Source: Lutibacter sp. (GTDB taxonomy: Bacteria > Bacteroidota > Bacteroidia > Flavobacteriales > Flavobacteriaceae). From it: DNA of 64,000 nt. Location: assembly GCA_030683995.1 (NCBI GenBank), contig JAUXPH010000045.1:62001-126000 (forward strand). The letters are read 5' to 3'. Shown here piece by piece: positions 1 through 64,000 of this stretch. Under the pieces are notes generated by a model. That model did no database searches and had not been told where the DNA came from. It saw only the letters and a program-made list of their open reading frames with translations. How positions within the stretch are numbered: the first letter of the stretch is position 1; every line of letters begins with the position of its first letter. A program made the position numbers and the translations under genes.

Positions 1-538
1 TGTTATTGTAATAATTTTGATGGTAGGCTTCCGCTTCATAAAACGCCTCAAATGCAGTAACTTCAGTAACAATTTTTTTATCAAAAACTTTGGCGTCGGT
101 CAACGATTTAATAAATGCTTCGGCAACTTTTTTTTGCGCTGTTGAATGGTAAAATATGGCGGAACGGTATTGGGTGCCAACATCATAACCCTGTCTGTTT
201 AAAGTTGTTGGGTCGTGGGTGGCAAAAAACACCTCCAAAATTTCCTGAAAAGATATTATTTTAGGATCAAATTGAATTTGTATCACTTCTGCATGGCCTG
301 TTTCGCCTGAGGTGACTTCATTGTATGTTGGATTTTTAACCTTTCCTCCTGAATAACCCGATGTTACTTTTTCAACGCCATTTAATCTTTGAAAAATGGC
401 TTCGGTACACCAAAAACAACCGTTTGCCAACGTGGCGATTTCTAATTTATCTGACATTTTTGATTTTTTTGTTAGTATGGATTGTGCATCAATGTTCGCT
501 GTTGCAAAAACCAGAAATATTATGAATATTTTTTTCAT
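1..538 (-). CDS. msrA: Peptide-methionine (S)-S-oxide reductase MsrA, C-terminus cut by window edge
   Basis: Reduces methionine-S-sulfoxide in proteins back to methionine. Reading leftward from the ATG at 538 the frame stays open to base 1, so about 179 residues are visible and the C-terminus lies outside. The MsrA signature GCFWC is at residues 40-44, with Cys41 the expected catalytic cysteine. The family blocks [14 protein letters not shown] and TQYRSAIFY follow in order. Residues 1-18 ([17 protein letters not shown]) look like a signal peptide, which suggests a periplasmic repair enzyme. An internal Met28 ([10 protein letters not shown]) would give a cytoplasmic form. The M28 peptidase gene lies 42 bp upstream on the same strand and may be co-transcribed. 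Confidence 0.95.
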
Positions 539-580
539 TCCTTAATCTATTTTTAAATAAGTCGGAATTGCTTGAAATAA

Positions 581-1939
581 TTACATACCGCTTGGAATTA
601 ATTTTCTTGGAAACTGCACCAAACTTTCCGCGCCATTTGCTCCTACACTAACCACGCCAAACAAGAAATTATCAATGAGAATATTTTTCAACGTGTAATC
701 AGTTGCTTTGCCCACAAATCGGCTGTATTGCCATTGCGGCGAAGTGGTGTCTCTCCAATAAATTTTATAGCCGATGCTGTTTTTATCGGCAACGGCGTCC
801 CACTTTAATCGGGTTGATGGCTCCACGGCACCAGCAATCATCACGTTTTGTGGTTCCAAAGGCGTTGCAGCCAATGAAGCCAGCGTTAAACAATTTACCG
901 CGGTTAATTTTGCGGCATAATCAAAGTTTACGCCTTCAATTACATCGCCGTATTTTATGCCATTTTCAGTTCTGAGATCTTGGTGTTGACGGTTGTAATT
1001 TTCGTGGGTTTCCATAATTCTCACTCCCGTAAAACCTTCGTCATTAAAAGGTCGGTGATGGCCGCCTCTTCCAAATCGGTCGAGTCTGTAAATCATAATT
1101 GGTTTTAAATTGGTCATATATTGTTCGGCCAATTTTGCCACATAACGCGCCAATTGACGCGAAGTTCCGTCCACTTCACCGCCATAAAAACGCATACTGT
1201 TACGCTCTCTTTCAGTAGTTTGTGCAGAAATGGCTTCAGAAAAAATTCGGAAAGTACTGTTGTCAATAACACCGTCAATTCCTTCAATGTTGCCAATCAT
1301 ATCATTGTTTAACACCGCGATAATGTCCCAATTATTTTCTTTGGCATATTTTGCCATAATTTTTCCGCCGTACAAACCTTGTTCTTCACCCGACAAACCC
1401 ACATAAATAATGGAAACAGGAAATTTATATTTACTTAAAACCCGTGCAGCTTCAATGGTTCCCGCCAATCCGGTTGCGTTGTCGTTTGCGCCGGGCGAAT
1501 CTGACGTAAAATTATTAACATCAGAAACGCGGGAATCAATATCGCCAGCCATAATTACATAACGGTTTGGATAGGTTGTTCCGCGTTGAATAGCCATCAC
1601 ATTCACCACTTTGGTGTCTGTAATAATTCGGCTTCCGTCCGCTTTTACCAAATCACCCAAATAACTTACTTCCAGACAATTATTGCAATTTTTTGAAACT
1701 TCTTCAAAAGCAGTTTTAACCCAACGGCGTGCTGCGCCAATTCCCCTGGTTTTAGAAAGAGTATCAGACAACGTATGTCGCGTTCCAAAATTTGCCAATT
1801 TTACGATGTCTTTTTCCAAGCGTTCTGCAGAAGGTGCTGTAGAAATTTCAATCAACATTTTATCTATTTCAGATTGTGAAAATCCGGTGGTGCTTATGGC
1901 TAAAAAAAGCACAATCATCTTAAATTTAATTGTTTTCAT
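581..1939 (-). CDS. Secreted M28-family metallopeptidase with C-terminal FN3-like domain
   Basis: Predicted exported aminopeptidase-type zinc hydrolase of 452 residues. A signal peptide covers about residues 1-22, ending GFSQ. Most di-zinc ligands of M28 can be placed: Asp153 in GANDN, the Glu185-Glu186 pair in SGEEQG, Asp213 in NNDMIG and a His at 294/295 in GGHHRPF. The first ligand block, usually xHxDS, reads AGDIDS here, so Asp133 replaces the usual His. Residues of about 362-452 resemble a fibronectin-III-like module (KIYWRDT). The substrate cannot be read from sequence. The gene lies upstream of msrA on the same strand. Family assignment is firm; full activity is uncertain because of the changed ligand. 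Confidence 0.88.
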   Translation of the reverse strand: MKTIKFKMIVLFLAISTTGFSQSEIDKMLIEISTAPSAERLEKDIVKLANFGTRHTLSDTLSKTRGIGAARRWVKTAFEEVSKNCNNCLEVSYLGDLVKADGSRIITDTKVVNVMAIQRGTTYPNRYVIMAGDIDSRVSDVNNFTSDSPGANDNATGLAGTIEAARVLSKYKFPVSIIYVGLSGEEQGLYGGKIMAKYAKENNWDIIAVLNNDMIGNIEGIDGVIDNSTFRIFSEAISAQTTERERNSMRFYGGEVDGTSRQLARYVAKLAEQYMTNLKPIMIYRLDRFGRGGHHRPFNDEGFTGVRIMETHENYNRQHQDLRTENGIKYGDVIEGVNFDYAAKLTAVNCLTLASLAATPLEPQNVMIAGAVEPSTRLKWDAVADKNSIGYKIYWRDTTSPQWQYSRFVGKATDYTLKNILIDNFLFGVVSVGANGAESLVQFPRKLIPSGM

Positions 1940-2014
1940 TTTTATTTCAGATTATATTTTTAAAAATACTTTACCAATGTTTGCTATATTTAAACTATAA
2001 AATTCAGTCGAAAT

Positions 2015-2245
2015 TTGCATTTAACCGCTAAGCTCGAAAAGAAAATTTTAGATTTACGATTGACGATTGACGAATTTTGCCCTGTCGATAATTCTAAAAT
2101 CGTAATTCAATTTGCGTTAGGGGTTGCAGGGGAAAACCTTTTTGCGCTTTTTCGGCGCAAAAAGTTTGGAACGAAAGACCCGACCCGCCAGCTGGCGGGG
2201 AACGCCCACCGAAATGGCGGGCAGGCCCAAATTAATTTTTATTGA
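2015..2245. repeat. Intergenic dispersed-repeat block with two perfect hairpins
   Basis: The 333-bp gap between the M28 and threonine aldolase genes is mostly repeat. From 2050 there is a short tandem run of ACGATTG units. Then comes a perfect 10-bp inverted repeat (arms 2138-2147 and 2155-2164, CTTTTTGCGC), and a perfect 16-bp palindrome CCCGCCAGCTGGCGGG at 2184-2199. An imperfect GCCCACC/GGCGGGC stem follows at about 2204-2222. Local GC is far above the surroundings. A 76-codon frame through it is judged spurious. It resembles palindromic repeats scattered between genes in Flavobacteriia. Confidence 0.75.
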
Positions 2246-2272
2246 ATTAGTTTCAGAATTTGACAAAATAAA

Positions 2273-3295
2273 TTAAATATTTTCTAAGGTGCTCACCACC
2301 ATTTCAAGCATTTCTTCGGTAAAATCTAAATGGGTTACCATCCTCAATTTTCCATTTCCCATAGAAATCAATGAAATTCCGGCTTTTTTTAAACGGTTCA
2401 TAAAATCTTCTTCATTGATGGAATCAATGACGTTAAAAATAACAATGTTGGTTTCAATAGGCTCCACATATTTTACCAATTTACAATTTTGAAGTGCCAC
2501 GCCAATGACTTTTGCGCGTGTATGGTCAATTGCCAAACGGTCGATATGATTGTCCAATGCGTAAATTCCGGCAGCCGCCAAATAACCCACCTGACGCATG
2601 GCCCCGCCAAATAATTTCCTGATTCTTAACGCCTTTTCAATATGAAGTTTTGAGCCCAACAACACAGATCCAACGGGCGCTCCCAATCCTTTGGACAAAC
2701 AAACCGAAATGGTATCGAAGACTTCACCATATTGTTTAGGCGTTTCATTTTTAGCGATCAAAGCATTGAAAATTCTTGCGCCGTCCATATGAAATGCCAA
2801 ATTATGCGCGGTACAAATTTTCTTCATTTTCAATAACTCTTCATAATCCCAACAAGCACCTCCTCCTTTATTGGTGGTGTTTTCCACCACAACCAAACTG
2901 GCCCAAGGCACGTGAATGTCCGTTCTTCCCGAAACAGCATCAAGCAATTGATTTGCGGTAAACATTCCTCTTTCGCCATCTATTAAATGAGAGGTTACTC
3001 CCGAATTGGCTGCGGCACCGCCACCTTCAAAATTATAGACGTGCGACCATTTATCGCAAAACATTCTGTCCCCGTGTCGCGTATGAAGCCTAATGGCAGT
3101 TTGGTTTGCCATGGTTCCCGAAGGAAAAAATAAGGCGGCTTCCATACCAAACATTTTTGCCATTTTTAACTGTAATTTATTGACTGTTGGATCACCTCCA
3201 AAAACATCGTCACCAACTTCAGCCTCCATCATTGCCTTAAGCATTCCTTTGGTAGGCTTGGTTACGGTGTCGCTTATTAAATTTATTTGCATCAT
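2273..3295 (-). CDS. ltaE: Low-specificity L-threonine aldolase (PLP-dependent)
   Basis: PLP enzyme of fold type I that cleaves L-threonine or L-allo-threonine to glycine and acetaldehyde, in the cytoplasm. The 340 residues match the usual family length. The opening INLISDTVTKPT is the family N-terminus. The substrate/PLP region GDDVFGGDPTV is at about 28-38 and HMDGAR at 169-174. The Schiff-base lysine is Lys202 in SVCLSKGLGAPVGS. Translation may begin at either of two adjacent ATG codons. It stands alone between a repeat block and the divergent prfB. Confidence 0.95.
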   Translation of the reverse strand: MMQINLISDTVTKPTKGMLKAMMEAEVGDDVFGGDPTVNKLQLKMAKMFGMEAALFFPSGTMANQTAIRLHTRHGDRMFCDKWSHVYNFEGGGAAANSGVTSHLIDGERGMFTANQLLDAVSGRTDIHVPWASLVVVENTTNKGGGACWDYEELLKMKKICTAHNLAFHMDGARIFNALIAKNETPKQYGEVFDTISVCLSKGLGAPVGSVLLGSKLHIEKALRIRKLFGGAMRQVGYLAAAGIYALDNHIDRLAIDHTRAKVIGVALQNCKLVKYVEPIETNIVIFNVIDSINEEDFMNRLKKAGISLISMGNGKLRMVTHLDFTEEMLEMVVSTLENI

Positions 3296-3431
3296 TTAAG
3301 TTTGAGATTTATTAATTTATATAGGTTTAGAAATTTTAATTAAATCCACCATTTCTGTCTTTTCAGAAGAAAAAAGATTTTACCCAAAAATACCATAATT
3401 AGTTTGATTGAAATATAACGAATCAAATTTA

Positions 3432-3464
3432 TTTGCATAGTTTAAAAATGAAAAGGTATTTTTG
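3432..3464 (+). promoter_or_regulatory. Predicted prfB promoter
   Basis: A perfect TAnnTTTG -7 box (TATTTTTG, 3457-3464) lies 21 bp after TTTG at 3432-3435, as expected of the Bacteroidota primary sigma factor. It sits 17 bp before the prfB ATG. Confidence 0.7.
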
Positions 3465-3481
3465 TAGTTCTAAATAAAAAA

Positions 3482-4588
3482 ATGATTACAAACGAACATA
3501 TTATTAAACTTCAGGAACGCATCAGCCGTTTAAAAACGTATCTTGAAATCGATAAAAAAGCCATTGAAATTTCGAACGAGGAAGAACTCACCGGAAATCC
3601 GGCTTTTTGGAACAATCCAAGAGAAGCTGAAATAGTGATGAGAAACCTTCGATTCAAAAAAAAATGGGTGGAAGATTTTAATTCCATTTTAACCCATTTT
3701 GATGAAGTTTCCGTTTTACTCGATTTTTATGCGGAAGGAGAAGTGACCGATAAAGAAGTTGAACAGCAATATGACACCACAATTTCTTTGCTGGAAGACC
3801 TGGAATTTAAAAATATGCTTTCTGATGAAGGCGATAATTTAAGTGCCGTGTTACAAATTACTGCCGGAGCGGGCGGTACGGAAAGCTGTGATTGGGCGCA
3901 AATGCTGATGCGTATGTATTTAATGTGGGCAGAAAGCAAAAAATATAAAGTAAAAGAACTGAATTTTCAGGAAGGCGATGTCACCGGCATTAAAACGGTT
4001 ACCATAGAAATTGAAGGCGAATTTGCTTTTGGCTATTTAAAAGGAGAAAACGGCGTGCACAGGTTGGTGCGGATTTCGCCCTTCGACAGCAATGCAAAAC
4101 GCCATACTTCATTTGCCTCGGTGTATGTTTATCCTTTGGTTGATGACAGCATTGAAATCGAAATAAATCCGGCAGATATTGAAATTATAACTTCACGCTC
4201 AAGTGGTGCAGGCGGCCAAAATGTGAATAAAGTGGAAACAAAAGTGCAACTTACCCACAAACCGACAGGCATTCAATTGTCTTGTTCCGAAACACGCTCA
4301 CAACACGAAAACAGAGAACGGGCCTTGCAAATGCTGAAATCGCAATTGTATGAAATTGAATTGAAAAAACAGCAGGAAGCCAGAAGCGATATAGAATCCG
4401 GGAAAATGAAAATTGAATTTGGGTCACAAATCAGAAATTATGTTTTACATCCTTATAAATTGGTGAAAGATGTGAGAACCGGCTATGAAACAGGAAATGC
4501 AGAAGCCGTTTTAAACGGGAATTTAGACGGTTTTATAAAAGCCTATTTAATGCAACAAGGACAAAAAGAAACCAAAAATGAAATGTAA
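3482..4588 (+). CDS. prfB: Peptide chain release factor 2, uninterrupted frame
   Basis: Ends translation at UGA and UAA codons. All RF2 hallmarks are present in 368 residues: the SPF codon-reading tripeptide at 199-201 and the GGQ peptidyl-tRNA hydrolysis motif at 244-246 ([11 protein letters not shown]). Many bacterial prfB genes need a programmed +1 frameshift at CTT-TGA near codon 25. Here the matching place reads TAT-CTT-GAA (codons 20-22, bases 3539-3547) and runs straight through, with no in-frame UGA and no strong Shine-Dalgarno-like stretch before it. The start is supported by the promoter 17 bp upstream. The 3' end overlaps the HAD gene by 11 bp. Confidence 0.96.
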
Positions 4589-5198
4589 TATTGATACCAT
4601 TATCTTCGATTTAGGAGGCGTGTTAGTAGACTGGAAACCGGAATATTTGTACAGAAAAGTGTTTAACGGCAACGAAAAAAAAGTGCAATGGTTTTTGAAC
4701 AATGTGTGCACAAGTGCTTGGAATGCCGAACAGGATGCCGGAAGAACCATTGAAGAAGCTGAAAATGTTAAAATCGCGGAATTTCCTGAACACGAACATT
4801 TAATTCGCTTATTCTACAGCAAATGGCATCAAATGTTTTCGGGATCCATTGAAGAAAATGTTGCATTGTTCAAAGCTTTAAAAGCTTCAGGAAACTTTAA
4901 AATTTATGCGCTCACAAACTGGAGTGCAGAAAAATGGGATTTGGGATTGGAATTGTTTCCGTTTTTTAATTATTTTGACGGCGTGGTGGTTTCCGGACAA
5001 GAAAAAATACGAAAACCATATCCGGAAATATACAATCTCATTTTTGATAAATTTGCCATCAATCCCGAAAATGCCATTTTTATTGATGACAACGAAGAAA
5101 ATATTATTGCTGCAAAAGCTTTAAAATTACAAGGAATTCACTATAAATCGCCGCAACAACTACAGAAAGAATTGCATTCTTTTGGAATGATTTTCTAA
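4578..5198 (+). CDS. HAD-superfamily (IA) phosphatase, YihX-like
   Basis: Predicted cytoplasmic phosphatase for a small phosphorylated metabolite. All four HAD motifs are visible in 206 residues: motif [13 protein letters not shown] (nucleophile Asp11, with Gly in place of the second Asp as in YihX-type enzymes), motif II ALTNWS, motif III Lys in [10 protein letters not shown], and motif [11 protein letters not shown]. The helical cap lies between motifs I and II. The ATG sits inside the end of prfB with an 11-bp overlap, so the two genes are very likely co-transcribed and translationally coupled. The substrate cannot be read from sequence; sugar phosphates are typical for this subgroup. Confidence 0.9.
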
Positions 5199-5284
5199 TT
5201 TTTTACTGTTTATTCTATGTATTTCATAACAAACAGTAATTTTTATTGGATAAAGTGTTGTTTCTTAACAATAATGTGTATTTT

Positions 5285-5292
5285 TACCTTTG
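5285..5292 (+). promoter_or_regulatory. -7 promoter box upstream of the first OMP barrel gene
   Basis: TACCTTTG matches TAnnTTTG exactly, 68 bp before the start at 5361. A plausible TTG-type -33 element sits around 5258-5264 with spacing of 20-24 bp. Confidence 0.55.
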
Positions 5293-5360
5293 TGAAAAAT
5301 GATGTTTTTGTTAAATAAATGATTAAAAAAAGCTATGAACCTTAAAATAAGTTATTTTCT

Positions 5361-7751
5361 ATGAGGAGACTATTATTAGTGCTAATTATATTAACCCCAA
5401 TGCTCATTTTTAGCCAAAAGAATAATTACCCCACTTATACCATTACCGGAAAAATAATAGATGCCGCCACAAAAAAACCATTGGAAGATGCCACCATTAT
5501 TTTTAAAAGCATTGATTCCAATCTCATAAAATTTGGGGGCATCACCAACCAAAAAGGCAATTTCTCCATTGATGTTGAACAAGAAACCTATCGCGTTTCT
5601 GTGGAATTTATATCCTATGAAACAAAAATTCTGAACCTTTCAGCAATTACAAGAAATTTTAATTTGGGTGTTATTGAATTGGAGTTGGATACTGAAATTT
5701 TGAACGAGGTTGAAATTGTTGGCGTAAAAAAAACAGTCGAATTTAAATCCAACAAAATTGTGTTTAATGTGGATAAAGATGTGGCTGCAAATGGTGGCGT
5801 GGCAACAGATATCTTAAACAACATTCCGTCTGTAAACGTTGATCCCAATGGCAGCATCACAGTACAAGGCCATGGAAGCGTTCAAGTGATGATTAATGGC
5901 AAAATTTCTTCTTTGTCAAAATCGGATGCTTTAAAATCTTTGCCGGCTGGTTCTATTGAAAAAATTGAAGTGATCACAAATCCTGGCGCAAAGTATGATG
6001 CTTCTGCCTTAAGTGTTATCAATATCATTTTAAAAAAGGGAAAAGACGAAGGCTTTAACGCATCTTTAACTGCCACAGGCGGCTATAAAGATTATTATGG
6101 CGGATTGATTACCTTAAACAATAAATCAAAATACTTAAACTTTTTTGTGAATACTTCCTTCAATCACAGCAATCCGATTACCACAGCCGCATCTGAAAAT
6201 GAATATTTTGTAAATAATGTCACTTCTTCATTTTTGAATGAAAACAGTGAATTCAACAGCAAAAAAGATGCTTTTTATGGCACAATTGGCACCGATTTCT
6301 ACTTGTCAAAAAATACAACGCTTTCAACAAGCGTTAATTTTCAAAATGTAATTAACAAAAGCAATACGTTAACGTCTTCAAGTATTTTTAATGCCGTAAA
6401 AGCGCCAACAGCAACCAATGACAGGACGCATATTGGAAAATTGGAAAATGAACTGTATGAATTTGTGGTTGATTTTGAGCACAATTTTAAAAAAGAAGGC
6501 CAGCAATTAACTTCAAGCTTCTTATTTTCAAAAGATACTGACGATATTGCCAATACGATATCAAACACCAATGCCGCTTTTACCAACCAAGCTTATAAGG
6601 AAAAAAATAAATTACAGAATACATCATATGAAATTAATTTCACAAGTCCAATAGGCAAAACTTCAGCCTATTCGGTTGGCTATAAAGGAAATATTAGTGA
6701 AGTTCCATTCCAGTATTCAAGCGCTGTCGAAGACCGAAATATTGATTATTCAGATAATTTGAACGCCGTATATGTTGAATTTGAAAATGAAGGTGAAAAG
6801 TTTTATTATGGATTAGGGCTCAGGGCTGAATTTTTGGAATTGAAGGCCGATTATTTATACCTAAACACCACCCAAAAAAACAATTTTGATAAAATTTTCC
6901 CAACCGTTTATTTAAAATATACACTAAGCGATTCAAAAAGTTTAAGCCTAAGTTATTCCAAAAAAATGAATTCACCACTTTATAGCCAACTCCAGCCTTT
7001 TGAGCAAAAATATAGTGAGACATCATCTTATGTTGGAAATCCGGCTTTAAACCCAATTTATATTGATGCCACAAATTTAGGATATATGTATAATGGCAAT
7101 AAAATGATGTTTTCATCCTCCCTGTTTTTCAACAGGTATAATGATTATTGGGAGTATGTGACTTACGAAACCGGCGAACAAATAAATGGCATAAATAAAA
7201 TTATCACTACTCCTGTTAATGTTGGAAAATTAGACTATTACGGTATTGATGTAACCACAATTTATAAACCTGCCAAGATTTTAAACTTTACAGGAAATAT
7301 AAATCTTTATAATTTGGATCAATCCGGAATTTTTGAAACTGTAAATTCAGCCAATGAAACCATTGTTAAAGATTATAATCACGCAAGTTTAAATGGCTCT
7401 TTTAGTTTGCTGACACAATTAAAAATACCTAAAATATTTGATTTTCAAATAAATGCAAAACATTTTTTGATTTCTAAAGGCGCCTATTCCACAAGAAAGG
7501 AATTTACATATGCTAGCGCCGCCATCAATAAAGACTTTTCTAATAGTGATGCTTCCATCAGTTTAACGGTTGATGATATTTTTAAATCAAACAAAACAGA
7601 CAGAGACCGATTTGACACCAATTATTTCTCAAAAAGTTTGATTGAAAATAAATACAGAACAATTTTATTGTCTTTTACTTATCGGTTTAACCAAAGCAAA
7701 AAAGACAGAAAAATTGATTTTGATAAAAAAGAGATTAAACCAAACTACTAA
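5361..7751 (+). CDS. Outer-membrane beta-barrel, TonB-receptor-like (OMP_b-brl_3 type)
   Basis: A 796-residue outer-membrane protein. A signal peptide (about 1-19, ending IFSQ) is followed by a carboxypeptidase-regulatory-like beta-sandwich (about 28-115: TITGKIIDAATKKPLEDATI). Then comes a plug-like domain (about 125-225: DILNNIPSVNVDPNGSITVQG, VMINGKISS, EKIEVITNPGAKYDA) and a long barrel rich in alternating aromatics that ends in TYRF near the C-terminus. It is paralogous to the gene at 8346. No SusD partner lies next to it, so it is not a standard polysaccharide locus. The ligand is unknown; substrate import or a surface structural role are both possible. Confidence 0.88.
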   Translation: MRRLLLVLIILTPMLIFSQKNNYPTYTITGKIIDAATKKPLEDATIIFKSIDSNLIKFGGITNQKGNFSIDVEQETYRVSVEFISYETKILNLSAITRNFNLGVIELELDTEILNEVEIVGVKKTVEFKSNKIVFNVDKDVAANGGVATDILNNIPSVNVDPNGSITVQGHGSVQVMINGKISSLSKSDALKSLPAGSIEKIEVITNPGAKYDASALSVINIILKKGKDEGFNASLTATGGYKDYYGGLITLNNKSKYLNFFVNTSFNHSNPITTAASENEYFVNNVTSSFLNENSEFNSKKDAFYGTIGTDFYLSKNTTLSTSVNFQNVINKSNTLTSSSIFNAVKAPTATNDRTHIGKLENELYEFVVDFEHNFKKEGQQLTSSFLFSKDTDDIANTISNTNAAFTNQAYKEKNKLQNTSYEINFTSPIGKTSAYSVGYKGNISEVPFQYSSAVEDRNIDYSDNLNAVYVEFENEGEKFYYGLGLRAEFLELKADYLYLNTTQKNNFDKIFPTVYLKYTLSDSKSLSLSYSKKMNSPLYSQLQPFEQKYSETSSYVGNPALNPIYIDATNLGYMYNGNKMMFSSSLFFNRYNDYWEYVTYETGEQINGINKIITTPVNVGKLDYYGIDVTTIYKPAKILNFTGNINLYNLDQSGIFETVNSANETIVKDYNHASLNGSFSLLTQLKIPKIFDFQINAKHFLISKGAYSTRKEFTYASAAINKDFSNSDASISLTVDDIFKSNKTDRDRFDTNYFSKSLIENKYRTILLSFTYRFNQSKKDRKIDFDKKEIKPNY

Positions 7752-7777
7752 TCGTTATTTTTGAACAACTAAAATTC

Positions 7778-8116
7778 ATGAAAATTTACCACAATCCGCG
7801 TTGCGGAAAAAGCCGGGAAGGTTTGGCCATTTTACAGGAATCTAAATTGCCTTTTGAAATTATCAATTACATAAAAACGCCTCTTTCAAAAGAAGAATTG
7901 ACTGAAATTATAAAATTATTGGGCATTCCTCCCATTGATTTGGTTCGGAAAAACGAAGCCATTTGGAAAGAAAACTTTAAAGGGAAAAAACTGTCGGATT
8001 CAGAAATTATCACTGCAATGGTTAAAAACCCAAAACTTATTGAAAGACCAATTGTTATTAACAAAGGCAAAGCTGCAATTGGGCGTCCTCCAGAACTCAT
8101 AAAATCTATATTGTAA
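7778..8116 (+). CDS. ArsC/Spx-family reductase (arsenate reductase-like)
   Basis: A 112-residue thioredoxin-fold protein of the glutaredoxin-dependent arsenate reductase family. The active-site cysteine is Cys9 in HNPRCGKSREGL. The family segments YIKTPLSKEEL and LIERPIVINKGKAAIGRPPE follow, the latter carrying the Arg residues that bind oxyanion in ArsC. Many such genes in Bacteroidota stand alone without an ars operon, as here, so arsenate may not be the main substrate. It starts 26 bp after the OMP gene and is probably its downstream partner in one transcript. Confidence 0.88.
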   Translation: MKIYHNPRCGKSREGLAILQESKLPFEIINYIKTPLSKEELTEIIKLLGIPPIDLVRKNEAIWKENFKGKKLSDSEIITAMVKNPKLIERPIVINKGKAAIGRPPELIKSIL

Positions 8117-8314
8117 ATTTTATGAGTTTATTAACAGTTGTAAGTCCTTAAAAATATAAATACACTCTATCCCTTATTTAGCCTTTTTATTTTATAATAT
8201 ATTTATAGTCAGTAGTTTGCAAATTTAATGGGTGTTAAACATTCATTATTGAATCTTCACAATTTTCTTCACAGTCGTTAACACTAGTTAACATAAAAGT
8301 AATTGGGCAACTTG

Positions 8315-8322
8315 TATCTTTG
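8315..8322 (+). promoter_or_regulatory. -7 promoter box upstream of the second OMP barrel gene
   Basis: TATCTTTG matches TAnnTTTG exactly and lies 23 bp before the start at 8346. No clear -33 element was found. Confidence 0.55.
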
Positions 8323-8345
8323 CGACATAAATTAACAAATCATTC

Positions 8346-10790
8346 ATGAAAAAAATTGTATTTCTATTTATATTAAGCATCATCACTTTAAGTTTAGGAG
8401 CAACAAACGCCGATCCTCTTGAAAAAATTATGTTAACGGGAAAAGTAATTGATAAGGATACCAAACAACCTTTGGAATATGCCACTATAGTCATTAAATC
8501 TCTAGATGGAAAAATCATAACCGGCGGTATTACCGATGTAAAAGGAGAATTTAATATTCAGGTAGTAAAAGGTATTTATGATATCTCCATCGAATTTATT
8601 TCCTTTAAATCAAAAACTTTTAAAAACAAAGAGATTGCCGGCAATACCGATTTAGGCACAATTATCCTGGAAGTTGATGCACAAACTTTAAATGAAGTTG
8701 AAATTATTGCGGAGAAAAGCACGGTTGAAATTAGATTGGACAAAAAAATATACAACGTTGGGAAAGACATGACCGTAAAAGGCGGAACTGCCAGCGATGT
8801 TTTAGACAATGTTCCTTCGGTTTCTGTGGATGTGGAAGGAAACGTAAGTTTGCGCGGCAGTGAAAATGTACGAATTTTAATCAACGGAAAGCCATCGGGT
8901 TTGGTTGGTATGAGCAGTACAGATGCGCTGCGCCAATTGCCGGCCGATGCGATTGAAAAAGTGGAAGTTATTACAAGCCCGTCTGCGCGTTACGATGCAG
9001 AAGGAACTGCAGGAATCTTAAATATCATCCTCAGAAAAGGAAAAGCAAACGGATTTAACGGCTCTGTTTCTGCTTCCGCAGGAATTCCTGATAATTATGG
9101 TTTATCGGCCAATTTAAATTACAGAACAAACAAAGCCAATTATTTTGGAAGTGGCGGTTACAATTACAGAAATGCGCCCGGAAGCTCTAAAAGAGATGTT
9201 ATTAATCTATTTCCTTCGGTAAACACGCCAGACTTTAGAAATGAGACTACTGATATGGACCGAAAAAACAACAATTACAATGCAAGATTCGGAACAGAAT
9301 ATTTTTTAACAGATAAAACTTCAGTGACAGGAACCGTTTTGTATCGTGAATCTAGCGGAGAAAATGTAGCTACAAATACAAGTAAAGAATACGACGCCAA
9401 TAAAAATTTGACCCGAACAAAAATTAGGGTTGAAGATCAGGAAAGTGATGGAAAAACTACTGAATATGCATTAAACTTTATGCACAATTTTAATAAAGAC
9501 GGTCATAAATTAACGATTGATTATCAATATGAAAACAGCACAGAAAACAACAGTGCTTTTATTAATGACCGAATTATTTTTCCTTCAGCGTTGGTAAATA
9601 ATCCTGAAAGAAATTCAACCGACAATGAAACAAAAAATACACTGATAAAAAGTGATTACGTATTGCCTTTGGGAAAAAATACACAATTTGAATTTGGATT
9701 TAACGCCAATTTAAACAAATTAACTTCAGATTATTTGGTTGAAGAATTTAATCCGGGCACAAACCAATTTGTAAACAATACCAATTTTTCCAATACGCTG
9801 AATTTTGAGCAAAATGTTTATTCCTTATACTCACAATATGGCAAAAAAATAAATAAGTTTTCTTATTTGCTTGGTGTAAGGATGGAAAATACCGACAGAA
9901 AAATTAATTTGCTGCAAACCAATGAAAATTTCGACAAAAATTTCACAGAGTTCTTTCCTACAGTAAATTTAGGATTGGAATTGAGTGATTCTGAGAACCT
10001 GACATTGGGGTACAACAGAAGGTTAGGCCGAGCAGGACACTGGTTTTTAAATCCGTTTGAATCGAGAACAAGTGAAACCAATGTCAGAAAAGGAAATGTT
10101 GATCTAGACCCAACCAATACAAACGCTTTTGATTTTGGCTATTTAAAAAGATGGGAAAAATTAACCTTAAACACTTCACTATATTATCAACACGCCATTA
10201 ACAATATTGAAATGATACAAATGGATGAAGTAAGAAATGTAAATGGCGTTCCAACAGATATTATCATTAGCTCTCCTATTAATTTAAGCTCACAAGACCG
10301 TTATGGTTTTGAATTTACCACAAATTACAACCCAATTAAATGGTGGAAAATCACCAACAGTTTCAACTTTTTCAAATCGGTGACTGATGGAGAATTTAAC
10401 GGTAAAAATTATGATAATGAAAATGTAAGCTGGTTTACACGTTTGGAATCTCGTATTTCATTGCCAGGCAAAATAGATTGGCAAACCAGCGGTATGTACC
10501 GTGGCCCGTCAGAATCTGCTTATAACAAAACCAAAGGAATGTTTGGCGTTAATTTGGCTTTCAGTAAAGATGTTTTAAAAGAAAAAGGCACATTGGCGCT
10601 AAACGTGAGCGACGTTTTTAACACCAGAAAGCGTGTATCCACAAACTATACGGACAGAACGATTATGGAGAGTGAATTTCAATGGAGAAAAAGACAGGTG
10701 ATGTTGAATTTTACCTATAGATTTAACGAGAAAAAGAAACCACAAAGACAACAAAGAGAAGAAAATGGCGGTGAAGAAGGTATGTTTTAA
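8346..10790 (+). CDS. Outer-membrane beta-barrel, TonB-receptor-like (OMP_b-brl_3 type)
   Basis: An 814-residue paralogue of the 5361 gene with the same order of parts: signal peptide (about 1-22), carboxypeptidase-regulatory-like domain (TGKVIDKDTKQPLEYATI), plug-like domain (DVLDNVPSVSVDVEGNVSLRG, RILINGKPSG, EKVEVITSPSARYDAEGTAGILNI) and a barrel ending NFTYRFNEKKK. This copy keeps the canonical SARYDAEGTAGI plug segment, which the first copy has altered. The C-terminal tail is charged and Gln/Glu-rich. It has its own promoter and a strong terminator, so it is a single-gene unit. Ligand unknown. Confidence 0.88.
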   Translation: MKKIVFLFILSIITLSLGATNADPLEKIMLTGKVIDKDTKQPLEYATIVIKSLDGKIITGGITDVKGEFNIQVVKGIYDISIEFISFKSKTFKNKEIAGNTDLGTIILEVDAQTLNEVEIIAEKSTVEIRLDKKIYNVGKDMTVKGGTASDVLDNVPSVSVDVEGNVSLRGSENVRILINGKPSGLVGMSSTDALRQLPADAIEKVEVITSPSARYDAEGTAGILNIILRKGKANGFNGSVSASAGIPDNYGLSANLNYRTNKANYFGSGGYNYRNAPGSSKRDVINLFPSVNTPDFRNETTDMDRKNNNYNARFGTEYFLTDKTSVTGTVLYRESSGENVATNTSKEYDANKNLTRTKIRVEDQESDGKTTEYALNFMHNFNKDGHKLTIDYQYENSTENNSAFINDRIIFPSALVNNPERNSTDNETKNTLIKSDYVLPLGKNTQFEFGFNANLNKLTSDYLVEEFNPGTNQFVNNTNFSNTLNFEQNVYSLYSQYGKKINKFSYLLGVRMENTDRKINLLQTNENFDKNFTEFFPTVNLGLELSDSENLTLGYNRRLGRAGHWFLNPFESRTSETNVRKGNVDLDPTNTNAFDFGYLKRWEKLTLNTSLYYQHAINNIEMIQMDEVRNVNGVPTDIIISSPINLSSQDRYGFEFTTNYNPIKWWKITNSFNFFKSVTDGEFNGKNYDNENVSWFTRLESRISLPGKIDWQTSGMYRGPSESAYNKTKGMFGVNLAFSKDVLKEKGTLALNVSDVFNTRKRVSTNYTDRTIMESEFQWRKRQVMLNFTYRFNEKKKPQRQQREENGGEEGMF

Positions 10791-10810
10791 ACATTACAAA
10801 ATACAAAAAA

Positions 10811-10837
10811 GGGCAATTTTTCAATTGCCCTTTTTTT
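10811..10837 (+). terminator. Rho-independent terminator
   Basis: GGGCAATT (10811-10818), a 4-nt loop, then AATTGCCC (10823-10830) followed by seven T. It lies 20 bp after the stop of the OMP gene. Confidence 0.92.
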
Positions 10838-10855
10838 ATACCATATAATTAAATA

Positions 10856-11026
10856 TTATTCTTTTTTAGCTGCCGCTTTGTCTTCTTTTCTATATTTCCA
10901 TGATTCTTTAAAATAACCAAATAACCAATAAGGGATTACAAAGGTTATTAAAAAAATCATTAACCAAAATCCCATCGTAAAAATGGATAAGAAAACTAAA
11001 AATCCTGAAAACTGCGATAAATCCAT
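10856..11026 (-). CDS. Small membrane protein, 56 aa, unknown function
   Basis: An ATG at 11026 opens a 56-codon frame encoding MDLSQFSGFLVFLSIF, then TMGFWLMIFLITFVIPYWLF, then a basic, Lys-rich tail ending KAAAKKE. One or two hydrophobic segments cover about residues 6-36, with a cytoplasmic charged tail. The amino-acid pattern (start, membrane span, aromatic interface, positive tail) is that of a real small membrane protein, but no family is recognised. The stop lies 18 bp from the terminator of the convergent OMP gene. Confidence 0.65.
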   Translation of the reverse strand: MDLSQFSGFLVFLSIFTMGFWLMIFLITFVIPYWLFGYFKESWKYRKEDKAAAKKE

Positions 11027-11129
11027 AACTATTTAATGTTGTTTTTTAATAATCACAAAAATAGTGTTTATTTTGAATTTAGCGCAATCTTTTGTTTTTT
11101 TTTATAATTAAAAAAATAGCGCTCTTTTT

Positions 11130-11173
11130 AACAAAAAAAAGACACCAAACAAACAAAGTTCCTTGGTGTCTTT
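11130..11173 (-). terminator. Terminator of the fumarase gene
   Basis: Arms AAAGACACCAA (11138-11148) and TTGGTGTCTTT (11163-11173) are perfectly complementary. On the minus strand the stem is followed by a T run (11130-11140). It lies 26 bp past the fumarase stop. Confidence 0.88.
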
Positions 11174-11199
11174 AATTTATAAATCTTGTTTTTGATAGA

Positions 11200-12807
11200 T
11201 TATTTAAATTCTGCGAAGAAATCATTCCCCTTATCATCTACCAATAAGAATGCAGGAAAGTTTTCAATCCTTATCTTACGAACCGCTTCCATTCCTAATT
11301 CTGGGAAATCAACCACTTCAACAGATTTAATACTTTCTTTTGCTAAAATTGCTGCAGGTCCTCCAATAGAACCAAGATAAAAACCACCATTTGCTTTACA
11401 AGCATCTGTTACTTGCTGTGAGCGGTTCCCTTTTGCTACCATTACCATACTGCCACCTGCTTTTTGGAAAGCATCTACATAAGGATCCATACGACCTGCT
11501 GTTGTTGGCCCAAAACTGCCAGAAGCCATTCCTTTAGGTGTTTTTGCCGGTCCTGCATAGTACACAGGATGATCTTTAAAGTATTGTGGCATTTCTTCGC
11601 CATTTGCCAGCATTTCACTGATTCTTGCGTGTGCCATATCACGAGCAACAATTAATGTTCCTCTTAGGCTGAAACGTGTTTTTACAGGATATTTTGAAAG
11701 TTCCTCACGTATTTTATCCATTGGCTGATCCAAATCTAACTCAATAGCATCCTTTAAGTGTGGTGCTTCTTTTGGTAAGAATTGTCCAGGATTTTTTTCT
11801 AATTCTTCAATAAAAATACCTTCTTCAGTAATTTTACCTTTTACATTGCGATCGGCACTACAGCTAACACCCAATCCTACCGGACAAGATGCGGCATGAC
11901 GCGGCAAACGAATTACACGTACATCGTGCACAAAATATTTACCGCCAAATTGAGCTCCCACTCCACATTCCTGACAAATCTTTGTGATTTTTTCTTCCCA
12001 TTCAAGGTCACGAAAAGCTTGACCGCCATCGTTGCCTTCAGTTGGTAAGTGATCCAGATAACCTGCCGATGCTTTCTTTACAGTTGCTAAGTTAGCTTCA
12101 GCCGAAGTTCCGCCAACAACAAATGCTAAATGGTAAGGAGGACATGCTGAAGTTCCTAAATCCATAATATGTTGCTTCACAAAGTTGGTTAAGTTTTCTT
12201 CAGTTAATAAAGACTTGGTCATTTGATACAAGTATGTTTTATTGGCTGAACCTCCACCTTTTGTTATAAATAAGAATTCATATTTATTACCTGTTGCACT
12301 ATAAATATCAATTTGAGCAGGAAGGTTATTTCCTGAATTTTTCTCTTCTAACATTGTTAGAGGAACAATTTGAGAAAAACGAAGATTGTCCGTTTGAAAA
12401 GTATTAAACACTCCTTTTGAAATGTATTCTGCATCATCAACCCCAGTGTATACATCTTCCCCTTTTTTAGCCATACAAATTGCGGTACCTGTATCTTGGC
12501 AAGTAGGCAATTCGCCCTCAGCCGTTACCATTTGATTTAACAACATGGTATAAGCAACAAAACGGTCGTTATCTGTAGCCTCTGGATCTTTAAGAATTGT
12601 CTCTAATTTTTTTAAATGAGAAGCCCGCAGATAGAAAGACACATCATGATATGCTGCTTGTGAAAGTAACTCAAGACCTTCTGGCGCTACTTTTAAAATT
12701 TTTCGACCATCATAATCTACTACAGAAACATGATCTTTGGTTAACAAACGATACTTTGTGGTGTCTTTCGTAATAGGAAACGGCTTTTGGTATTTAAATT
12801 CAGACAT
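11200..12807 (-). CDS. Class I (iron-sulfur) fumarate hydratase
   Basis: Interconverts fumarate and L-malate in the TCA cycle, using an oxygen-sensitive [4Fe-4S] cluster. The 535 residues match the one-polypeptide class I enzymes (FumA/FumB type). Cluster cysteines corresponding to the E. coli set are Cys103 (PTCQDTGTA), Cys222 (TSACPPYH) and Cys316 (GVSCSADRN). The C-terminal beta-type part includes the block [20 protein letters not shown]-like segment (about 420-445). A minus-strand TATATTTG box (12845-12852) lies 37 bp before the ATG, and a terminator follows, so the gene is monocistronic. Confidence 0.95.
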
Positions 12808-12844
12808 TTTATATAATTTTATTGTAATTCAATATAAACTCTTA

Positions 12845-12852
12845 CAAATATA
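12845..12852 (-). promoter_or_regulatory. -7 promoter box of the fumarase gene
   Basis: Read on the minus strand this is TATATTTG, an exact TAnnTTTG match, 37 bp before the fumarase start. Confidence 0.6.
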
Positions 12853-12975
12853 CAATGGATGATGAAAATAGTAGGTAGAAAATAGGTTTATTTATTCCAT
12901 TTTCTTTTGCTTAACAATAAGGATAAAAAGATTTTTATAGCCACTTTCTTTATGTTTTTTAAATACTTAACATTA

Positions 12976-13205
12976 TTGTCCGGTTAAATTTTTCAAAACA
13001 ATCAGGTCGCCCCGATGGGGCTTTAATTACTGAATTTTTCCGTTTTTCTACAAACATTTCGCTCCTATGGAGCTTTTTTAGTCCCAGAGGGACGAACTGT
13101 TTGTAGAAAATAGATTTTCAAAAAACAAGCCCCATCGGGGCGACCTGTTTGTTAAGGCCGATTAAGATTAGGATTGTTAAATTGCAATGAATTTTTACCG
13201 GACAA
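12976..13205. repeat. Composite palindromic repeat element with nested hairpins
   Basis: A nested inverted-repeat element fills most of this non-coding stretch. Long arms of 20 bp (13004-13023 and 13127-13146) are perfectly complementary, and each arm is itself a hairpin (GCCCCGATGGGGC). Inside them, 13-bp arms TTTTCTACAAACA/TGTTTGTAGAAAA (13044-13056, 13098-13110) enclose two further hairpins, GCTCCTATGGAGC (13061-13073) and GTCCCAGAGGGAC (13081-13093). An outer TTGTCCGGT/ACCGGACAA pair (12976-12984, 13197-13205) brackets the whole. No transposase is present. It looks like a non-autonomous element of the REP/RAYT type or similar. Confidence 0.8.
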
Positions 13206-13217
13206 CAATGATTTTAA

Positions 13218-13256
13218 ATAAACACCTGTGCTTTTTTAATATGAACAGGTGTTTAT
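13218..13256. other. Strong hairpin, possible terminator
   Basis: Twelve-bp perfect arms ATAAACACCTGT (13218-13229) and ACAGGTGTTTAT (13245-13256) with a 15-nt loop. Neither strand has a clean T tail, so its role is uncertain. A weaker stem (AAACTACC/GGTAGTTT, 13309-13341) follows and is trailed by a T/C-rich run. Confidence 0.5.
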
Positions 13257-13412
13257 CTTATTTTCTAAAGTGCTTTTCTAGTTTTCTAAGGTTGAATGCT
13301 AATCTTATAAACTACCCCCAAGTTTTGTTTGAAGGTAGTTTTCTTCTTTTTCTTTTGTTTTATCGCAATTTTCCAATAGTTTTTTCATAGCTTTTATAGT
13401 AAATGTGAATTG

Positions 13413-13547
13413 TTAAATGGATGTAAAAGCGGTGAACAAAATGTACAAGCTTGAAAGCATCACAAAAAGCATGATTAAACCGATGAGTACAATTTGGGTA
13501 GTTTTCTGCTGAATTTGTTTAAGGGTGATTTGAATTATCTTCTTCAT
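13413..13547 (-). CDS. Very small predicted membrane peptide, 44 aa
   Basis: An ATG at 13547 opens a 44-codon frame: a basic N-terminus (MKKIIQITLKQIQQKTTQ), then one hydrophobic span (IVLIGLIMLFVMLSSLYILF) and a short tail. The positive-inside charge pattern and clean single span suggest a real small membrane protein. The distance to the divergent gene at 13680 leaves 132 bp for promoters. No family is recognised, and chance occurrence in AT-rich DNA cannot be excluded. Confidence 0.45.
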   Translation of the reverse strand: MKKIIQITLKQIQQKTTQIVLIGLIMLFVMLSSLYILFTAFTSI

Positions 13548-13667
13548 AACGCTTTAATTTTTTAAAATCAAAATGATAAGGCAAATTTAAAAATATGATT
13601 TGATTGATCATATTCTCGCATTATAATGAGATGATTATTTTTTTTATCTCACAAACACTATTTTGTG

Positions 13668-13675
13668 TATATTTG
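13668..13675 (+). promoter_or_regulatory. -7 box four bases before a start codon
   Basis: TATATTTG is an exact TAnnTTTG match and ends only 4 bp before the ATG at 13680. This predicts a transcript starting at or next to the start codon (leaderless), unless the box is coincidental. Confidence 0.5.
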
Positions 13676-13679
13676 AGCT

Positions 13680-15056
13680 ATGGTGCTAAAGAAGAAGTTA
13701 TTATCCGCAGTTTTACTGTTGTTTGCAAATCTGTTGTTTTCCCAATCGGTTTATGTGGGAAAATATAATGAAATATCCAACACTTCATTGGATAGCGCAA
13801 ACAATACCATCTTCGTATTTTTTAAGGATTACTACAAAAAAATTGATCTCGAAACTTTTGAAATCGACAGCGTAAAAATTGTTGTTGACCCTCAATTTGA
13901 ATTTAAGGGTGCTTATCCGGTATTGGTGAATTCAAACTATTATTTTGTAAATACTCATGGCGGAATTGTTTACAAATTGCAGAATGATACGATTAAGCGA
14001 ATAGACAATTCCTTTAACCACAAAATGCAAATCAATTCTAACATCTTTGTTTATGATGATAAAATTGTTAGGTATGGCGGTTATGGTTTTTGGAGTGCCC
14101 GAAATTTTTTCACGTATTTTGATACAGATTTGTTGGAGTGGGAAACCATAAGTCCGGTTAATTCTAAAGAAGTGCCCAAAGGAACTTTTGATGGATTGTT
14201 TCTATTGGACAAAGATGACGCTTATATTTTTAACGGCAAAAGTATTGACGATTTTAACAAGACGGACATGTATTTTAACAATGAAGTGTGGAAATACAAT
14301 TTTAAATTGAAAACTTGGAGTTATTTGGGAACGAGTGACGTAATTGATTTATCCAATCTTGGCCATCCAATACGTTATAAAAAATCTTTATTGATGATTT
14401 ATACCAATGGAATATCAACCATAGATATAGGCAATAACAAACACATAAAATTTAGACATGGCAAATATTCCTATAATGTATTACATTCTTTACATCATTA
14501 TTTTTTGAATGATCGCTTTTATTTTTTCTTTTTTAGCAGAGAAAATAATAATAATGTATATTTCAGAAGTGCCAGTGAAAATGAATTTATAGGAGATATT
14601 ATTTCCACAGAATCATTTTACACCAATCATAATTTCTTAAAGGGGTCATTTTCATTGGTTGCATTTTTGATGTTCAGTGCTTTGTTGGCTAATTTTGGAT
14701 TTAAGCAATTCAAAAAAAGGAAGAAAATTGTTTTGTTGGATAATGGCATGCGTTATCAAAATAAATTTATTGAGTTTGATGAAAAAGCGATGAAAATTTT
14801 GCAATTGTTAGTTTCCGACGAAGCGGTGAGCTCTCATAAAATTCTAAATATTGTGGAAGAAAGCCAATATAGCCCTGCCCATAATGAGCGAATAAAAGTG
14901 CAGAAACTCGATGAAATTAACCTAAAAATTAAAACGTTGATTGGTTTAAGCAATGATATTATCCAATCAAAAAAATCGGAAGTTGACAAAAGAATACGAC
15001 AGTATTTTATCAATAAGAATTTGTTCTTTCTGTCTAAAAAAGACCGCTTAAAATAA
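13680..15056 (+). CDS. Predicted single-pass transmembrane regulator: exported beta-propeller-like domain plus cytoplasmic helical domain
   Basis: 458 residues in three parts. A signal peptide (about 1-21) precedes an exported region (to about 320) with repeated short beta units such as DIDLETFEID-like and VWKYNFKLKTWSYLG, which resembles Kelch-type propeller blades. One transmembrane helix (SLVAFLMFSALLANFGF) is followed by a stop-transfer KKRKK. The last 110 residues are cytoplasmic: a short beta hairpin (DNGMRYQNKFIEFDEKAMKI) and helices resembling a winged-helix DNA-binding or output domain. I infer a one-component sensor that reads the periplasm and acts in the cytoplasm. The output domain assignment is tentative and no target is evident. 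Confidence 0.6.
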   Translation: MVLKKKLLSAVLLLFANLLFSQSVYVGKYNEISNTSLDSANNTIFVFFKDYYKKIDLETFEIDSVKIVVDPQFEFKGAYPVLVNSNYYFVNTHGGIVYKLQNDTIKRIDNSFNHKMQINSNIFVYDDKIVRYGGYGFWSARNFFTYFDTDLLEWETISPVNSKEVPKGTFDGLFLLDKDDAYIFNGKSIDDFNKTDMYFNNEVWKYNFKLKTWSYLGTSDVIDLSNLGHPIRYKKSLLMIYTNGISTIDIGNNKHIKFRHGKYSYNVLHSLHHYFLNDRFYFFFFSRENNNNVYFRSASENEFIGDIISTESFYTNHNFLKGSFSLVAFLMFSALLANFGFKQFKKRKKIVLLDNGMRYQNKFIEFDEKAMKILQLLVSDEAVSSHKILNIVEESQYSPAHNERIKVQKLDEINLKIKTLIGLSNDIIQSKKSEVDKRIRQYFINKNLFFLSKKDRLK

Positions 15057-15131
15057 TTTGCAATCCCACAAATTAAGTAATGTCGGCTATTTGCAATTTT
15101 TTTAGCAAATTTGCACACCTATATTTTATAA

Positions 15132-15866
15132 ATGACTAAAAACACACTTCCTGTTTCAAACGATCACGAACAAGAGCAATTATTGCTTAAAGCCAAAATT
15201 ATTTTTTTGCAAAAAGAATTGAATGATATTGAACAAAAAACTAATGCTTTTGAGGCTGTTTTGCGTTCGCATTTAATTGATGAACTTATTGAAGAACAGG
15301 AGTTAACGGTTCTTTACAAAAAAGTGCAACTGGCAAAAAAGGAGAAACGCTTTGCACAAAAAAAGAAGGGAAAAAACTTTAAGGATTTGGAGGGCCTGAA
15401 AGTGATCGCCAAAAATACTGCAAACACCTCAAGTGATGACGACCAAAAAGAAAAAAAACGCTTGTACAGGGAAGCGATGCTTTTTGTGCATCCCGACAAA
15501 TTTTCGATGCACGACGAAAAAATTGACCTTGCTACAGAAGTGACCACAAAATTGATTGAAATTTACCAAAACGGCAATTTGGCTGAACTTCAAATTTTTC
15601 ATACGCATATTTTTAGCGGGAATGCGTTGATGCATTTTTCTGAAAATTCTGAAAAAATAAGCAATGTTAAAGAAGATTCTTATTTACAAAATGAGGTTGA
15701 AAAATTGGAAAAACAGTTACAAATCGCCAAAACCAAACACACCTATAAAGTGCTGACGGAATATGAAAATCCGCTGACGTTTATAGATGAGTTAAAGGAA
15801 TATTATCAGGACCGAATTTTTAAACTTAAAAAACGAACCAGAAAAGCCAATATGTTTGATTTGTAG
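15132..15866 (+). CDS. Coiled-coil protein with a J-domain-like segment
   Basis: A 244-residue cytoplasmic protein with no signal peptide. The N-terminal 110 residues are charged coiled coil. Residues of about 118-150 read YREAMLFVHPDKF, then IDLATEVTTKLIEIYQNGN, which follows the J-domain pattern of helix II, the HPD motif and helix III. The segment is internal, not N-terminal as in DnaJ, and helix I is not clear. It ends with another coiled coil (EVEKLEKQLQIAKTK). A role as a DnaK co-chaperone is possible but unproven. It lies 75 bp after the transmembrane regulator and may share its transcript. Confidence 0.6.
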   Translation: MTKNTLPVSNDHEQEQLLLKAKIIFLQKELNDIEQKTNAFEAVLRSHLIDELIEEQELTVLYKKVQLAKKEKRFAQKKKGKNFKDLEGLKVIAKNTANTSSDDDQKEKKRLYREAMLFVHPDKFSMHDEKIDLATEVTTKLIEIYQNGNLAELQIFHTHIFSGNALMHFSENSEKISNVKEDSYLQNEVEKLEKQLQIAKTKHTYKVLTEYENPLTFIDELKEYYQDRIFKLKKRTRKANMFDL

Positions 15867-15932
15867 TGATTTAGTGCAATATATTTATGTTTTTGGAAAT
15901 GGTATTTTGTTTAAAAAAAGTCTTCAATCTGC

Positions 15933-16235
15933 TTAAGCAACATCTTTGTCCTTAAAGTGCTTTATTTCTTTAAACTCATTTTCTTTAATTTCAGTTTCTT
16001 CCTCAATGTCAAAATCATCTTGCAGTCCAAGCCAAAATTTGGCCGAGTTGCCAAAGTACTTACTCAACCTTAAAGCGGTATCGGCCGTTATTCTGCGATT
16101 GCCTTTTAGGATTTCTGAAATACGGGTTTGCGGAATTTTCAAATCCTTAGAAAGTCGATAAGCAGTTATTGCTAAAGGTTCAAGAAATTCGTAAAACAAG
16201 ATTTCGCCTGGGTGTACATTTGCTAATTTTTCCAT
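15933..16235 (-). CDS. higA: HigA-family antitoxin (Xre-type HTH)
   Basis: Antitoxin that binds the HigB toxin and represses the operon. Its 100 residues carry the HigA family opening VHPGEILFYEFLEPLAITAYRL-like pattern and an Xre helix-turn-helix at about 23-60 (YRLSKDLKIPQTRISEILKG, NRRITADTALRLSKYFG), then the family block FWLGLQDDFD. The acidic C-terminus (EEETEIKENEF) may contact the basic toxin. It lies 11 bp downstream of the toxin gene, which is the toxin-first order usual for higBA. Confidence 0.93.
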   Translation of the reverse strand: MEKLANVHPGEILFYEFLEPLAITAYRLSKDLKIPQTRISEILKGNRRITADTALRLSKYFGNSAKFWLGLQDDFDIEEETEIKENEFKEIKHFKDKDVA

Positions 16236-16246
16236 TTTTATGCTTT

Positions 16247-16528
16247 TTAATGATAATCAATTATTTCCGTTTCCTGAGCATTTCCATTTTCCCAAACAAA
16301 AATAATTCGCCATTGTTTATTAATTCGTATACTGTAAAACCTACTTAAATTTCCGGTAAGTTTTTCAAGTCGATTTGATGGAGGAATTCTCAAATCGAGC
16401 ATGTCTTGGGAATTATTGAGCATTCTCAATTTTCGCCTCCCTATATTTTGAATTTCCAAAGGAATTTTTTTTGCCCTAATTCCGTTCCAAATCATTTCAG
16501 TCTCTTTCGATCCAAAGGATATAATCAT
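16247..16528 (-). CDS. higB: HigB-family toxin (RelE superfamily mRNA interferase)
   Basis: Predicted ribosome-dependent mRNA endonuclease of 93 residues. It shows the HigB-1/GraT pattern: opening IISFGSKETEMIWNG, the basic stretch GRRKLRMLNNSQDMLDLRIPP, LEKLTGNLSRFYSIRINKQWRI and the closing strand IIFVWENGNAQETEIIDYH. Basic residues and a near-terminal Asp-Tyr-His fit the RelE-fold active site. It is the first gene of the higBA operon, with a promoter overlapped by an inverted-repeat operator. Confidence 0.93.
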   Translation of the reverse strand: MIISFGSKETEMIWNGIRAKKIPLEIQNIGRRKLRMLNNSQDMLDLRIPPSNRLEKLTGNLSRFYSIRINKQWRIIFVWENGNAQETEIIDYH

Positions 16529-16531
16529 ATC

Positions 16532-16580
16532 TTTTACGTTACTAACGTTAAAAGTAACTAATATATATTGATTCTCAAAA
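16532..16580 (-). promoter_or_regulatory. higBA promoter with overlapping operator
   Basis: On the minus strand TTTTG (16576-16580) is followed 19 bp later by TACTTTTA (16549-16556), a near-consensus -33/-7 pair. An inverted repeat with core ACGTTA-C-TAACGT (16536-16548) and matching T/A flanks (16532-16552) overlaps the -7 box and start site. This is where a HigA dimer would be expected to repress. Confidence 0.7.
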
Positions 16581-16676
16581 TTTTTGTTTCAAAGTCAATG
16601 AGTTAGAAAAAAGTTTAGATTGATTTATAACTTAATAATGGCTTTTATTTTCCTCGAGAAATTTTTTATATTGACA

Positions 16677-18851
16677 TTACAACTTAATTTTTAATCCGCC
16701 GTTGATTACAAATCCGTCAACTGGGGCATAAATATCCCTAAATGTCGGGTTGGTAATGGTGCCGGTATAAATGGTGTCGAATTTTGTTTGTCGCGTATCC
16801 CCGAAATTTTCAAAATTGATAAAAATTGAAAACGAATCCCAAATTTTTTCAACCATAAACCCGAACAGCCAATATTCTTTGCCCTTAGCTCCGTCATTTA
16901 GTTCTTGCGGACTAAAATAATACGCTTCTAAGCCCATTTTTAAAGAATCTTCAATTTCATACATCAATACATTATTGAGTCGGTGCTTTGCCACCAAGGG
17001 AAATTTTGTTGAGATTCCGTTGTAATGTTCATTCACATCTGCCAAAGTGTAGCCCACAAAAAGTTTTAAGTCGCCATAAGTCAGTTTTACATTTGTTTCA
17101 ATTCCTTTGGTGTCAATCGATCCGTTTGGTTGCTGAAATTGATATGAATTTTCACTGGTTGCCGTAAGAATTAACGGATTTTTTATTTCCGTATAAAAAA
17201 ACAAGGTATTGATGCTAAAAGACATTTTGTCTGAAAGAGATGTTCTGTAATTAATGTCGAAATTTCCGCCGACAGATTTCTCGGCTTCTGTATTTGAAAC
17301 GTCAATGGGCAATACATTTCTAAACTGAATTCGTTCTGCATCTTCCGTAAAAACGGTTGGGGTTTTGTAGCCCAAACCGCCGCCAAGTCTCAGCGATAAT
17401 TTCGGATTCACTTTTAAAAGTCCTGATATTCTTGGCAATGCAAAAAAGCCATATTCGTTTTGGTAGTCGCCACGCAAACCAGTTTCAAGAATAAATTTTT
17501 CAGTGGCATTCCAGGTGTTTTGTACAAACCCGCCAACGGTTGTGTAATGGTAATCTACTACTTCTGGCGCGTTAAATTTATCCTGGGTAAATTTGTCTGT
17601 CCATAAATTTAAACCGGAAATCCATTCAGAATTTTCAACTTTGTAATGGTAGGTTGCTTCATTAAAAGAAGACAATTGAACTCCCGAAAATTTATAACTC
17701 GGAATTTCAATGGATCTGTCATAATAACTCAAGCTGTTTTTAAATGACCATTTTGAGGTTTCGTTGATGGTGTGATCAAGTCCCAACTGGGCACTGTAAC
17801 GGTTTGTGTTATTCTTCTCAAAATAACTATGTGTTTCATCACCATTGTTTTCAATATATTTTATATCGCCGCCAATGCGTTTTTCAATCGTGGTATTTAC
17901 ACCGGCATTTAAGGTGGTTTTGTCATTGAAATACACAAATAATTTTGGATTTACCGTATATCTCGTAAATTTCGGAATTGCGGTAAAACCAATATCGGAA
18001 GGGTCGTAAGCTGTTCCGGCATTGTAGGATGCAAATATTGTTGTGCCAATTTTATCATTTTTTTTCGCGTAAAATCCGCTTACATCCAAACCCAATGCAG
18101 AAGTTCCGTTAAGCATAAAACTTAATTCTCTTTCTTCTTCCGGTGTTTTTGAAACAAGATTCACCAATCCGGCAATCGCGCCGCCGCCGTAAAGTGTTGA
18201 TGATGCTCCTTTAATTACTTCAACTTGTTTTAAGTCGAGAGGCGCTATTTGCAACAAACTTAATCCACCGGAAAAACCTGCATAAAGCGGATAACCATCT
18301 TTTAATATTTGCGTGTATTTTCCGTCGAGTCCTTGAATTCTAATGCTTGAATTGTAGCTTGTGGCCGATGTTTGTTGGGTTTGAATACCCGTGCTTTCGT
18401 TCAGCATCATTCGAATATCACCAGGTTTCATATTTCCTTTTTCTTCCAGCTCTTCGCCCGAAATGGCTTCTATTCTTGTTGGAATATTGTCTATTGTTCT
18501 GCTTGAACGCGTGGAAGAAATGACCACTTCTTTCAATTCTTCTCCTTCAGCTGCAGAAAGCAAAATTTCAAATGGTTCGGTTTGAATCAAAGGAAAATGA
18601 AAAGTGTTCTTTTTTTCCTGATAACCCACATAACTAAAAATGATGGTTTGTTTTCCGTCGGGAATATTTTTAATTTCCAAATAACCGTTTTGGTCGGCAC
18701 TGGCGCCATTGGTGGTGCCTTGTAAAATTGCGGTTGCGCCCAAAAGCAATTCTTTGCTTTCGCTGTCTTTGATGATGGCTTTAAAGGTATGTTGTCCAAA
18801 AGCCAACGAAGTATATATGATTGCCAAAACAGGCAAGATAAATTTTTTCAT
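16677..18851 (-). CDS. TonB-dependent outer-membrane receptor
   Basis: A 724-residue receptor for energised uptake of a scarce ligand. It has a signal peptide (about 1-19), a carboxypeptidase-regulatory-like domain (about 22-105), then a TonB plug (about 110-230) with DNIPTRIEAISGEELEE, IRIQGLDGKYTQILKDG and QVEVIKGASSTLYGGGAIAG. The barrel follows and ends with a hydrophobic-final strand FVINGGLKIKL. The plug is the classical siderophore/cobalamin/metal type, unlike the OMP barrels at 5361 and 8346. The upstream DUF6660-like Cys/His-rich protein (89 bp away) suggests a metal or metal-complex ligand. That is an inference from context. Confidence 0.93.
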   Translation of the reverse strand: MKKFILPVLAIIYTSLAFGQHTFKAIIKDSESKELLLGATAILQGTTNGASADQNGYLEIKNIPDGKQTIIFSYVGYQEKKNTFHFPLIQTEPFEILLSAAEGEELKEVVISSTRSSRTIDNIPTRIEAISGEELEEKGNMKPGDIRMMLNESTGIQTQQTSATSYNSSIRIQGLDGKYTQILKDGYPLYAGFSGGLSLLQIAPLDLKQVEVIKGASSTLYGGGAIAGLVNLVSKTPEEERELSFMLNGTSALGLDVSGFYAKKNDKIGTTIFASYNAGTAYDPSDIGFTAIPKFTRYTVNPKLFVYFNDKTTLNAGVNTTIEKRIGGDIKYIENNGDETHSYFEKNNTNRYSAQLGLDHTINETSKWSFKNSLSYYDRSIEIPSYKFSGVQLSSFNEATYHYKVENSEWISGLNLWTDKFTQDKFNAPEVVDYHYTTVGGFVQNTWNATEKFILETGLRGDYQNEYGFFALPRISGLLKVNPKLSLRLGGGLGYKTPTVFTEDAERIQFRNVLPIDVSNTEAEKSVGGNFDINYRTSLSDKMSFSINTLFFYTEIKNPLILTATSENSYQFQQPNGSIDTKGIETNVKLTYGDLKLFVGYTLADVNEHYNGISTKFPLVAKHRLNNVLMYEIEDSLKMGLEAYYFSPQELNDGAKGKEYWLFGFMVEKIWDSFSIFINFENFGDTRQTKFDTIYTGTITNPTFRDIYAPVDGFVINGGLKIKL

Positions 18852-18939
18852 TTGTAAAATGATTAAGTAAATAATTTAAGAATAGGTTAAACGGTGAGAT
18901 CCATCACATTAAAAGATGTGATTGCCGTTAATTTTAACA

Positions 18940-19257
18940 TTAACTCATTTTGGGCGGTTGCCAGATCTTATCAAAAAAATCATCAGAAAATTGTGGTTTG
19001 TAAATGGGTGTAAATTGCGCTTCAACTGCAGGAATTTCAGCAATGTTAAGTTGCAAATTTGAAAATACAAAACCAATGCATGTTCCGCAGTTAAGAAATG
19101 GAGAACAGGCATTGCAATCTTTTTCTTCGTTATGTTCTTGTGAATGATTGTCGGCGTTCTCTATGATTACTTCATCATCGCAGTTTTCATCCGAGCAGCA
19201 AGGAACCACCGAAAGAAAAAAAACGTATAATGACAAGATGAAACAAAGTGTTTTCAT
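18940..19257 (-). CDS. DUF6660-like Cys/His-rich exported protein
   Basis: A 105-residue exported protein starting at the ATG at 19257. An earlier in-frame start would add 22 residues before the signal peptide and is unlikely. After the hydrophobic leader (TLCFILSLYVFFLSVVP) comes a region dense in potential metal ligands: CCSDENCDDEV, HSQEHNEEKDCNACSPFLNCGTC. It resembles the DUF6660 family found next to TonB receptors in Bacteroidota. Its position just upstream of the receptor suggests it binds or senses the receptor's ligand, possibly a metal. The -7 box TATATTTG lies only 5 bp before the ATG. Confidence 0.7.
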   Translation of the reverse strand: MKTLCFILSLYVFFLSVVPCCSDENCDDEVIIENADNHSQEHNEEKDCNACSPFLNCGTCIGFVFSNLQLNIAEIPAVEAQFTPIYKPQFSDDFFDKIWQPPKMS

Positions 19258-19262
19258 AGATG

Positions 19263-19270
19263 CAAATATA
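19263..19270 (-). promoter_or_regulatory. -7 box five bases before the DUF6660-like start
   Basis: On the minus strand this reads TATATTTG, an exact TAnnTTTG match. With only 5 bp to the ATG the mRNA would have almost no leader. Confidence 0.5.
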
Positions 19271-19455
19271 ACAAATATTTGTGGCGGATATAAAAATGTT
19301 GATGATTGTGCTAATGCTTCCATTTAAGTCATTCGCAAAGTGCTTTTATGATTTAAATTGAAAATACTTAGGCAGACCAAGTTGTATAGAAGCTGAGTCA
19401 ATTTAGGGAAAAGTAGTTTTTTATTTAATAAATATGCAATGGGGAATTTTCAACA

Positions 19456-19968
19456 TTATAAACTGTAAAGCAGTAATTCCTCTTCATCATCGGGCATTTT
19501 TATGATATTTACGTATTTAAGACCCAATTTTTCTATGAGTTTTTGTGAGGCTATGTTTTCTTTGGTGGTGATGGCGCTGATGCGTTTTATATGAAACTCA
19601 TTAATGCCAACTTCCAGTAATTTTGCCGCACTTTCATAACCATAGCCCAAATTTTCGTAAGCCGGCAACAAGGCAAAGCCAATATCTACGCCTTCCAAAC
19701 CTTCCCGGTCATACAAGCCACAAGTGCCTATTTTATGGTTGTCAACTTTTCTGATCAAGGTATAATTTCCATAACCAAGTTTTTCCAGTTGTGGCGTCAT
19801 TCTTTCTTTGATATATGTTTTGGCATCTTCAACCGATTTTACATTTCTGTCACCAATATTTTTAAACCATTTCGGCGTATTCACCAATTTAAAAATGAAT
19901 TCGGCATCTGCTGAAGTGGTTGGTTGCAAAATCAATCTTTCTGTTTCAAAGTGTTTGTAGGTTTTCAT
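19456..19968 (-). CDS. GNAT-family N-acetyltransferase (RimJ/RimL-like)
   Basis: Transfers an acetyl group from acetyl-CoA to an amine. The 170 residues follow the RimJ/RimL subgroup: opening TERLILQPTTSADAEFIF, strand DIGFALLPAYENLGYGYESA with the CoA-binding loop, and the closing IASQKLIEKLGLKYV. The acceptor could be a protein N-terminus or a small molecule; sequence does not decide. It stands alone between the metal-receptor pair and a repeat block. Confidence 0.88.
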   Translation of the reverse strand: MKTYKHFETERLILQPTTSADAEFIFKLVNTPKWFKNIGDRNVKSVEDAKTYIKERMTPQLEKLGYGNYTLIRKVDNHKIGTCGLYDREGLEGVDIGFALLPAYENLGYGYESAAKLLEVGINEFHIKRISAITTKENIASQKLIEKLGLKYVNIIKMPDDEEELLLYSL

Positions 19969-19980
19969 TTTTAGTGTGTA

Positions 19981-20240
19981 CTAAAGGTTTTCGAGCTTGA
20001 AAAAATTTCGATAGCGCGGATTTGAAATCCGCGCCAGTTCTTATAAAAGTTGATATCTATTACAAATATAATAAAATAACTTGCCTCTCAATTTGTAACT
20101 TATATAATTTACGTTTTGTGGCTTTGCAGATTTTTTTGTTTTGAGGAAACAGTGATTGTTTTGGGAAAACACGGATTGCAAATCCGCGCAATCGGGTTTT
20201 ATCAGTAAAATGCGCTAAGGTTTTTGAGCTTGAAAATTGC
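19981..20240. repeat. Repeat-flanked intergenic block with GCGGATT palindromes
   Basis: Near-identical direct copies of AAGGTTTTCGAGCTTGAAAA-type sequence flank this stretch (about 19984-20003 and 20217-20236). Inside are two palindromes: GCGCGGATTT-G-AAATCCGCGC (20014-20034) and CGGATT-GCA-AATCCG (20172-20186). No gene is seen. The layout suggests a short mobile or expanding element, without a transposase. Confidence 0.65.
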
Positions 20241-20259
20241 TGTATTGAAACGGTAATTA

Positions 20260-20922
20260 TTATTTCGAATTTGCAGCACTTTCTATACCAAACAAATCAT
20301 AAGGCCGTTCCCTAAAATAATCATCAAAAAGAAAGACGGTTAAAAATATGTAGGCAATAAATGCAAAAACAATCAGGATTTGTATGAATGATGTTTTCTG
20401 AATATCTTGTCTTGATTTTACATCACACACTTCACCAGGGCAGTGTTGGGCTTTTTCTTTGTAAAACAAATTATAAAATTTGCATCCCAAACAAATGCCA
20501 AAGGCCGATTCGAAGAATAAGAAAATAAGACAAATAAAACAGATAATTCCTGTAATTGGGCTATAAGTATTTGCAACCACTAAAAGAATGAACATTGTTG
20601 CGGCCAAAACCACGCCAATGATCCAAGCAAACTTTTTTTGGGCAGCACCAACATATTCGGGCACTTGATTTCTCACAATTAAACGCCCAATAATTAAAGT
20701 CGGCGCAAATTTTGGACTCACAAATACCCTAATGACAATATCAGCAAGAAATATGGAAACGGCATATTTCAGCATTAAAAAATCGCCTTTTAAGATTACG
20801 ACTATAATCGCGATAAACATCATCAAAAATAACAGTCCGGCCGCAGCTCTTATTTCGCGTTCGTTTAAAACAGGAATAGCATATCCGTCTGCTTCTTCCC
20901 CAAATTTTATGACTTTGCTCAT
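20260..20922 (-). CDS. DUF4395 family membrane protein
   Basis: A 220-residue inner-membrane protein with about five hydrophobic segments (near 27-45, 50-68, 95-115, 118-140 and 180-203). The DUF4395 signature is clear: an N-terminal INEREIRAAAGL-like block, SPKFAPTLIIGR, and the Cys-containing motif GICLGCKFY, followed by CPGEVCD. The conserved cysteines suggest a redox or metal role, but the function of the family is unknown to me. A minus-strand TACCTTTG box (20970-20977) lies 47 bp before the start. Confidence 0.85.
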   Translation of the reverse strand: MSKVIKFGEEADGYAIPVLNEREIRAAAGLLFLMMFIAIIVVILKGDFLMLKYAVSIFLADIVIRVFVSPKFAPTLIIGRLIVRNQVPEYVGAAQKKFAWIIGVVLAATMFILLVVANTYSPITGIICFICLIFLFFESAFGICLGCKFYNLFYKEKAQHCPGEVCDVKSRQDIQKTSFIQILIVFAFIAYIFLTVFLFDDYFRERPYDLFGIESAANSK

Positions 20923-20969
20923 TGTTTGATTTTTTTATAGTATTTGACGTTTGAAAATAACTTTTGTTA

Positions 20970-20977
20970 CAAAGGTA
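20970..20977 (-). promoter_or_regulatory. -7 promoter box of the DUF4395 gene
   Basis: Minus-strand TACCTTTG, an exact TAnnTTTG match, upstream of the start at 20922. Confidence 0.55.
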
Positions 20978-21005
20978 AAATTAGTCAAAACTTGTTCACT
21001 ATGAA

Positions 21006-22043
21006 TTATTGATATTGAATGTAAATGGGTTTGGGTGTAAATTTCAATAATTCTTCTGGTGTATACATTTTCCAATTATTTTTATTGTCGTTTTTATAAA
21101 ATAATTTAAAGCCCGTAAATTGTACAGGTTCTTTATAAATATATCTCAGATACGTAGATCTTTTTAAAATTTTGTCGCCAAATCCATCCATATCCATCAC
21201 CACCTGAACTTCAGGAACTATTTTTATGTTTTTGTAATTGGTCACCATTCCTTGCGTAAATCGGTGCACCACCAACACTTTTGGCGGCAGGTTATTTTCT
21301 CGAACCAAATTTGCCAAAATATCGATGGCGTCATTGATGTCCTTGGCATCAAAAGTTCCGATTTTGGTGCCGGGAATATGGCCATTTTTTAAGGAAAATT
21401 CAGGATCAATTCCCAAATGAACGTTGGGCAGTTTCAGATAAGTTTCCAGCGCAGTAACTTCATCTTTAATATTGCTGTGTCCAACCTGAATATCCAGAAA
21501 AACCAAAGCATCAATAGATTTTGCCCAATTTAGGATGGTGTCAATTTGCTTAAAAGGCATTCGCAAACGGTGCAAATTTGCTTTTCCTGGCTTGGTTTGG
21601 GCTGTGACAGCGATGTAGTGCAAGGCTGGAATTGTTTTTATCGTTGGATCGGCGGCTTGCCAATTGGCGACTTCGCCTTGCAGTTTTTTAAGCATTTCAT
21701 CTTTTGGCAATTCTCCTAAAATTCCCATTCTTTTGGAATACAGATTTCCGTAAAAGGCAATAATTCTGTTGTACGGCAAAACCGCTCCAGGCAATGGATA
21801 TGGGGTTTTTACAGGCCAAAATCCGGTGGTGTCGTTATTGGATAAAGCCAACATTCTTTGGTTGTAGTCGACCGTATCGATTTCGGAAATTTTCTTTTCC
21901 GGGGTAGCGATGGTTTTTACGGTGTCTTTTTTGTCATCTTCTATGATTGGTTCCTCCTGCGCTTTGCCTTTATTGCAACTGCTGAAAAACAATAGTGAAA
22001 AGAGAAGTATTAAAGTAGGGAATGTTAGGAGGGATTTTGTCAT
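21006..22043 (-). CDS. Lipoprotein of unknown function, possible TIM-barrel hydrolase-like fold
   Basis: A 345-residue exported lipoprotein: hydrophobic leader and lipobox FFSSC with Cys23 as the lipidation site. A low-complexity acidic linker runs to about residue 55. The rest alternates strands and helices: NRIIAFYGN, PALHYIAVTA, IDALVFLDIQVGHS, NVHLGIDPEFSL, KVLVVHRF, IVPEVQVVMDMDGFG. This is the rhythm of a TIM barrel with acidic residues at strand ends (DIQ, DPE, DMDG). A glycoside-hydrolase-like role is possible but not shown. The gene is a single unit on this strand. Confidence 0.6.
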   Translation of the reverse strand: MTKSLLTFPTLILLFSLLFFSSCNKGKAQEEPIIEDDKKDTVKTIATPEKKISEIDTVDYNQRMLALSNNDTTGFWPVKTPYPLPGAVLPYNRIIAFYGNLYSKRMGILGELPKDEMLKKLQGEVANWQAADPTIKTIPALHYIAVTAQTKPGKANLHRLRMPFKQIDTILNWAKSIDALVFLDIQVGHSNIKDEVTALETYLKLPNVHLGIDPEFSLKNGHIPGTKIGTFDAKDINDAIDILANLVRENNLPPKVLVVHRFTQGMVTNYKNIKIVPEVQVVMDMDGFGDKILKRSTYLRYIYKEPVQFTGFKLFYKNDNKNNWKMYTPEELLKFTPKPIYIQYQ

Positions 22044-22117
22044 GTTATTTTAATTGAATCTTTGTTGGTTTGTGCTGGGGGCCAATTTAAGGATAAAATT
22101 AATACAAACAGGTTACT

Positions 22118-22786
22118 CTATTTTTTCATTCCAATTTCAAAAGTATAATAATTATTATCTCTATACATTGCAAATATTTCCAATTGATGACCACTAAATA
22201 TAGCTCTTAATGTCTTATTTGTATCTTCTGCATAAAGTCTATTTTCAACTTCAATTTTAATCCCATTTTTATTAGATAACCAAATGGCTTCATTTTTTTT
22301 AGTGTAAAAATCTTTAATATTTTCTTTTTCAATAGTATTAATTTTGATGTTGTTTTTATCGAGCAAATTTTCTGAATAAAATCTTATTGTCCAATTTGAT
22401 TTTGGGTTATGTTTTTTCATAATTTTTTCTTCCCAATCATCGACAGAATCTTGATAATTCTGCTTGACTGCATTTGAATCAGAATAAATATAAATTGATA
22501 ATCCTATTGAGTTTTCGGATATAGAAACAATTTTATTTTCAATGAATAAGTCGTTAGTGTTTTGTAAATGATATGAAATTGTTGAATTAAATGTAGTTCC
22601 AACAAGTCCTTCTGCACCAACCGAACTAAGAGCATATAAATTTATTTGATTAGAGTGTGGTTTGTTCCAAATATTTAGTTCTTCTCCAATATTTATTTTA
22701 TAATCAGATTTTTTTCTCTCAAAACTGATTATTTTTTTAAGTGGTAATTCTTTTGTGTTTCCGAATAAAAAAGATAGTATTCCCAT
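22118..22786 (-). CDS. Hypothetical protein, 222 aa, low-GC pair member
   Basis: Not recognised. No signal peptide or clear membrane span, so it is probably cytoplasmic. It is rich in Asn, Lys and Ile, with many short beta-prone stretches (TISYHLQNTNDLFIENKIVSI, IGLSIYIYSD, YTFEIGMKK). Its base composition is visibly more AT-rich than the genes on either side, a feature shared with the next gene upstream, 9 bp away. The two were probably acquired together and are co-transcribed. Confidence 0.6.
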   Translation of the reverse strand: MGILSFLFGNTKELPLKKIISFERKKSDYKINIGEELNIWNKPHSNQINLYALSSVGAEGLVGTTFNSTISYHLQNTNDLFIENKIVSISENSIGLSIYIYSDSNAVKQNYQDSVDDWEEKIMKKHNPKSNWTIRFYSENLLDKNNIKINTIEKENIKDFYTKKNEAIWLSNKNGIKIEVENRLYAEDTNKTLRAIFSGHQLEIFAMYRDNNYYTFEIGMKK

Positions 22787-22795
22787 TTGTTGGTA

Positions 22796-23401
22796 TTAAT
22801 TTTTTTTCTTTTCTAAAATCATTTTTATTTCATTCAAGCTTTTAACTACATCCGAAATGTTTTTTGTAACTATGTAACTTTGGCTTTTATGATGTTCCAA
22901 GTTTAAAACAATTTTCTCCTTGAAAATTTCCCCAAAAGTATCTTCGTATTTTATTTCTAGTTCATATTCTGTTAATTCCTTTTTAAAAAATTCAGATGTA
23001 CTGTTAATTAATGTTTCTACTTTTTTGTCAGGAGGGAAAAATTGAATCTGATTTTTGAAAATAGTTTCATTTATTGATGTTCGTTCAAACATTTTAATAT
23101 CAGGTATAATTTTAATGACTACATTTTTTGCGGGAGTTTTTCCAATATTTTTTATATAAAAACTTAAAAAACTATTTTCACTTTCGAAATCAGGTATTAA
23201 ATAGGGCCTTTTTTCAAGATAGGATTCAGTGTTTAATTTTTCTAACATCTCCCATGTAAATAAAACATAAAAATAGGTCAGCAAAATCATAATAAAGCTT
23301 AAATAGTCTGTTGGCTTTAGGTTATTTTTATTTATTAAAACAAGAAAGATAAAAGTTAAAACAACAATCAAAGGGAACATATATCGGAAAAACTTTTTCA
23401 T
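22796..23401 (-). CDS. Hypothetical membrane-anchored protein, 201 aa
   Basis: The start is placed at the ATG at 23401 (MKKFFRYMFPLI), which gives a normal membrane N-terminus. A longer frame begins 22 codons upstream. Two transmembrane helices (about 9-26 and 35-55) are followed by a cytoplasmic domain with KRPYLIPDFESENSFLSFYIKNIGKTPAKNVVIKI, the pattern of small membrane-tethered beta-sandwich domains. The C-terminus is helical (VVKSLNEIKMILEKKKN). Function unknown. It is strongly AT-rich and lies 9 bp before its partner. Confidence 0.6.
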   Translation of the reverse strand: MKKFFRYMFPLIVVLTFIFLVLINKNNLKPTDYLSFIMILLTYFYVLFTWEMLEKLNTESYLEKRPYLIPDFESENSFLSFYIKNIGKTPAKNVVIKIIPDIKMFERTSINETIFKNQIQFFPPDKKVETLINSTSEFFKKELTEYELEIKYEDTFGEIFKEKIVLNLEHHKSQSYIVTKNISDVVKSLNEIKMILEKKKN

Positions 23402-23575
23402 AAGTAACAATAATTTTTTTAAATTCAAACAAAACACTTTCACATCAGGCAACATCCCAACAAACAAACATTTTTATGTGAATACTTAAGCAATTTTTTT
23501 AGCAGTCGATCAAATATAGGAAAAATAAAGCAATAAAAATGGGAAGTTATGAAAGGGATTGCTTTGTCAATAAAT

Positions 23576-24532
23576 TTACCTTAGATCGCGCTCCGTCTCC
23601 AAAATTTCTTTTACAGCGGCTTGGTAATTTTTAATGCTGCCGGCTTTTTTTATCTTTTTTAAGGCTTTGTGCGGATTTGAAAACAGCACAGAAAAGTATT
23701 CCCACAAATGGTACATTTTCAATAAAAGATGTGTGGAACCCGACAAAGATTCACTGTAATTTTGAAAAAGTATGTCGTGAAATTCCTTAAAAAGTTCCAA
23801 CTTGTTTGCAGGATATTGTGTGGAATTGCTTTTAATCATACTCGGCAAAAAAGGATCGGCAATCAATCCGCGGCCAATCATCCAATGGTCAATGGTTGGA
23901 AAACGTTCCTGCATTTCGTGAAATTTTGCCACGGTAGTAATATCGCCGTTGTAATACAGTTTTAGGCTGGTTTGGTTAACACACTGTTGAAAAGCATCTA
24001 AATGCACGCCACCTTTATACAATTGTTTGCCAATACGGGCGTGAATGGCAACGTTTTTTATGGGATATTTTTCCAAAATGGGTAAAACATGTAAAATTTC
24101 TTCCGTGTTTTCGTAACCCAAACGCATTTTCATTGAGACAATTATGTCCGATTCGGCGTGTACTTTTTCAAGAATTTTGTCAATTCTTTCCGGGTCGCTT
24201 ATAAGTCCGGAACCCATTCCGCATTTGGTGACCATTGGGTACGGACAGCCTAAATTCCAGTTTAATTCTTTATAGCCAAGTTGCTGCACGTAGTTGGCCA
24301 CAAACAAAAATTCGGCAGCATCATTGGTGATAATTTGCGGAATCACTTCCAAACCCACATTGTTTTCCGGCAGTAAGTCGCGCTCATAAGCCTTTTTAAT
24401 TACCAAACTTCCGTTTAGGCGAATATAAGGCGAATAAAAAGTGTCTATGCCGCCAAAAATGGCGTTAAAGGCGTTTCTAAACCGAAAATCGGTAAATCCT
24501 TGCAAGGGTGAAGAGAGCAACGTGTAGTTCAT
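23576..24532 (-). CDS. tRNA-dihydrouridine synthase
   Basis: Flavoenzyme that reduces uridine to dihydrouridine in tRNA. The 318 residues show the Dus opening LLSSPLQGFTDFRFRNAF (FMN barrel strand 1), the catalytic cysteine in ELNWNLGCPYPMV, then GMGSGLISDPERI. SMKMRLGYEN, VAIHARIG and the FMN-phosphate region GRGLIADPFL follow. The second half is a shorter tRNA-binding helical domain. Which of the DusA/B/C types it matches cannot be settled by eye. A TATCTTTG box (minus, 24549-24556) lies 16 bp before the ATG. Confidence 0.93.
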   Translation of the reverse strand: MNYTLLSSPLQGFTDFRFRNAFNAIFGGIDTFYSPYIRLNGSLVIKKAYERDLLPENNVGLEVIPQIITNDAAEFLFVANYVQQLGYKELNWNLGCPYPMVTKCGMGSGLISDPERIDKILEKVHAESDIIVSMKMRLGYENTEEILHVLPILEKYPIKNVAIHARIGKQLYKGGVHLDAFQQCVNQTSLKLYYNGDITTVAKFHEMQERFPTIDHWMIGRGLIADPFLPSMIKSNSTQYPANKLELFKEFHDILFQNYSESLSGSTHLLLKMYHLWEYFSVLFSNPHKALKKIKKAGSIKNYQAAVKEILETERDLR

Positions 24533-24548
24533 AATGTTTTTGGTTGTG

Positions 24549-24556
24549 CAAAGATA
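24549..24556 (-). promoter_or_regulatory. -7 promoter box of the dus gene
   Basis: Minus-strand TATCTTTG, exact TAnnTTTG match, 16 bp before the dus start. Confidence 0.6.
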
Positions 24557-24581
24557 ATTTTTTTAGTCACAAAGTTGAAAG

Positions 24582-24622
24582 TTAAATGTTATACGTTAAA
24601 AGTTTTACGTTAAATGTTGCCG
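24582..24622. repeat. Three degenerate 14-bp tandem units
   Basis: Units TTAAATGTTATACG (24582), TTAAAAGTTTTACG (24596) and TTAAATGTTGCCG (24610) follow head to tail in the dus/DUF2953 intergenic region. Confidence 0.6.
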
Positions 24623-24674
24623 ATGCATAAATAACATTTAAGATATAACTTATAACTTTTTAATTTTAAGAATC

Positions 24675-24750
24675 TGATAAAAATCAATTATTTGGCTGAT
24701 TAAAATCAGGAAATATTTTAAAAATCATTGCTGTATTTTGATTAAAATCA
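24675..24750 (+). promoter_or_regulatory. Three TGAT-N4-ATCA inverted-repeat operator sites
   Basis: Sites TGATAAAAATCA (24675-24686), TGATTAAAATCA (24697-24708, extended to CTGAT..ATCAG) and TGATTAAAATCA (24739-24750). Starts are 22 and 42 bp apart, so all three lie on about the same DNA face. The arms match the inner half-sites of Crp/Fnr-family operators (TTGAT-N4-ATCAA). They precede the DUF2953/GerW-like gene pair. Confidence 0.65.
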
Positions 24751-24796
24751 TTGTAAGAGTTTTCCAATTCAGGGTATTTTGCTAAAAAAGAATACA

Positions 24797-25303
24797 ATGC
24801 TGATAAGCTTCTTTATAATCTTGTTTTTATTGCTGCTGTTTTATTTGTCGATGATGCCAATTGTGCTGTATATCGACACAAAATCTAATCAATATTATAT
24901 TCAAGCAAAAGGTTTGGTGAAGGCAAGTATAGAAAGTCACGAAGAAGAATTGATCAGTATAAAACTGAAGGTGTTTTTTTTAAGTTTTTATTTTTATCCG
25001 CTTAGACATATTGTTTTGGGCAAAAACAAAAAGACAGAAGATAAGGCAATCAGCAAGAAGAAAAAAAGCAAGGGAATTGACTTTGTAAAATTTTTACGGA
25101 TGGTAAAATCGTTTAAAGTGAAAAAATTTCTTTTTGATGTAGATACAGGAGATTGTATTTTGAACGCAAAATTGTATCCATTATTTGCAATGCTGAATTT
25201 TAGGGCGGGAGGTTTTATGGTCAATTTTGAAGGAAGAAACCGAGTGGAACTGCATATTTACAGTAGGCCAATATATTTAATTAAATCATTTATAAACCTT
25301 TAA
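24797..25303 (+). CDS. DUF2953-like (YtfI-like) membrane protein
   Basis: A 168-residue protein that starts at the ATG at 24797; an upstream TTG would add six residues. One N-terminal transmembrane helix (ISFFIILFLLLLFYLSM) is followed by a beta-rich part (VLYIDTKSNQYYIQAKGL, ISIKLKVFFLSFYFYPL). A Lys-rich linker leads to a second beta part (LFDVDTGDCILNAKLYPLF, FMVNFEGRNRVELHI). This layout resembles DUF2953 proteins such as Bacillus YtfI. The GerW/YtfJ-like gene follows 11 bp later, the same neighbour as in Bacillus, which supports the assignment. Role unknown in a non-sporulating lineage. Confidence 0.65.
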   Translation: MLISFFIILFLLLLFYLSMMPIVLYIDTKSNQYYIQAKGLVKASIESHEEELISIKLKVFFLSFYFYPLRHIVLGKNKKTEDKAISKKKKSKGIDFVKFLRMVKSFKVKKFLFDVDTGDCILNAKLYPLFAMLNFRAGGFMVNFEGRNRVELHIYSRPIYLIKSFINL

Positions 25304-25314
25304 AAAACAAAATT

Positions 25315-25695
25315 ATGGAATTACGTATGGAAGAATTGTTGGGCAAAATTACCGACTTTATCAAATCGGAAGCCAATACGGAAACGGTGGTTGGAAAACA
25401 ATTTGAATTGGGTGAATTTAAGTGTGTGCCAGTGATTAAAGTTGGTATGGGATTTGGTTCTGGCGTTGCAACAGATACCCAAAAAAAAGATGTTAAGGGC
25501 GAAGGCGCAACTCAAGGCGGAGGCGCGGGAGCCGGCGTGGGCATTGAACCAATTGGTTTTTTGGTTAGCAGGGGAAGCGATATTTCTTTTCTTGCCGCAG
25601 GAAAATCAAGCGGACTTGCTTCAGTATTTGAAAAAATGCCAGAAATGATCGATAAAATTGCCAAAGCCAGGAGTAAGGAAAAAGAAACTGCTTAA
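25315..25695 (+). CDS. GerW/YtfJ-family sporulation-protein homologue
   Basis: A 126-residue cytoplasmic protein of the GerW (YtfJ) family: N-terminal helix (MEELLGKITDFIKSEANTETVVGK), then FKCVPVIKVGMGFGSGVA, a Gly-rich loop (GEGATQGGGAGAGVGIEPIGFLV), and ISFLAAGKSSGLASVFEKMPEMIDKI. In Bacillus the homologue is linked to spore germination, but the family is widespread in organisms that do not form spores. Its pairing with the DUF2953-like membrane protein is the conserved part. The two form an operon behind three operator-like sites. Confidence 0.85.
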   Translation: MELRMEELLGKITDFIKSEANTETVVGKQFELGEFKCVPVIKVGMGFGSGVATDTQKKDVKGEGATQGGGAGAGVGIEPIGFLVSRGSDISFLAAGKSSGLASVFEKMPEMIDKIAKARSKEKETA

Positions 25696-25896
25696 TTTAT
25701 TTGAATGAAGCTGTTTGCCAACAGTTTGAAAAGTTAAATCGAGGAAGTGTTTTAAATACTTTCTCGATTTTTAATTTACGATTTCAAATTTTAGAATTAC
25801 GATTTTAGATTTGGGATTTTTTGGAATTAATATTTTTTATCGTTTAACGAGAACTTTACATACTGTTGTTCGGTTCTTTTGCTTTTTGAACTTCCG

Positions 25897-25947
25897 TCCC
25901 GATAGGAGCTATCGGGATCGGACTTCCGTCTTCGGACTTCCGTCTTC
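25897..25947. repeat. Hairpin plus tandem GGACTTCCGTCTTC repeat
   Basis: Perfect 9-bp arms TCCCGATAG/CTATCGGGA (25897-25905, 25909-25917) with a 3-nt loop. They are followed by two head-to-tail copies of GGACTTCCGTCTTC (25920-25933, 25934-25947). It lies between convergent genes and may also act as a terminator. Confidence 0.65.
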
Positions 25948-25959
25948 GGGCTTGAACTT

Positions 25960-27192
25960 TCAACTTTTCTTGCCCATCATTTTAACGGAAAACCATCCAA
26001 GCACTAAAATAATGATGCCCATGAGCAGCCACAACCAAATTTTATTTTTGAACAAAGGCGCTTTTGTCAGGTCCTTTTTATCGATTTTTTGTTCATTTCC
26101 CAGCGTTAAAACCGTTAAGGTATCCGGAACTTTCGATACAAACCGTTCTATGTCGTAGTTTGGTTTTGTTGCTTTTTTGTTTCCGTAGGTTAAAAAATAC
26201 ACAGCCGGTTCCGTAAAACGAACCAGCAATTCGTGAATGGTGCCTTTTACGGCAATCGTTTCAATATTTAAAGGTTGATTGTCCTGGTTAAAAATGCTGA
26301 TTTTCAATTTTTTTAGGATGGTGCTCTCAAATTTGAATTCGTTATTTTCAATGGAACTGAGCGTTCCTGTGGTTAAATTTTCATACAAATAATTCCAGCC
26401 TTGTTCCGTTTTTACGCTGTCAGCAACATACTGAATGCTTATTGGCCGGTAATAATCAAAAGTGTCTTTCACTTTAATTTGAAGGGAACTCACGGCAAGA
26501 GTCGATTTTAAGTCAATTTCAAGGGTTGTTTTTTGTTCATCCTTATCCTGAATTGTTTTGATGTTTGCAATGGCATAATCAACAAAACCTCCATTTTTAA
26601 CCACATTGTATGTGGCTTTTACATTGACCATTTCCGGATTTTCTTCACTTTTTACAAGCAATCTGAAAAAACGAAATATGGCACTTTCAAAAATCACCTT
26701 GGTAAATTGATAATCGGTTGCGGCATTTTTGATGGACAAAATTCGGTAATCATCAACAACGGTAAACCATTCCTGCTGATTATGGCTTCCTTCAAGCGTT
26801 AATTTCCAATCAAAATTTTGTTTGTTAAAATCGAGTTTTAGCTGATTTATGGCATCTTCCGTTGGCACTTCCAGCGTAAAATAATAGCCTTTTTCATTTT
26901 GAGTGGTGTTTAAAAATTTGAAATTCACATCTTTAACAACTGTTTTTTCGGCTTTTAACTTCAGCAAATAGGGAGCTTCAATAGTGTCTTTGGCTGCAGT
27001 AATCCCATAAATTCGAATATCTGATAAATTACGTGACACATTTCCGAAGATTTCTTCAGGTAAAACCACTTTGTGCCAAGGCGCCGTAACTCCTTGTAAT
27101 TCCCTTTTATAATTGTATTGGTCCAGCTGTCCGTAAGAAAAAGCACAAAACAACAATAGGAAAACAGCACTTATTTTAGCTTTTAATTTCAT
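25960..27192 (-). CDS. DUF3999-like exported membrane protein
   Basis: 410 residues. A signal peptide (about 1-21, ending SYG) precedes a long periplasmic region of beta-sandwich modules (YNYKRELQGVTAPWHKVVLPEEIF, LNQLKLDFNKQNFDWKLTLEGSHNQQEW). One C-terminal transmembrane helix (KIWLWLLMGIIILVLGWFSV) is followed by KMMGKKS. Length, topology and the adjoining DUF2339 gene fit the DUF3999 family, whose role is unknown; cell-envelope function is likely. The ATG overlaps the end of the DUF2339 gene by 17 bp, so expression is probably coupled. Confidence 0.8.
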   Translation of the reverse strand: MKLKAKISAVFLLLFCAFSYGQLDQYNYKRELQGVTAPWHKVVLPEEIFGNVSRNLSDIRIYGITAAKDTIEAPYLLKLKAEKTVVKDVNFKFLNTTQNEKGYYFTLEVPTEDAINQLKLDFNKQNFDWKLTLEGSHNQQEWFTVVDDYRILSIKNAATDYQFTKVIFESAIFRFFRLLVKSEENPEMVNVKATYNVVKNGGFVDYAIANIKTIQDKDEQKTTLEIDLKSTLAVSSLQIKVKDTFDYYRPISIQYVADSVKTEQGWNYLYENLTTGTLSSIENNEFKFESTILKKLKISIFNQDNQPLNIETIAVKGTIHELLVRFTEPAVYFLTYGNKKATKPNYDIERFVSKVPDTLTVLTLGNEQKIDKKDLTKAPLFKNKIWLWLLMGIIILVLGWFSVKMMGKKS

Positions 27193-29707
27193 TGGAAATG
27201 AGGTGTTTAAATTTGTTGTATAAAAACGAAATGATCAAAAGCAATATGCCCAACGACAAAAATACGATGGTTTTTGAAATGGTGTTGAGGTGTGAAATAT
27301 CATAAAAGAATAGTTTTATGAGGGTTACAGAAAATAATGCGATGGCACCAATACGCAAATGTTGTCGGGTTTTCCATATTCCCAAAGAAATTAACAACAA
27401 GGCATAAATGCCCCAAAGTATGCTTAGCCCAAGTTTGTTGGATTGTGTAGATCCGGAAAGTTCCATTAAATTGATAAGTTCGCTGCTGGCCATCCATAAA
27501 ATGGACAAGTGAAGCAACAAATCAAAAGCCATTTTATAGTCAACTTTCATAAATTCCTGGCGAATGTAACTGTAACAAGCCATAAGCGCGATGGCAACAA
27601 AAGCAAAGGAAATATACCTGATGCCAATATTAAATTCGCCAATTTGATAGTAAGCAGCCATTGTTTGGGTTAAATAACTATCGCGCAATTCACTTAAAGT
27701 GTACAATCCCTGCGCTAAAAACACCAAAATAGCTATGGTATTGAATCCAAGATTAAGGAGCCCAAACTGCCTGTTTTTTAATTTTTTGATATTCACAAAA
27801 GAAAATACCGATCCAAAAAACAAGGAATAATTGAGAATCCAGATGGTTTTGAATTTCAGATAATCATAATTGAAGTATTGCTGAAATACATTGAAATTGA
27901 TATTGGAATCGGCATAAAGCTGGTTAAAGTAACTTTCAATTTCCATTCTGAAAGCAAAATACAGCGTTCCTAAAAGCGCTGCCGGAATCGCAAAAGACAC
28001 CAGTTTTTGTAATTCCTTGTTTGAAATTAAGGCTGATGGATATTTTTTATTGTGATGCAGAAAAGTGATAAATCCGAAGGCGGCAATAAACAAAACCGAG
28101 CTCAGGAAATGAATATTTAGTATCGGCGTTATTTTTTCTGATGCATCGCCATAATAATTTAAATTATAGCCAGTTGCCCAATCCTGAAAAATACTGATAA
28201 CGGCGATCAGCATCAACGGATAGGAAATTTTTTCATATACAGGAATATTTTTCGTTCTGCCAATCCAAAAAAGTAATGCGGCTTCAGCAACCCATAACAG
28301 GGTAACCCAATTTCCGTTTAACTGAACAGGAATTGCGATGGTAATAAAAACCAGCACCAATCCGGCAACAAAATAAAACAGGTTTTTATCGCCAAGTTTT
28401 TGCTTGTAAATAACAAGGCCAACCATGAAATGTAACATTCCGTTGCCTAGTGTAAACAAGCCCAACAATTGGGAGCCGATTTCGTGGCTGTCCAAAATGA
28501 TATAGCCAAATCCGTAAAAAACAAAGGAATTGGCAAGCAATAACAAGATGTCTATAATTTCAAATTTTTCCTTTTGAAGTAATTTAAAAGCAAGAAATGT
28601 AGCGTAAAAAGTGGCGAAAAAGATAAAAATAAATGTGAGCGCCAGCTCAAAGTGCGCTGTTATTTCATATTTTGATGTATACCAGGTAGTAAAAATGAGC
28701 CAAGTAAGCACAAAGGCCGATAAATAGAGCAGTTTCCAGTATTTTTTAAAGGCAATAACAAGAATTCCAATATTGATAATGGCCATATAACTAAAAAGTA
28801 CGGCCACATTTCCCGAGTCTTCGCTCAATAAAAATGGAACCGCGTAGGCGCCCACCAATCCTATCAAAGCAATGATTTGTTTGTTATAATTTAACGCGGC
28901 TACAACGGTAAAAACCGTAAATACCACCATAAAAATAAAGGCGATGGTTTGCGGAAACAGTTCGTAAAAACTGTAAGCGGCAAAGGTCATAAAATAAAAA
29001 ATGGCCATCGCGCCACTCACCAAAACAGCACTAAAATTTTCATATTTTTCCTTCAATTTCAATCCGAAACCCAAAAGTGCCAATCCAACCAAATAGCCTA
29101 AAATTACCCTGGTTAACGGACTTATTAAGTCGTGTTCAATGGAATATTTTGCGCCTATTCCCACGCCAATAACGGTAATGGCAATACCAATTTTGTTGAG
29201 GAGGTTTTCACCAATAAATTTTTCCAGATTGATGGTGGATTTTGCAGGCAGACTGCTGCCGTTAACAGGGGTGAGCGGTTCCTTAACAGTTTGATTTTTT
29301 TGTGCATAAGCAGTTGTTTCAACTTTTGGCAATGCAATCCACAAAATAAAATAAGCAATAAACCCAACACCAAAAAAGAACGTTAGCAGCAGCCAAATAA
29401 TGCGTGTTAAAATTCTGCTGATGCCAAAATATTGTGCAAATCCTGCACAAACACCGCCTAAAATTTTGTGATCAAGGTCTCTGTTTAATGTTTTGGGAGC
29501 GGTTCTTGGGGTATAAATTGGTTGCGTCTTAACGGGTTCTTCCATAGCAGGCACATCCTTTTCTGATGGTTTTTTTGGGGTATCAATGCGAAGTTGGGTA
29601 ATTTCATTCCTTAATTGCTGAACTTCTTTTGAAAAAACCTCCTGTTTTTTTAAAAGCAACTCCAGCTTGTTAAGAAGCTGGTCTATTTGGTCTTGATTCT
29701 CGCCCAT
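27176..29707 (-). CDS. PspC-DUF2339 fusion, polytopic membrane protein
   Basis: An 843-residue protein in three parts. Residues 1-60 are a coiled coil (QLLNKLELLLKKQEVFSKEV). Residues of about 73-130 form a PspC domain (LNRDLDHKILGGVCAGFAQYF, then TRIIWLLLTFFFGVGFIAYFILWIALPK). The rest is a DUF2339 domain with about 20 hydrophobic helices (opening FIGENLLNKIGIAITVIGVGIGAKY). DUF2339 proteins are large membrane proteins of unknown role, often paired with DUF3999 as here. Fusion to PspC, a membrane-stress module, suggests envelope-stress sensing. That is inference. Confidence 0.85.
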   Translation of the reverse strand: MGENQDQIDQLLNKLELLLKKQEVFSKEVQQLRNEITQLRIDTPKKPSEKDVPAMEEPVKTQPIYTPRTAPKTLNRDLDHKILGGVCAGFAQYFGISRILTRIIWLLLTFFFGVGFIAYFILWIALPKVETTAYAQKNQTVKEPLTPVNGSSLPAKSTINLEKFIGENLLNKIGIAITVIGVGIGAKYSIEHDLISPLTRVILGYLVGLALLGFGLKLKEKYENFSAVLVSGAMAIFYFMTFAAYSFYELFPQTIAFIFMVVFTVFTVVAALNYNKQIIALIGLVGAYAVPFLLSEDSGNVAVLFSYMAIINIGILVIAFKKYWKLLYLSAFVLTWLIFTTWYTSKYEITAHFELALTFIFIFFATFYATFLAFKLLQKEKFEIIDILLLLANSFVFYGFGYIILDSHEIGSQLLGLFTLGNGMLHFMVGLVIYKQKLGDKNLFYFVAGLVLVFITIAIPVQLNGNWVTLLWVAEAALLFWIGRTKNIPVYEKISYPLMLIAVISIFQDWATGYNLNYYGDASEKITPILNIHFLSSVLFIAAFGFITFLHHNKKYPSALISNKELQKLVSFAIPAALLGTLYFAFRMEIESYFNQLYADSNINFNVFQQYFNYDYLKFKTIWILNYSLFFGSVFSFVNIKKLKNRQFGLLNLGFNTIAILVFLAQGLYTLSELRDSYLTQTMAAYYQIGEFNIGIRYISFAFVAIALMACYSYIRQEFMKVDYKMAFDLLLHLSILWMASSELINLMELSGSTQSNKLGLSILWGIYALLLISLGIWKTRQHLRIGAIALFSVTLIKLFFYDISHLNTISKTIVFLSLGILLLIISFLYNKFKHLISNEIKS

Positions 29708-29794
29708 AGTTTTTTTTGTTTTTAGCGATGGTTAGATTTTTTAATTCTTAGTCAGGAAAATACCGAATTATTTTTTGGAGCTGAAATTTACCCA

Positions 29795-29806
29795 TGTAAT
29801 ATTACA
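29795..29806. promoter_or_regulatory. Perfect TGTAATATTACA palindrome upstream of the PspC-DUF2339 gene
   Basis: A 12-bp perfect palindrome 88 bp before the start at 29707, inside a 186-bp intergenic stretch. It has the size of a dimeric repressor site; no regulator is assigned. Confidence 0.35.
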
Positions 29807-29893
29807 AAAAAAATGTTTTCTTAGAACGATTTTTATAGATTTTAAGCCTTCGTGAAATTGATGGAAATTGGCAGCAATGAATTTTAAGTAAAC

Positions 29894-30370
29894 TTAAAGT
29901 TTTAATTTTTCAAGTTCTTGCTCGTAATCGTACTGCAAATCTTCGTGCAAAGCCAGCATCTTTTTTTCGATGGAAGCAATTTCTCTGTCGAACAAATTTT
30001 TGAGCACCGTATTTTTATGGATGGAAGGTTTAAAATCCTTCAGTTTTTTGCAGAAGTAGAGGAGGAGTTCCACTTCAGTTTCCTTGTTTTTTGAGTATCG
30101 GATAGCGGTTTTTATGTTGCGCAAAATTTTGCGGACACTTTTTTTTATGAAGTAATACGTTTTGGTGTTCACCAGTTCAAACTGTTCATCAATTTCAAGT
30201 TTGATACTGCTGATATAGCCTTCTTCATTGGAAGATTCAAACAAAAGATAGGTGAGCAGTTCTTTGTTTTCTTTTTTAAATTTTGACAAACGCAAACAAA
30301 GCTCCACCAATTCTTTTTGGGAATAATGCAACAATTCTGTTTTAATTTCTTTTACGGTGACCGATTTCAT
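29894..30370 (-). CDS. Hypothetical protein, 158 aa, helical
   Basis: Not recognised. A highly charged, all-helical cytoplasmic protein rich in Lys and Glu (ELLHYSQKELVELCLRLSKFKKENKELL; YYFIKKSVRKILRNIKTAIRYSKNKETEVELLLYFC). It ends in a coiled coil (REIASIEKKMLALHEDLQYDYEQELEKLKL). No catalytic motif is visible. It is divergent from the response-regulator gene at 30626, with a 255-bp shared upstream region. Confidence 0.6.
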   Translation of the reverse strand: MKSVTVKEIKTELLHYSQKELVELCLRLSKFKKENKELLTYLLFESSNEEGYISSIKLEIDEQFELVNTKTYYFIKKSVRKILRNIKTAIRYSKNKETEVELLLYFCKKLKDFKPSIHKNTVLKNLFDREIASIEKKMLALHEDLQYDYEQELEKLKL

Positions 30371-30477
30371 TCTGATTGGCTTGTATTTTCTTTATGTTCA
30401 TTTCAGCATTGCAATTTAGGGGAAAGATTGATTTAATTTTAATTTGTGGCTAAGAATTTAGATTGTTTTCATTTTTC

Positions 30478-30514
30478 ATTCATCGATGAATAGTTGCAGC
30501 TCACCGACACTTAA
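30478..30514 (+). promoter_or_regulatory. Bipartite regulatory element, copy 1
   Basis: ATTCATC (30478-30484), 16 bp, then TCACCGACACTTAA (30501-30514). The same two blocks with the same 16-bp gap occur at 39374-39410, before the last subunit gene of this cluster. Within it, ATTCATCGA and GCTCACCGA form a direct repeat of 21-bp period, and ATTCATCGATGAAT is a perfect palindrome. A GATCTTTG box (30558-30565) follows 43 bp later. Confidence 0.75.
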
Positions 30515-30625
30515 TTAAGACTTGTCGAATATTTTCATATAAACAACCTATTCTTAAGATCTTTGAGGATTATTGTTAATTATTGACATTAAAAAAAATA
30601 GGGGCATAAATTTAAAACACTACTT

Positions 30626-31039
30626 ATGAGAAAAAGTCTGAACATTTTACTGGTTGAAGATGATATGATAGAAATTATGAAATTTAACAGAACAATTTCA
30701 AAATTGGCCTATCCTCACAAAATTGTTGAAGCTAAAAACGGGGAAGAAGCTTTGGATATTTTATATAAATACGAATCATTGCCCGATCTTATTTTGCTCG
30801 ACTTAAATATGCCAAAAATAAATGGCCTTGAATTTTTAAGCATCATCAGAAAAAATACTCAATTAAAATATATTCCAACGGTTATTTTAACTTCATCCAA
30901 CGACCATAAAGATGTTTCTGAATGTCACCAACTTGGCATTGCCGGTTATTTGGTAAAGCCTTTAAAATTTGCCGATTATTCGGAATCAATTAAAACGGTT
31001 TTGGATTATTGGTGTTTTAATGAGTTTGTACAAGCTTAA
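30626..31039 (+). CDS. Single-domain response regulator (CheY-like)
   Basis: A 137-residue stand-alone receiver domain. The acidic pocket EDD is at 11-13, the phosphoacceptor is Asp59 in LILLDLNMPKING, the Thr/Ser switch lies in VILTSSN and the conserved Lys in GYLVKPL. It has no output domain, so it must act by protein contact or phosphotransfer. The kinase gene overlaps its stop codon by 1 bp (TAATG), a strong sign they work together. It is the first gene of the surface-subunit cluster, behind a regulatory element shared with the last subunit gene. Confidence 0.93.
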   Translation: MRKSLNILLVEDDMIEIMKFNRTISKLAYPHKIVEAKNGEEALDILYKYESLPDLILLDLNMPKINGLEFLSIIRKNTQLKYIPTVILTSSNDHKDVSECHQLGIAGYLVKPLKFADYSESIKTVLDYWCFNEFVQA

Positions 31040-31764
31040 TGCCGAACATTATGCATCAAAAAGAGCAATTACTTTTAAAATTAAAAAATCAAAATGAGCA
31101 GTTAAATGACTACGCCCATTTGGTTTCACACGATTTAAAATCATCTTTAAGAAGTCTTTCCGCTTTGTTAAGCTGGGTAAAAGAAGATTGCAGTGAAAAA
31201 ATTGGAGAAGAAAGTATTTGCAATTTGAACTTGATGGAGGAGAAAATTGAAAAGATGGATAAATTTCTGGAAGACATCATCAATTACTCCGAAATTGGCG
31301 GAACAAGCCTAAAAACAAACACGATAGATCTTAATATAAAGGTGAATAAAATTATAAAAAGCCTTGATATTCCTAAAAACATTAACATTGTCATTAATGG
31401 CAAATTGCCTGTTTTAAAAGCCGATCCAAGAAGATTGCGCCAGGTTTTTCAGAATTTAATTAGCAATGCAGTTAACTTTAATGATAAAGAAGCTGGTTTG
31501 GTTGAAATTGGGGTTGAAGAAACTGAAGGTTTTTATACTTTTTCAATAAAAGACAATGGCCAGGGAATTCCGAAGGAATACCACGAAAAAATATTTAACA
31601 CCTTTACCACACTTGGTTATCACGAAAAATCTACCGGAATGGGACTTTCCATCGTTAAAAGAGTTTTGGACCTTTATAGCGGTGAAATTTGGCTGGAAAG
31701 TGAAGTTTTAAAAGGAAGCACTTTTTATTTTACGTTGCCAAAAAATAAAGAGAATGAAGTCTAA
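31039..31764 (+). CDS. Soluble histidine kinase without sensor domain
   Basis: 241 residues: a short coiled coil (KEQLLLKLKNQNEQLNDYA), a HisKA domain with phospho-His31 in HLVSHDLKSSLRSL, and a HATPase domain with N box FQNLISNAVNFND, G1 DNGQGIP and G2 TGMGLSIVKRVL. There is no transmembrane segment, PAS or GAF domain. Its signal must come from a partner, probably the CheY-like protein whose gene overlaps by 1 bp. The H-box type (HDLKSSLR) is that of phytochrome-like and related kinases. A second ATG nine bases downstream is possible. Confidence 0.92.
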   Translation: MPNIMHQKEQLLLKLKNQNEQLNDYAHLVSHDLKSSLRSLSALLSWVKEDCSEKIGEESICNLNLMEEKIEKMDKFLEDIINYSEIGGTSLKTNTIDLNIKVNKIIKSLDIPKNINIVINGKLPVLKADPRRLRQVFQNLISNAVNFNDKEAGLVEIGVEETEGFYTFSIKDNGQGIPKEYHEKIFNTFTTLGYHEKSTGMGLSIVKRVLDLYSGEIWLESEVLKGSTFYFTLPKNKENEV

Positions 31765-31795
31765 AATATTAAACTTTAATAAAGCATAAAAAGGG

Positions 31796-31803
31796 TATAT
31801 TTG
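31796..31803 (+). promoter_or_regulatory. -7 promoter box upstream of the LytTR gene
   Basis: TATATTTG is an exact TAnnTTTG match, 116 bp before the ATG at 31920. TTTA at 31775-31778 is a possible weak -33 element. It gives the LytTR gene its own promoter. Confidence 0.55.
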
Positions 31804-31919
31804 CAGTTGGAAACCGCTTACAAATATTTTATAATTCGTAGGGAAATTATAACTTTAATTAGCATTTGTTAATTTTCACTGTGATTGTTAAATAATTGAA
31901 ATCATTAAAAATCAACCCT

Positions 31920-32636
31920 ATGAACTGTATCAGCATTGATGATGAAGAAATAGCAAGAGTTATTGTTGAAAAGTTAATTTCGAATAATAAAAACTTAAAT
32001 CTTGTTGCCAGTTTCAACAGCCCAATTGAAGCGCTAAAATATTTAAATCAAAACAATGTTGACCTTATTTTTTTAGACATTCATATGCCGGCTTTTTCAG
32101 GTTTTGATTTGTTGCAAACATTAAAAAATCCGCCTAAAGTAATATTAACAAGTTCTCATGCAAATTTTGCATTGGAGGCCTTTGAATACAATTGCGTAGT
32201 TGATTATTTGGAAAAACCTATGACTCAAGTGCGATTTGACAAAGCCGTTGACAAAGCCAAATTGGTTTCCAACACCACAATACAGAATATAGAATTGCCG
32301 GCAACGCCAATCAACGGAGATACAAAAAGCGATTTGTATGTAAACATTTTCAAACGCCTTGTGAAAATTAGTTTTGAGAGCATTAATTTAATTGAAGCAA
32401 AAGGCGATTATATTTTGATTAAAACCGATAAGGAAAATTACACAGTGCATTCAACCCTAAAAAAAATAGAAGACAAATTGCCCGAAACAATTTTTTTGAA
32501 AGTCCACCGGTCATTTATCATCAACATTAAAAAAATTATTGATATTGAAGACAGCAGTGTGTTAATTGGAAAAAATGTTGTTCCGGTAAGCAGGTCGAGC
32601 AAACCTGAATTGATGAAACAGCTTAATTTGCTGTAA
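31920..32636 (+). CDS. LytTR-family response regulator
   Basis: A DNA-binding response regulator of 238 residues from the ATG at 31920; an upstream TTG would add eight. Receiver domain 1-120 with Asp53 (LIFLDIHMPAFSG), acidic DDE at 7-9 and Lys in DYLEKPM. A linker leads to a LytTR domain (about 132-236: KISFESINLIEAKGDYILI, LPETIFLKVHRSFIINIKKI, VVPVSRSSKPELM). LytTR proteins usually bind pairs of direct repeats about 21 bp apart. Such repeats occur upstream of genes at 38418 and, more degenerately, 39531 and 30626, which makes this the likely activator of the cluster. Its signal likely comes from the nearby kinase. Confidence 0.93.
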   Translation: MNCISIDDEEIARVIVEKLISNNKNLNLVASFNSPIEALKYLNQNNVDLIFLDIHMPAFSGFDLLQTLKNPPKVILTSSHANFALEAFEYNCVVDYLEKPMTQVRFDKAVDKAKLVSNTTIQNIELPATPINGDTKSDLYVNIFKRLVKISFESINLIEAKGDYILIKTDKENYTVHSTLKKIEDKLPETIFLKVHRSFIINIKKIIDIEDSSVLIGKNVVPVSRSSKPELMKQLNLL

Positions 32637-32687
32637 ATTTAAATCGACTTTAAACCCTAATTTATTCATAACATAAATTTTTAAAAA

Positions 32688-33470
32688 ATGAAAAAATCCA
32701 TACTGTTTCTTTTATTGGTTTTAAGTTTTCAGTTCTCCAATGCAGGTGTGGTGATACTTAATGGCTTAACCCACGTGCACCAATCGGCATCCGGACAATT
32801 GGTCACCGGAATTATTAAGATGAAAAACACCGATGCAACAGAGCAGCGCGTTATTATTTATTTTAATGATTTGTTTCAGGAATGCGGCAAAGAAACGGTT
32901 TTAACGGCCGATTTATCGCATAAGAATTCCATCAAAAATTGGTTGACAACCAATGTAAATGAACACGTTTTTAAGGCAAATGAAGAATATGAACTTATTT
33001 ACACTATCAATGTGCCTAATGATGTTGATATTAACGGTTCTTTTTGGGGTGTTTTAATGGTTGAAATTGAAAAACCGATTAAAGAAGATGAACTGGAGTT
33101 TGGCGTAAAACTGGAATCGAAAGTAAGATACGGAATTCAAATTATTGCCGATATTAATGAAAGAACGCCTTCTGAACTTGAATTTTACGACATCAAAATT
33201 GAAGAACCGGACGGAAATAAATTTATAAATGTTGATTTAAAAAATTTAGGCACCTTTTATGTGGAACCTACTTTAATTCTTGAAGTGTTTAATGCCAATG
33301 GCTTTTTGGAAAAAAAGGTGGAAGTGAAATTTAAAAAAGTGTATCCAAATTCTTGTAAAGCATTTTCGTTGGATATTTCGGGCTTGCCAAAAGGAGCTTA
33401 CACTTCGGTTTTGGTTGCCGATTATGGCAAAAATATTTATTCCATCGATTTAGAATTTGAAAATAAATAA
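32688..33470 (+). CDS. Exported two-Ig-like-domain protein, chaperone-like
   Basis: 260 residues: signal peptide (about 1-19, ending SNA), then two beta-sandwich domains. Domain 1 (about 20-150) runs GVVILNGLTHVHQSASGQLV, MKNTDATEQRVIIYFND and ends GSFWGVLMVEIEKP, KVRYGIQIIADI. Domain 2 (about 158-258) contains ELEFYDIKIEEPDGNKFINVDLKNLG and GLPKGAYTSVLVADYG. The layout resembles periplasmic pilus chaperones and the WxL-interacting/COG1470 group, but no known family is certain. It lies directly before the usher-like barrel, the usual chaperone position. Function as subunit chaperone is inferred from fold pattern and gene order. Confidence 0.6.
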   Translation: MKKSILFLLLVLSFQFSNAGVVILNGLTHVHQSASGQLVTGIIKMKNTDATEQRVIIYFNDLFQECGKETVLTADLSHKNSIKNWLTTNVNEHVFKANEEYELIYTINVPNDVDINGSFWGVLMVEIEKPIKEDELEFGVKLESKVRYGIQIIADINERTPSELEFYDIKIEEPDGNKFINVDLKNLGTFYVEPTLILEVFNANGFLEKKVEVKFKKVYPNSCKAFSLDISGLPKGAYTSVLVADYGKNIYSIDLEFENK

Positions 33471-33520
33471 AGTGAAAATAAAGTAACCCTAAAAAAATCT
33501 GTTTTATTTTCAGTATTCAT

Positions 33521-36247
33521 TTGAGAAATTACCCGGAAATATCAATTTTAACTCATTTTTTTCTTTTTTTATTGATGTTTCTGTCAATATCAAAAGTGGA
33601 TGCACAAAACAGTGCCGTTGAAATTTCTGCAAAAAATATTCCTGAAAATTTAGTTCCCGGAAAAAATTATACCATTGCTTTTGAAATTTCAAATACAACG
33701 GGAAATCAGCTCAATTTAAGCAGTGAATTTGTGGTTTCCGATGCGTTTTATTTAACAACTAACATAAAAAAGGTGGATGTTGCCGCAAATAATAAAAAAA
33801 TTGTGCTGTTTACTTTTGGCGTTAACAACCATAGCGTTGCCGGCGAGTATAAAGTGTTGCTGAAAATTACCAATCAAACTAACAATTTGCCTATTGCTTC
33901 TCAGGAAATAACGCTAAAGGTTTCTAAATTATACAATTTAACGGTGGAGGTATTAAACGCCCCGGAATATTTGCGTCTTGAAAAGGAATATCACGTTGAG
34001 TATTTGGTGACAAATAATGGGAACAGTGAAGAGAAAATAACTTTTGAATCGAGCAATATGCTTAAAATAGTGCCTTTAAACGCTTTATTGAAACCCGATT
34101 CATCAATGGTTGTTGCTGTTTATCAAAAAGTGCCGGAAAATGTACGCAACAAAACAATGGTTTTAAATAACCTAAAAGCCTATATGGTTTCAAATGATTT
34201 GCTGTTTTCAAATCGCGCGGCCATTACACTTTACCCAAACAACACCAAAAAACCCGATTTGTACCACCGGTTTCCGGTTACCGTATCCACTATTTTTAAT
34301 TCGTTAAAAGGATTGGATACTTTAAATGTATTTAAATTTAAGGTGAGCGGTCAGGGTTATTTGGACAGAGCCAACGAACATTATTTAAATTTTGAATATT
34401 CAGGTCCGAGCCAGAGCGATATTTTACGATTTGGTGATTATGAACGATACAGTGTTTTTTACAAAAACAAAAAATTGGAGGCTGTTGCAGGTCACGTAAA
34501 TTTTTCGCTTTCCAATATTACGGAAACATCGCGCTACGGAACGGGCGGAATTTTAAGCTATGATTTTGGAAAAACCACCACAACGTTGTTTTATGTAAAA
34601 CCAAGGTTCACCAAACAAATATCCGACTCGTATGGCGGTAAAATTTCGCAGGAATTATCAGATAAAGCCTATGTTGAAGCAGGATTTATCAACAGAACCC
34701 TTTTTGAAAATTATGAAGAATTCAATTCCAAAATTTTTAACATCGCTTCTTTTTACACCATTGACCGATTTAAAATCAACGGAGAAATTGCCTACGAAAC
34801 CAATTATAAAACAAACGGACTTGCGTATTCTTTGGAAGCCTATTTAAATTTGAAAAAATGGGATTTTATCAATTCTGCACAATATTCCGATAAAGATTAT
34901 AAGGGTTATATAAGAAACAGCAAACAATGGTTGTCGCTGGCAAATTACCGATTTAACGATAAAATTGATATGCAAATTGGGGCGGAGTATCGCGCTATTA
35001 ATCCGGTTAAAGACACCATTAATTACAGTTCGTCTCCAATAACCACAAAGTATCAGGCGTATTTTAATTACAACATCAACAGAAATAATAAAGTTAGGGC
35101 AGGAGGTTATTACCGAAATAAAGAAGACCAGTTGGGTATACAGACCTACAATTTTGAGGAAAAGTTGGCGACGCTTTCATTTTATAGCCGAATGCCTTTT
35201 AAATACGATTTAATGTGGCAAAACCGCATGGGAAAAACCATCAATTTTTTGGCGAACAGCACGGAGCCTCAAAGCACGTTTTTCAGTTCTTTGAGTGTTA
35301 CCGGATATATTTTTAAAAATTTAATTCTGGGCTTAAATGGTGATTACCAGCAAAGCAACAAACAATCTGTTGATAATACAGTGCAAAAAACGTTTTATTA
35401 TGGCGGAAATTTACAATACAATTTAAAATCGGATTTAAACCTGAATGTATTTTACAAGAAGAATTACGATTTTGATGAGTTGGATGAGTCCCAAAATTAT
35501 TTGCAGGCGCAGTTAAATTACAACTATCAAAGGAGACATTTGTTAAGCGTTTCTGTTTCACAAATGAGTTTGCCGGTATTTCCCATCCAAAAAGAACTTT
35601 TAATCACGGCATCTTACAGTTTGGTGATGAACGTGCCGGTTTCAAAAAATAAAACGGTTGGCTCATTAATCGGTAAAATTACTTCCGATGAAAAAGTTAA
35701 TTTAGAAGGCATTCTTGTGTTGTTGGATGAGCAAATTGCCATCACCAACGAAAAAGGCGTTTTTCATTTTTACAATTTACAGCCCAAAACCTATCGTTTG
35801 TACGTGAAACAATCGAGTTTGCCAAAAAATAAAATTATTGTGATGCAACAGCCAATCGACATCGATATTGTCCCAAATAAAGAAACCGAAGTGGTACTTG
35901 AAATGGGAAATACAGGCACTTTATTTGGGCAAGTTATTTTTGAAGAAACAACGGTGATGCAATCTTCGCAATTCATCAAAAAATTGCCTATTTTGGTAGT
36001 GAAAATAACCAAGGAAGATAAAACCTCTTATACCAAAACCGACAAAGACGGTAAATTTTGGTTCAAAGAGCTAACGCCGGGAGATTGGACCGTGGAGCTG
36101 GTTGTAAAAAATTTATTGAACGATTTCACTTTTAGCGAAACGCAAAAAACCATTTCTATCAAATCCGATAAAGAAGAGAAGGCTGTTTTTAAAGCGACCA
36201 ATAAAAACAGGGAGGTTAAAAAAAGCGATAAAATATTTAAATTATGA
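33521..36247 (+). CDS. Large outer-membrane barrel with Ig-like and regulatory-like domains (usher-like by context)
   Basis: 908 residues from a TTG start. The only nearby ATG would truncate the signal peptide (about 1-28, ending VDAQ), so TTG is preferred. Two Ig-like domains (about 30-245) contain ENLVPGKNYTIAFEISN and EYLRLEKEYHVEYLVTNNG. A beta-barrel of about 450 residues follows, with alternating aromatics (HYLNFEYSG, TTTLFYVKPRFTKQ, KVRAGGYYRNKEDQLG). Two carboxypeptidase-regulatory-like domains end it (SLIGKITSDEKVNLEGILVLLD; LFGQVIFEE to DGKFWFKEL). Barrel plus periplasmic beta domains is the logic of an usher, but the sequence is not the classical family. Its stop overlaps the first subunit gene (ATGA). 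Confidence 0.6.
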   Translation: MRNYPEISILTHFFLFLLMFLSISKVDAQNSAVEISAKNIPENLVPGKNYTIAFEISNTTGNQLNLSSEFVVSDAFYLTTNIKKVDVAANNKKIVLFTFGVNNHSVAGEYKVLLKITNQTNNLPIASQEITLKVSKLYNLTVEVLNAPEYLRLEKEYHVEYLVTNNGNSEEKITFESSNMLKIVPLNALLKPDSSMVVAVYQKVPENVRNKTMVLNNLKAYMVSNDLLFSNRAAITLYPNNTKKPDLYHRFPVTVSTIFNSLKGLDTLNVFKFKVSGQGYLDRANEHYLNFEYSGPSQSDILRFGDYERYSVFYKNKKLEAVAGHVNFSLSNITETSRYGTGGILSYDFGKTTTTLFYVKPRFTKQISDSYGGKISQELSDKAYVEAGFINRTLFENYEEFNSKIFNIASFYTIDRFKINGEIAYETNYKTNGLAYSLEAYLNLKKWDFINSAQYSDKDYKGYIRNSKQWLSLANYRFNDKIDMQIGAEYRAINPVKDTINYSSSPITTKYQAYFNYNINRNNKVRAGGYYRNKEDQLGIQTYNFEEKLATLSFYSRMPFKYDLMWQNRMGKTINFLANSTEPQSTFFSSLSVTGYIFKNLILGLNGDYQQSNKQSVDNTVQKTFYYGGNLQYNLKSDLNLNVFYKKNYDFDELDESQNYLQAQLNYNYQRRHLLSVSVSQMSLPVFPIQKELLITASYSLVMNVPVSKNKTVGSLIGKITSDEKVNLEGILVLLDEQIAITNEKGVFHFYNLQPKTYRLYVKQSSLPKNKIIVMQQPIDIDIVPNKETEVVLEMGNTGTLFGQVIFEETTVMQSSQFIKKLPILVVKITKEDKTSYTKTDKDGKFWFKELTPGDWTVELVVKNLLNDFTFSETQKTISIKSDKEEKAVFKATNKNREVKKSDKIFKL

Positions 36248-36780
36248 AAAAACTAATTTACATTATTTGCGGTTTGTGCGCAATTTCGAGTTTTGGCCAA
36301 AGTCAAGGCTCTGCAAACGCTACATTTAACCTGTCTCAAGTGGCAATGTTGGATTTGGAGCCGGATAATTCAACGGTAACACTAAGTTTAGCGACCAATG
36401 AAGCCGGCGAAAAGGCGGCAATGGTGACTGCAAACAATAAAAAATGGCTTAATTTTTCATCTGCTGTTTCAAGCACGGCGTCTGCCAGAAGTATTTCTGT
36501 TAAAATTGATGGCGGTCAAGTGCCTTCAGGCATTTATTTAAAACTAAGCACTTCAAATGTTATGGGTATTGGTCAAGGAGTCTTAGGTTCGCCTGTGGGA
36601 ATTTTGACTTTAAGCAGCGCGCCACAAACAATTATCTCGAACATCAGAGGCGCATATACTGGTGATGGCATTGGTAACGGTTATGAGCTTACCTATTATT
36701 TGGAAATTTTCGATTACAAATTATTGGATTTTAACCAATCCGCAACCTTGACCATCACTTTAACTTTATCCGATCTATAA
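36244..36780 (+). CDS. Small secreted subunit-like protein A
   Basis: 178 residues with signal peptide (about 1-19, ending SFGQ). The mature part is beta-rich: ATFNLSQVAMLDLEPDNSTVTLSL, KKWLNFSSA, ARSISVKIDGGQVPSGIYLKL, ISNIRGAYTGDGIGNGYELTYYL, and the closing strand ATLTITLTLSDL. The same blocks in the same order occur in the proteins at 38418 and 39531, so the three form a family. Size and closing strand resemble fimbrial subunits. There are no T9SS or sortase signals. It overlaps the barrel gene by 4 bp and the next gene by 1 bp, so all are translationally coupled. Confidence 0.65.
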   Translation: MKKLIYIICGLCAISSFGQSQGSANATFNLSQVAMLDLEPDNSTVTLSLATNEAGEKAAMVTANNKKWLNFSSAVSSTASARSISVKIDGGQVPSGIYLKLSTSNVMGIGQGVLGSPVGILTLSSAPQTIISNIRGAYTGDGIGNGYELTYYLEIFDYKLLDFNQSATLTITLTLSDL

Positions 36781-37253
36781 TGAAAAACTTAACAACCTTA
36801 ATTGCCTTTTTAGCGATTTCAAATATGGTGATTGGTCAAGGCATTGAACTTACAGTTACAGGAAATTGGGCAAAAAACATTGCTGCATCAGATATCAATG
36901 AAGCGGGGAATGACTATCCAGCCTCTTATGCTAGCAATATCAATCAAACTTTATTAACGATAAACCCAAAAAATTGGAACAAAATAATAACTGTTTTTGT
37001 TAAGAGAAACGACATTGCTTGGAATGCTAATTTGAACCTTAAAGTTAAACGCACCTCAAATGGCACCAATGGCAATACCAATATTGCTGGTGGTTTAAGT
37101 TATCAGACAATTACAAACATTGACGCTAACTTTTTTACTTGTGCAGGTTATCATACATTTATTCCATTACAATATGAAATTACCGGTATTAGTGTTGTGT
37201 TGCCGGTACAAAGTTATTCAACCGAAATTATGTACACAGTGATACAGTTATAA
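36780..37253 (+). CDS. Small secreted protein, possible adaptor or tip subunit
   Basis: 157 residues with signal peptide (about 1-19, ending VIGQ). The mature chain is beta-rich and Asn-rich: GIELTVTGNWAKNIAASDINEAGNDY, LTINPKNWNKIITVFVKRND, LNLKVKRTSNG, and the final strand YSTEIMYTVIQL. It is not clearly paralogous to the subunits at 36244, 38418 and 39531, but it is about the same size and sits inside their operon with a 1-bp overlap. A minor subunit (adaptor, initiator or terminator) is plausible. Function is inferred only from position. Confidence 0.5.
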   Translation: MKNLTTLIAFLAISNMVIGQGIELTVTGNWAKNIAASDINEAGNDYPASYASNINQTLLTINPKNWNKIITVFVKRNDIAWNANLNLKVKRTSNGTNGNTNIAGGLSYQTITNIDANFFTCAGYHTFIPLQYEITGISVVLPVQSYSTEIMYTVIQL

Positions 37254-37314
37254 CAACATTATGGTGGTCAAAAGAAATCACAATTAAAAAACAACATCAT
37301 TAAAACCCAAAGTA

Positions 37315-37953
37315 ATGCCCATAAAAATACTTTTTATTGAAGAAAATGCTATAAAACAAGAAGCCTTAAAATTGTGCCTAAGTGAAAATGCAGGCATCCA
37401 ATTTGATATTTTAAACGATTTTAATGCGCTGGAAGCTTCTTTAAGTTCTGAATCTTATTCGCATTTGGTGGCTCAATCTATAGTTAAAAATGGGTCTATT
37501 TTGGCTTTTACGCACTTAATCCAGTTGCCTTTGTTAATTATAAGCGATAATGGGTTGGATTTATCAGAGACTTCTTATGCAATTACCAAATCGCCTTTAA
37601 GTTATGCAGCATTGTTTGATTTTTTGGTGCAAAGCACGCCCATTTCTTATGCCGGAATTGAGGAATATGCGATGGATGATGAAGAATTTTTAGAGCAAAT
37701 AAAAGCATTAATGGTTGACGAATTTCAAAATAATTTGGAGGAAATTCCGGTATTGATTGAAACCAATAATTTATCGGAATTAAAAAGCAGGGCGCACCAA
37801 ATGAGCAGCAAATTTGCGATGTTGGATTTGCCCCAGTCAGCGCTTTTATCCAAAGAAATAGACGTCCATATTTTAAATGATGCCGAAAAGCAAATCAAAA
37901 ATATGAAAATATTGTTGGTTGACTTAGAAATTGCTTTGGAGCATCTGCAATAA
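37315..37953 (+). CDS. Pseudo-receiver plus Hpt phosphotransfer protein
   Basis: 212 residues. Residues 1-108 follow the receiver fold (KILFIEENAIKQEALKL; LVAQSIV; LPLLIISDN; AITKSPLSYAALFDFL) but the phosphoacceptor Asp is missing: the matching position is Gln54, while the acidic pair (Glu9-Glu10) and Lys92 remain. Residues of about 120-212 are helical with His161 in SELKSRAHQMSSKFAML, the pattern of Hpt phosphotransfer domains. It would pass phosphoryl groups to a true receiver, such as the CheY-like or LytTR proteins nearby. It closes the main operon, 61 bp after the small secreted protein. Confidence 0.7.
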   Translation: MPIKILFIEENAIKQEALKLCLSENAGIQFDILNDFNALEASLSSESYSHLVAQSIVKNGSILAFTHLIQLPLLIISDNGLDLSETSYAITKSPLSYAALFDFLVQSTPISYAGIEEYAMDDEEFLEQIKALMVDEFQNNLEEIPVLIETNNLSELKSRAHQMSSKFAMLDLPQSALLSKEIDVHILNDAEKQIKNMKILLVDLEIALEHLQ

Positions 37954-38252
37954 GACAGCAATTTTATCCTAACATTGAATTTTATCATTTAAATCGCGTT
38001 TTTTTTAGAAAATGCTTCTTTCACTTTGTTCCAAAGTTTCTGGAAGACCATAATTATATCTTTTTAAAATTCTTTCTTCCCATTTCTTCATCAAAATAAA
38101 AAGTTTTGAAGACGTACTATTTTTTTAACCTGTCGTAAATTTTTCAAAATAAAATTCTTAACTTTAAGTAAATAAAAGCCATTTTACGAGCTTTTAATTA
38201 TTTTTCATCCACTGAAAAAACGTTGTGATAAAATATAAATGGCACTCAAAAA
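37954..38252. other. AT-rich intergenic stretch, no convincing gene
   Basis: 464 bp separate the Hpt gene from the next subunit gene. The first 300 bp hold only very short frames on the minus strand (20 and 28 codons), with no support beyond plausible codons. The last part holds the regulatory repeats and promoter listed separately. Confidence 0.6.
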
Positions 38253-38335
38253 ACAACAAATGGTATATATTTTACAACAAATGGTAAAATAGTTCGTTTT
38301 TTTCATTGCTTAATGGTTTTTTGTTTGTACCTTTA
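38253..38335 (+). promoter_or_regulatory. 21-bp-phased direct repeat and promoter of subunit gene B
   Basis: ACAACAAATGGTA occurs at 38253-38265 and 38274-38286, start to start exactly 21 bp, the spacing of LytTR binding sites. The reverse strand of each copy contains ACCATTTGT, which fits eight of nine positions of the usual LytTR consensus as I recall it. The promoter follows: TTG (38306-38308), 19 bp, TACCTTTA (38328-38335). Confidence 0.65.
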
Positions 38336-38417
38336 GAATAGATCTAAATAGTGCAATTAACTTTTTAGTTACACAAAAATAAAAACCTATAAATGCGTTA
38401 CCTATTAAGCAAAAAAA

Positions 38418-38984
38418 ATGACCACAACCTACAAAAATATAGCCCTGTTCTTATTTTTATTAGTGTTTGGCAATTTATGCGCTCAAGTCAATCAAGGCAG
38501 CCACAAAATAAATTTATCAATACCTGAAGTTGCCTTAATCAATGTATATTCAAACGATAACATCAACTTGGGAAACACTTCTGTTATTGAAGCCGGTCAA
38601 GCCATAAATATGGAAGACACCAACAGCGTTTGGATCAATTATTCTTCCATTATAGGTTCTCCATCACAACCAGGGCGTGATATCAGCATTCGCATTTCTG
38701 AAGGCAGCATTCCTGACGGCGTAAAACTTTACGTTAAAGTGGCGAAAGATATGGGCGCCGGTACCGGAGAAATGGGAAAACCGATCAGCACCACACAAGA
38801 GCTCACCGAAAATCCTCTTACCATTATCACCGATATTGGAAGCGCTTATACCGGTGCAGGTGCCAATAAAGGCAACAATGTGCAATATACCCTAAAACTT
38901 AGCGATGAACCAAATGCTTATGCCAAATTGGATTCCAACCAAAGCAATACCTTGGTGATCAACTACACGCTAACCGACAATTAA
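38418..38984 (+). CDS. Small secreted subunit-like protein B
   Basis: 188 residues with signal peptide (about 1-22, ending LCAQ). Its blocks match the family: SHKINLSIPEVALINVYS, VWINYSSIIG, GRDISIRISEGSIPDGVKLYVKV, IITDIGSAYTGAGANKGNNVQYTL, and closing strand NTLVINYTLTDN. It is closest to the protein at 39531 (shared INYSS and IGSxxTGxGxNKG). It has its own promoter with phased repeats upstream and a likely terminator, so its level can be set apart from the main operon. This suggests a major or alternative structural subunit. Confidence 0.65.
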   Translation: MTTTYKNIALFLFLLVFGNLCAQVNQGSHKINLSIPEVALINVYSNDNINLGNTSVIEAGQAINMEDTNSVWINYSSIIGSPSQPGRDISIRISEGSIPDGVKLYVKVAKDMGAGTGEMGKPISTTQELTENPLTIITDIGSAYTGAGANKGNNVQYTLKLSDEPNAYAKLDSNQSNTLVINYTLTDN

Positions 38985-39005
38985 TACATTTTACATTCCC
39001 AAATA

Positions 39006-39056
39006 GAAAAAGACACTATGCCTAATGATAATTTTTAGGGTGGTGTTTTTCTTTTT
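39006..39056 (+). terminator. Possible terminator after subunit gene B
   Basis: AAAAAGACAC pairs imperfectly with GTGTTTTTC across an inner CCTA/TAGG stem and is followed by a T-rich run. It lies 22 bp after the stop at 38984. The stem is imperfect. Confidence 0.5.
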
Positions 39057-39060
39057 TGTT

Positions 39061-39108
39061 CCCTTCGACTTTGCTTCGGCTCCGCTCAGCAGCCACGCTC
39101 AGGGTGAC
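39061..39108. repeat. CTTCGACT/GCTCAG dispersed repeat
   Basis: GC-rich sequence with CCCTTCGACT, TTGCTTCGGCTCCGCTCAGC and CAGGGTGACA. Related pieces recur at 59985-60008 and, as coding DNA, at 63611-63670. No gene is carried. Confidence 0.7.
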
Positions 39109-39114
39109 AAATTG

Positions 39115-39170
39115 TTGATACGTTTATACGTTGATATGTTGATACGTTGATGCGTTGATATGTTGAATTG
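39115..39170. repeat. Seven tandem 8-bp units (TTGATACG type)
   Basis: Units run head to tail: TTGATACG, TTTATACG, TTGATATG, TTGATACG, TTGATGCG, TTGATATG, TTGAATTG. They directly follow the CTTCGACT repeat. A related degenerate array (GTTTAATC units) precedes a CCCTTCGATT sequence at 59731-59775. Confidence 0.8.
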
Positions 39171-39373
39171 TTTCACATAAAAATCACTTTGGCCTTTAAT
39201 CTTGTTGTTTTTCTACAATTACCCAACAAACAATTCAAATCTCTCAACCACCGTATTACCCTGAGTCGATGGCTATGCTTAACCGCGAATAAAACTTCTA
39301 ATATTTAATAGCTAACTTTTAATATCCTACACGATCTTCTCTCAATTCTTCCTTTCTATCTGCCGTTAAATGT

Positions 39374-39410
39374 ATTCATCTTAAGAATCCTACCGTTCAC
39401 CGACACTTAA
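39374..39410 (+). promoter_or_regulatory. Bipartite regulatory element, copy 2
   Basis: ATTCATC (39374-39380), 16 bp, TCACCGACACTTAA (39397-39410): identical blocks and gap to 30478-30514. ATTCATC and GTTCACC repeat with a 21-bp period. It ends 44 bp before the -7 box at 39455, against 43 bp in copy 1. Confidence 0.75.
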
Positions 39411-39454
39411 CGTTTACCTGCCTAATTTTTGAATTTTAAACTTTGATGCTAACG

Positions 39455-39462
39455 TACATTTG
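39455..39462 (+). promoter_or_regulatory. -7 promoter box of subunit gene C
   Basis: TACATTTG, exact TAnnTTTG match. The predicted leader of about 60 nt is almost free of G and rich in A, the kind of unstructured leader seen before highly translated Bacteroidota genes. Confidence 0.7.
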
Positions 39463-39530
39463 TACCATCAATAAGAAATAACAAAACAAAAAATAAATAA
39501 CAAAACAAACAATTTAAAAAACAAAACCTC

Positions 39531-40109
39531 ATGAACTTAAACAAATTATTTTTCGCCGCTGTAATCGTTTTATCTGCCAATGCTTCTTTCGCGCAAGATA
39601 CTAATGAAGCTTCTCATTTATTAACCATTAGTATTCCACAAGTTGCTTTATTAGATCTTGAAGCGGCATCAACAACTATTACTTTGGCTGCTACTGTACC
39701 AGCACTTGCTGAAGCTGGTTTGCCAATAACATTTGGTGCAGCTGCAACCAACTCAACCATTTGGATGAATTATTCTTCTATTGTTAAAGGTGCATTGGTA
39801 AGAAAAGTGACTGTTGCAATCACTAACGGTGCTGTTCCAGACGGATTAAAATTAACAGTACTTGCTTCTGCAGCTTCTGCAGATGGCGCGGGCACAAAAG
39901 GTACTGCTGCAACTGCGATTACTTTAACAAATACTGCATCAGATATTGTTACAGGAATTGGAAGCACTTGGACAGGAGACGGAGTGAACAAAGGCCGTAA
40001 TTTAACTTACCAACTTGATTATGCTGGTACTGAAACAGACTATGCTGATTTAAGATTTGTTGATATAGCTGCTCCACTAACAATTACATACACACTTTCA
40101 GATATTTAA
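39531..40109 (+). CDS. Small secreted subunit-like protein C, probably abundant
   Basis: 192 residues with signal peptide (about 1-21, ending SFAQ). Family blocks: HLLTISIPQVALLDLE, IWMNYSSIVKG, VRKVTVAITNGAVPDGLKLTVLAS, IVTGIGSTWTGDGVNKGRNLTYQLDY, and closing strand PLTITYTLSDI. It is unusually Ala/Thr-rich and uses more GCT, GCA and ACT codons than its paralogues, with an open A-rich leader, a consensus -7 box and a strong terminator. These suggest high expression, as for a main structural subunit. It forms a single-gene unit with the regulatory element shared with 30626. Confidence 0.68.
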   Translation: MNLNKLFFAAVIVLSANASFAQDTNEASHLLTISIPQVALLDLEAASTTITLAATVPALAEAGLPITFGAAATNSTIWMNYSSIVKGALVRKVTVAITNGAVPDGLKLTVLASAASADGAGTKGTAATAITLTNTASDIVTGIGSTWTGDGVNKGRNLTYQLDYAGTETDYADLRFVDIAAPLTITYTLSDI

Positions 40110-40129
40110 TCTGTAAATAACAGAATATT

Positions 40130-40159
40130 AAAAAGCCTTCTTTAACGGGAGGCTTTTTT
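40130..40159 (+). terminator. Rho-independent terminator of subunit gene C
   Basis: AAAAAGCCTTC (40130-40140) pairs with GGAGGCTTTTT (40148-40158) with one wobble, 7-nt loop, then T. It lies 20 bp after the stop. Confidence 0.9.
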
Positions 40160-40228
40160 ATGCGTTATAGTTTTCGGGGTATTGTTGAAAAAGAGATTGC
40201 AATATATGAAAAGGTCTCTGATAGGTAG

Positions 40229-41146
40229 TTAGGCTATTTCAAAAACTTTTCCTTCCAAAGCCAAATGGGTGTTTTCAAAAAATGCCTGTGCTTCAATTTT
40301 AAAGTCCTCCTTGTTTTGGTAACGGCCGCTGTAATGCCCAATAATCAATTGGTTCACATTTGCCAGTTGCGCTATTTGGGCGGCTTGCGCAGCGGTAGCA
40401 TGTTTTGTGGTGACACAAAGCGCTTCCTTGTCTTTCAAAAAAGTGGCTTCGTGGTACAAACAGTTGGCGTTTTTTATTAAAGGCACAATTTCGGGATAAT
40501 AAGCGGTGTCACTGCAAAATGCATAAGACAAAGGCAAAGCGGGATCAAAAGTGAGTGTTTCGTTTTTTAGGATTTGTCCGTTTTGCAAAATAAAATCCCT
40601 GCCGTTTTTTAAATTTTGGTAATCGCAAATTTCAATTTCTTTGTGTTTTGCGATGGTGTTTGCATTTAATTTGCGTTCCCTCAGTTTTTCCTTGAATAAA
40701 AATCCGTTTGTGTAAATCCGGTGATCTAAAGGAATGGTATGCACTTCAACTGTGGCGTCTTCAAAAATAAGCTCGCTTTCTGTTGCGTTCAGCTCGTGAA
40801 AAAGCAAAGGATATTGTGTCCAGGAATTGGAGAGTTTTAATTGTAAGGTGATGATTTCTTTCAGCCCTTTTGGCCCGTAAATATGCAATTCGGCTTCACG
40901 GTTCAACAACCTGAAAGTTGAAATTAACCCCACCAATCCATAAAAATGATCGCCGTGCAAATGGGAAATGAATATGTGTTTAATTTTGGAAAATTTAACG
41001 CCGTATTTGCGCAATTGCACTTGGGTGCCTTCGCCGCAATCGATTAAAAAGTGATGGTTTTTAATTTCTAAAAATTGTGCTGTTGGGTGGGCATTTACGC
41101 GTGGTGTTGCAGAATGGCATCCTAAGATCGTGAGTTTCAAACTCAT
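40229..41146 (-). CDS. rnz: Ribonuclease Z
   Basis: Endonuclease that trims the 3' end of tRNA precursors. The 305 residues match RNase Z of the long bacterial type. The metallo-beta-lactamase zinc motif SHLHGDH is at residues 61-67, with the opening LTILGCHSATP and LIDCGEGTQ. Later ligands lie in FCSDTAYYPE and the PxKxC-like exosite region is near LKNGRDF. The H-x-H-x-D-H residues are intact. It is the last gene of the pyrR-pyrB transcript, overlapping the preceding T9SS-domain gene by 4 bp (ATGA). Confidence 0.95.
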   Translation of the reverse strand: MSLKLTILGCHSATPRVNAHPTAQFLEIKNHHFLIDCGEGTQVQLRKYGVKFSKIKHIFISHLHGDHFYGLVGLISTFRLLNREAELHIYGPKGLKEIITLQLKLSNSWTQYPLLFHELNATESELIFEDATVEVHTIPLDHRIYTNGFLFKEKLRERKLNANTIAKHKEIEICDYQNLKNGRDFILQNGQILKNETLTFDPALPLSYAFCSDTAYYPEIVPLIKNANCLYHEATFLKDKEALCVTTKHATAAQAAQIAQLANVNQLIIGHYSGRYQNKEDFKIEAQAFFENTHLALEGKVFEIA

Positions 41147-41505
41147 TTAATAATCAATCTTTTGGAGACAATTTCAACATCAGTTTGCAAAGAATAAATG
41201 TACATGCCTTTGGTTAAAATATTTCGGTTGAAAGCAATGGTATTGTTGCCTGATGAAGCTTCAATTCGCTCTTCATAAACCGTTGTTCCCAACAAATTTT
41301 TTACCGAAAACACAACGGTTTGCGCTTTTACAGATCTAAAATTGATATTGGTGTCCGAAATAAACGGATTTGGGTAAGCGGAAACAGACAGAAGGGTTAC
41401 CTGCGGTATATTTTTGCTCGAATCCACATTGTTTTTCTCGGATTGTTGCGCAAAAGAAAATGAGAAAAACAGTAAAAAAGTGATTAAAAGTAGTTTTTTC
41501 ATCAA
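41143..41505 (-). CDS. Minimal type IX secretion sorting-domain protein
   Basis: 120 residues: signal peptide (about 1-20, ending FAQ), a 15-residue linker, then a Por-secretion (type A sorting) domain filling the rest: VSAYPNPFISDTNINFRSV, VFSVKNLLGTTVYEERIE, NTIAFNRNILTKGMYIYSLQTD and the final strand KRLIIK. Such domains normally follow a large cargo. Here there is no cargo. It may be a secreted peptide of its own, a decoy for the secretion machine, or the remnant of a longer protein. Two ATG codons in a row start it. It sits between a STAS-like gene and rnz in a tight operon. Confidence 0.8.
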   Translation of the reverse strand: MMKKLLLITFLLFFSFSFAQQSEKNNVDSSKNIPQVTLLSVSAYPNPFISDTNINFRSVKAQTVVFSVKNLLGTTVYEERIEASSGNNTIAFNRNILTKGMYIYSLQTDVEIVSKRLIIK

Positions 41506-41519
41506 TAAGCCAATTGGTT

Positions 41520-41852
41520 TTAAAATCCTAATTCCCGTTCAATGGCATCCATTTCAAAGATGTCTAAAGCTTCGTTAAACGTTGGAACAACATTTAATTC
41601 GTCTGGTAAATCATCAATCGATATACCCTCACAAACCAGTACAAAACTTGTACCATTTTTTCTGTGTTGCACACTCAACTTCAAAAATAATAAAATTTCT
41701 TTAATTTCAATGTTAATTTTCTCAGAAAAATCAATAATTAGGTGTTGCCCTTTAAATTCTTTGAAGTTTTCTTTAAATTCCGCAAAGAACTGGACTGCTG
41801 AATCTTGGGTTGGTTTTATGTGCGTGTATGTTTCAGTTTTATTGACAACCAT
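41520..41852 (-). CDS. STAS-like domain protein, 110 aa
   Basis: A small cytoplasmic protein with alternating strands and helices: LIIDFSEKINIEIKEILLFLKLSVQHRKNGTSFVLVC, then ELNVVPTFNEALDIFEMDAIERELGF. This matches the STAS fold of anti-sigma-factor antagonists, with the usual closing phrase (VVPTFNEALDIFEMD resembles V.PTEEEALE). The Ser/Thr phosphorylation site of SpoIIAA is not obvious. It lies 2 bp after pyrB in the pyrR-pyrB-rnz transcript. Its role there is unknown. Confidence 0.65.
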   Translation of the reverse strand: MVVNKTETYTHIKPTQDSAVQFFAEFKENFKEFKGQHLIIDFSEKINIEIKEILLFLKLSVQHRKNGTSFVLVCEGISIDDLPDELNVVPTFNEALDIFEMDAIERELGF

Positions 41853-41854
41853 AA

Positions 41855-42790
41855 CTAATTTCGTTCAATTTGTTGCGCCAATAAATAAATAACTGCCATA
41901 CGAATGGCCACGCCATTTTCTACCTGGTTTAAAATAATGGACTGGTCAGCGGAGTCGGCAACGTCGCTTGTCAATTCCACGCCTCTGTTTATTGGCCCCG
42001 GATGCATAATTAAAATTTTCTTGCTTAATGAGTCGAGCAGGGGTTTATTGATACCGAAAAGTTGCGCATATTCTCTGGTTGAAGGAAAATAATTAATATC
42101 CATTCGCTCGTTTTGAACGCGCAACACATTGGCAACATCGCACCATTCCAGCGCTTTTTTAATGTCATATTCAACACTTACGCCCAAATTTTCAATATAT
42201 TTTGGGATGAGCGTTTTTGGTCCGCAAACTTTTACTTCGGCACCTTGCAATTTTAAGGCGTAAATATTTGAAAGCGCCACACGTGAATGCAAAACATCGC
42301 CCACAATCACAATTTTTTTGCCTTCAACGCTTCCTAATTTTTCACGGATGGAAAACGAGTCGAGCAACGCCTGCGTTGGATGTTCGTGTGTGCCGTCGCC
42401 TGCGTTCACAATTTTTGCGTTTACGTGCTGCGATAAAAAATCACAGGCGCCAACGGCCGGGTGCCGCATCACAATAATATCAACTTTCATCGATAAAATA
42501 TTGTTGGCGGTATCAATGAGGGTTTCACCTTTTGTGACGGAAGACTGGCTTGCCGAAAAGTTTACCACATCAGCAGACAATCTTTTTTCTGCCAGTTCAA
42601 AGGAAAGCCTTGTTCTGGTGCTGTTTTCAAAAAACAGGTTGGCAATGGTGATGTCTCGAAGCGATGGCACTTTTTTAATGGGCCTGTTAATCACTTCCTT
42701 AAAATGGTCGGCTGTTTTAAATATTAAATCAATATCAGCCTTGTTTATATGTTTTATTCCTAAAAGGTGTTCTACGCTTAACTGACTCAT
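41855..42790 (-). CDS. pyrB: Aspartate carbamoyltransferase catalytic subunit
   Basis: Condenses carbamoyl phosphate with aspartate in pyrimidine synthesis. The 311 residues contain the carbamoyl-phosphate loop FFENSTRTRLSFELAEKRL, the SVTKGET loop, HPAVGACDFL, GDGTHEHPTQALLD and the aspartate-binding MHPGPINRGVE. No pyrI regulatory subunit lies nearby, as is common for PyrR-controlled operons. It follows pyrR by 6 bp. Confidence 0.97.
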   Translation of the reverse strand: MSQLSVEHLLGIKHINKADIDLIFKTADHFKEVINRPIKKVPSLRDITIANLFFENSTRTRLSFELAEKRLSADVVNFSASQSSVTKGETLIDTANNILSMKVDIIVMRHPAVGACDFLSQHVNAKIVNAGDGTHEHPTQALLDSFSIREKLGSVEGKKIVIVGDVLHSRVALSNIYALKLQGAEVKVCGPKTLIPKYIENLGVSVEYDIKKALEWCDVANVLRVQNERMDINYFPSTREYAQLFGINKPLLDSLSKKILIMHPGPINRGVELTSDVADSADQSIILNQVENGVAIRMAVIYLLAQQIERN

Positions 42791-42796
42791 AGTGAA

Positions 42797-43336
42797 TTAT
42801 TTATTTACAATATATACGGCGTCTTTACCGTCTTTTTCTTGCCAGTGAACCGTTACTTTTTCTTCATCAAAAACATCGACCTGACTTCCTCTGTAATTTG
42901 GCTGAATGGGTAAATGGCGGCTGAACCTTCTGTCTATCAATACCAAAAGTTCTATTTCTGAAGGTCTTCCAAACGATTGAATTGCAGTGAGTGCGGCGCG
43001 AATGCTTCTTCCTGAAAAAAGCACATCGTCTATAAAAACCACTTTTTTATCTTCCACAATAAAATTGATATTGGTTTTATTTGCTTCCGAAGGCGTTTCC
43101 CTGCGCCTAAAATCATCTCGGTAAAAAGTGATGTCCAACAAGCCCAATTTCACTTTTGGAATGTGGTATTCATTCTCTAAAATAGATACCAAACGTTCAG
43201 CCAAATAGGTTCCTCTTGGCTGAATGCCTATCAAAACGGTATTTTCAAAATTGGTGTGATTCTCAATGAGTTGACAAGCCAACCTGTGTAAAATGATGTG
43301 AATTTCTTTTGAGCTAAGCAGTATTTTTTTACTCAT
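42797..43336 (-). CDS. pyrR: PyrR: pyrimidine regulator / uracil phosphoribosyltransferase
   Basis: 179 residues from the ATG at 43336 (MSKKILLSSKEIHII); a longer frame would add 13 unlikely residues. It has the PRPP-binding motif VVFIDDVLFSGRSIRAAL and the PyrR blocks GIQPRGTYLAERL, DITFYRDDF and RPSEIELLVLIDRRFSRHLPI. In many bacteria PyrR binds pyr mRNA to attenuate transcription, but no classical binding loop was seen in this leader. It is first in the pyr transcript with a TATATTTG box (43362-43369) and a 5' hairpin just before the start. Confidence 0.95.
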   Translation of the reverse strand: MSKKILLSSKEIHIILHRLACQLIENHTNFENTVLIGIQPRGTYLAERLVSILENEYHIPKVKLGLLDITFYRDDFRRRETPSEANKTNINFIVEDKKVVFIDDVLFSGRSIRAALTAIQSFGRPSEIELLVLIDRRFSRHLPIQPNYRGSQVDVFDEEKVTVHWQEKDGKDAVYIVNK

Positions 43337-43342
43337 GATGTA

Positions 43343-43369
43343 CCAAACATTGTTTGGAATACAAATATA
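43343..43369 (-). promoter_or_regulatory. pyrR promoter box and leader hairpin
   Basis: Minus-strand TATATTTG (43362-43369), exact -7 match, is followed in the short leader by CCAAAC-N3-GTTTGG (43343-43357), a perfect 6-bp stem with a 3-nt loop that ends 6 bp before the ATG. It could be an operator or an RNA element affecting ribosome access. Confidence 0.55.
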
Positions 43370-43453
43370 AAGCATTTTGTTAATTAATATGTTAAAAACA
43401 TTTAGAAGTTATTTTTAATATCTTACTTTGTTCCCGTAATTTTAATGTGAAGC

Positions 43454-43461
43454 TAAATTTG
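43454..43461 (+). promoter_or_regulatory. -7 box of the TPR gene
   Basis: TAAATTTG, exact TAnnTTTG match, 8 bp before the ATG at 43470, with TTTG 22 bp further up (43428-43431). The predicted leader is nearly absent. Confidence 0.5.
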
Positions 43462-43469
43462 CAAATTTT

Positions 43470-44858
43470 ATGATGGATTTAACCCCAAAAGAAAATAACA
43501 TATCGCTATCAAAGTTCGAATCAATGCTAAAAACGAATAGTGTTTATTTTTTCGACTCGGTTGAGTTCGAAGAAATAGTGCATTATTATTTGGATTCAGG
43601 CAAAAATTCTTTGGCGAAAAAAGCGATCAATTTAGGGCTAAAGCAACACCCAAATTCGGTGATGTTAAAGTTATTGCAGGCCGAATTAATGATTTTTGAC
43701 GAAGAATATGAAAAGGCCACGGCGCTGTTAAAAGAATTACAGGCCATAGAACCGGCCAACGATGAAATTTATGTGCAGCAGGCAAGTATTTTTTCAAAAA
43801 AAGACAATCATTTTAAAGCGATATCCTTACTGAAAATTGCCTTGAAATTTACGGATGACGAGGCTGATATTTATAACCTGATTGGCATGGAATATTTGTA
43901 TTTGGATGATTTTGATGAAGCTTTGCTTAATTTTTCAAAGTGTTTGGAAGCTGATGTTGAAGATTATTCCGCACTTTATAATGTCATTTATTGCTTTGAT
44001 ATGCAAAACAAGCATTTGGAAGCAACCGAATATTTGAATGACTACATCAATAAAGATCCTTACAGCGAAATTGCCTGGCACCAATTGGGCCGACAATATT
44101 TTATTGTTGAAAATTACACTGAAGCGTTGCGCGCTTTTGATTTTGCCGTATTGATTGATGAATATTTTGTCGGCGCCTACCTTGAAAAGGCCAAAACATT
44201 GGAAGAACTGGGTCGTTTTGAAGAGGCCATAGAAAATTATAAGATTACCATAAAATTTGACGATCCAACTTCATTCGTATTTTTTAGGATCGGTGAATGT
44301 TACGAAAAATTAAAAAAATCGACTTTAGCCTTAAAATATTATAAAAAATCAGTGCAGGAAGATCCGCTTTTGGATAAAGGCTGGATTGCCATTGCCAATT
44401 TGCACATCAAAGGAAAAAAATATGACAAGGCCTTATTTTACTTGAATAAAGCCATTGAGATTGATGAATCAAATTCAGTATATTGGAGAAAATATGCTGA
44501 AATCACTTTAAAACTCAACTATTTTGAAGAAGCGGTTGTTGCGTTTCAACAATGTATTTTATTGCAGGATTTGGATTTGGTGATTTGGGTTGGGTTGAGT
44601 GATGTTTTGTGTTTTTTAGGAGAATATGAAGATGCATTGACCAATTTGTTAAAAGCCAAATTGTATTTTGACGATTTTGCGGAAATTGAATACAGGCTCG
44701 CAAGCTTGTATTTTAAATTCAAAAATTACCCAAAAGGAGCGATGCATTTAAAAGACGCACTGGCCATTGATTTTGAGTATCATTCTATCATTAAAGAACT
44801 TTTTCCCGAAGTTTATAAACTTCAAAAAGTAAAGGATATCATAGCGCAATTCAAATAA
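43470..44858 (+). CDS. Tetratricopeptide-repeat protein
   Basis: A 462-residue cytoplasmic protein made almost entirely of about 11 TPR units, for example AKKAINLGLKQHPNSVMLKLLQAELM, YTEALRAFDFAVLIDEYFVGAYLEKAKTLEELGRFEEAIENY and YDKALFYLNKAIEIDESNSVYWRKYAEI. No signal peptide, membrane span or catalytic domain is present. TPR solenoids act as protein-binding scaffolds; the partner is unknown. It begins with two ATG codons and is divergent from pyrR. Confidence 0.92.
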   Translation: MMDLTPKENNISLSKFESMLKTNSVYFFDSVEFEEIVHYYLDSGKNSLAKKAINLGLKQHPNSVMLKLLQAELMIFDEEYEKATALLKELQAIEPANDEIYVQQASIFSKKDNHFKAISLLKIALKFTDDEADIYNLIGMEYLYLDDFDEALLNFSKCLEADVEDYSALYNVIYCFDMQNKHLEATEYLNDYINKDPYSEIAWHQLGRQYFIVENYTEALRAFDFAVLIDEYFVGAYLEKAKTLEELGRFEEAIENYKITIKFDDPTSFVFFRIGECYEKLKKSTLALKYYKKSVQEDPLLDKGWIAIANLHIKGKKYDKALFYLNKAIEIDESNSVYWRKYAEITLKLNYFEEAVVAFQQCILLQDLDLVIWVGLSDVLCFLGEYEDALTNLLKAKLYFDDFAEIEYRLASLYFKFKNYPKGAMHLKDALAIDFEYHSIIKELFPEVYKLQKVKDIIAQFK

Positions 44859-44966
44859 ATTTCATCTGTTTAAATTTTATTTTTTTTTAGCGGCAACAGT
44901 TGCTTTTCGCCATTAATTATTTCTTTGTGTTTCAAAATTTGAAATGCTCGTTTCAGGATAAAATGT

Positions 44967-44974
44967 TACATTTG
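44967..44974 (+). promoter_or_regulatory. -7 promoter box of the DUF368-aroE operon
   Basis: TACATTTG, exact TAnnTTTG match, 21 bp before the first DUF368 gene. Confidence 0.6.
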
Positions 44975-44995
44975 CCTATTAACTTTTAACGACAA

Positions 44996-45928
44996 ATGCA
45001 ACAAAGAAAATTTATTGATTACTTCATTATTTCATTAAAAGGTGTTGCCATGGGTGCAGCCGACGTGGTTCCCGGTGTTTCTGGCGGAACAATTGCCTTT
45101 ATTTCAGGTATTTACGAAGAGTTGCTGTCGTCAATTAGTGGCATCAATATAGCCAATTTAAAGTTGTTAAAAAAGGAAGGTTTTAAAGCCGCCTGGAAAG
45201 CCATAAACGGTAATTTTCTGTTGGCTTTGTTGTTGGGTATTTTTATCAGCATTATTTCCTTGGCAAAACTAATTTCCTGGTTGTTGGAAAACAAGCCAAT
45301 CTTGGTTTGGTCGTTCTTTTTTGGATTGGTTTTGGCAAGTATTTTATTTGTTGGAAAACAAATTGAAAAGTGGAATGCCCCAATTATCGTTTTATTTATA
45401 ATAGGTGCATTTGCGGCATATTTTATCACCACCTTACACCCTGCAATTTCGGAAAGTTCCTCACTTATATTTTACTTTTTTGCGGGAGCTTTGGCCATTT
45501 GCGCAATGATTTTACCAGGTATTTCAGGCTCTTTTATTTTGGTGCTTTTGGGCGCCTATAAACCTGTTTTAGATGCAATTCACAATAGAGATCTCAAATT
45601 AATTGGTGTTGTGGTTATTGGTGCCGTGATTGGATTATTGTCGTTTTCAAAAATATTAAGATGGTTATTCGACCATCATAAAAATTATACTTTGGCGGTA
45701 TTAACAGGTTTTATTTTGGGCTCATTAAACAAAATATGGCCGTGGAAAGAAACGCTTACTTGGCGCGTAAATTCTCACGGCGTTAAAATACCTTTTAATG
45801 AACAAAGTGTTTCGCCTTTTTCTTATGATGGAGATCCGCAATTAATGATGGCCACAATTTTGGCAATCACTGGTATTGCAGTGATTGTACTGTTGGAAAA
45901 ATTGGCCAATATTTCTAATAAAGCATAA
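44996..45928 (+). CDS. DUF368 membrane protein (PopT-type undecaprenyl-phosphate translocase family), copy 1
   Basis: 310 residues with about eight to nine membrane helices in two related halves. Each half holds a re-entrant-type motif: ADVVPGVSGGTIAF (about 22-35) and MILPGISGSFILVLLGAY (about 172-189). DUF368 proteins have been shown in other bacteria to return undecaprenyl phosphate, the lipid carrier for wall synthesis, across the inner membrane. A second DUF368 gene follows 3 bp later, then aroE. Function here is assigned by family. Confidence 0.9.
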   Translation: MQQRKFIDYFIISLKGVAMGAADVVPGVSGGTIAFISGIYEELLSSISGINIANLKLLKKEGFKAAWKAINGNFLLALLLGIFISIISLAKLISWLLENKPILVWSFFFGLVLASILFVGKQIEKWNAPIIVLFIIGAFAAYFITTLHPAISESSSLIFYFFAGALAICAMILPGISGSFILVLLGAYKPVLDAIHNRDLKLIGVVVIGAVIGLLSFSKILRWLFDHHKNYTLAVLTGFILGSLNKIWPWKETLTWRVNSHGVKIPFNEQSVSPFSYDGDPQLMMATILAITGIAVIVLLEKLANISNKA

Positions 45929-45931
45929 TTT

Positions 45932-46954
45932 ATGGCACGAAACCGCAGTTTTTTAGATAAGTTTTTCCTTTTTATCAAAGGACTTTCTATGGGTGCGGCA
46001 AACAAAGTTCCCGGGGTTTCCGGCGGCATGGTTTCATTTGTGTTTGGCTTTTACGAAGAGTTGATCTATTCGTTCAGAAAAATAAATTATAAAGCTTTTT
46101 TATTGCTTTACAACAGGCGGTTTAAGAGTTTTTATTATTATGTAAACGGCACTTTTTTGTTGCTTGTTATGGGCGGCAGCGTTTTTAGTTATTTTAGCGT
46201 TTCGTTGTTGTTGGATTATTTTTTAAGGCATTATGAACTGTACGTTTGGAGTGCTTTTTTTGGGATGATTGTTGGATCAATCTACTATATTTCAAAAGAC
46301 TTTAACGATTGGAGAAGAAGCAATATAATTTCGATGATTTTGGGAATTTTAATAGGAATCGCCATTAGTTTTATGAATCCGGCCAAAGAAAATGACAACT
46401 TGTGGTTTGTGTTTTTCTGTGGTATCATTGGGGTTACAGGAATGACGCTGCCCGGACTTTCGGGATCATTTATCTTAATATTAATGGGTAATTATGTGTT
46501 GCTCTTGGTAGATTCTGTAACCATGCTGTATAAAACTTTTATTGATGTTTTTATGGGTGATTTTAGTTTTTTGGACAGTGCAGAACGCATAAGGTATCTT
46601 AAAATTATTGCGGTATTTACCCTAGGTTCAGGTTTTGGTTTGGTGATTACCTCCCATATTTTGGGTTATGTGTTAAAAAGATGGCATCAAATAGTAACTT
46701 CTTTAATTATTGGTTTTATTGCGGGATCTTTAGGTATTGTTTGGCCATGGAAAATGGAAGTATATAAAATTGTGAATGGAAAAACATTGTTCGATATCAA
46801 TGGGGACAAAGTGATTGAAAATTATAAAAGATACATGCCCGATTTTTCGCAGCAGGAAACCTGGATTGCCATTTTCTTTATTGTAATTGGGGCCGGACTG
46901 GTTTTGTTAATTGATAAATTTGGATCTGAACATAAAGAATATGACAATAAATAA
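45932..46954 (+). CDS. DUF368 membrane protein, copy 2
   Basis: 340 residues, paralogous to the preceding gene. The paired motifs are ANKVPGVSGGMVSF (with Met for Thr in GGT) and MTLPGLSGSFILILMGNY. It has a longer loop between the halves and a longer C-terminus. It may form a heteromer with copy 1 or serve another lipid carrier or condition. The last 14 bp overlap aroE. Confidence 0.9.
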   Translation: MARNRSFLDKFFLFIKGLSMGAANKVPGVSGGMVSFVFGFYEELIYSFRKINYKAFLLLYNRRFKSFYYYVNGTFLLLVMGGSVFSYFSVSLLLDYFLRHYELYVWSAFFGMIVGSIYYISKDFNDWRRSNIISMILGILIGIAISFMNPAKENDNLWFVFFCGIIGVTGMTLPGLSGSFILILMGNYVLLLVDSVTMLYKTFIDVFMGDFSFLDSAERIRYLKIIAVFTLGSGFGLVITSHILGYVLKRWHQIVTSLIIGFIAGSLGIVWPWKMEVYKIVNGKTLFDINGDKVIENYKRYMPDFSQQETWIAIFFIVIGAGLVLLIDKFGSEHKEYDNK

Positions 46955-47693
46955 TCGCACTAAATTCGGCATCATAGGAAGAGATATTTCCTATTCTTTT
47001 TCCCGAAATTATTTTCAGGAAAAATTTAAAAAATTGGGTTTGAATAATTATCATTATTACAATTTTGACATTCCTGAAATAGAAGAGTTCCCTTTTTTGT
47101 TATACCATCGAGAAGATGAATTTAGGGGATTGAATGTGACCATTCCTTATAAAGAAGACATCATCAAATATTTGGATGAAGTTGATTCTGAAGCCCAAAA
47201 AATTGGTGCCGTAAATACCATAAAAGTGACTGATGACAATCAATTAATTGGATACAATACCGATGCGCACGGTTTTCAAAAATCGATTGAGCCTTTGTTA
47301 AAAAGCCATCATAAAAAGGCATTAATTCTTGGAACCGGAGGCGCTTCCAAAGCCATAGCCTATGTATTTAAAAAATTAAACATTGCCTATAAATTTGTGT
47401 CAAGAAATGAAATTGAAGACATGTTTACCTATGAAATGCTGGATGCAGAAATTATAGGTGAATATACAATTATAGTCAATTGCACGCCAGTTGGCACGCA
47501 TCCAAATATTGAAAATGCCCCGCCAATTCCGTATCAATATGTTTCAGACAAACACTTGCTGTATGACTTGATTTACAATCCTGCGGAAACCAAATTTTTG
47601 CAAAAAGGCAAAAAACACGGCGCCAGTATAAAAAACGGATTGGAAATGCTTGAATTACAAGCGGAAAAAGCTTGGGAAATATGGAATTCGTGA
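46941..47693 (+). CDS. aroE: Shikimate dehydrogenase
   Basis: Reduces 3-dehydroshikimate to shikimate with NADPH in aromatic amino-acid synthesis. 250 residues from the ATG at 46941; an upstream TTG would add ten and overlap more. Substrate residues are in GRDISYSFSRNYF, NVTIPYKEDI (catalytic Lys), GAVNTI and GYNTDAHGF (catalytic Asp). The NADP-binding loop is LILGTGGASKAIAYV and the C-terminal block is NGLEMLELQAEKAWEIW. It overlaps the second DUF368 gene by 14 bp. Confidence 0.96.
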   Translation: MTINNRTKFGIIGRDISYSFSRNYFQEKFKKLGLNNYHYYNFDIPEIEEFPFLLYHREDEFRGLNVTIPYKEDIIKYLDEVDSEAQKIGAVNTIKVTDDNQLIGYNTDAHGFQKSIEPLLKSHHKKALILGTGGASKAIAYVFKKLNIAYKFVSRNEIEDMFTYEMLDAEIIGEYTIIVNCTPVGTHPNIENAPPIPYQYVSDKHLLYDLIYNPAETKFLQKGKKHGASIKNGLEMLELQAEKAWEIWNS

Positions 47694-47820
47694 AAAGAAT
47701 TCCATAAATTTACGCAACTTTTCTAAAAAAATCACATCTTTTAAAGAAGTAGTTTTTTTGTAAAAGGCTATTTTTAAAATTATTAATGAATATAATTAAA
47801 CGAACCTTAAACATTTTTAT

Positions 47821-49950
47821 ATGTTAGACGATGAAAAAAAATTGCCGATTGAAGAAACTGCTTCATCAACACAAATTTCTGAAATTCAGGAAGAAACCCA
47901 AAACGAATTAAATATTGCGGATTTGCCTTCGGACATTGAAGCTGTTGATGTCGTAGAAAGTGAAGTCGATGACAGTACTTTATTCTCTCAAAATTCTGAA
48001 AATCAAGAAGATATCAAAAATGAAATCGAAATAAAAGAAGCTGCTGCCTCCGTTAAAGTTGATGAAAAGACAGAAAGTGAAGTTGCCGAAAGTGTTGTAA
48101 CATCAACAGTTGCTGATGTTCAAGAGGATATTCAAAAAAAGATAAAATCTAAAAAAACGCCGTCGTCTAGCAAAGCCGTTGATGAAATGGACACCAAAAT
48201 TGCTGAAAGCTCTGAAAATGTTGAGCATTCAACTATTGAAATGATTGAGTATGCCGACTTAAATTTGGAAGATTTAGTGGCTGAATTAAGCAAACTTGTA
48301 AAAGAAAATCAGGTTCATAGCATTACCAATAACGTTAACGCCATTAAACAGGCTTTTCATATTAAATACGGCGAGCTGTTAAAAGCTGAAAAAGATAAAT
48401 TTGTGGAGCTTGGGGGGAATTTAGTTGATTTTCAATTCAGCAGTCCATTAAAATCTACCTATAACAGTATTCTTTACGATTTTAAAATCAAAAGAAATGA
48501 GTTTTATGCCAGCCAGGAAAAACAATTAAACGATAATTTGCAGGCCAAACTTGGCTTAATTGAAGAACTTAAACATTTAATTGATAACGCCGAAGGCGCC
48601 ACGATGTATAAAATGTTTAAGGATATTCAAAACAGATGGGTGAAAATAGGACTTATTCCTCGCGTTAAATACAACGATACTTGGAGAACATATCAGCATC
48701 ACGTTGAGCGTTTTTATGATTTATTGCATTTGAGCAATGATTTGCGCGACCTCGATTTTAAACATAATTTGGAGGAAAAATTAAAACTTGTTGCAAGAGC
48801 CGAAGAGTTGGCAGAATCTGATGATGTAAATGCTGCTTTTAAAGAATTACAGGTTTTGCATAAACTTTGGAAAGAAGATTTTGGTCCGATAGCTGCAGAA
48901 CAAAGAGATGAAGTTTGGGACCGATTTAGTGAAGCAACCAGAAAAGTACACGACAAACGCCACGATTTTTTCAAGGATATGAAATCAAAATATGAAGGCA
49001 ATGTTGAGAAAAAATTAGCAGTAATTGCTGAGATAGAAGCGCTTGATACTTCAAAAAATTTGACACGGGCAGATTGGCAAAAAAGCATTAAAGAGTTGGA
49101 AATTTTGCGCAATAAGTTCTCGGTAATTAAGCAAGTGCCAAGAGAAAAAAGTGATTTTATTTGGGATAAATATAAAGAGGCCACAAGAAAATTTAATGTC
49201 GAAAAAAACAATTACTTTAAGCTTGTAAAACACGAACATTTAGCCAATTTAAACAAAAAGAAGGCGCTTATTGAGCAGGCGGAAGCCATTAAGGACAGTG
49301 AAGATTGGGATACTGCCACTGAGATAATGAAAAAAATACAGTTGGAATGGAAAAAAATTGGTCACGTGCCCCAAAAATATTCCGACAAGTTGTGGAAAGA
49401 GTTTAAAGATGCCTGTAACCATTATTTTGATCGGTTTCACCAACAACAAGATGCAGGTTCAAAATTGGAGCTGGATGTTTTCAGCAAAAAGAAAGAACTT
49501 TTAACAGAAATTAAAGAAGCGATCGAAAGCAAAACGGAAATTACCATAAGTGCCCTAAAAGAATATGTAAAAAAATGGCGTGAAATGGGTAGAGTACCTC
49601 AAGAAATGAAACATATTGAGGTTAAGTTCAATAAATTGTTGGACAAAATTGTTGAGGAAAATGAGATTGACAAGCAAAGCATAGAAATGATTAAGTTTGA
49701 AAATTTGGTGAATAGCTATATCGAACAAAAAAATTATCGAAAATTAGATTCAGAACAACTTTTCGTACGAAGAAAAATGGAGGAAACTTCTAAAGAAATT
49801 CAACAATTAGAAAACAATATTGGCTTTATTTCCAATGTTGCCGATGACAATCCTTTGGTAATAAATGTGAGAAATCAAATCAATGTCTATAAAGATAAAT
49901 TAGAGGTTTGGAAAGCCAAATTAGACTTTCTGAGACAATTAGATTATTAA
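47821..49950 (+). CDS. DUF349 repeat protein
   Basis: 709 residues. The first 140 are acidic and low-complexity (Glu, Ser, Val-rich, with DVQEDIQKKIKSKKTPSS), probably disordered. The rest is five or so DUF349 three-helix repeats, recognised by repeats of W-K-x-I-G-x-V-P-x-x-x-x-D-x-L-W-x-x-F: WVKIGLIPRVKYNDTWRTY, WKEDFGPIAAEQRDEVWDRF, FSVIKQVPREKSDFIWDKY, WKKIGHVPQKYSDKLWKEF, WREMGRVPQEMKHIEVKF. The function is unknown to me. Cytoplasmic, with a bidirectional terminator after it. Confidence 0.9.
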   Translation: MLDDEKKLPIEETASSTQISEIQEETQNELNIADLPSDIEAVDVVESEVDDSTLFSQNSENQEDIKNEIEIKEAAASVKVDEKTESEVAESVVTSTVADVQEDIQKKIKSKKTPSSSKAVDEMDTKIAESSENVEHSTIEMIEYADLNLEDLVAELSKLVKENQVHSITNNVNAIKQAFHIKYGELLKAEKDKFVELGGNLVDFQFSSPLKSTYNSILYDFKIKRNEFYASQEKQLNDNLQAKLGLIEELKHLIDNAEGATMYKMFKDIQNRWVKIGLIPRVKYNDTWRTYQHHVERFYDLLHLSNDLRDLDFKHNLEEKLKLVARAEELAESDDVNAAFKELQVLHKLWKEDFGPIAAEQRDEVWDRFSEATRKVHDKRHDFFKDMKSKYEGNVEKKLAVIAEIEALDTSKNLTRADWQKSIKELEILRNKFSVIKQVPREKSDFIWDKYKEATRKFNVEKNNYFKLVKHEHLANLNKKKALIEQAEAIKDSEDWDTATEIMKKIQLEWKKIGHVPQKYSDKLWKEFKDACNHYFDRFHQQQDAGSKLELDVFSKKKELLTEIKEAIESKTEITISALKEYVKKWREMGRVPQEMKHIEVKFNKLLDKIVEENEIDKQSIEMIKFENLVNSYIEQKNYRKLDSEQLFVRRKMEETSKEIQQLENNIGFISNVADDNPLVINVRNQINVYKDKLEVWKAKLDFLRQLDY

Positions 49951-49983
49951 ATAAAAAGGCCTGCATTGCAGGCCTTTTTATTT
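49949..49983. terminator. Bidirectional terminator
   Basis: GGCCTGCA/TGCAGGCC core (49958-49965, 49967-49974) flanked by AAATAAAAA and TTTTTATTT, giving 17-bp arms. It can end both the DUF349 gene and the convergent YceI gene. Confidence 0.9.
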
Positions 49984-50020
49984 AATAATAAAATTTTGGT
50001 TTTTTTAAGCTCTCTATTTT

Positions 50021-50635
50021 TTATTCATATTTTAATACGGCAATCACTTCAATTTTAACGTCACTCCACGTTTTTGAGATGCCATCATCTCCAGTATGTA
50101 AATCTTTACAAACCACATTTAAAGCTTCTAAAGCGACCTTTGCCTGCCAATTATCTAATTCCATATTGCCTACAATGGTCACTTTATTGTTGGTTACAAT
50201 ATAAGCAATAGGTAATTCTCTGGTGATACCGTTCATTGTTAATTCAACCGTGCTTGTATTTTCGTTATTCATATTCAAAGTGCCTTTTATGAAGGCGCTG
50301 TTTTTCATCGAACCAAAAAAGAATTTTTTTAGCTTTCCGTCTCTTAGGGTGTCATTTGTAAATAAACTATTTACAGGGATTTTAAATCTTAATCCGTTTA
50401 ATGCACCTACTGCAGTGGTGTCTTTTTTTAAATTTTCAACGATTAATTCCGAAAACTGGCCTTTAACAGGCACTTTTGCGGTTGTTTTATAGGCGGTCCA
50501 ATTAATTGAGGTTGAATCTTGCAATATCGAGTATGTTTTTTTTTCAGGTGCAGCTTCGGATTTAATATTTTTTTTGCAGGAACTAAAAAACACCATCGTC
50601 ATCAATAATAATGGCAATACATAAATTTTTTTCAT
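50021..50635 (-). CDS. YceI-family lipoprotein
   Basis: 204 residues with lipobox FFSSC (Cys20). The mature part is a YceI-type lipid-binding beta barrel: TYSILQDSTSINWTAYKTTAKVPVKGQFSELIVEN, ALNGLRFKIPVNSLFTNDTLRDGKLKKFFFG, and VELTMNGITRELPIAYIV. YceI barrels bind long isoprenoid-type lipids. Here the tether would place it in the outer membrane or periplasm. It is a single-gene unit, convergent with the DUF349 gene. Confidence 0.92.
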   Translation of the reverse strand: MKKIYVLPLLLMTMVFFSSCKKNIKSEAAPEKKTYSILQDSTSINWTAYKTTAKVPVKGQFSELIVENLKKDTTAVGALNGLRFKIPVNSLFTNDTLRDGKLKKFFFGSMKNSAFIKGTLNMNNENTSTVELTMNGITRELPIAYIVTNNKVTIVGNMELDNWQAKVALEALNVVCKDLHTGDDGISKTWSDVKIEVIAVLKYE

Positions 50636-50813
50636 TAGATTTATTTTTTATTGTTAGTAGTTATCAATTGTTAATCGTGATTACCTTTTAATCAGCAGAA
50701 TTTCTATAGGATTTTCCTCAAGGCTATAAAGGTAGTTTGAAAACCTGTAGTTTTTATAAAACTAATAAACTTATTTTTCTGAAAAATAGCTTATGTCTCT
50801 GACTAAGAGCAAT

Positions 50814-51080
50814 TCATTGATCTTTTATATATTTATTAACAAGATTGATATATTCTTTTTTTGCTTTATCCTCACTAATTTGCCCCAACTGAAACCAAGC
50901 GTTTAATTTAAAAGCGTTTCTCAATTCAACATCACCAGATGGTTGCTCATAATTGCTCCCTTTTGTTGCCTGTTTATAATAGGCATACAATTGCAACATC
51001 ACATCTGGAGGCAGTTTTATGCTCGTGGAAGATGAAATTTTGTAAGCTTCTTCAAAAGCAATGTCTAATTTTTTTGCCAT
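50814..51080 (-). CDS. Acyl-CoA-binding protein
   Basis: An 88-residue four-helix protein that buffers long-chain acyl-CoA. The start is the ATG at 51080 (MAKKLDIAFEEAYKI); the longer frame adds 21 residues from the end of psd. ACBP residues are present: LPPDVMLQLYAYYKQATKG, then NAFKLNAWFQLGQISEDKAKKEYINLVNKY (Lys and Tyr that contact CoA). It is the last gene of the phospholipid operon, 19 bp after psd. Confidence 0.92.
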   Translation of the reverse strand: MAKKLDIAFEEAYKISSSTSIKLPPDVMLQLYAYYKQATKGSNYEQPSGDVELRNAFKLNAWFQLGQISEDKAKKEYINLVNKYIKDQ

Positions 51081-51099
51081 AACATAGGTCTTAAAAAAA

Positions 51100-51750
51100 T
51101 TAGAGTGTGGCAATGATTTGTTCCCCGCCCTTAACTTTCTCATTCAAATTCACTTTGATTACAGCATTTAATGGTAAAAAAATATCAACCCTGGAACCAA
51201 ATTTTATAAATCCCGCATCGCTTCCTTGTACAACCTGCATTTGTGGTTTCGCGTAGTTTACAATCCGTCTGGCCAAAGCGCCGGCAATTTGTCGATATAA
51301 TATTTCTCCAGCAGTTTTATTGGTGATAACCACAGTGGTTCTTTCATTGTCTTCCGATGATTTTGGATGCCAAGCAACCAAATATTTTCCTGGATGATAT
51401 TTACTGAATACAACTTCTCCACCAATTGGATATCTTGTCACGTGAACATTTATTGGAGACATAAATATGGAGATTTGTATCCTTTTTTCGTTAAAATATT
51501 CTTTTTCAAAAACTTCTTCTATCACAACCACTTTACCATCAACAGGCGCAATAATATGGGCATCATTTATGATTGTATTTCTTTTTGGATTTCTGAAAAA
51601 TTGTAATATCAATATATAAAAACCTAGAAACAGCAGCGATAACAGTTTGTTTAGCCATATCAATTCAACAAACTTGTCAATGGCCAAGATGCCTAAACCT
51701 ACAATAAAAGCAGTAATGATTATTATTCTAAAACCTTCTTTATGGAACAT
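51100..51750 (-). CDS. psd: Phosphatidylserine decarboxylase (short type)
   Basis: Makes phosphatidylethanolamine at the inner membrane. 216 residues as in the archaeal-like/short bacterial type. Two hydrophobic N-terminal helices (about 8-47) anchor it. The self-cleavage site that creates the pyruvoyl group is Gly185-Ser186 in IKFGSRVDIF. Other blocks are NPKRNTIINDAHIIAPVDGKVVVIEE, FMSPINVHVTRYPIGGEV and NERTTVVITNK. It lies 2 bp after cdsA, linking CDP-diacylglycerol supply to PE synthesis; a PS synthase gene is not in the window. Confidence 0.95.
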   Translation of the reverse strand: MFHKEGFRIIIITAFIVGLGILAIDKFVELIWLNKLLSLLFLGFYILILQFFRNPKRNTIINDAHIIAPVDGKVVVIEEVFEKEYFNEKRIQISIFMSPINVHVTRYPIGGEVVFSKYHPGKYLVAWHPKSSEDNERTTVVITNKTAGEILYRQIAGALARRIVNYAKPQMQVVQGSDAGFIKFGSRVDIFLPLNAVIKVNLNEKVKGGEQIIATL

Positions 51751-51752
51751 AA

Positions 51753-52568
51753 CTAATGAACTAATTGTAAATAAATAAATATAAATGGTGCAGCAAAAAT
51801 AACACTGTCGAATCTGTCTAAAAATCCGCCATGTCCAGGAATAAAGTTGCTACTGTCTTTTACGCCTGCCTGTCTTTTAAACATAGATTCTATTAAGTCG
51901 CCCAACACTCCAAAGATACTAACAATCCCTGCAATAACAAGCCATTGTTTTTGGGTAAGGGACGTAAATTGATTCGCTAAAACGAGACTCGCCAAAAAAG
52001 TAAAAACCATACCTCCAATAAAACCTTCTATGGTTTTATTTGGTGAAATGCGTTTTAAAAGTTTGTGTTTCCCAAAATTCTTCCCTACCAAAAAAGCGAA
52101 AGTATCACTTGTCCAAATTAGAATAAATACGCCTAAAATAGTGGTGTTCACATAATTAAATGAAGCGTTTAAAAAGGGTATTTGCACAATTAAAGTAAAC
52201 GGAACAACAATGTATATAATGGTGAGAAAAATTTTGCCTAAATGGCTGACAACTTCTTCCTTTTTTGCAAATAGAATGGAAGCAAAGGTGATGAAAATCG
52301 TTAAAAAAAGCAAGACGCCTACATACTCAAATATAATTCGGGCAGGAACATCATCAACATTTAAAATGTTTCCAAAAACAAATAGAAGGGTTCCAATAAT
52401 ATATGGAAATATGCTTTTTAACTGAATCATTTTTTTAAACTCATACAAACAAAACAGCATGGAAATAAAAAAAACAAAAATAAAGGATATTTTACTGAAT
52501 AAAATGGAAAATATTAAAACACTAACAAAAACAAGGCCTGATAATGTACGCTTTACAATTAGTTTCAT
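51753..52568 (-). CDS. cdsA: Phosphatidate cytidylyltransferase
   Basis: Forms CDP-diacylglycerol from phosphatidate and CTP. 271 residues with about eight membrane helices. The family signature is intact: RISPNKTIEGFIGG, then GDLIESMFKRQAGVKDSSNF-IPGHGGFLDRFDS with its catalytic acidic residues. Part of the rsfS-ftsH-LUD-cdsA-psd-ACBP run, with 2-bp gaps on both sides. Confidence 0.96.
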   Translation of the reverse strand: MKLIVKRTLSGLVFVSVLIFSILFSKISFIFVFFISMLFCLYEFKKMIQLKSIFPYIIGTLLFVFGNILNVDDVPARIIFEYVGVLLFLTIFITFASILFAKKEEVVSHLGKIFLTIIYIVVPFTLIVQIPFLNASFNYVNTTILGVFILIWTSDTFAFLVGKNFGKHKLLKRISPNKTIEGFIGGMVFTFLASLVLANQFTSLTQKQWLVIAGIVSIFGVLGDLIESMFKRQAGVKDSSNFIPGHGGFLDRFDSVIFAAPFIFIYLQLVH

Positions 52569-52570
52569 AT

Positions 52571-53158
52571 TTAGAGGTCTTCAAACAACAGCAAATATAG
52601 GTTTTTTGAATTTGTGTTGCCATAACTCATAAAATCTTCTTCAATGGCATCTATATTAAAATTGTTTACTGCGCTAATATTGCTTGGAATATTTCCTTGA
52701 TAGCGTGATTTAATTCCCGTTAAACTTTCTCCTTTTGTATTTACCAGTTGACTTGTGGTACCATAAACGATAAAGTTTTCGGATAATTCTGCAATTTTAT
52801 GTTCTTTAATCTGGTTTGAGGAAAATAAAATACTCCCATTTTCAGCAATGAGATGCTCACAGCTCAAGAAAAAAGGCATTGTTTTATTTAATTCCTCTGT
52901 GGTTTCAACTTTAATTGCTTTTACAAGTTTCAATAAATCATAATCGTTGCAACTTATGGTTGTCCATAAATTCTCCTGAATTATTTTGGATAAATTCAAT
53001 GTGACTTCCTGTAAAGTGGTGCAATACAAAAACTTGCCTTTGTTTTTGATGAAATTTTTAACGAAAATCTGATCAATTGGCAAGTCCTGAAACTCTAAAT
53101 CTTCGTCTAGAGTTTCTTTTTGTTTAGGGGAATTAAATAACTTTTTGAAAAAATCCAT
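52571..53158 (-). CDS. LUD-domain (lactate utilization) protein
   Basis: A 195-residue cytoplasmic protein with a LUD-type Rossmann-like fold: FLYCTTLQEVTLNLSKIIQE, LSCEHLIAENGSILFSSNQIKEHKIAELSENFIVYG and LVNTKGESLTGIKSRYQG-NIPSNISAV. LUD proteins include LutB/LutC of lactate oxidation, but this one is short, lacks iron-sulfur motifs and sits between ftsH and cdsA with no other lut gene. Its substrate is therefore uncertain. Confidence 0.75.
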   Translation of the reverse strand: MDFFKKLFNSPKQKETLDEDLEFQDLPIDQIFVKNFIKNKGKFLYCTTLQEVTLNLSKIIQENLWTTISCNDYDLLKLVKAIKVETTEELNKTMPFFLSCEHLIAENGSILFSSNQIKEHKIAELSENFIVYGTTSQLVNTKGESLTGIKSRYQGNIPSNISAVNNFNIDAIEEDFMSYGNTNSKNLYLLLFEDL

Positions 53159-53201
53159 TATTTATATTGAATAACTTCAAAAATATAAAAAAGTTGGCAA
53201 T

Positions 53202-55199
53202 TTACTCTTGTGTTTCTACTGAATTTTCAATATTTGTTTCATCTATGGTTTCTTCGTCCACTTCTTCAACAATCAATTGCGCATACTCATTTTCAAAAGC
53301 TCTTTTTCCAAAAATAATTTCCAAATCCGTTTTGAAGATCACTTCTTTTTCCAATAATTTTTCTGCCAAAGTAATTAGCTTATCTTTATTCTCGCTCAAA
53401 ATTTGAATGGCTCTTTGGTACTGTTCTTCAATGATGTTTGAAATTTCTTTATCTATAATTTGAGCAGTATTCTCACTGTATGGTTTTGTAAAATTGTAAT
53501 CGGATTGCCCAGAAGAATCGTAATAAGTCAAGTTTCCAATTTTATCATTTAAACCATATATGGTTACCATAGCCCTTGCTTGTCTGGTCACTTTTTCAAG
53601 ATCATTTAAGGCGCCTGTTGATATTTTGTCGAACATCAATTTTTCTGCAGCTCTTCCGGCAAGTGTTGCACACATTTCATCCAACATTTGTTCCGATTGC
53701 ACAATTTGGCGTTCTTCCGGCAAATACCAGGCTGCGCCCAACGATTGTCCCCTTGGCACAATAGTTACTTTTACCAATGGTGCTGCGTGTTCCAGCATCC
53801 AGCTGGCAGTTGCGTGGCCAGCCTCGTGGAAAGCGATTGTTTTCTTTTCTCTTGGCGAAATCAATTTATTTTTTTTCTCCAAACCGCCCACAATTCTGTC
53901 AACTGCATCCAGAAAATCTTGATGATGCACCGCTTTTTTACTTTTTCTTGCGGCTATTAAAGCAGCTTCATTGCATAAATTTGCAATATCGGCTCCTGAA
54001 AACCCAGGGGTTTGTTGTGATAAAAATTTAATATCCACATCTTTATGAAGCTTCAATGGCTTTATATGAACTTTAAAGATCGCTTCGCGTTCATTTAAAT
54101 TTGGCAAGTCCACATAAATTTGGCGGTCAAATCGTCCAGCTCTCAATAATGCTTTGTCTAATACATCAGCACGGTTTGTTGCAGCAATTACAATAACGTT
54201 GGTATCGGTTCCAAAACCGTCCATCTCTGTCAGTAATTGATTTAATGTGTTTTCTCTTTCATCATTTCCTCCCGTAACATTATTTTTTCCACGAGATCTT
54301 CCAACGGCATCTATTTCATCAATAAATATGATTGATGGTGCTTTTTGTTGCGCTTGTTTAAACAAATCTCTCACACGTGAAGCACCAACGCCAACAAACA
54401 TTTCAACGAAATCAGATCCTGAAAGTGAGAAAAACGGAACGCCTGCCTCACCAGCAACAGCTTTTGCCAATAATGTTTTACCTGTTCCAGGAGGGCCTAC
54501 CAATAAGGCTCCTTTAGGTATTTTTCCACCTAGGGAAGTATATTTGTCCGGACTTTTTAAGAAGTCCACAATTTCTTGAATTTCCTCTTTTGCGCCTTCT
54601 AAACCGGCGACATCTTTAAATGAAGTTTTTACTTTTTGGTCTTGGTCAAATAATTTCGCTTTGGATTTCCCGATGCTGAATATTTGTCCGCCACCACCAC
54701 CAGCGCCTCCGCCCGACATTCTTCTCATAAAATATATCCACAAACCAATTAAAAAGATAAAAGGCAAGTACATCAATATTTGTTCAAAAAAATTGGTTCG
54801 TTCTTCATTTTTAACATCAAAATCCAACTGCTTCTCTACTCTTGCTGTCTGCAATTCATTCTCAAAATTTTGCAAATCACCAAAGGAATAAGAATACATT
54901 GGCGAATCGCCAGCGTACATGGAAGTTTTATTTTTCTTGTGTTTTTCCTTGTCTTGCGCTTCTTTTTTAATATAAATATTGGCGATATTTTTATTTAGAA
55001 TTTCTATTCTAGAAATATCATTATCAACTAAAATTGTTTTAAATTCATTCTGACTCAAATTTTTGGAAGATAAATCTCCTGCACTAAAAAATTGATACAA
55101 AAGAAATAGAACGAAAATACCTCCATAAATCCAATAAAAATTAAATTTTGGTGGTTTAATGCCTTTATTATTCGGCGTATTTTTAGTATTTTGAGTCAT
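53202..55199 (-). CDS. ftsH: ATP-dependent zinc metalloprotease FtsH
   Basis: Membrane AAA+ protease that degrades membrane and regulatory proteins. 665 residues: helix at about 27-44, periplasmic domain, second helix at about 133-151, a Gly-rich linker ([12 protein letters not shown]), then the AAA domain with Walker A GPPGTGKT, Walker [36 protein letters not shown], and the protease motif HEAGH. The C-terminus is acidic ([21 protein letters not shown]). It lies 25 bp after rsfS and 43 bp before the LUD gene. Confidence 0.98.
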
Positions 55200-55224
55200 T
55201 ATTTTTTTTAATTATTTGTATAAT

Positions 55225-55596
55225 TTAATTTGTCACAGCAATTTTAGTGATTTTTGCATCACCCCACAACCTTTCAATATCGTAATATTCGCGAATATGT
55301 TTTTGAAATACGTGCACAACAATGTCAACATAATCCAACAAAATCCATTCTGCAATACCCTCACCTTCAACGTGCCAAGGTTTTTCTTTTGTTGTTTTGC
55401 TCACTTGTTTTTGAATAATGCCGGAAATGGCATTTACGTGGGTGTTTGAAGTTCCTGTGCAGGTAATAAAATAATCACAAACTGTATTCTCAATTTCCCT
55501 CAAATCTAAAATTTGAACATTTACACCTTTAACATCATCTATCGCTTTTAAAATTGCTACAATAAGGTCGTCTGCGTTATTATTTTTTTTTGCCAT
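55225..55596 (-). CDS. rsfS: Ribosomal silencing factor RsfS
   Basis: Binds ribosomal protein L14 to stop subunit joining during starvation. 123 residues from the ATG at 55596 (MAKKNNNADDLIVAIL); an upstream in-frame start would add 37 unlikely residues. Typical blocks: VNVQILDLREIENTVCDYFITCTGTSNTHVNAI, PWHVEGEGIAEWILLDYVDIVVHVFQ and REYYDIERLWGDA. First gene of the rsfS-ftsH-phospholipid operon, with a TAACTTTG box 21 bp upstream. Confidence 0.96.
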   Translation of the reverse strand: MAKKNNNADDLIVAILKAIDDVKGVNVQILDLREIENTVCDYFITCTGTSNTHVNAISGIIQKQVSKTTKEKPWHVEGEGIAEWILLDYVDIVVHVFQKHIREYYDIERLWGDAKITKIAVTN

Positions 55597-55617
55597 TAAT
55601 TTTTTTTTAGTTTTGTG

Positions 55618-55663
55618 CAAAGTTATTATTTTTTTACAACATAATGTGCTTAAAGTAACTTTG
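55618..55663. promoter_or_regulatory. Divergent promoters of rsfS and birA
   Basis: Minus-strand TAACTTTG (plus-strand CAAAGTTA, 55618-55625) serves rsfS, 21 bp before its start. Plus-strand TAACTTTG (55656-55663) serves birA, 18 bp before its start. Both are exact TAnnTTTG matches inside an 85-bp gap. Confidence 0.65.
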
Positions 55664-55681
55664 CTAAAATAATCTATACAA

Positions 55682-56419
55682 ATGAATATTATCAAACTTA
55701 ATGCCATTGAATCTACAAATTTATACTTGAAGAAGCTGGCTGTTGAAAAAGAGTTAGAAAGTTATACGGTTGTATGTGCGAATTATCAATCGGCCGGCAG
55801 AGGGCAAATGGACGCAAACTGGCATTCTGAAATTGGTAAAAACCTAATATTCAGTTTATTAATTAAATTTGATGCGTTTGAAATTGAGCGTCAGTTTTAT
55901 TTAAGTATGGCAGTTTCTTTAGGGTTATTGGTCGCTATTCGCAATCATATTTCCACCCAAATATTTGTTAAATGGCCAAACGACATTTTGGCAGATAAAG
56001 AAAAACTTGCTGGAATTTTAATTGAAAATATAGTGAGCGGGAATGCCATTAAGCAAACTGTGATTGGGATTGGCCTTAATGTGAACCAGGAACAATTTCC
56101 TTCAACTATTGGGAAAGTCACCTCCTTAAAAAAAATTACAGGAAATTCTTTTGATACAGAACCTTTGTTGGAATCTATTGTGATTTCAATTCAAAAATTT
56201 GTTGGTTATATTGAACGCAATGAGTTTCAAATATTAAAAGATTTATATTTAAAATCGCTTTATAAATTTGAAAATCCAGCAATGTTTGAAGATGATAAAG
56301 GCTTAATTTTTTTAGGGAAAATTGTGGATGTTTGTGAAGACGGCAAATTGGAGGTCGCATTAGAAGACGAAAAAACCCGCAAATTTAATTTGAAAGAAAT
56401 TAAATTTGCGGGTCGTTAA
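55682..56419 (+). CDS. birA: Biotin--[acetyl-CoA-carboxylase] ligase, no HTH domain
   Basis: Attaches biotin to carboxylase carrier domains. 245 residues starting directly with the catalytic domain (NIIKLNAIESTNLYLKK), so it lacks the N-terminal DNA-binding domain of E. coli BirA and is not a biotin repressor. Motifs: biotin/ATP loop SAGRGQMDANWHSEIGKNL, KWPNDIL, LAGILIENI and GIGLNVNQ. A C-terminal SH3-like domain follows. The last codons contain a perfect 16-bp inverted repeat that serves as terminator for the convergent pyrE operon. Confidence 0.94.
   Translation: MNIIKLNAIESTNLYLKKLAVEKELESYTVVCANYQSAGRGQMDANWHSEIGKNLIFSLLIKFDAFEIERQFYLSMAVSLGLLVAIRNHISTQIFVKWPNDILADKEKLAGILIENIVSGNAIKQTVIGIGLNVNQEQFPSTIGKVTSLKKITGNSFDTEPLLESIVISIQKFVGYIERNEFQILKDLYLKSLYKFENPAMFEDDKGLIFLGKIVDVCEDGKLEVALEDEKTRKFNLKEIKFAGR
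56370..56412 (-). terminator. Terminator of the pyrE operon inside the birA coding end
   Basis: Perfect 16-bp arms CCCGCAAATTTAATTT (56376-56391) and AAATTAAATTTGCGGG (56397-56412) with a 5-nt loop. On the minus strand the stem is followed by six T (56370-56375). It lies 22 bp past the stop of the SRPBCC gene and inside the 3' end of birA. Confidence 0.85.
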
Positions 56420-56433
56420 TTCAAATTGCGTTA

Positions 56434-56823
56434 TTATAACTTTGCTGAATTTTCAGACAAAGTGTCAATAAATTTTTGAAGCGGACCTTTTACCATCATC
56501 GCCATCATCGGATTAAAATCTCCTTCAAACAATAATTGCAGTTCACAGCTATTTTCAGAAATTGGTTGTGTCACTGTGGTTAAAGAAAAATTTAATTTGC
56601 TGCTTGCGGCACTCAGTACAACTTTGTCGAACTCGTTTTTTTCCTTAATAACAAGCCTTATTTCGGGCATTCCTTTCAAACTGAAAAGAAAAGAGTCTCC
56701 GTCAACTTCAAATTTGTCAATAGTTGAAGGCATTAATTTATCAAAATTTTGCAGGTTGGTCAAAAATTTAAAAAATTCTTTTTGAGATTTATTAACGATT
56801 GATTTTTTACTTTCTAAGTTCAT
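56434..56823 (-). CDS. SRPBCC (START-like) domain protein
   Basis: 129 residues of the helix-grip SRPBCC fold: an opening strand ESKKSIVNKSQKEFFKFLTNLQNFDKLMPSTIDKFE, FSLKGMPEIRLVIKEKN, FSLTTVTQPISENSCELQLLFEGDFNPMMAMMV, and a long closing helix GPLQKFIDTLSENSAKL that would cap a ligand cavity. Ligand unknown. It lies 10 bp after pyrE and shares its transcript; the pair may be conserved in related genomes, though I could not check. Confidence 0.8.
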   Translation of the reverse strand: MNLESKKSIVNKSQKEFFKFLTNLQNFDKLMPSTIDKFEVDGDSFLFSLKGMPEIRLVIKEKNEFDKVVLSAASSKLNFSLTTVTQPISENSCELQLLFEGDFNPMMAMMVKGPLQKFIDTLSENSAKL

Positions 56824-56833
56824 AATTTTTAAT

Positions 56834-57475
56834 TTATTGTTTCCATTCGCTCGGATTTTCTCTCCATTGTTTAAGTGTTGCCAGTTCTTTTTCGGTAATA
56901 TAATTATTGTCGAGCGATTGCTCCAGCAAATAATCGTAATTGCTTAATGTGTGCAATTTAACATTGGCTTCTTTAAAATTTTCGTTGGCAATTTCAAATC
57001 CATACGAGAAAATGGCCACCATTCCTTTTACGTTTGCACCTTCTTCCTGCAACGCTTTAACCGCATTCAAGCTGCTTTTTCCGGTACTGATTAAATCTTC
57101 AATAACCACCACATTTTTATTTTTTTCCAAAAATCCTTCCACCTGATTTTTTCTGCCGTGGCTTTTAGGTTCTGGTCTAACATAAACAAAAGGAACATTT
57201 AATTGTTGTGCCACCAGCATTCCTATGGCAATAGCGCCGGTTGCAACACCTGCAATAACATCGGGTTTCCCGTATTCCTGTTCTATAATTTTCGCAATAT
57301 TTTCTTTGATGTAAGTCCGTATTTCAGGAAAAGAAAGCGTGGTTCTGTTGTCGCAATATATTGGCGATTTCCATCCCGAAGCCCAAGTAAATGGGTCATT
57401 AGGCTGTAATTTAATCGCTTTTATCTGCAACAAAAGTGCAGCTGTTTTTTTTGCAGTATCTTTGTTCAAAATCAT
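56834..57475 (-). CDS. pyrE: Orotate phosphoribosyltransferase
   Basis: Joins orotate to PRPP to form OMP. 213 residues with FTWASGWKSPIYCDNR at the orotate site, DVIAGVATGAIAIG, VYVRPEPKSHGRKNQVEG (flexible loop with catalytic Lys) and the PRPP motif VVVIEDLISTGKSSLNAV. The ATG is 7 bp from the divergent NUDIX ATG. A minus-strand TACATTTG box (57481-57488 region) ends 4 bp before the ATG, so a leaderless mRNA is likely. Confidence 0.96.
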   Translation of the reverse strand: MILNKDTAKKTAALLLQIKAIKLQPNDPFTWASGWKSPIYCDNRTTLSFPEIRTYIKENIAKIIEQEYGKPDVIAGVATGAIAIGMLVAQQLNVPFVYVRPEPKSHGRKNQVEGFLEKNKNVVVIEDLISTGKSSLNAVKALQEEGANVKGMVAIFSYGFEIANENFKEANVKLHTLSNYDYLLEQSLDNNYITEKELATLKQWRENPSEWKQ

Positions 57476-57488
57476 ACCGCAAATGTAT
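57457..57488. promoter_or_regulatory. Overlapping promoters of pyrE and the NUDIX gene
   Basis: TATCTTTG on the plus strand (57457-57464), 18 bp before the NUDIX ATG, lies within the pyrE coding start. TACATTTG on the minus strand (plus-strand CAAATGTA around 57480-57487) lies across the NUDIX start codon and 4 bp before the pyrE ATG. Each promoter is thus inside or touching the other gene. Confidence 0.6.
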
Positions 57489-58064
57489 AAAGTTTTTGTG
57501 AATGACTGTCCAATAATTTTGACAGATAATAAGAAAAATGCAATAAATCCTAACTTGGTTCATTTTGAAACTGTTAAGGCTGATGAAATTGTTGAGCAAA
57601 TTTTTCAGCAAAAATTGACTCGCATTACTTTATTTTGTGAAAATCTGGAGGAAAGTTGGATTAAGTTTCAATCCAATTTCAAAAATCAAAAAGCGGCAGG
57701 AGGGAAGGTTTTAAACGCCAGTAATGAAGTGCTGTTTATTTACCGTTTTAACAAATGGGATTTGCCGAAGGGAAAATTAGACAACGGAGAATCTGTGTCA
57801 GAGTGCGCCCTTCGTGAGGTTGAAGAAGAATGCGGCATTAAAAATCTTCAAATTATAAAACCTTTGGAAACCACTTATCATATTTATAAAGAGAAAGGCA
57901 AAACCATTTTAAAAACGACTTATTGGTTTTTGATGCAGTCAGATTTTGATGGTGATTTAACACCTCAATTGGAAGAAGGCATTGAACAGGTTGTATTTAA
58001 AAATGAAGATGAAGTAGAAATTGCCCTCAAAAATACTTATGAAAATATTAAGTTATTGTTTTAA
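57483..58064 (+). CDS. NUDIX hydrolase
   Basis: 193 residues from the ATG at 57483 (MYKVFVNDCPIIL); a longer upstream GTG frame would run inside pyrE and is rejected. The Nudix box is complete: GKLDNGESVSECALREVEEECGI. An N-terminal domain of about 65 residues (FETVKADEIVEQIFQQ, ITLFCENLEESWIKFQSNF) precedes it. NUDIX enzymes hydrolyse nucleoside diphosphates linked to another group; the substrate is not evident. The divergent pairing with pyrE hints at nucleotide clean-up. Confidence 0.92.
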   Translation: MYKVFVNDCPIILTDNKKNAINPNLVHFETVKADEIVEQIFQQKLTRITLFCENLEESWIKFQSNFKNQKAAGGKVLNASNEVLFIYRFNKWDLPKGKLDNGESVSECALREVEEECGIKNLQIIKPLETTYHIYKEKGKTILKTTYWFLMQSDFDGDLTPQLEEGIEQVVFKNEDEVEIALKNTYENIKLLF

Positions 58065-58087
58065 TAAGCCCACTAACCCACGAAGGA

Positions 58088-58221
58088 CAATGTCATTAAG
58101 TTAAGGAAATATTTGTCATTCCGACAAAGGAGGAATCGCAACAAATGAGCACGTATGATGAGATTCCTCGTACCTCGGAAGGACAAAAATAATGCATAAA
58201 TGTCTTAACTTAATGACATTG
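58088..58221. repeat. Mini inverted-repeat element with 18-bp perfect termini
   Basis: CAATGTCATTAAGTTAAG (58088-58105) and CTTAACTTAATGACATTG (58204-58221) are perfectly complementary. Inside, 26-bp arms (58112-58137 and 58162-58187, starting TTTGTC-N-TTCCGA and ending with its reverse) pair at about 20 positions. No transposase; it lies between convergent genes and may act as a terminator. Confidence 0.8.
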
Positions 58222-58279
58222 CCCCGAAGGGGGAATTAATGCCGAAAAGCTGAAAATTTTTCATTATTCAAATCAAACT

Positions 58280-58298
58280 CCCTTTCCTTAGGAAAGGG
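58280..58298. repeat. CCCTTTCC/GGAAAGGG hairpin
   Basis: Perfect 8-bp arms with a 3-nt loop (CCCTTTCC-TTA-GGAAAGGG), followed by GTTGGGGATAGGA. It lies 41 bp from the stop of the MobA-like gene. Confidence 0.6.
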
Positions 58299-58338
58299 TT
58301 GGGGATAGGATTTTGGATATTAATCTTCATCTAAGGAT

Positions 58339-58974
58339 TTAATTTTCTTCTTCATTTAAATAAGAAATCCACGCTGCTTTGGTGTTTAAATTTTTTACTG
58401 ATGAAGCATCACTTACTTTTATCATTGTAATTTCTTCCGGATTTAATTTTTTGATTTGCAGATCCAGACGCGAATTTTCTTCGGAAATATTTAATGAAAC
58501 CAGATTTTTCCAAAAATTGACATCCATTTTTATGGGATGGCCGTTTTTGCCTTCAAAATTTGGCATCACAATGTTGTTTTTTGCTATAATGATTTTGTTT
58601 AATTCTTCCGGATTTAAAAGAGGAACATCAATAGGCGCCAGAAGCACATCAACATCGTAATTTATATTTTTTAAGACTGTTTGAAGTGTTGAAAAAGAAC
58701 CCAATTCAGGAGTCGGATTTACAATTGTTTTTATTTTTAATCGTTGATAATCGACAAAATCAGTTATTGCATCTTTTAACCAGGGAATCGCATCAAAATA
58801 ATGTTCATTGTTGTAACCCAAACCAATATAAACTGTTTTTATTTTTGCTGATGAAATGCGACTTAGTTGCTCTAAAATCCAAAAAGTGTGTTTGTATTTA
58901 AGCAAACCTTTTGCAACGCCCATTCTTTCCGACTTCCCGCCGGCCAGCAACACAAAAACTGATTCATTTACCAT
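58339..58974 (-). CDS. MobA/MocA-like nucleotidyltransferase
   Basis: 211 residues. The nucleotide-binding opening VFVLLAGGKSERMGVAKGLLKYK (Gly-rich loop with a Lys) is the MobA/MocA signature, followed by the acidic LAPIDVPLLNPEEL that binds metal. It probably adds CMP or GMP to molybdopterin for the adjoining molybdenum hydroxylase. The exact nucleotide cannot be read; xanthine-oxidase-family enzymes usually carry the cytosine form, which favours a MocA role. It overlaps xdhC by 11 bp. Confidence 0.9.
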   Translation of the reverse strand: MVNESVFVLLAGGKSERMGVAKGLLKYKHTFWILEQLSRISSAKIKTVYIGLGYNNEHYFDAIPWLKDAITDFVDYQRLKIKTIVNPTPELGSFSTLQTVLKNINYDVDVLLAPIDVPLLNPEELNKIIIAKNNIVMPNFEGKNGHPIKMDVNFWKNLVSLNISEENSRLDLQIKKLNPEEITMIKVSDASSVKNLNTKAAWISYLNEEEN

Positions 58975-59725
58975 AGTATTCTTTCAACAATTCCGAAGCA
59001 ATGCTGATGGCAATTTCCTTTGGCGTAAATCCTCCAATATCCAAGCCAATCGGACAATGAACGGGAGAAATTCCGGGTTCGAAATTCAGTTCCTTTTTCA
59101 GTAAATTATTGAATTTGTTTTTTTTGGTTTTACTGCCGATAAGGCCAATATATTTTGTTTCTGAATGTAATGCCAAGGCAGTTATTTCAAAATCCAATTT
59201 GTGGTCGTGCGTCATAATGGCAACGTAACAATTTGATCCCCAGTTGATAAATTGCTTGTAAAAATTGAAATCAATATCAGTAAATGTAATAGATTTGTCG
59301 ATTTCAATAGTGTTTTTCCAGTTTTCGCGGATATCTAACAAAGTAATGTTGAAGGGTGTATTTTTTAAAACGTTGCACAATTCAACACCAATATGTCCGG
59401 CGCCAAAAAGATACAATTCGGGAGATTGGTTCATAGGTTCAATAATTAATTCTACTTTACCGCCGCAACATTGCTCAAATTCCGGACCTAAAGTATAAGA
59501 CAGTGTTGTTATTTTATTTTCATTGATGGCAGAAACGGCTTCATCAATCACCTGAAATTCCAATTTGCCGCCGCCAATGGTGCCAAAGATTTCTTTTTGT
59601 TTGGTGACAATCATTTTTGAAGCCACTTTACAAGGTGCCGATCCTAATATTTTTGTAACCGTAACCAATGCCACAGGCTGCTTTTTTATTTTAAACTCTT
59701 GCAATAATTCGAGCCAATTATTCAT
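58964..59725 (-). CDS. xdhC: XdhC-family molybdenum cofactor insertion protein
   Basis: Binds molybdenum cofactor and inserts the sulfurated form into xanthine-dehydrogenase-type enzymes. 253 residues: N-terminal domain with VTKILGSAPCKVASKMIV and EIFGTIGGGKLEFQVIDEA, then a Rossmann domain with LYLFGAGHIGVELCNVL and GLIGSKTKKNKF, and the closing PVHCPIGLDIGGFTPKEIAISIASELL. Paired with the MobA-like gene (11-bp overlap) and downstream of the hydroxylase genes. Confidence 0.95.
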   Translation of the reverse strand: MNNWLELLQEFKIKKQPVALVTVTKILGSAPCKVASKMIVTKQKEIFGTIGGGKLEFQVIDEAVSAINENKITTLSYTLGPEFEQCCGGKVELIIEPMNQSPELYLFGAGHIGVELCNVLKNTPFNITLLDIRENWKNTIEIDKSITFTDIDFNFYKQFINWGSNCYVAIMTHDHKLDFEITALALHSETKYIGLIGSKTKKNKFNNLLKKELNFEPGISPVHCPIGLDIGGFTPKEIAISIASELLKEYYGK

Positions 59726-60023
59726 GTATTTGTTTAACTGTTTAATCGTTTAATCGTTGAGTTGTTTCCCTTCGATTGTGTTAGGTGAAATTTGTTTAAG
59801 CGTGTTATTGTGTATAAACTATTTTTTACCCCGCCCTAAAGGGAGAAAATAGTTTCATAAACTTTGATTTAAATATTTTTAATTTACAATTGATTCAATA
59901 GAAATTGTTTTCCTATATGCATCAACTTAAACTTTTTATTTGTTGAATCATTTAGCTTTTCCGCATAAATTCCCCTATTGTTGCCTGTGCTGAGCGGAGT
60001 CGAAGCAGGGGTTAGGGGGCTAG
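59726..60023. repeat. Intergenic block with 8-bp units, a hairpin and a GAGCGGAGTCGAAG repeat
   Basis: Degenerate GTTTAATC-type 8-bp units (59731-59764) lead into CCCTTCGATT. A hairpin with 10-bp perfect arms AAACTATTTT/AAAATAGTTT (59816-59825, 59846-59855) follows. Near the end CTGAGCGGAGTCGAAG (about 59990-60005) matches the reverse of the repeat at 39061 and 63611. No gene is seen. Confidence 0.65.
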
Positions 60024-62213
60024 CTAAACCAATCCATAATCCGATAACGGCAAATTGTAATATCTCTTTCCGGTTAATTTAAAAATAGCGTTTACAATAG
60101 CTGGTGCAATTACAGGAACGCCTGGTTCACCAACACCGGTCGGAATTTCGGTGCTTTCCACAATTTCCACGTGAACTTTCGGAATTTCATTCATCCGTAT
60201 CATTTTATAATCACTGTAATTGCTTTGTTCAATAGCGCCATTTTTAGCGGTAATTTTCCCGTAAAATGCCAACGACATTCCAAAAATGGCAGCACCTTCC
60301 ATTTGCGCTTTTATCGTGTCCTTGTTCACTGTTTGTCCGCAATCAATCACCGTATAAACATTGTGAACTTTCACTTTATTGAAAGCCATGGAAATTTCAA
60401 CCACAGAAGCCACATAAGAATAAAAACTGTAATGAACGGACAAACCATAGGCGTGACCTTCAGGAAGCGGTTTTCCCCAATTTGCATTTTTGGCAGCCAA
60501 TTTTAGCACATTTTTCAATCGTGCCGTATTGTATTTTATAGGATCTTCGGTTTCTTCGATGCGATCTTTGCCAATTAAATTCAGCCTGAAATCAAGCGGA
60601 TCTTTCCCTGCGGCAACAGCCAGTTCATCGGCAAAAACATTTTGTGAAAATCCGTGAGGAATGTTGATTACCGAACGCAACCAGCCAATTCTTACGTAGG
60701 CAGGCGATTGCCCGACTTCAACTTTCATATTTTTGATGTCAAACGGCACATTCGCAGCACTTGAAATTTCAAAACCGGCCGGATAATCAACCCCTGGTGA
60801 AAATGTTGAAGCAATTGAAGGAAGCGCAAAGCGATTCAGCCAACCTGTGACATTGCCTTGCTTATCAAGCGACGCTTTTAAATATTGCGAACTTACCGTG
60901 TGGTAATAACCGTGTTTGATATCATCTTCTCTGGTCCAAACAATTTGAACCGGTGCATTGATTGCTTTTGAAATTGCAACGGCTTCAACCACATAATCGG
61001 GTTTCGATTTCCGACCGAATCCGCCGCCCAAAAATGTCACATTGATGGTCACCTTATCTTCGGGGGTTACTAAATAATCGGCAACTTCTTTTCTGGCAGA
61101 TTGCGGGTCTTGGGTTGGTGCCCAAACTTCGCAGGAATCTCCCTGAACCCAAGCCACGGCATTTGGAACTTCCATAGGCGCGTGGGCCAAATGAGGCAAT
61201 TGATAGGTGCTTTCCACAATTTTATGCGCATTTTTAAAGGCTTTATTAACATTGCCCACATCTTTGCCAACTTTTCCTTGTTTGTGAACATTTTCGGTGA
61301 TTTGCTTCATATATTTTTCCGAATCATAACTTGCGTTATCACCTAAATCCCATTCAATTTTTAAGGCATCTTTTCCTTTAAAAGCCGCCCAGGTATTTGA
61401 GGCAATTACGGCGATTCCGCCCAATGTGCCAAAAGGTTTTGCAATTCTCGGGATTTCAATCACATCAATAACTCCCGCTACCTTTAACGCGGCAGTTTTA
61501 TCAAAAGATTTTACCGTGCCGAAAGTTACCGGGCAGCGTTGCATGGCCGCAAATTTCATATTTGGCAACCGTTTGTCCATTCCAAAAATGGCGCTTCCAT
61601 TTGAGTATTCTTCTGTGTCAACCCCTCTTAATTTTTTGCCGATATATTTGAAATCTTTCGGGTTTTTATAGGTTATTTCGGTTGGAACTTCCAAATTTTT
61701 TGCGATTTCAACCAAATCGCCATAGGCTATTTTTTTTCCGCTTGAATGCAATACAACATGGTTTTCGGCGGTACATTCAGTCACAGGAACTTTCCAGGTT
61801 TGTGCAGCTGCCGTAATTAACATGGCTCTTGCCATCGCGCCCATTTTCCGCATAGGTTCGTATAAATATCGGACACTTCTTGAGCCATCGGTATTTTGGT
61901 CGCCATATTTTGCGTCGCCAACGGCTTGTTGTACAATGACTTTAGTCCAGTCAGCATCCATTTCATCAGCAATAACTGAGGTTAAAGAAGTTCTTACGCC
62001 ATTTCCCATTTCTGAGCGGGAAGCGATTAAAATTAAGCTTCCGTCGGAATTTAACTGAACAAATAAATTTGGGTTGAAATTGGTTAAATCTTTATTTTCG
62101 TCTTTTTCTTTATCTGAAAAAACAGAAGTATTGCAGGCTAAAATCAATCCGCCAGATGCCAAACCAACACTTTTTACAAAAGTTCTACGACTTATATTTT
62201 TGATTGGATTCAT
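60024..62213 (-). CDS. Molybdenum hydroxylase large subunit (xanthine dehydrogenase / isoquinoline 1-oxidoreductase beta type)
   Basis: 729 residues carrying the molybdenum cofactor. The N-terminus has a Tat motif RRTFVK (9-14) followed by LILAC (Cys27), so it is likely exported folded and lipid-anchored. Then come domains with SEMGNGVRTSLTSVIADEM, GGGFGRKSKPD, RIGWLRSVINIPHGF and the catalytic glutamate in GVGEPGVPVIAPAI. It matches IorB-type enzymes that oxidise N-heterocycles or aldehydes rather than classical cytoplasmic XdhB. The substrate is unknown. The small subunit precedes it by 2 bp. Confidence 0.93.
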   Translation of the reverse strand: MNPIKNISRRTFVKSVGLASGGLILACNTSVFSDKEKDENKDLTNFNPNLFVQLNSDGSLILIASRSEMGNGVRTSLTSVIADEMDADWTKVIVQQAVGDAKYGDQNTDGSRSVRYLYEPMRKMGAMARAMLITAAAQTWKVPVTECTAENHVVLHSSGKKIAYGDLVEIAKNLEVPTEITYKNPKDFKYIGKKLRGVDTEEYSNGSAIFGMDKRLPNMKFAAMQRCPVTFGTVKSFDKTAALKVAGVIDVIEIPRIAKPFGTLGGIAVIASNTWAAFKGKDALKIEWDLGDNASYDSEKYMKQITENVHKQGKVGKDVGNVNKAFKNAHKIVESTYQLPHLAHAPMEVPNAVAWVQGDSCEVWAPTQDPQSARKEVADYLVTPEDKVTINVTFLGGGFGRKSKPDYVVEAVAISKAINAPVQIVWTREDDIKHGYYHTVSSQYLKASLDKQGNVTGWLNRFALPSIASTFSPGVDYPAGFEISSAANVPFDIKNMKVEVGQSPAYVRIGWLRSVINIPHGFSQNVFADELAVAAGKDPLDFRLNLIGKDRIEETEDPIKYNTARLKNVLKLAAKNANWGKPLPEGHAYGLSVHYSFYSYVASVVEISMAFNKVKVHNVYTVIDCGQTVNKDTIKAQMEGAAIFGMSLAFYGKITAKNGAIEQSNYSDYKMIRMNEIPKVHVEIVESTEIPTGVGEPGVPVIAPAIVNAIFKLTGKRYYNLPLSDYGLV

Positions 62214-62215
62214 AA

Positions 62216-62674
62216 CTAGCCTTGTTTTTTAAGTTCAACAGTTCGGTGAATGGCATTTTTGATGCGTTGGTAAGTGCCACATCGACAAATATTTCCAATC
62301 ATAGCTTCATTTATATCTTCATCTGTCGGGTCACTAATTTTATCAAGCAAAGCGGTTGCTGCGATTAATTGTCCCGGCTGGCAAAATCCGCATTGAGGAA
62401 CGTTTAATGCCGTCCAAGAATCTTGCAGCAGTTGTAAGTTTTTTGAAACACCTTCAATAGTGATTACATTTTTGCCTTCAGCAGCTGAAACTGGAATCAT
62501 ACATGATTGTACCGGTGAATTGTCCAGCAGCACTTTACACGAGCCACATATGCCAATTCCACAGCCATATTTAGTGCCCGTAAGTTCAACAATATCTCTA
62601 ATTGCCCAAAGCAAAGGCATTTCTGGAGCAACATCAATTTTGTGTTTTTCTCCGTTTATTTGAAGTGTAATCAT
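62216..62674 (-). CDS. Molybdenum hydroxylase [2Fe-2S] small subunit
   Basis: 152 residues with both clusters. The plant-ferredoxin cluster uses Cys38, Cys43, Cys46 and Cys58 (YGCGIGICGSCKVLLDNSPVQSC). The second uses Cys95, Cys98, Cys130 and Cys132 (QCGFCQPGQL, NICRCGTYQRI). It passes electrons from the molybdenum site to an acceptor. No signal peptide of its own is visible, so it would be carried out with the Tat-bearing large subunit. No FAD subunit is present, as usual for the IorAB type. Confidence 0.95.
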   Translation of the reverse strand: MITLQINGEKHKIDVAPEMPLLWAIRDIVELTGTKYGCGIGICGSCKVLLDNSPVQSCMIPVSAAEGKNVITIEGVSKNLQLLQDSWTALNVPQCGFCQPGQLIAATALLDKISDPTDEDINEAMIGNICRCGTYQRIKNAIHRTVELKKQG

Positions 62675-62824
62675 TGTAATAGTTAGTTTTTGTTTGAGAT
62701 TAACAAGGTAATAAATTTTTAATTAAGTTGAAAAGTTGAAATGAAAAAGAAAATAGAGAAGAGAAAATAGACCAAAAAAGTTAAAAGTTTGAAAGTCGAA
62801 TGTCTAAAAGTCAAAAATCGTAAA

Positions 62825-63421
62825 TCATAAATCGAAATTTTGGATTTCTTTCACTTCCCCAGCTTTCATGGCGTTTATATGCAAATTTCCAACGCGAACA
62901 CGAATCAATCGCAAAGTTGGAAATCCCACAGCGGCAGTCATTTTTCGAACTTGCCTAAATTTCCCTTCTGTTAAAATGATAGAAACCCAATTTGTTGGAC
63001 CGTGCCGATTATCCCTTAATTTTTTTCCTCTTTCGGGCAGATTTGGAATTTCGTTTAATTTATAAACGTTGCAAGGTTTTGTGGTATATTTTATCCCGCC
63101 AAAACCAATTTCCACGCCGTTTTTTAGTGATTCCATGGCTTCAGAAGTAATGTCGCCGTCAACTTCGGCAAAATATTCTTTTTCCACGTTGCTGCTTCTC
63201 ATCAATTCACTCATATTTCCATCCGTTGTGAGCAATAAAAGTCCTTCCGATTTTTCATCCAATCGGCCGATGGCCATGATTTTTTCGGGAAACTGGTAAA
63301 ATTCACCCAATAATTTTTTCTTGTGTTTGCTGATGTCATTGTTCGCAAACTGGCTCAAATACCCATAAGGTTTGTAAATGATAAAATGCCGATGCAGTAT
63401 ATTTTCGTTAGGATTTTTCAT
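62825..63421 (-). CDS. rRNA pseudouridine synthase (RsuA/RluE type)
   Basis: Converts a uridine in rRNA to pseudouridine. 198 residues: opening FIIYKPYGYLSQF, the catalytic block IGRLDEKSEGLLLLTTDG with the active-site Asp, EYFAEVDGDITSEAMESLKNGVEI, and the C-terminal GKFRQVRKMTAAVGFPTLRLIRVRVGNL. The lack of an N-terminal S4 domain points to the RluE subgroup, so 23S rRNA is the likely target. The start overlaps the end of topB by 14 bp. Confidence 0.92.
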   Translation of the reverse strand: MKNPNENILHRHFIIYKPYGYLSQFANNDISKHKKKLLGEFYQFPEKIMAIGRLDEKSEGLLLLTTDGNMSELMRSSNVEKEYFAEVDGDITSEAMESLKNGVEIGFGGIKYTTKPCNVYKLNEIPNLPERGKKLRDNRHGPTNWVSIILTEGKFRQVRKMTAAVGFPTLRLIRVRVGNLHINAMKAGEVKEIQNFDL

Positions 63422-64000
63422 TTAAAATAGCGTAAACCAATGTTGCGGTAAGCGGTTGTCCGGCAGCTTTTTTTCTGATGTCATCGAAACTGAAACGGAA
63501 ATCACAGCCATTTTTATAATCGCTGCAACCGTAAGCGGTGTTTCCTTTTAAAATGGTTCCTTCATGGCATTTCGGACAAGCAATTTTGTCAGGAACATTT
63601 TGGTTTTTTGGCATAGCCGAAGGGTTGCTGAGGGAGCCCGAAGCAAGGTTACTGAGCGGAGTCGAAGTATCTAATACCAAATTAAATTGTTCATCAAAAC
63701 GAATTAAACCTTCTGTTTCGCCATTTTCGGTTTTAAAACCTTTTAAATTGACGGTACATTTTTTTTGCAACAAGCGGATATATTGATTTTCTGATATTTT
63801 TTTGTCGCGGAAACTAAAAGGCAATCTGAAATCACAGCCGTTTTTAAATTCGCTGCAGCCATAAGCATTTTTTCCTTTGAGAATACTTCCTTTATTGCAT
63901 TTAGGACATTTTTCTGAGGAGATGCCGGTGGAAATTACTGTATTTTTTTTCGGAGCAGGTTTGGCAGTTTCAGCGTGAAAAATATTCGCCGTTATTTTTT
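63408..64000 (-). CDS. topB: DNA topoisomerase III, C-terminal zinc-ribbon part, cut by right edge
   Basis: The frame stays open to base 64000, so only the last 197 residues are seen. Two similar zinc modules are present: KCPKCNKGSILKGKNAYGC with FKNGCDFRLPFSF, and ACPKCHEGTILKGNTAYGC with YKNGCDFRFSF. These match the C-terminal ribbons of Bacteroidota type IA topoisomerases, which relax and unlink DNA. Between them, LDTSTPLSNLASGSLSNPSA is encoded by an interspersed-repeat sequence (63611-63670) that runs in frame. Start and catalytic domain lie outside the window. Confidence 0.85.
   Translation of the reverse strand, partial: KITANIFHAETAKPAPKKNTVISTGISSEKCPKCNKGSILKGKNAYGCSEFKNGCDFRLPFSFRDKKISENQYIRLLQKKCTVNLKGFKTENGETEGLIRFDEQFNLVLDTSTPLSNLASGSLSNPSAMPKNQNVPDKIACPKCHEGTILKGNTAYGCSDYKNGCDFRFSFDDIRKKAAGQPLTATLVYAILNEKS
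63611..63670 (-). repeat. Interspersed CTTCGACT/GCTCAG repeat within topB coding sequence
   Basis: Read on the minus strand: ACTTCGACTCCGCTCAG, then TTGCTTCGGGCTCCCTCAGC, then CCTTCGGC. It is related to the non-coding repeat at 39061-39108 and to 59990-60005. It adds about 20 residues in frame. Confidence 0.75.

Follow-up and report, generated by a model that had tools for sequence, protein, structure and literature searches.

The stretch analysed here, hereafter the window, comprises 64,000 nucleotides of a Lutibacter sp. (GCA_030683995.1, contig JAUXPH010000045.1, positions 62,001-126,000 of the forward strand), in which the locus occupies positions 30626..40109. The ten open reading frames claimed by an earlier note on this DNA were all confirmed at their coordinates. 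The core of the locus (32688-37253) encodes a two-Ig exported protein, a 908-aa outer-membrane barrel and secreted subunits. The features are as follows.

30501..30514 (+): TCACCGACACTTAA box preceding the receiver gene, found as such or as a close variant in 7/7 upstream regions
30626..31039 (+): single-domain CheY-like receiver, accessory regulator (Pfam Response_reg 81.2 bits); in Lutibacter-type loci it precedes the core
31039..31764 (+): histidine kinase without sensor, 241 aa, accessory (HisKA below cut-off; HATPase_c 97.5 bits)
31896..32636 (+): accessory response regulator of the LytTR type, a candidate for controlling the subunit genes (Response_reg 60.6 bits, LytTR 71.3 bits)
32688..33470 (+): exported protein of 260 aa with two Ig domains, of the WxLIP/DUF916 type; proposed periplasmic chaperone
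33521..36247 (+): usher-like outer-membrane barrel, 908 aa, TTG start (AlphaFold2 model, Foldseek)
36244..36780 (+): secreted subunit A, 178 aa, 4-bp overlap with the barrel gene (family alignment A3)
36780..37253 (+): secreted subunit B, 157 aa, 1-bp overlap with the subunit A gene; distant relative of A, C and D
37315..37953 (+): degenerate-receiver and Hpt-like protein, 212 aa, accessory (Hpt E 0.001, below cut-off; receiver part by eye)
38235..38285 (-): ACCATTTGT-type repeats in tandem, period 21 bp, ahead of subunit C; candidate for a LytTR-like operator
38418..38984 (+): secreted subunit C, 188 aa (A3 family), without Pfam match
39397..39410 (+): TCACCGACACTTAA box ahead of the subunit D gene, found as such or as a close variant in 9/9 upstream regions
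39455..39462 (+): TACATTTG, subunit D promoter box of the -7 type, inside a pattern match at 39428-39462
39531..40109 (+): secreted subunit D, 192 aa (A3 family; gene orders)

The domains above their Pfam cut-offs in the locus were the receiver, HATPase and LytTR domains; Hpt reached 19.7 bits against a cut-off of 24.6 and HisKA was likewise below its own.

Conservation of the core and its upstream elements

The barrel gene was recovered in 77 of the 80 named loci, the other three stopping at contig ends. It lay directly 3' of the chaperone gene in 76/80 and was itself directly followed by a subunit gene in 72/80. The core is a conserved operon and, because its gene order is kept in relatives, the arrangement of the locus goes beyond chance. 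The retention of gene order proposed in the earlier note, for which scattering of the genes in related genomes would have been fatal, was thus borne out. The system is not restricted to Flavobacteriia, since related gene sets were found on two Deinococcus plasmids and elsewhere in the phylum (Bacteroidota). A tblastn search of a plasmid collection gave no match to the window's own barrel, whose carriage on plasmids was rejected. In many other loci a D-like gene lay directly 5' of the chaperone gene, and in Lutibacter-type loci the 212-aa Hpt-like gene sits between SubB and SubC.

Any phosphorelay gene was present in only 22 of the 80 named loci. The phosphorelay is therefore accessory and outside the core, which corrects the earlier description of a system with its own phosphorelay. 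Since upstream boxes are shared, the LytTR phosphorelay may nevertheless tune the subunit genes in the window's lineage. Both late subunit genes had been credited with their own promoters. For the gene at 39531, a TA[CT]ATTTG box occurs 68-76 bp upstream in 9/9 Lutibacter-type loci examined. For the gene at 38418, the box was absent within 300 bp upstream in the window, but a conserved tandem repeat was found there, with ACCATTTGT-type copies at an exact 21-bp period in 8/9 loci. Positions 38256-38285 are the sole match without mismatch to the repeat pattern in the window, a pattern picked after the region had been seen. Neither the full -33/-7 pattern (6 found, 9.5 expected) nor the plain LytTR consensus pair (24 found, 22.4 expected) was enriched in the window. 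An invertible promoter was rejected, the inverted repeats found being short or imperfect.

Relationships of the two-Ig protein, the barrel and the subunits

PDB sequence searches with single proteins gave nothing informative. With the A2 profile of the two-Ig protein, the top two matches among 177,635 PDB sequences were EfmWxLIP1 (E 9e-7 over 207 profile positions; the next match had E 0.23), and hhalign of the chaperone profiles against WxLIP gave 95.3% and 96.8%. At profile level this homology spans both Ig domains. WxLIP_HBD was matched by 8 of 13 A2 members (E up to 1). The two WxLIP domains (PF06030 and PF11797) did not both exceed their Pfam cut-offs, the window's protein reaching 16.3 of 28.9 bits for PF11797; among the four type II or Deinococcus relatives scanned, WxLIP_PGBD (PF06030) passed the cut-off in two (L064 and L066, not L074 and L079). 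Judged by these profiles, the chaperone candidate is a relative of the WxLIP (DUF916-DUF3324) proteins of Gram-positive WxL clusters.

Its fold also resembles that of two-Ig chaperones of the PapD/FimC kind. In a Foldseek search with the model of a homologue (L100), WxLIP took ranks 1-3 and one peptidase rank 4, followed by the CsuC, YadV and FimC chaperones, with E from 2e-9 to CsuC, YadV, FimC, CfaA and others. The chaperone-like role put forward earlier is thus supported by fold matches, the identity of the protein being revised to a WxLIP/DUF916-type. In hhalign, type II relatives reached 92.8% against the FimC-family profile (197 columns), compared with 1.3% for the reversed control; their score was 53.8, that of 20 shuffles at most 19.4. 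The corresponding values were 2.9% for chaperone I, 17.6% for the pooled chaperones and 0.6% for WxLIP, and against a 4-sequence WxLIP profile 0.5% for group V and 0.2% for the Deinococcus chaperone. Low hhalign values are compatible with kinship, since the same set-up scored known relatives low too (E. coli chaperones with EcpB 2.5%, ushers with EcpC 3.6%). PapD_N (PF00345) had no match in the window and sub-cut-off matches in 3 of 7 group III-V relatives scanned (E 0.002-0.046).

Strand exchange was looked for in one complex-like fold run, a read-through of subunit and chaperone from L100 (pLDDT 80.3). Its input was alignment A13, in whose 30 chaperone rows one or two stray residues remain. 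No strand donation was seen, because no strand was assigned to the chaperone hairpin (335-353) or to subunit residues 1-16; with a 57-residue linker, unpaired rows and a pTM of 0.51, this is a weak test. The result agrees with a rival reading in which a stable, WxL-like surface platform, made of the two-Ig protein together with the small beta proteins, is anchored on the barrel, with neither chaperoning nor polymer, as does the fact that the nearest characterised relative, WxLIP, is described as a surface protein binding WxL (PMC10599100). We regard such a platform as unlikely. By eye, the homologues inspected have no C-terminal membrane helix of the kind reported in WxLIP, many donor-strand chaperones are among the fold matches, and several paralogous subunits with an alternating hydrophobic N-terminus together with an usher-like barrel exceed what a platform needs.

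Usher barrels have about 24 strands, with an N-terminal domain, a plug and two C-terminal domains. The AlphaFold2 model of the 908-aa protein (pLDDT 85.9) has two Ig-like domains at the N-terminus, 26 strand segments (residues 248-709) and, at the C-terminus, two sandwich domains. No plug is inserted between the barrel strands in this model, the longest inter-strand gap being 14 residues. Whole-chain Foldseek placed FimD/PapC at ranks 1-9 and 11-12 (best E 7.6e-16), at low TM-scores (0.22-0.39) similar to those of other barrels; an electron-conduit barrel (6r2q_B) scored 0.44. These ranks favour the proposed usher-like role, and the barrel has so far not resolved to an unrelated transporter, although one conduit has the higher TM-score. 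At the sequence level, hhalign against E. coli ushers gave 6%, like a control protein (5.7%); the 312-column barrel-usher score of 35.0 exceeded those of the reversed profile and of 10 shuffles (about 23). The earlier note had judged that none of the sequences looks like the classical FimC/FimD or Csu families. Classical FimC/FimD membership was rejected by Pfam, with neither PF00577 (Usher) in the barrel nor any PapD or pilin match in the window.

The TM-score of 6r2q_B, the missing plug and the want of a sequence link to ushers in the window's own clade speak for another reading, in which the barrel is some other conduit, such as a porin or receptor, and the small proteins serve it as accessory subunits in the periplasm or at the surface. 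This is unlikely, slightly more so than a platform, given the ranks held by ushers and the group III homologues. PF00577 exceeded its cut-off in none of 395 phylum genomes, but all four sub-cut-off matches, from these deep relatives, adjoin a chaperone homologue gene, the same position as the barrel gene; on hmmscan rescan two of the four proteins matched (E 2.2e-4 and 3.2e-4) and two did not.

Donor-strand exchange requires an alternating hydrophobic stretch at the N-terminus of the subunits. In 128 distinct sequence segments, drawn from 262 subunit ORFs of which many belong to a single genus, positions -4 and -2 were hydrophobic at 0.99 and 1.00, positions -3 and -1 at 0.14 and 0.05. The subunits thus carry such an extension, in support of the role that had been assigned to the small secreted proteins. 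SubI and SubB aligned at 95.3% (hhalign), and in L124 and L203 A and B occur as a natural fusion; B is possibly an end subunit, and D perhaps the major one. The subunit profile found no relative among PDB sequences (one unrelated match), and alignment with E. coli pilins covered 22 columns only. Against WxL, hhalign gave 0.1-1.2%, without PF13731 match in the window's subunits or A3 members. DUF4402 (PF14352) was matched by 4/4 scanned group III and IV subunits (E up to 0.1; one of them exceeds the cut-off of 25.2 bits with 30.7), which are in this respect like DUF4402 proteins, whereas the window's subunits and A3 members differ, having no match.

Two further assignments, to type V (FimA-like) fimbriae and to the substrates of type IX secretion, were rejected for want of a Pfam match in the window or A3 members. 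Export of the subunits by type IX secretion, with the barrel only anchoring or capping, is very improbable: the host belongs to Bacteroidota, where this secretion is common (reported in 60/97 Bacteroidetes genomes; PMC4793230), but the sorting domain was absent from the four window subunits and 25 A3 members, the scan taking from A4's 12 members only the window's own.

A probable divergent chaperone-usher-type pathway

The locus probably encodes a highly divergent chaperone-usher-type pathway, of which we found no description in the literature searched. Of the earlier interpretation, the chaperone-like, usher-like and subunit roles and the gene order stand; the phosphorelay as core component does not. 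Subunits would leave the cytoplasm by signal peptides that look ordinary by eye. In the periplasm, the WxLIP-type protein would cap the incomplete subunit sandwich, probably lending a strand at its long hairpin; we infer this lending from the FimC-like position and from the published prediction that a WxLIP hairpin strand fills a gap in WxL, in parallel orientation (PMC10599100). The barrel might then receive the complex at its N-terminal Ig domains or its C-terminal sandwich domains, and at the barrel the alternating stretch of one subunit would displace the strand lent by the chaperone to the neighbouring subunit. The product growing outward could be a short chain or a linear fibre on the surface, in which C/D would form the shaft and A-B one of the ends.

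As in chaperone-usher pili (Fim, Pap, Csu), a chaperone, a barrel and several subunits of 150-190 aa share one operon, the chaperone fold has two Ig domains, two C-terminal sandwich domains follow the barrel and the subunits have the alternating N-terminal stretch. Unlike these pili, the window has no Pfam PapD, Usher or pilin match, its barrel bears two N-terminal Ig-like domains and no inserted plug, and its chaperone is nearest to WxLIP. As in the WxL/WxLIP clusters of Lactobacillales and Bacillales, a DUF916-DUF3324-type protein adjoins small secreted beta proteins, but the present system is in diderms, has an outer-membrane barrel and has subunits without profile match to WxL. A 2015 structural paper names proteobacteria, Cyanobacteria and Deinococcus-Thermus in its introduction as groups with chaperone-usher pathways; words starting with Bacteroid- are absent from its main text (PMC4654587). 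An usher-like operon of five genes, conserved in Flavobacteriales and present in related forms phylum-wide, would give a defined and testable surface assembly pathway, and would suggest a role outside Gram-positive bacteria for proteins with DUF916 and DUF4402.

The relatedness of the helper protein to a Gram-positive surface protein hints at a common origin of both surface systems. We tentatively suggest, with somewhat less than even confidence, that DUF916/WxLIP proteins are donor-strand chaperones and that chaperone-usher and Gram-positive WxL systems branched from a single ancient machinery of chaperone and subunits, with a plugless usher barrel in diderm Bacteroidota and Deinococcus and none in monoderms. 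The window's locus would be one end of a chain leading via group III towards Fim/Csu, which could link the WxL surface system to pilus assembly.

Gene content and conservation of the operon

The operon is real, conserved and chaperone-usher-like, its chaperone being of the WxLIP type and its usher-like barrel lacking a plug, and we infer for it a mechanism of the chaperone-usher type. All ten genes of the locus (30626..40109) lie where an earlier note had placed them, 4-bp and 1-bp overlaps included: receiver, kinase and LytTR genes, an exported two-Ig protein (the proposed chaperone, 32688), a 908-aa barrel (33521), subunits A and B, a 212-aa Hpt-like protein, and subunits C and D. In Pfam searches of these genes, the receiver, histidine-kinase ATPase and LytTR domains scored above cut-off, and the 212-aa protein gave an Hpt match below cut-off only. 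The 908-aa protein matched Pfam over cut-off in its two C-terminal domains; otherwise the exported proteins had no Pfam match over cut-off, and none above cut-off in NCBIfam. Our literature searches, which covered open-access papers, listed no description of this system.

Relatives of the 908-aa barrel occurred in 20 of 80 related genomes, the most distant sharing 22-29% identity, and the chaperone profile A2 matched in 19/295 genomes of the class and 53/395 of the order. The named scan comprised 159 stretches and 104 relatives, the best 80 of which were used for the counts. Among these best 80 of 104, the closest to the window were from Lutibacter, Chryseobacterium contributed 49 loci, and further genera were Leeuwenhoekiella, Maribacter, Arenibacter, Owenweeksia, Mariniflexile, Arcicella and Emticicia. 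The neighbourhoods shared a common core, [subunit]-chaperone-barrel-subunit A-subunit B. A same-strand barrel gene was present in 77 of the best 80 loci (the remaining three stop at contig ends), and a subunit preceded the chaperone-barrel pair, directly or one gene away, in 64. The gene order that the earlier note expected to be kept was indeed retained in this set, the barrel lying immediately 3' of the chaperone gene in 76/80 loci and a subunit immediately after the barrel in 72/80. One Emticicia contig (L151) carried subunit-chaperone-barrel twice in tandem.

The phosphorelay, regarded in that note as the system's own, proved to be accessory. At least one receiver, kinase, LytTR or Hpt relative was found in just 22 of the best 80 loci (phmmer at 1e-15, flanks of up to 6 kb, counted from gene strings); since the other 58 carried none, the regulators lie outside the core.

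Kinship of the chaperone and the barrel

Among the 13 members of A2, at E <=1, WxLIP_HBD (PF11797) matched eight (best 7e-9) and WxLIP_PGBD (PF06030) two (best 1.2e-4), with weaker matches to DUF2141 (best 0.0023) and Por_Secre_tail (best 0.012) in five each. When four relatives of type II (a more distant system) or from Deinococcus were scanned, loci L064 (38.6 bits) and L066 (28.1) exceeded the PF06030 cut-off of 27.3 bits and L074 and L079 fell below it. Searched against all PDB sequences, A2 recovered EfmWxLIP1 (9i25, 9i1y; E 9e-7, 207 positions), the next match being at 0.23. Foldseek matches of the subunit-chaperone model, which presumably fall on its chaperone half, were WxLIP proteins at ranks 1-3 (E 1e-13 to 6e-13) and a peptidase fibril at rank 4, followed by many chaperones, CsuC, YadV and FimC first and CfaA lower, interspersed with some ciliary and centrosomal Ig proteins.

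Type II chaperones matched the E. coli FimC-family profile at 92.8% over 197 collinear columns (hhalign; 1.3% with reversed columns; maximum score of 20 column shuffles 19.4 vs 53.8). Against the same family, type I, the window-like system, reached 2.9%, the pooled chaperones 17.6% and a four-sequence WxLIP profile 0.6%, in a set-up where known relatives also score low (2.5% and 3.6%). Because these three profiles score low, the sequence link between the chaperone and FimC is not yet firm. PMC10599100 describes a WxLIP hairpin strand predicted to lie parallel in the WxL gap, completing the WxL sandwich, and a second domain resembling pilin; its text, when searched, gave no mention of pilus, chaperone, usher or donor strand. 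By our own comparison, the predicted WxLIP-WxL geometry would amount to donor-strand complementation.

The AlphaFold2 model of the barrel (44 rows) had a pLDDT of 85.9 and a pTM of 0.61.

Strand list of the barrel in the AlphaFold2 model
Residues about 31-240: two N-terminal Ig-like domains
Residues 248-709: 26 strand segments
Residues 714-894: two C-terminal sandwiches

Successive barrel strands are never more than 14 residues apart, so the modelled barrel has no plug inserted between them. Against 350,542 PDB chains, Foldseek placed FimD at ranks 1-9 and PapC at 11-12 (E 7.6e-16 to 3e-11), with ciliary Ig arrays at rank 10 and several lower ranks, 4q35_A ('membrane protein') at 4e-9, an LptDE chain at 2.5e-8 and other barrels near 1e-7. 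TM-scores were low, 0.22-0.39 for ushers, similar for other barrels and 0.44 for 6r2q_B. Direct comparison with ushers by hhalign gave no link (6%; the control, a presumably SusC-like protein of 1043 aa from L039, gave 5.7%), although the barrel-usher score of 35.0 over 312 collinear columns was above those of the reversed profile and 10 shuffles, each at about 23. The usher-like pore of the earlier note is supported in domain order and fold ranking and not in direct sequence similarity; because the TM-scores are low and matched or exceeded by other barrels, we call the modelled protein usher-like and no more than a candidate usher. In the barrel family, the N-terminal Ig pair (33521-36247, residues 1-240) matched the type II chaperone profile at 96.1% over 186 columns and that of type I at 95.4% over 76, which may reflect a chaperone-like module within the barrel or generic Ig similarity.

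Subunits and upstream repeats

Three of the subunits, A, C and D, form a paralogous set (family alignment A3) to which B is distantly related (hhalign 95.3%); none of the four has a Pfam match over cut-off. Their signal peptides, judged by eye, are ordinary and end ahead of a conserved Q, which is followed by a strictly alternating stretch. Positions -4 and -2 were hydrophobic at frequencies of 0.99 and 1.00, and -3 and -1 at 0.14 and 0.05, in 128 distinct windows, many from one genus, with position 0 and some downstream positions fixed by the anchor pattern. These windows came from 262 subunit ORFs, the others being repeats, lying too close to an end or escaping the anchor pattern. Judged from sequence, the alternating N-terminal stretch is what a donor strand requires. 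The natural fusion of A and B in L124 and L203 suggests that the two meet in the product. The subunit and chaperone of L100 were folded as a single chain, reading through two intervening stops (pLDDT 80.3, pTM 0.51). Beta strands ran across both proteins, with none at the chaperone hairpin (335-353) or subunit residues 1-16; the linker of 57 residues includes a signal peptide, and 30 of the 94 rows were copies. This weak set-up would count mildly against strand donation.

A 9-bp repeat 5' of subunit C occurs in 2-3 copies with an exact 21-bp period in 8/9 Lutibacter-type loci. The window copy (38256-38285) is the sole exact match in 64 kb; at <=3 mismatches, six were found in the window vs 3.84 expected. 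LytTR operators have a similar period and sequence. The window has two exact copies of a different box, TCACCGACACTTAA, one 5' of the receiver gene and the other 5' of subunit D, and the box is also found in relatives; at <=2 mismatches it gave three matches in the window, a number reached by 5/100 shuffles. Both patterns were picked post hoc in regions already inspected.

More distant relatives

The chaperone profile A14 matched in 80 of 395 phylum genomes and the barrel profile A15 in 65, with many weaker A15 matches spanning common C-terminal domains only. The type II set comprises a chaperone, secreted proteins of ~260 and ~205 aa and a ~1000-aa barrel; with hhalign, the type I and II barrels matched at 99.94% over 832 columns and the chaperones at 99.87%. 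Two Deinococcus plasmids encode, in order, a subunit, a DUF916-like protein, a subunit and a barrel-like protein of ~1010-1060 aa, the type I chaperone and barrel matching theirs at 98.9% and at 92.8% over 338 columns (hhalign). The barrel-like protein of L079 had no PF00577 match. Archaic chaperone-usher systems are already known from Deinococcus-Thermus, according to PMC4654587.

All four sub-cut-off PF00577 matches among the 395 phylum genomes fall in group III (family f98), in the gene adjoining that of an A14 chaperone; with hmmscan, two of these four proteins gave a PF00577 match (E 2.2e-4 and 3.2e-4) and the remaining pair gave none. Group III chaperones shared 242 aligned columns with that of type I (98.95%) and 131 with the FimC family (42%). 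PapD_N was found, below cut-off, in three of seven scanned chaperones of groups III-V, and DUF4402 in all four scanned group III-IV subunits, over cut-off in one. The group III barrel matched that of type II at 92% over 182 columns, chiefly C-terminal, and that of type I at 60.7% in 73 columns, so the barrel link between I and III is still weak. The group III barrels of L223, L224, L226 and L229 have at least one SPOR domain, above Pfam cut-off, downstream of the barrel; SPOR domains bind peptidoglycan.

A second barrel type (1025-1388 aa) occurs in L036, L037, L061 and L131. In the first three a cysteine ends the signal stretch, which suggests that they are lipoproteins. Chaperone homologues of L070 and L072 lie near an 852-aa protein without a barrel-profile match, possibly another type of partner. 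The group IV loci L228 and L234 (family f92) have the same order, two secreted proteins, a chaperone homologue and a protein of 897 or 894 aa; the one secreted protein scanned had a weak DUF4402 match, and of this pair only the L228 protein matched the barrel profile.
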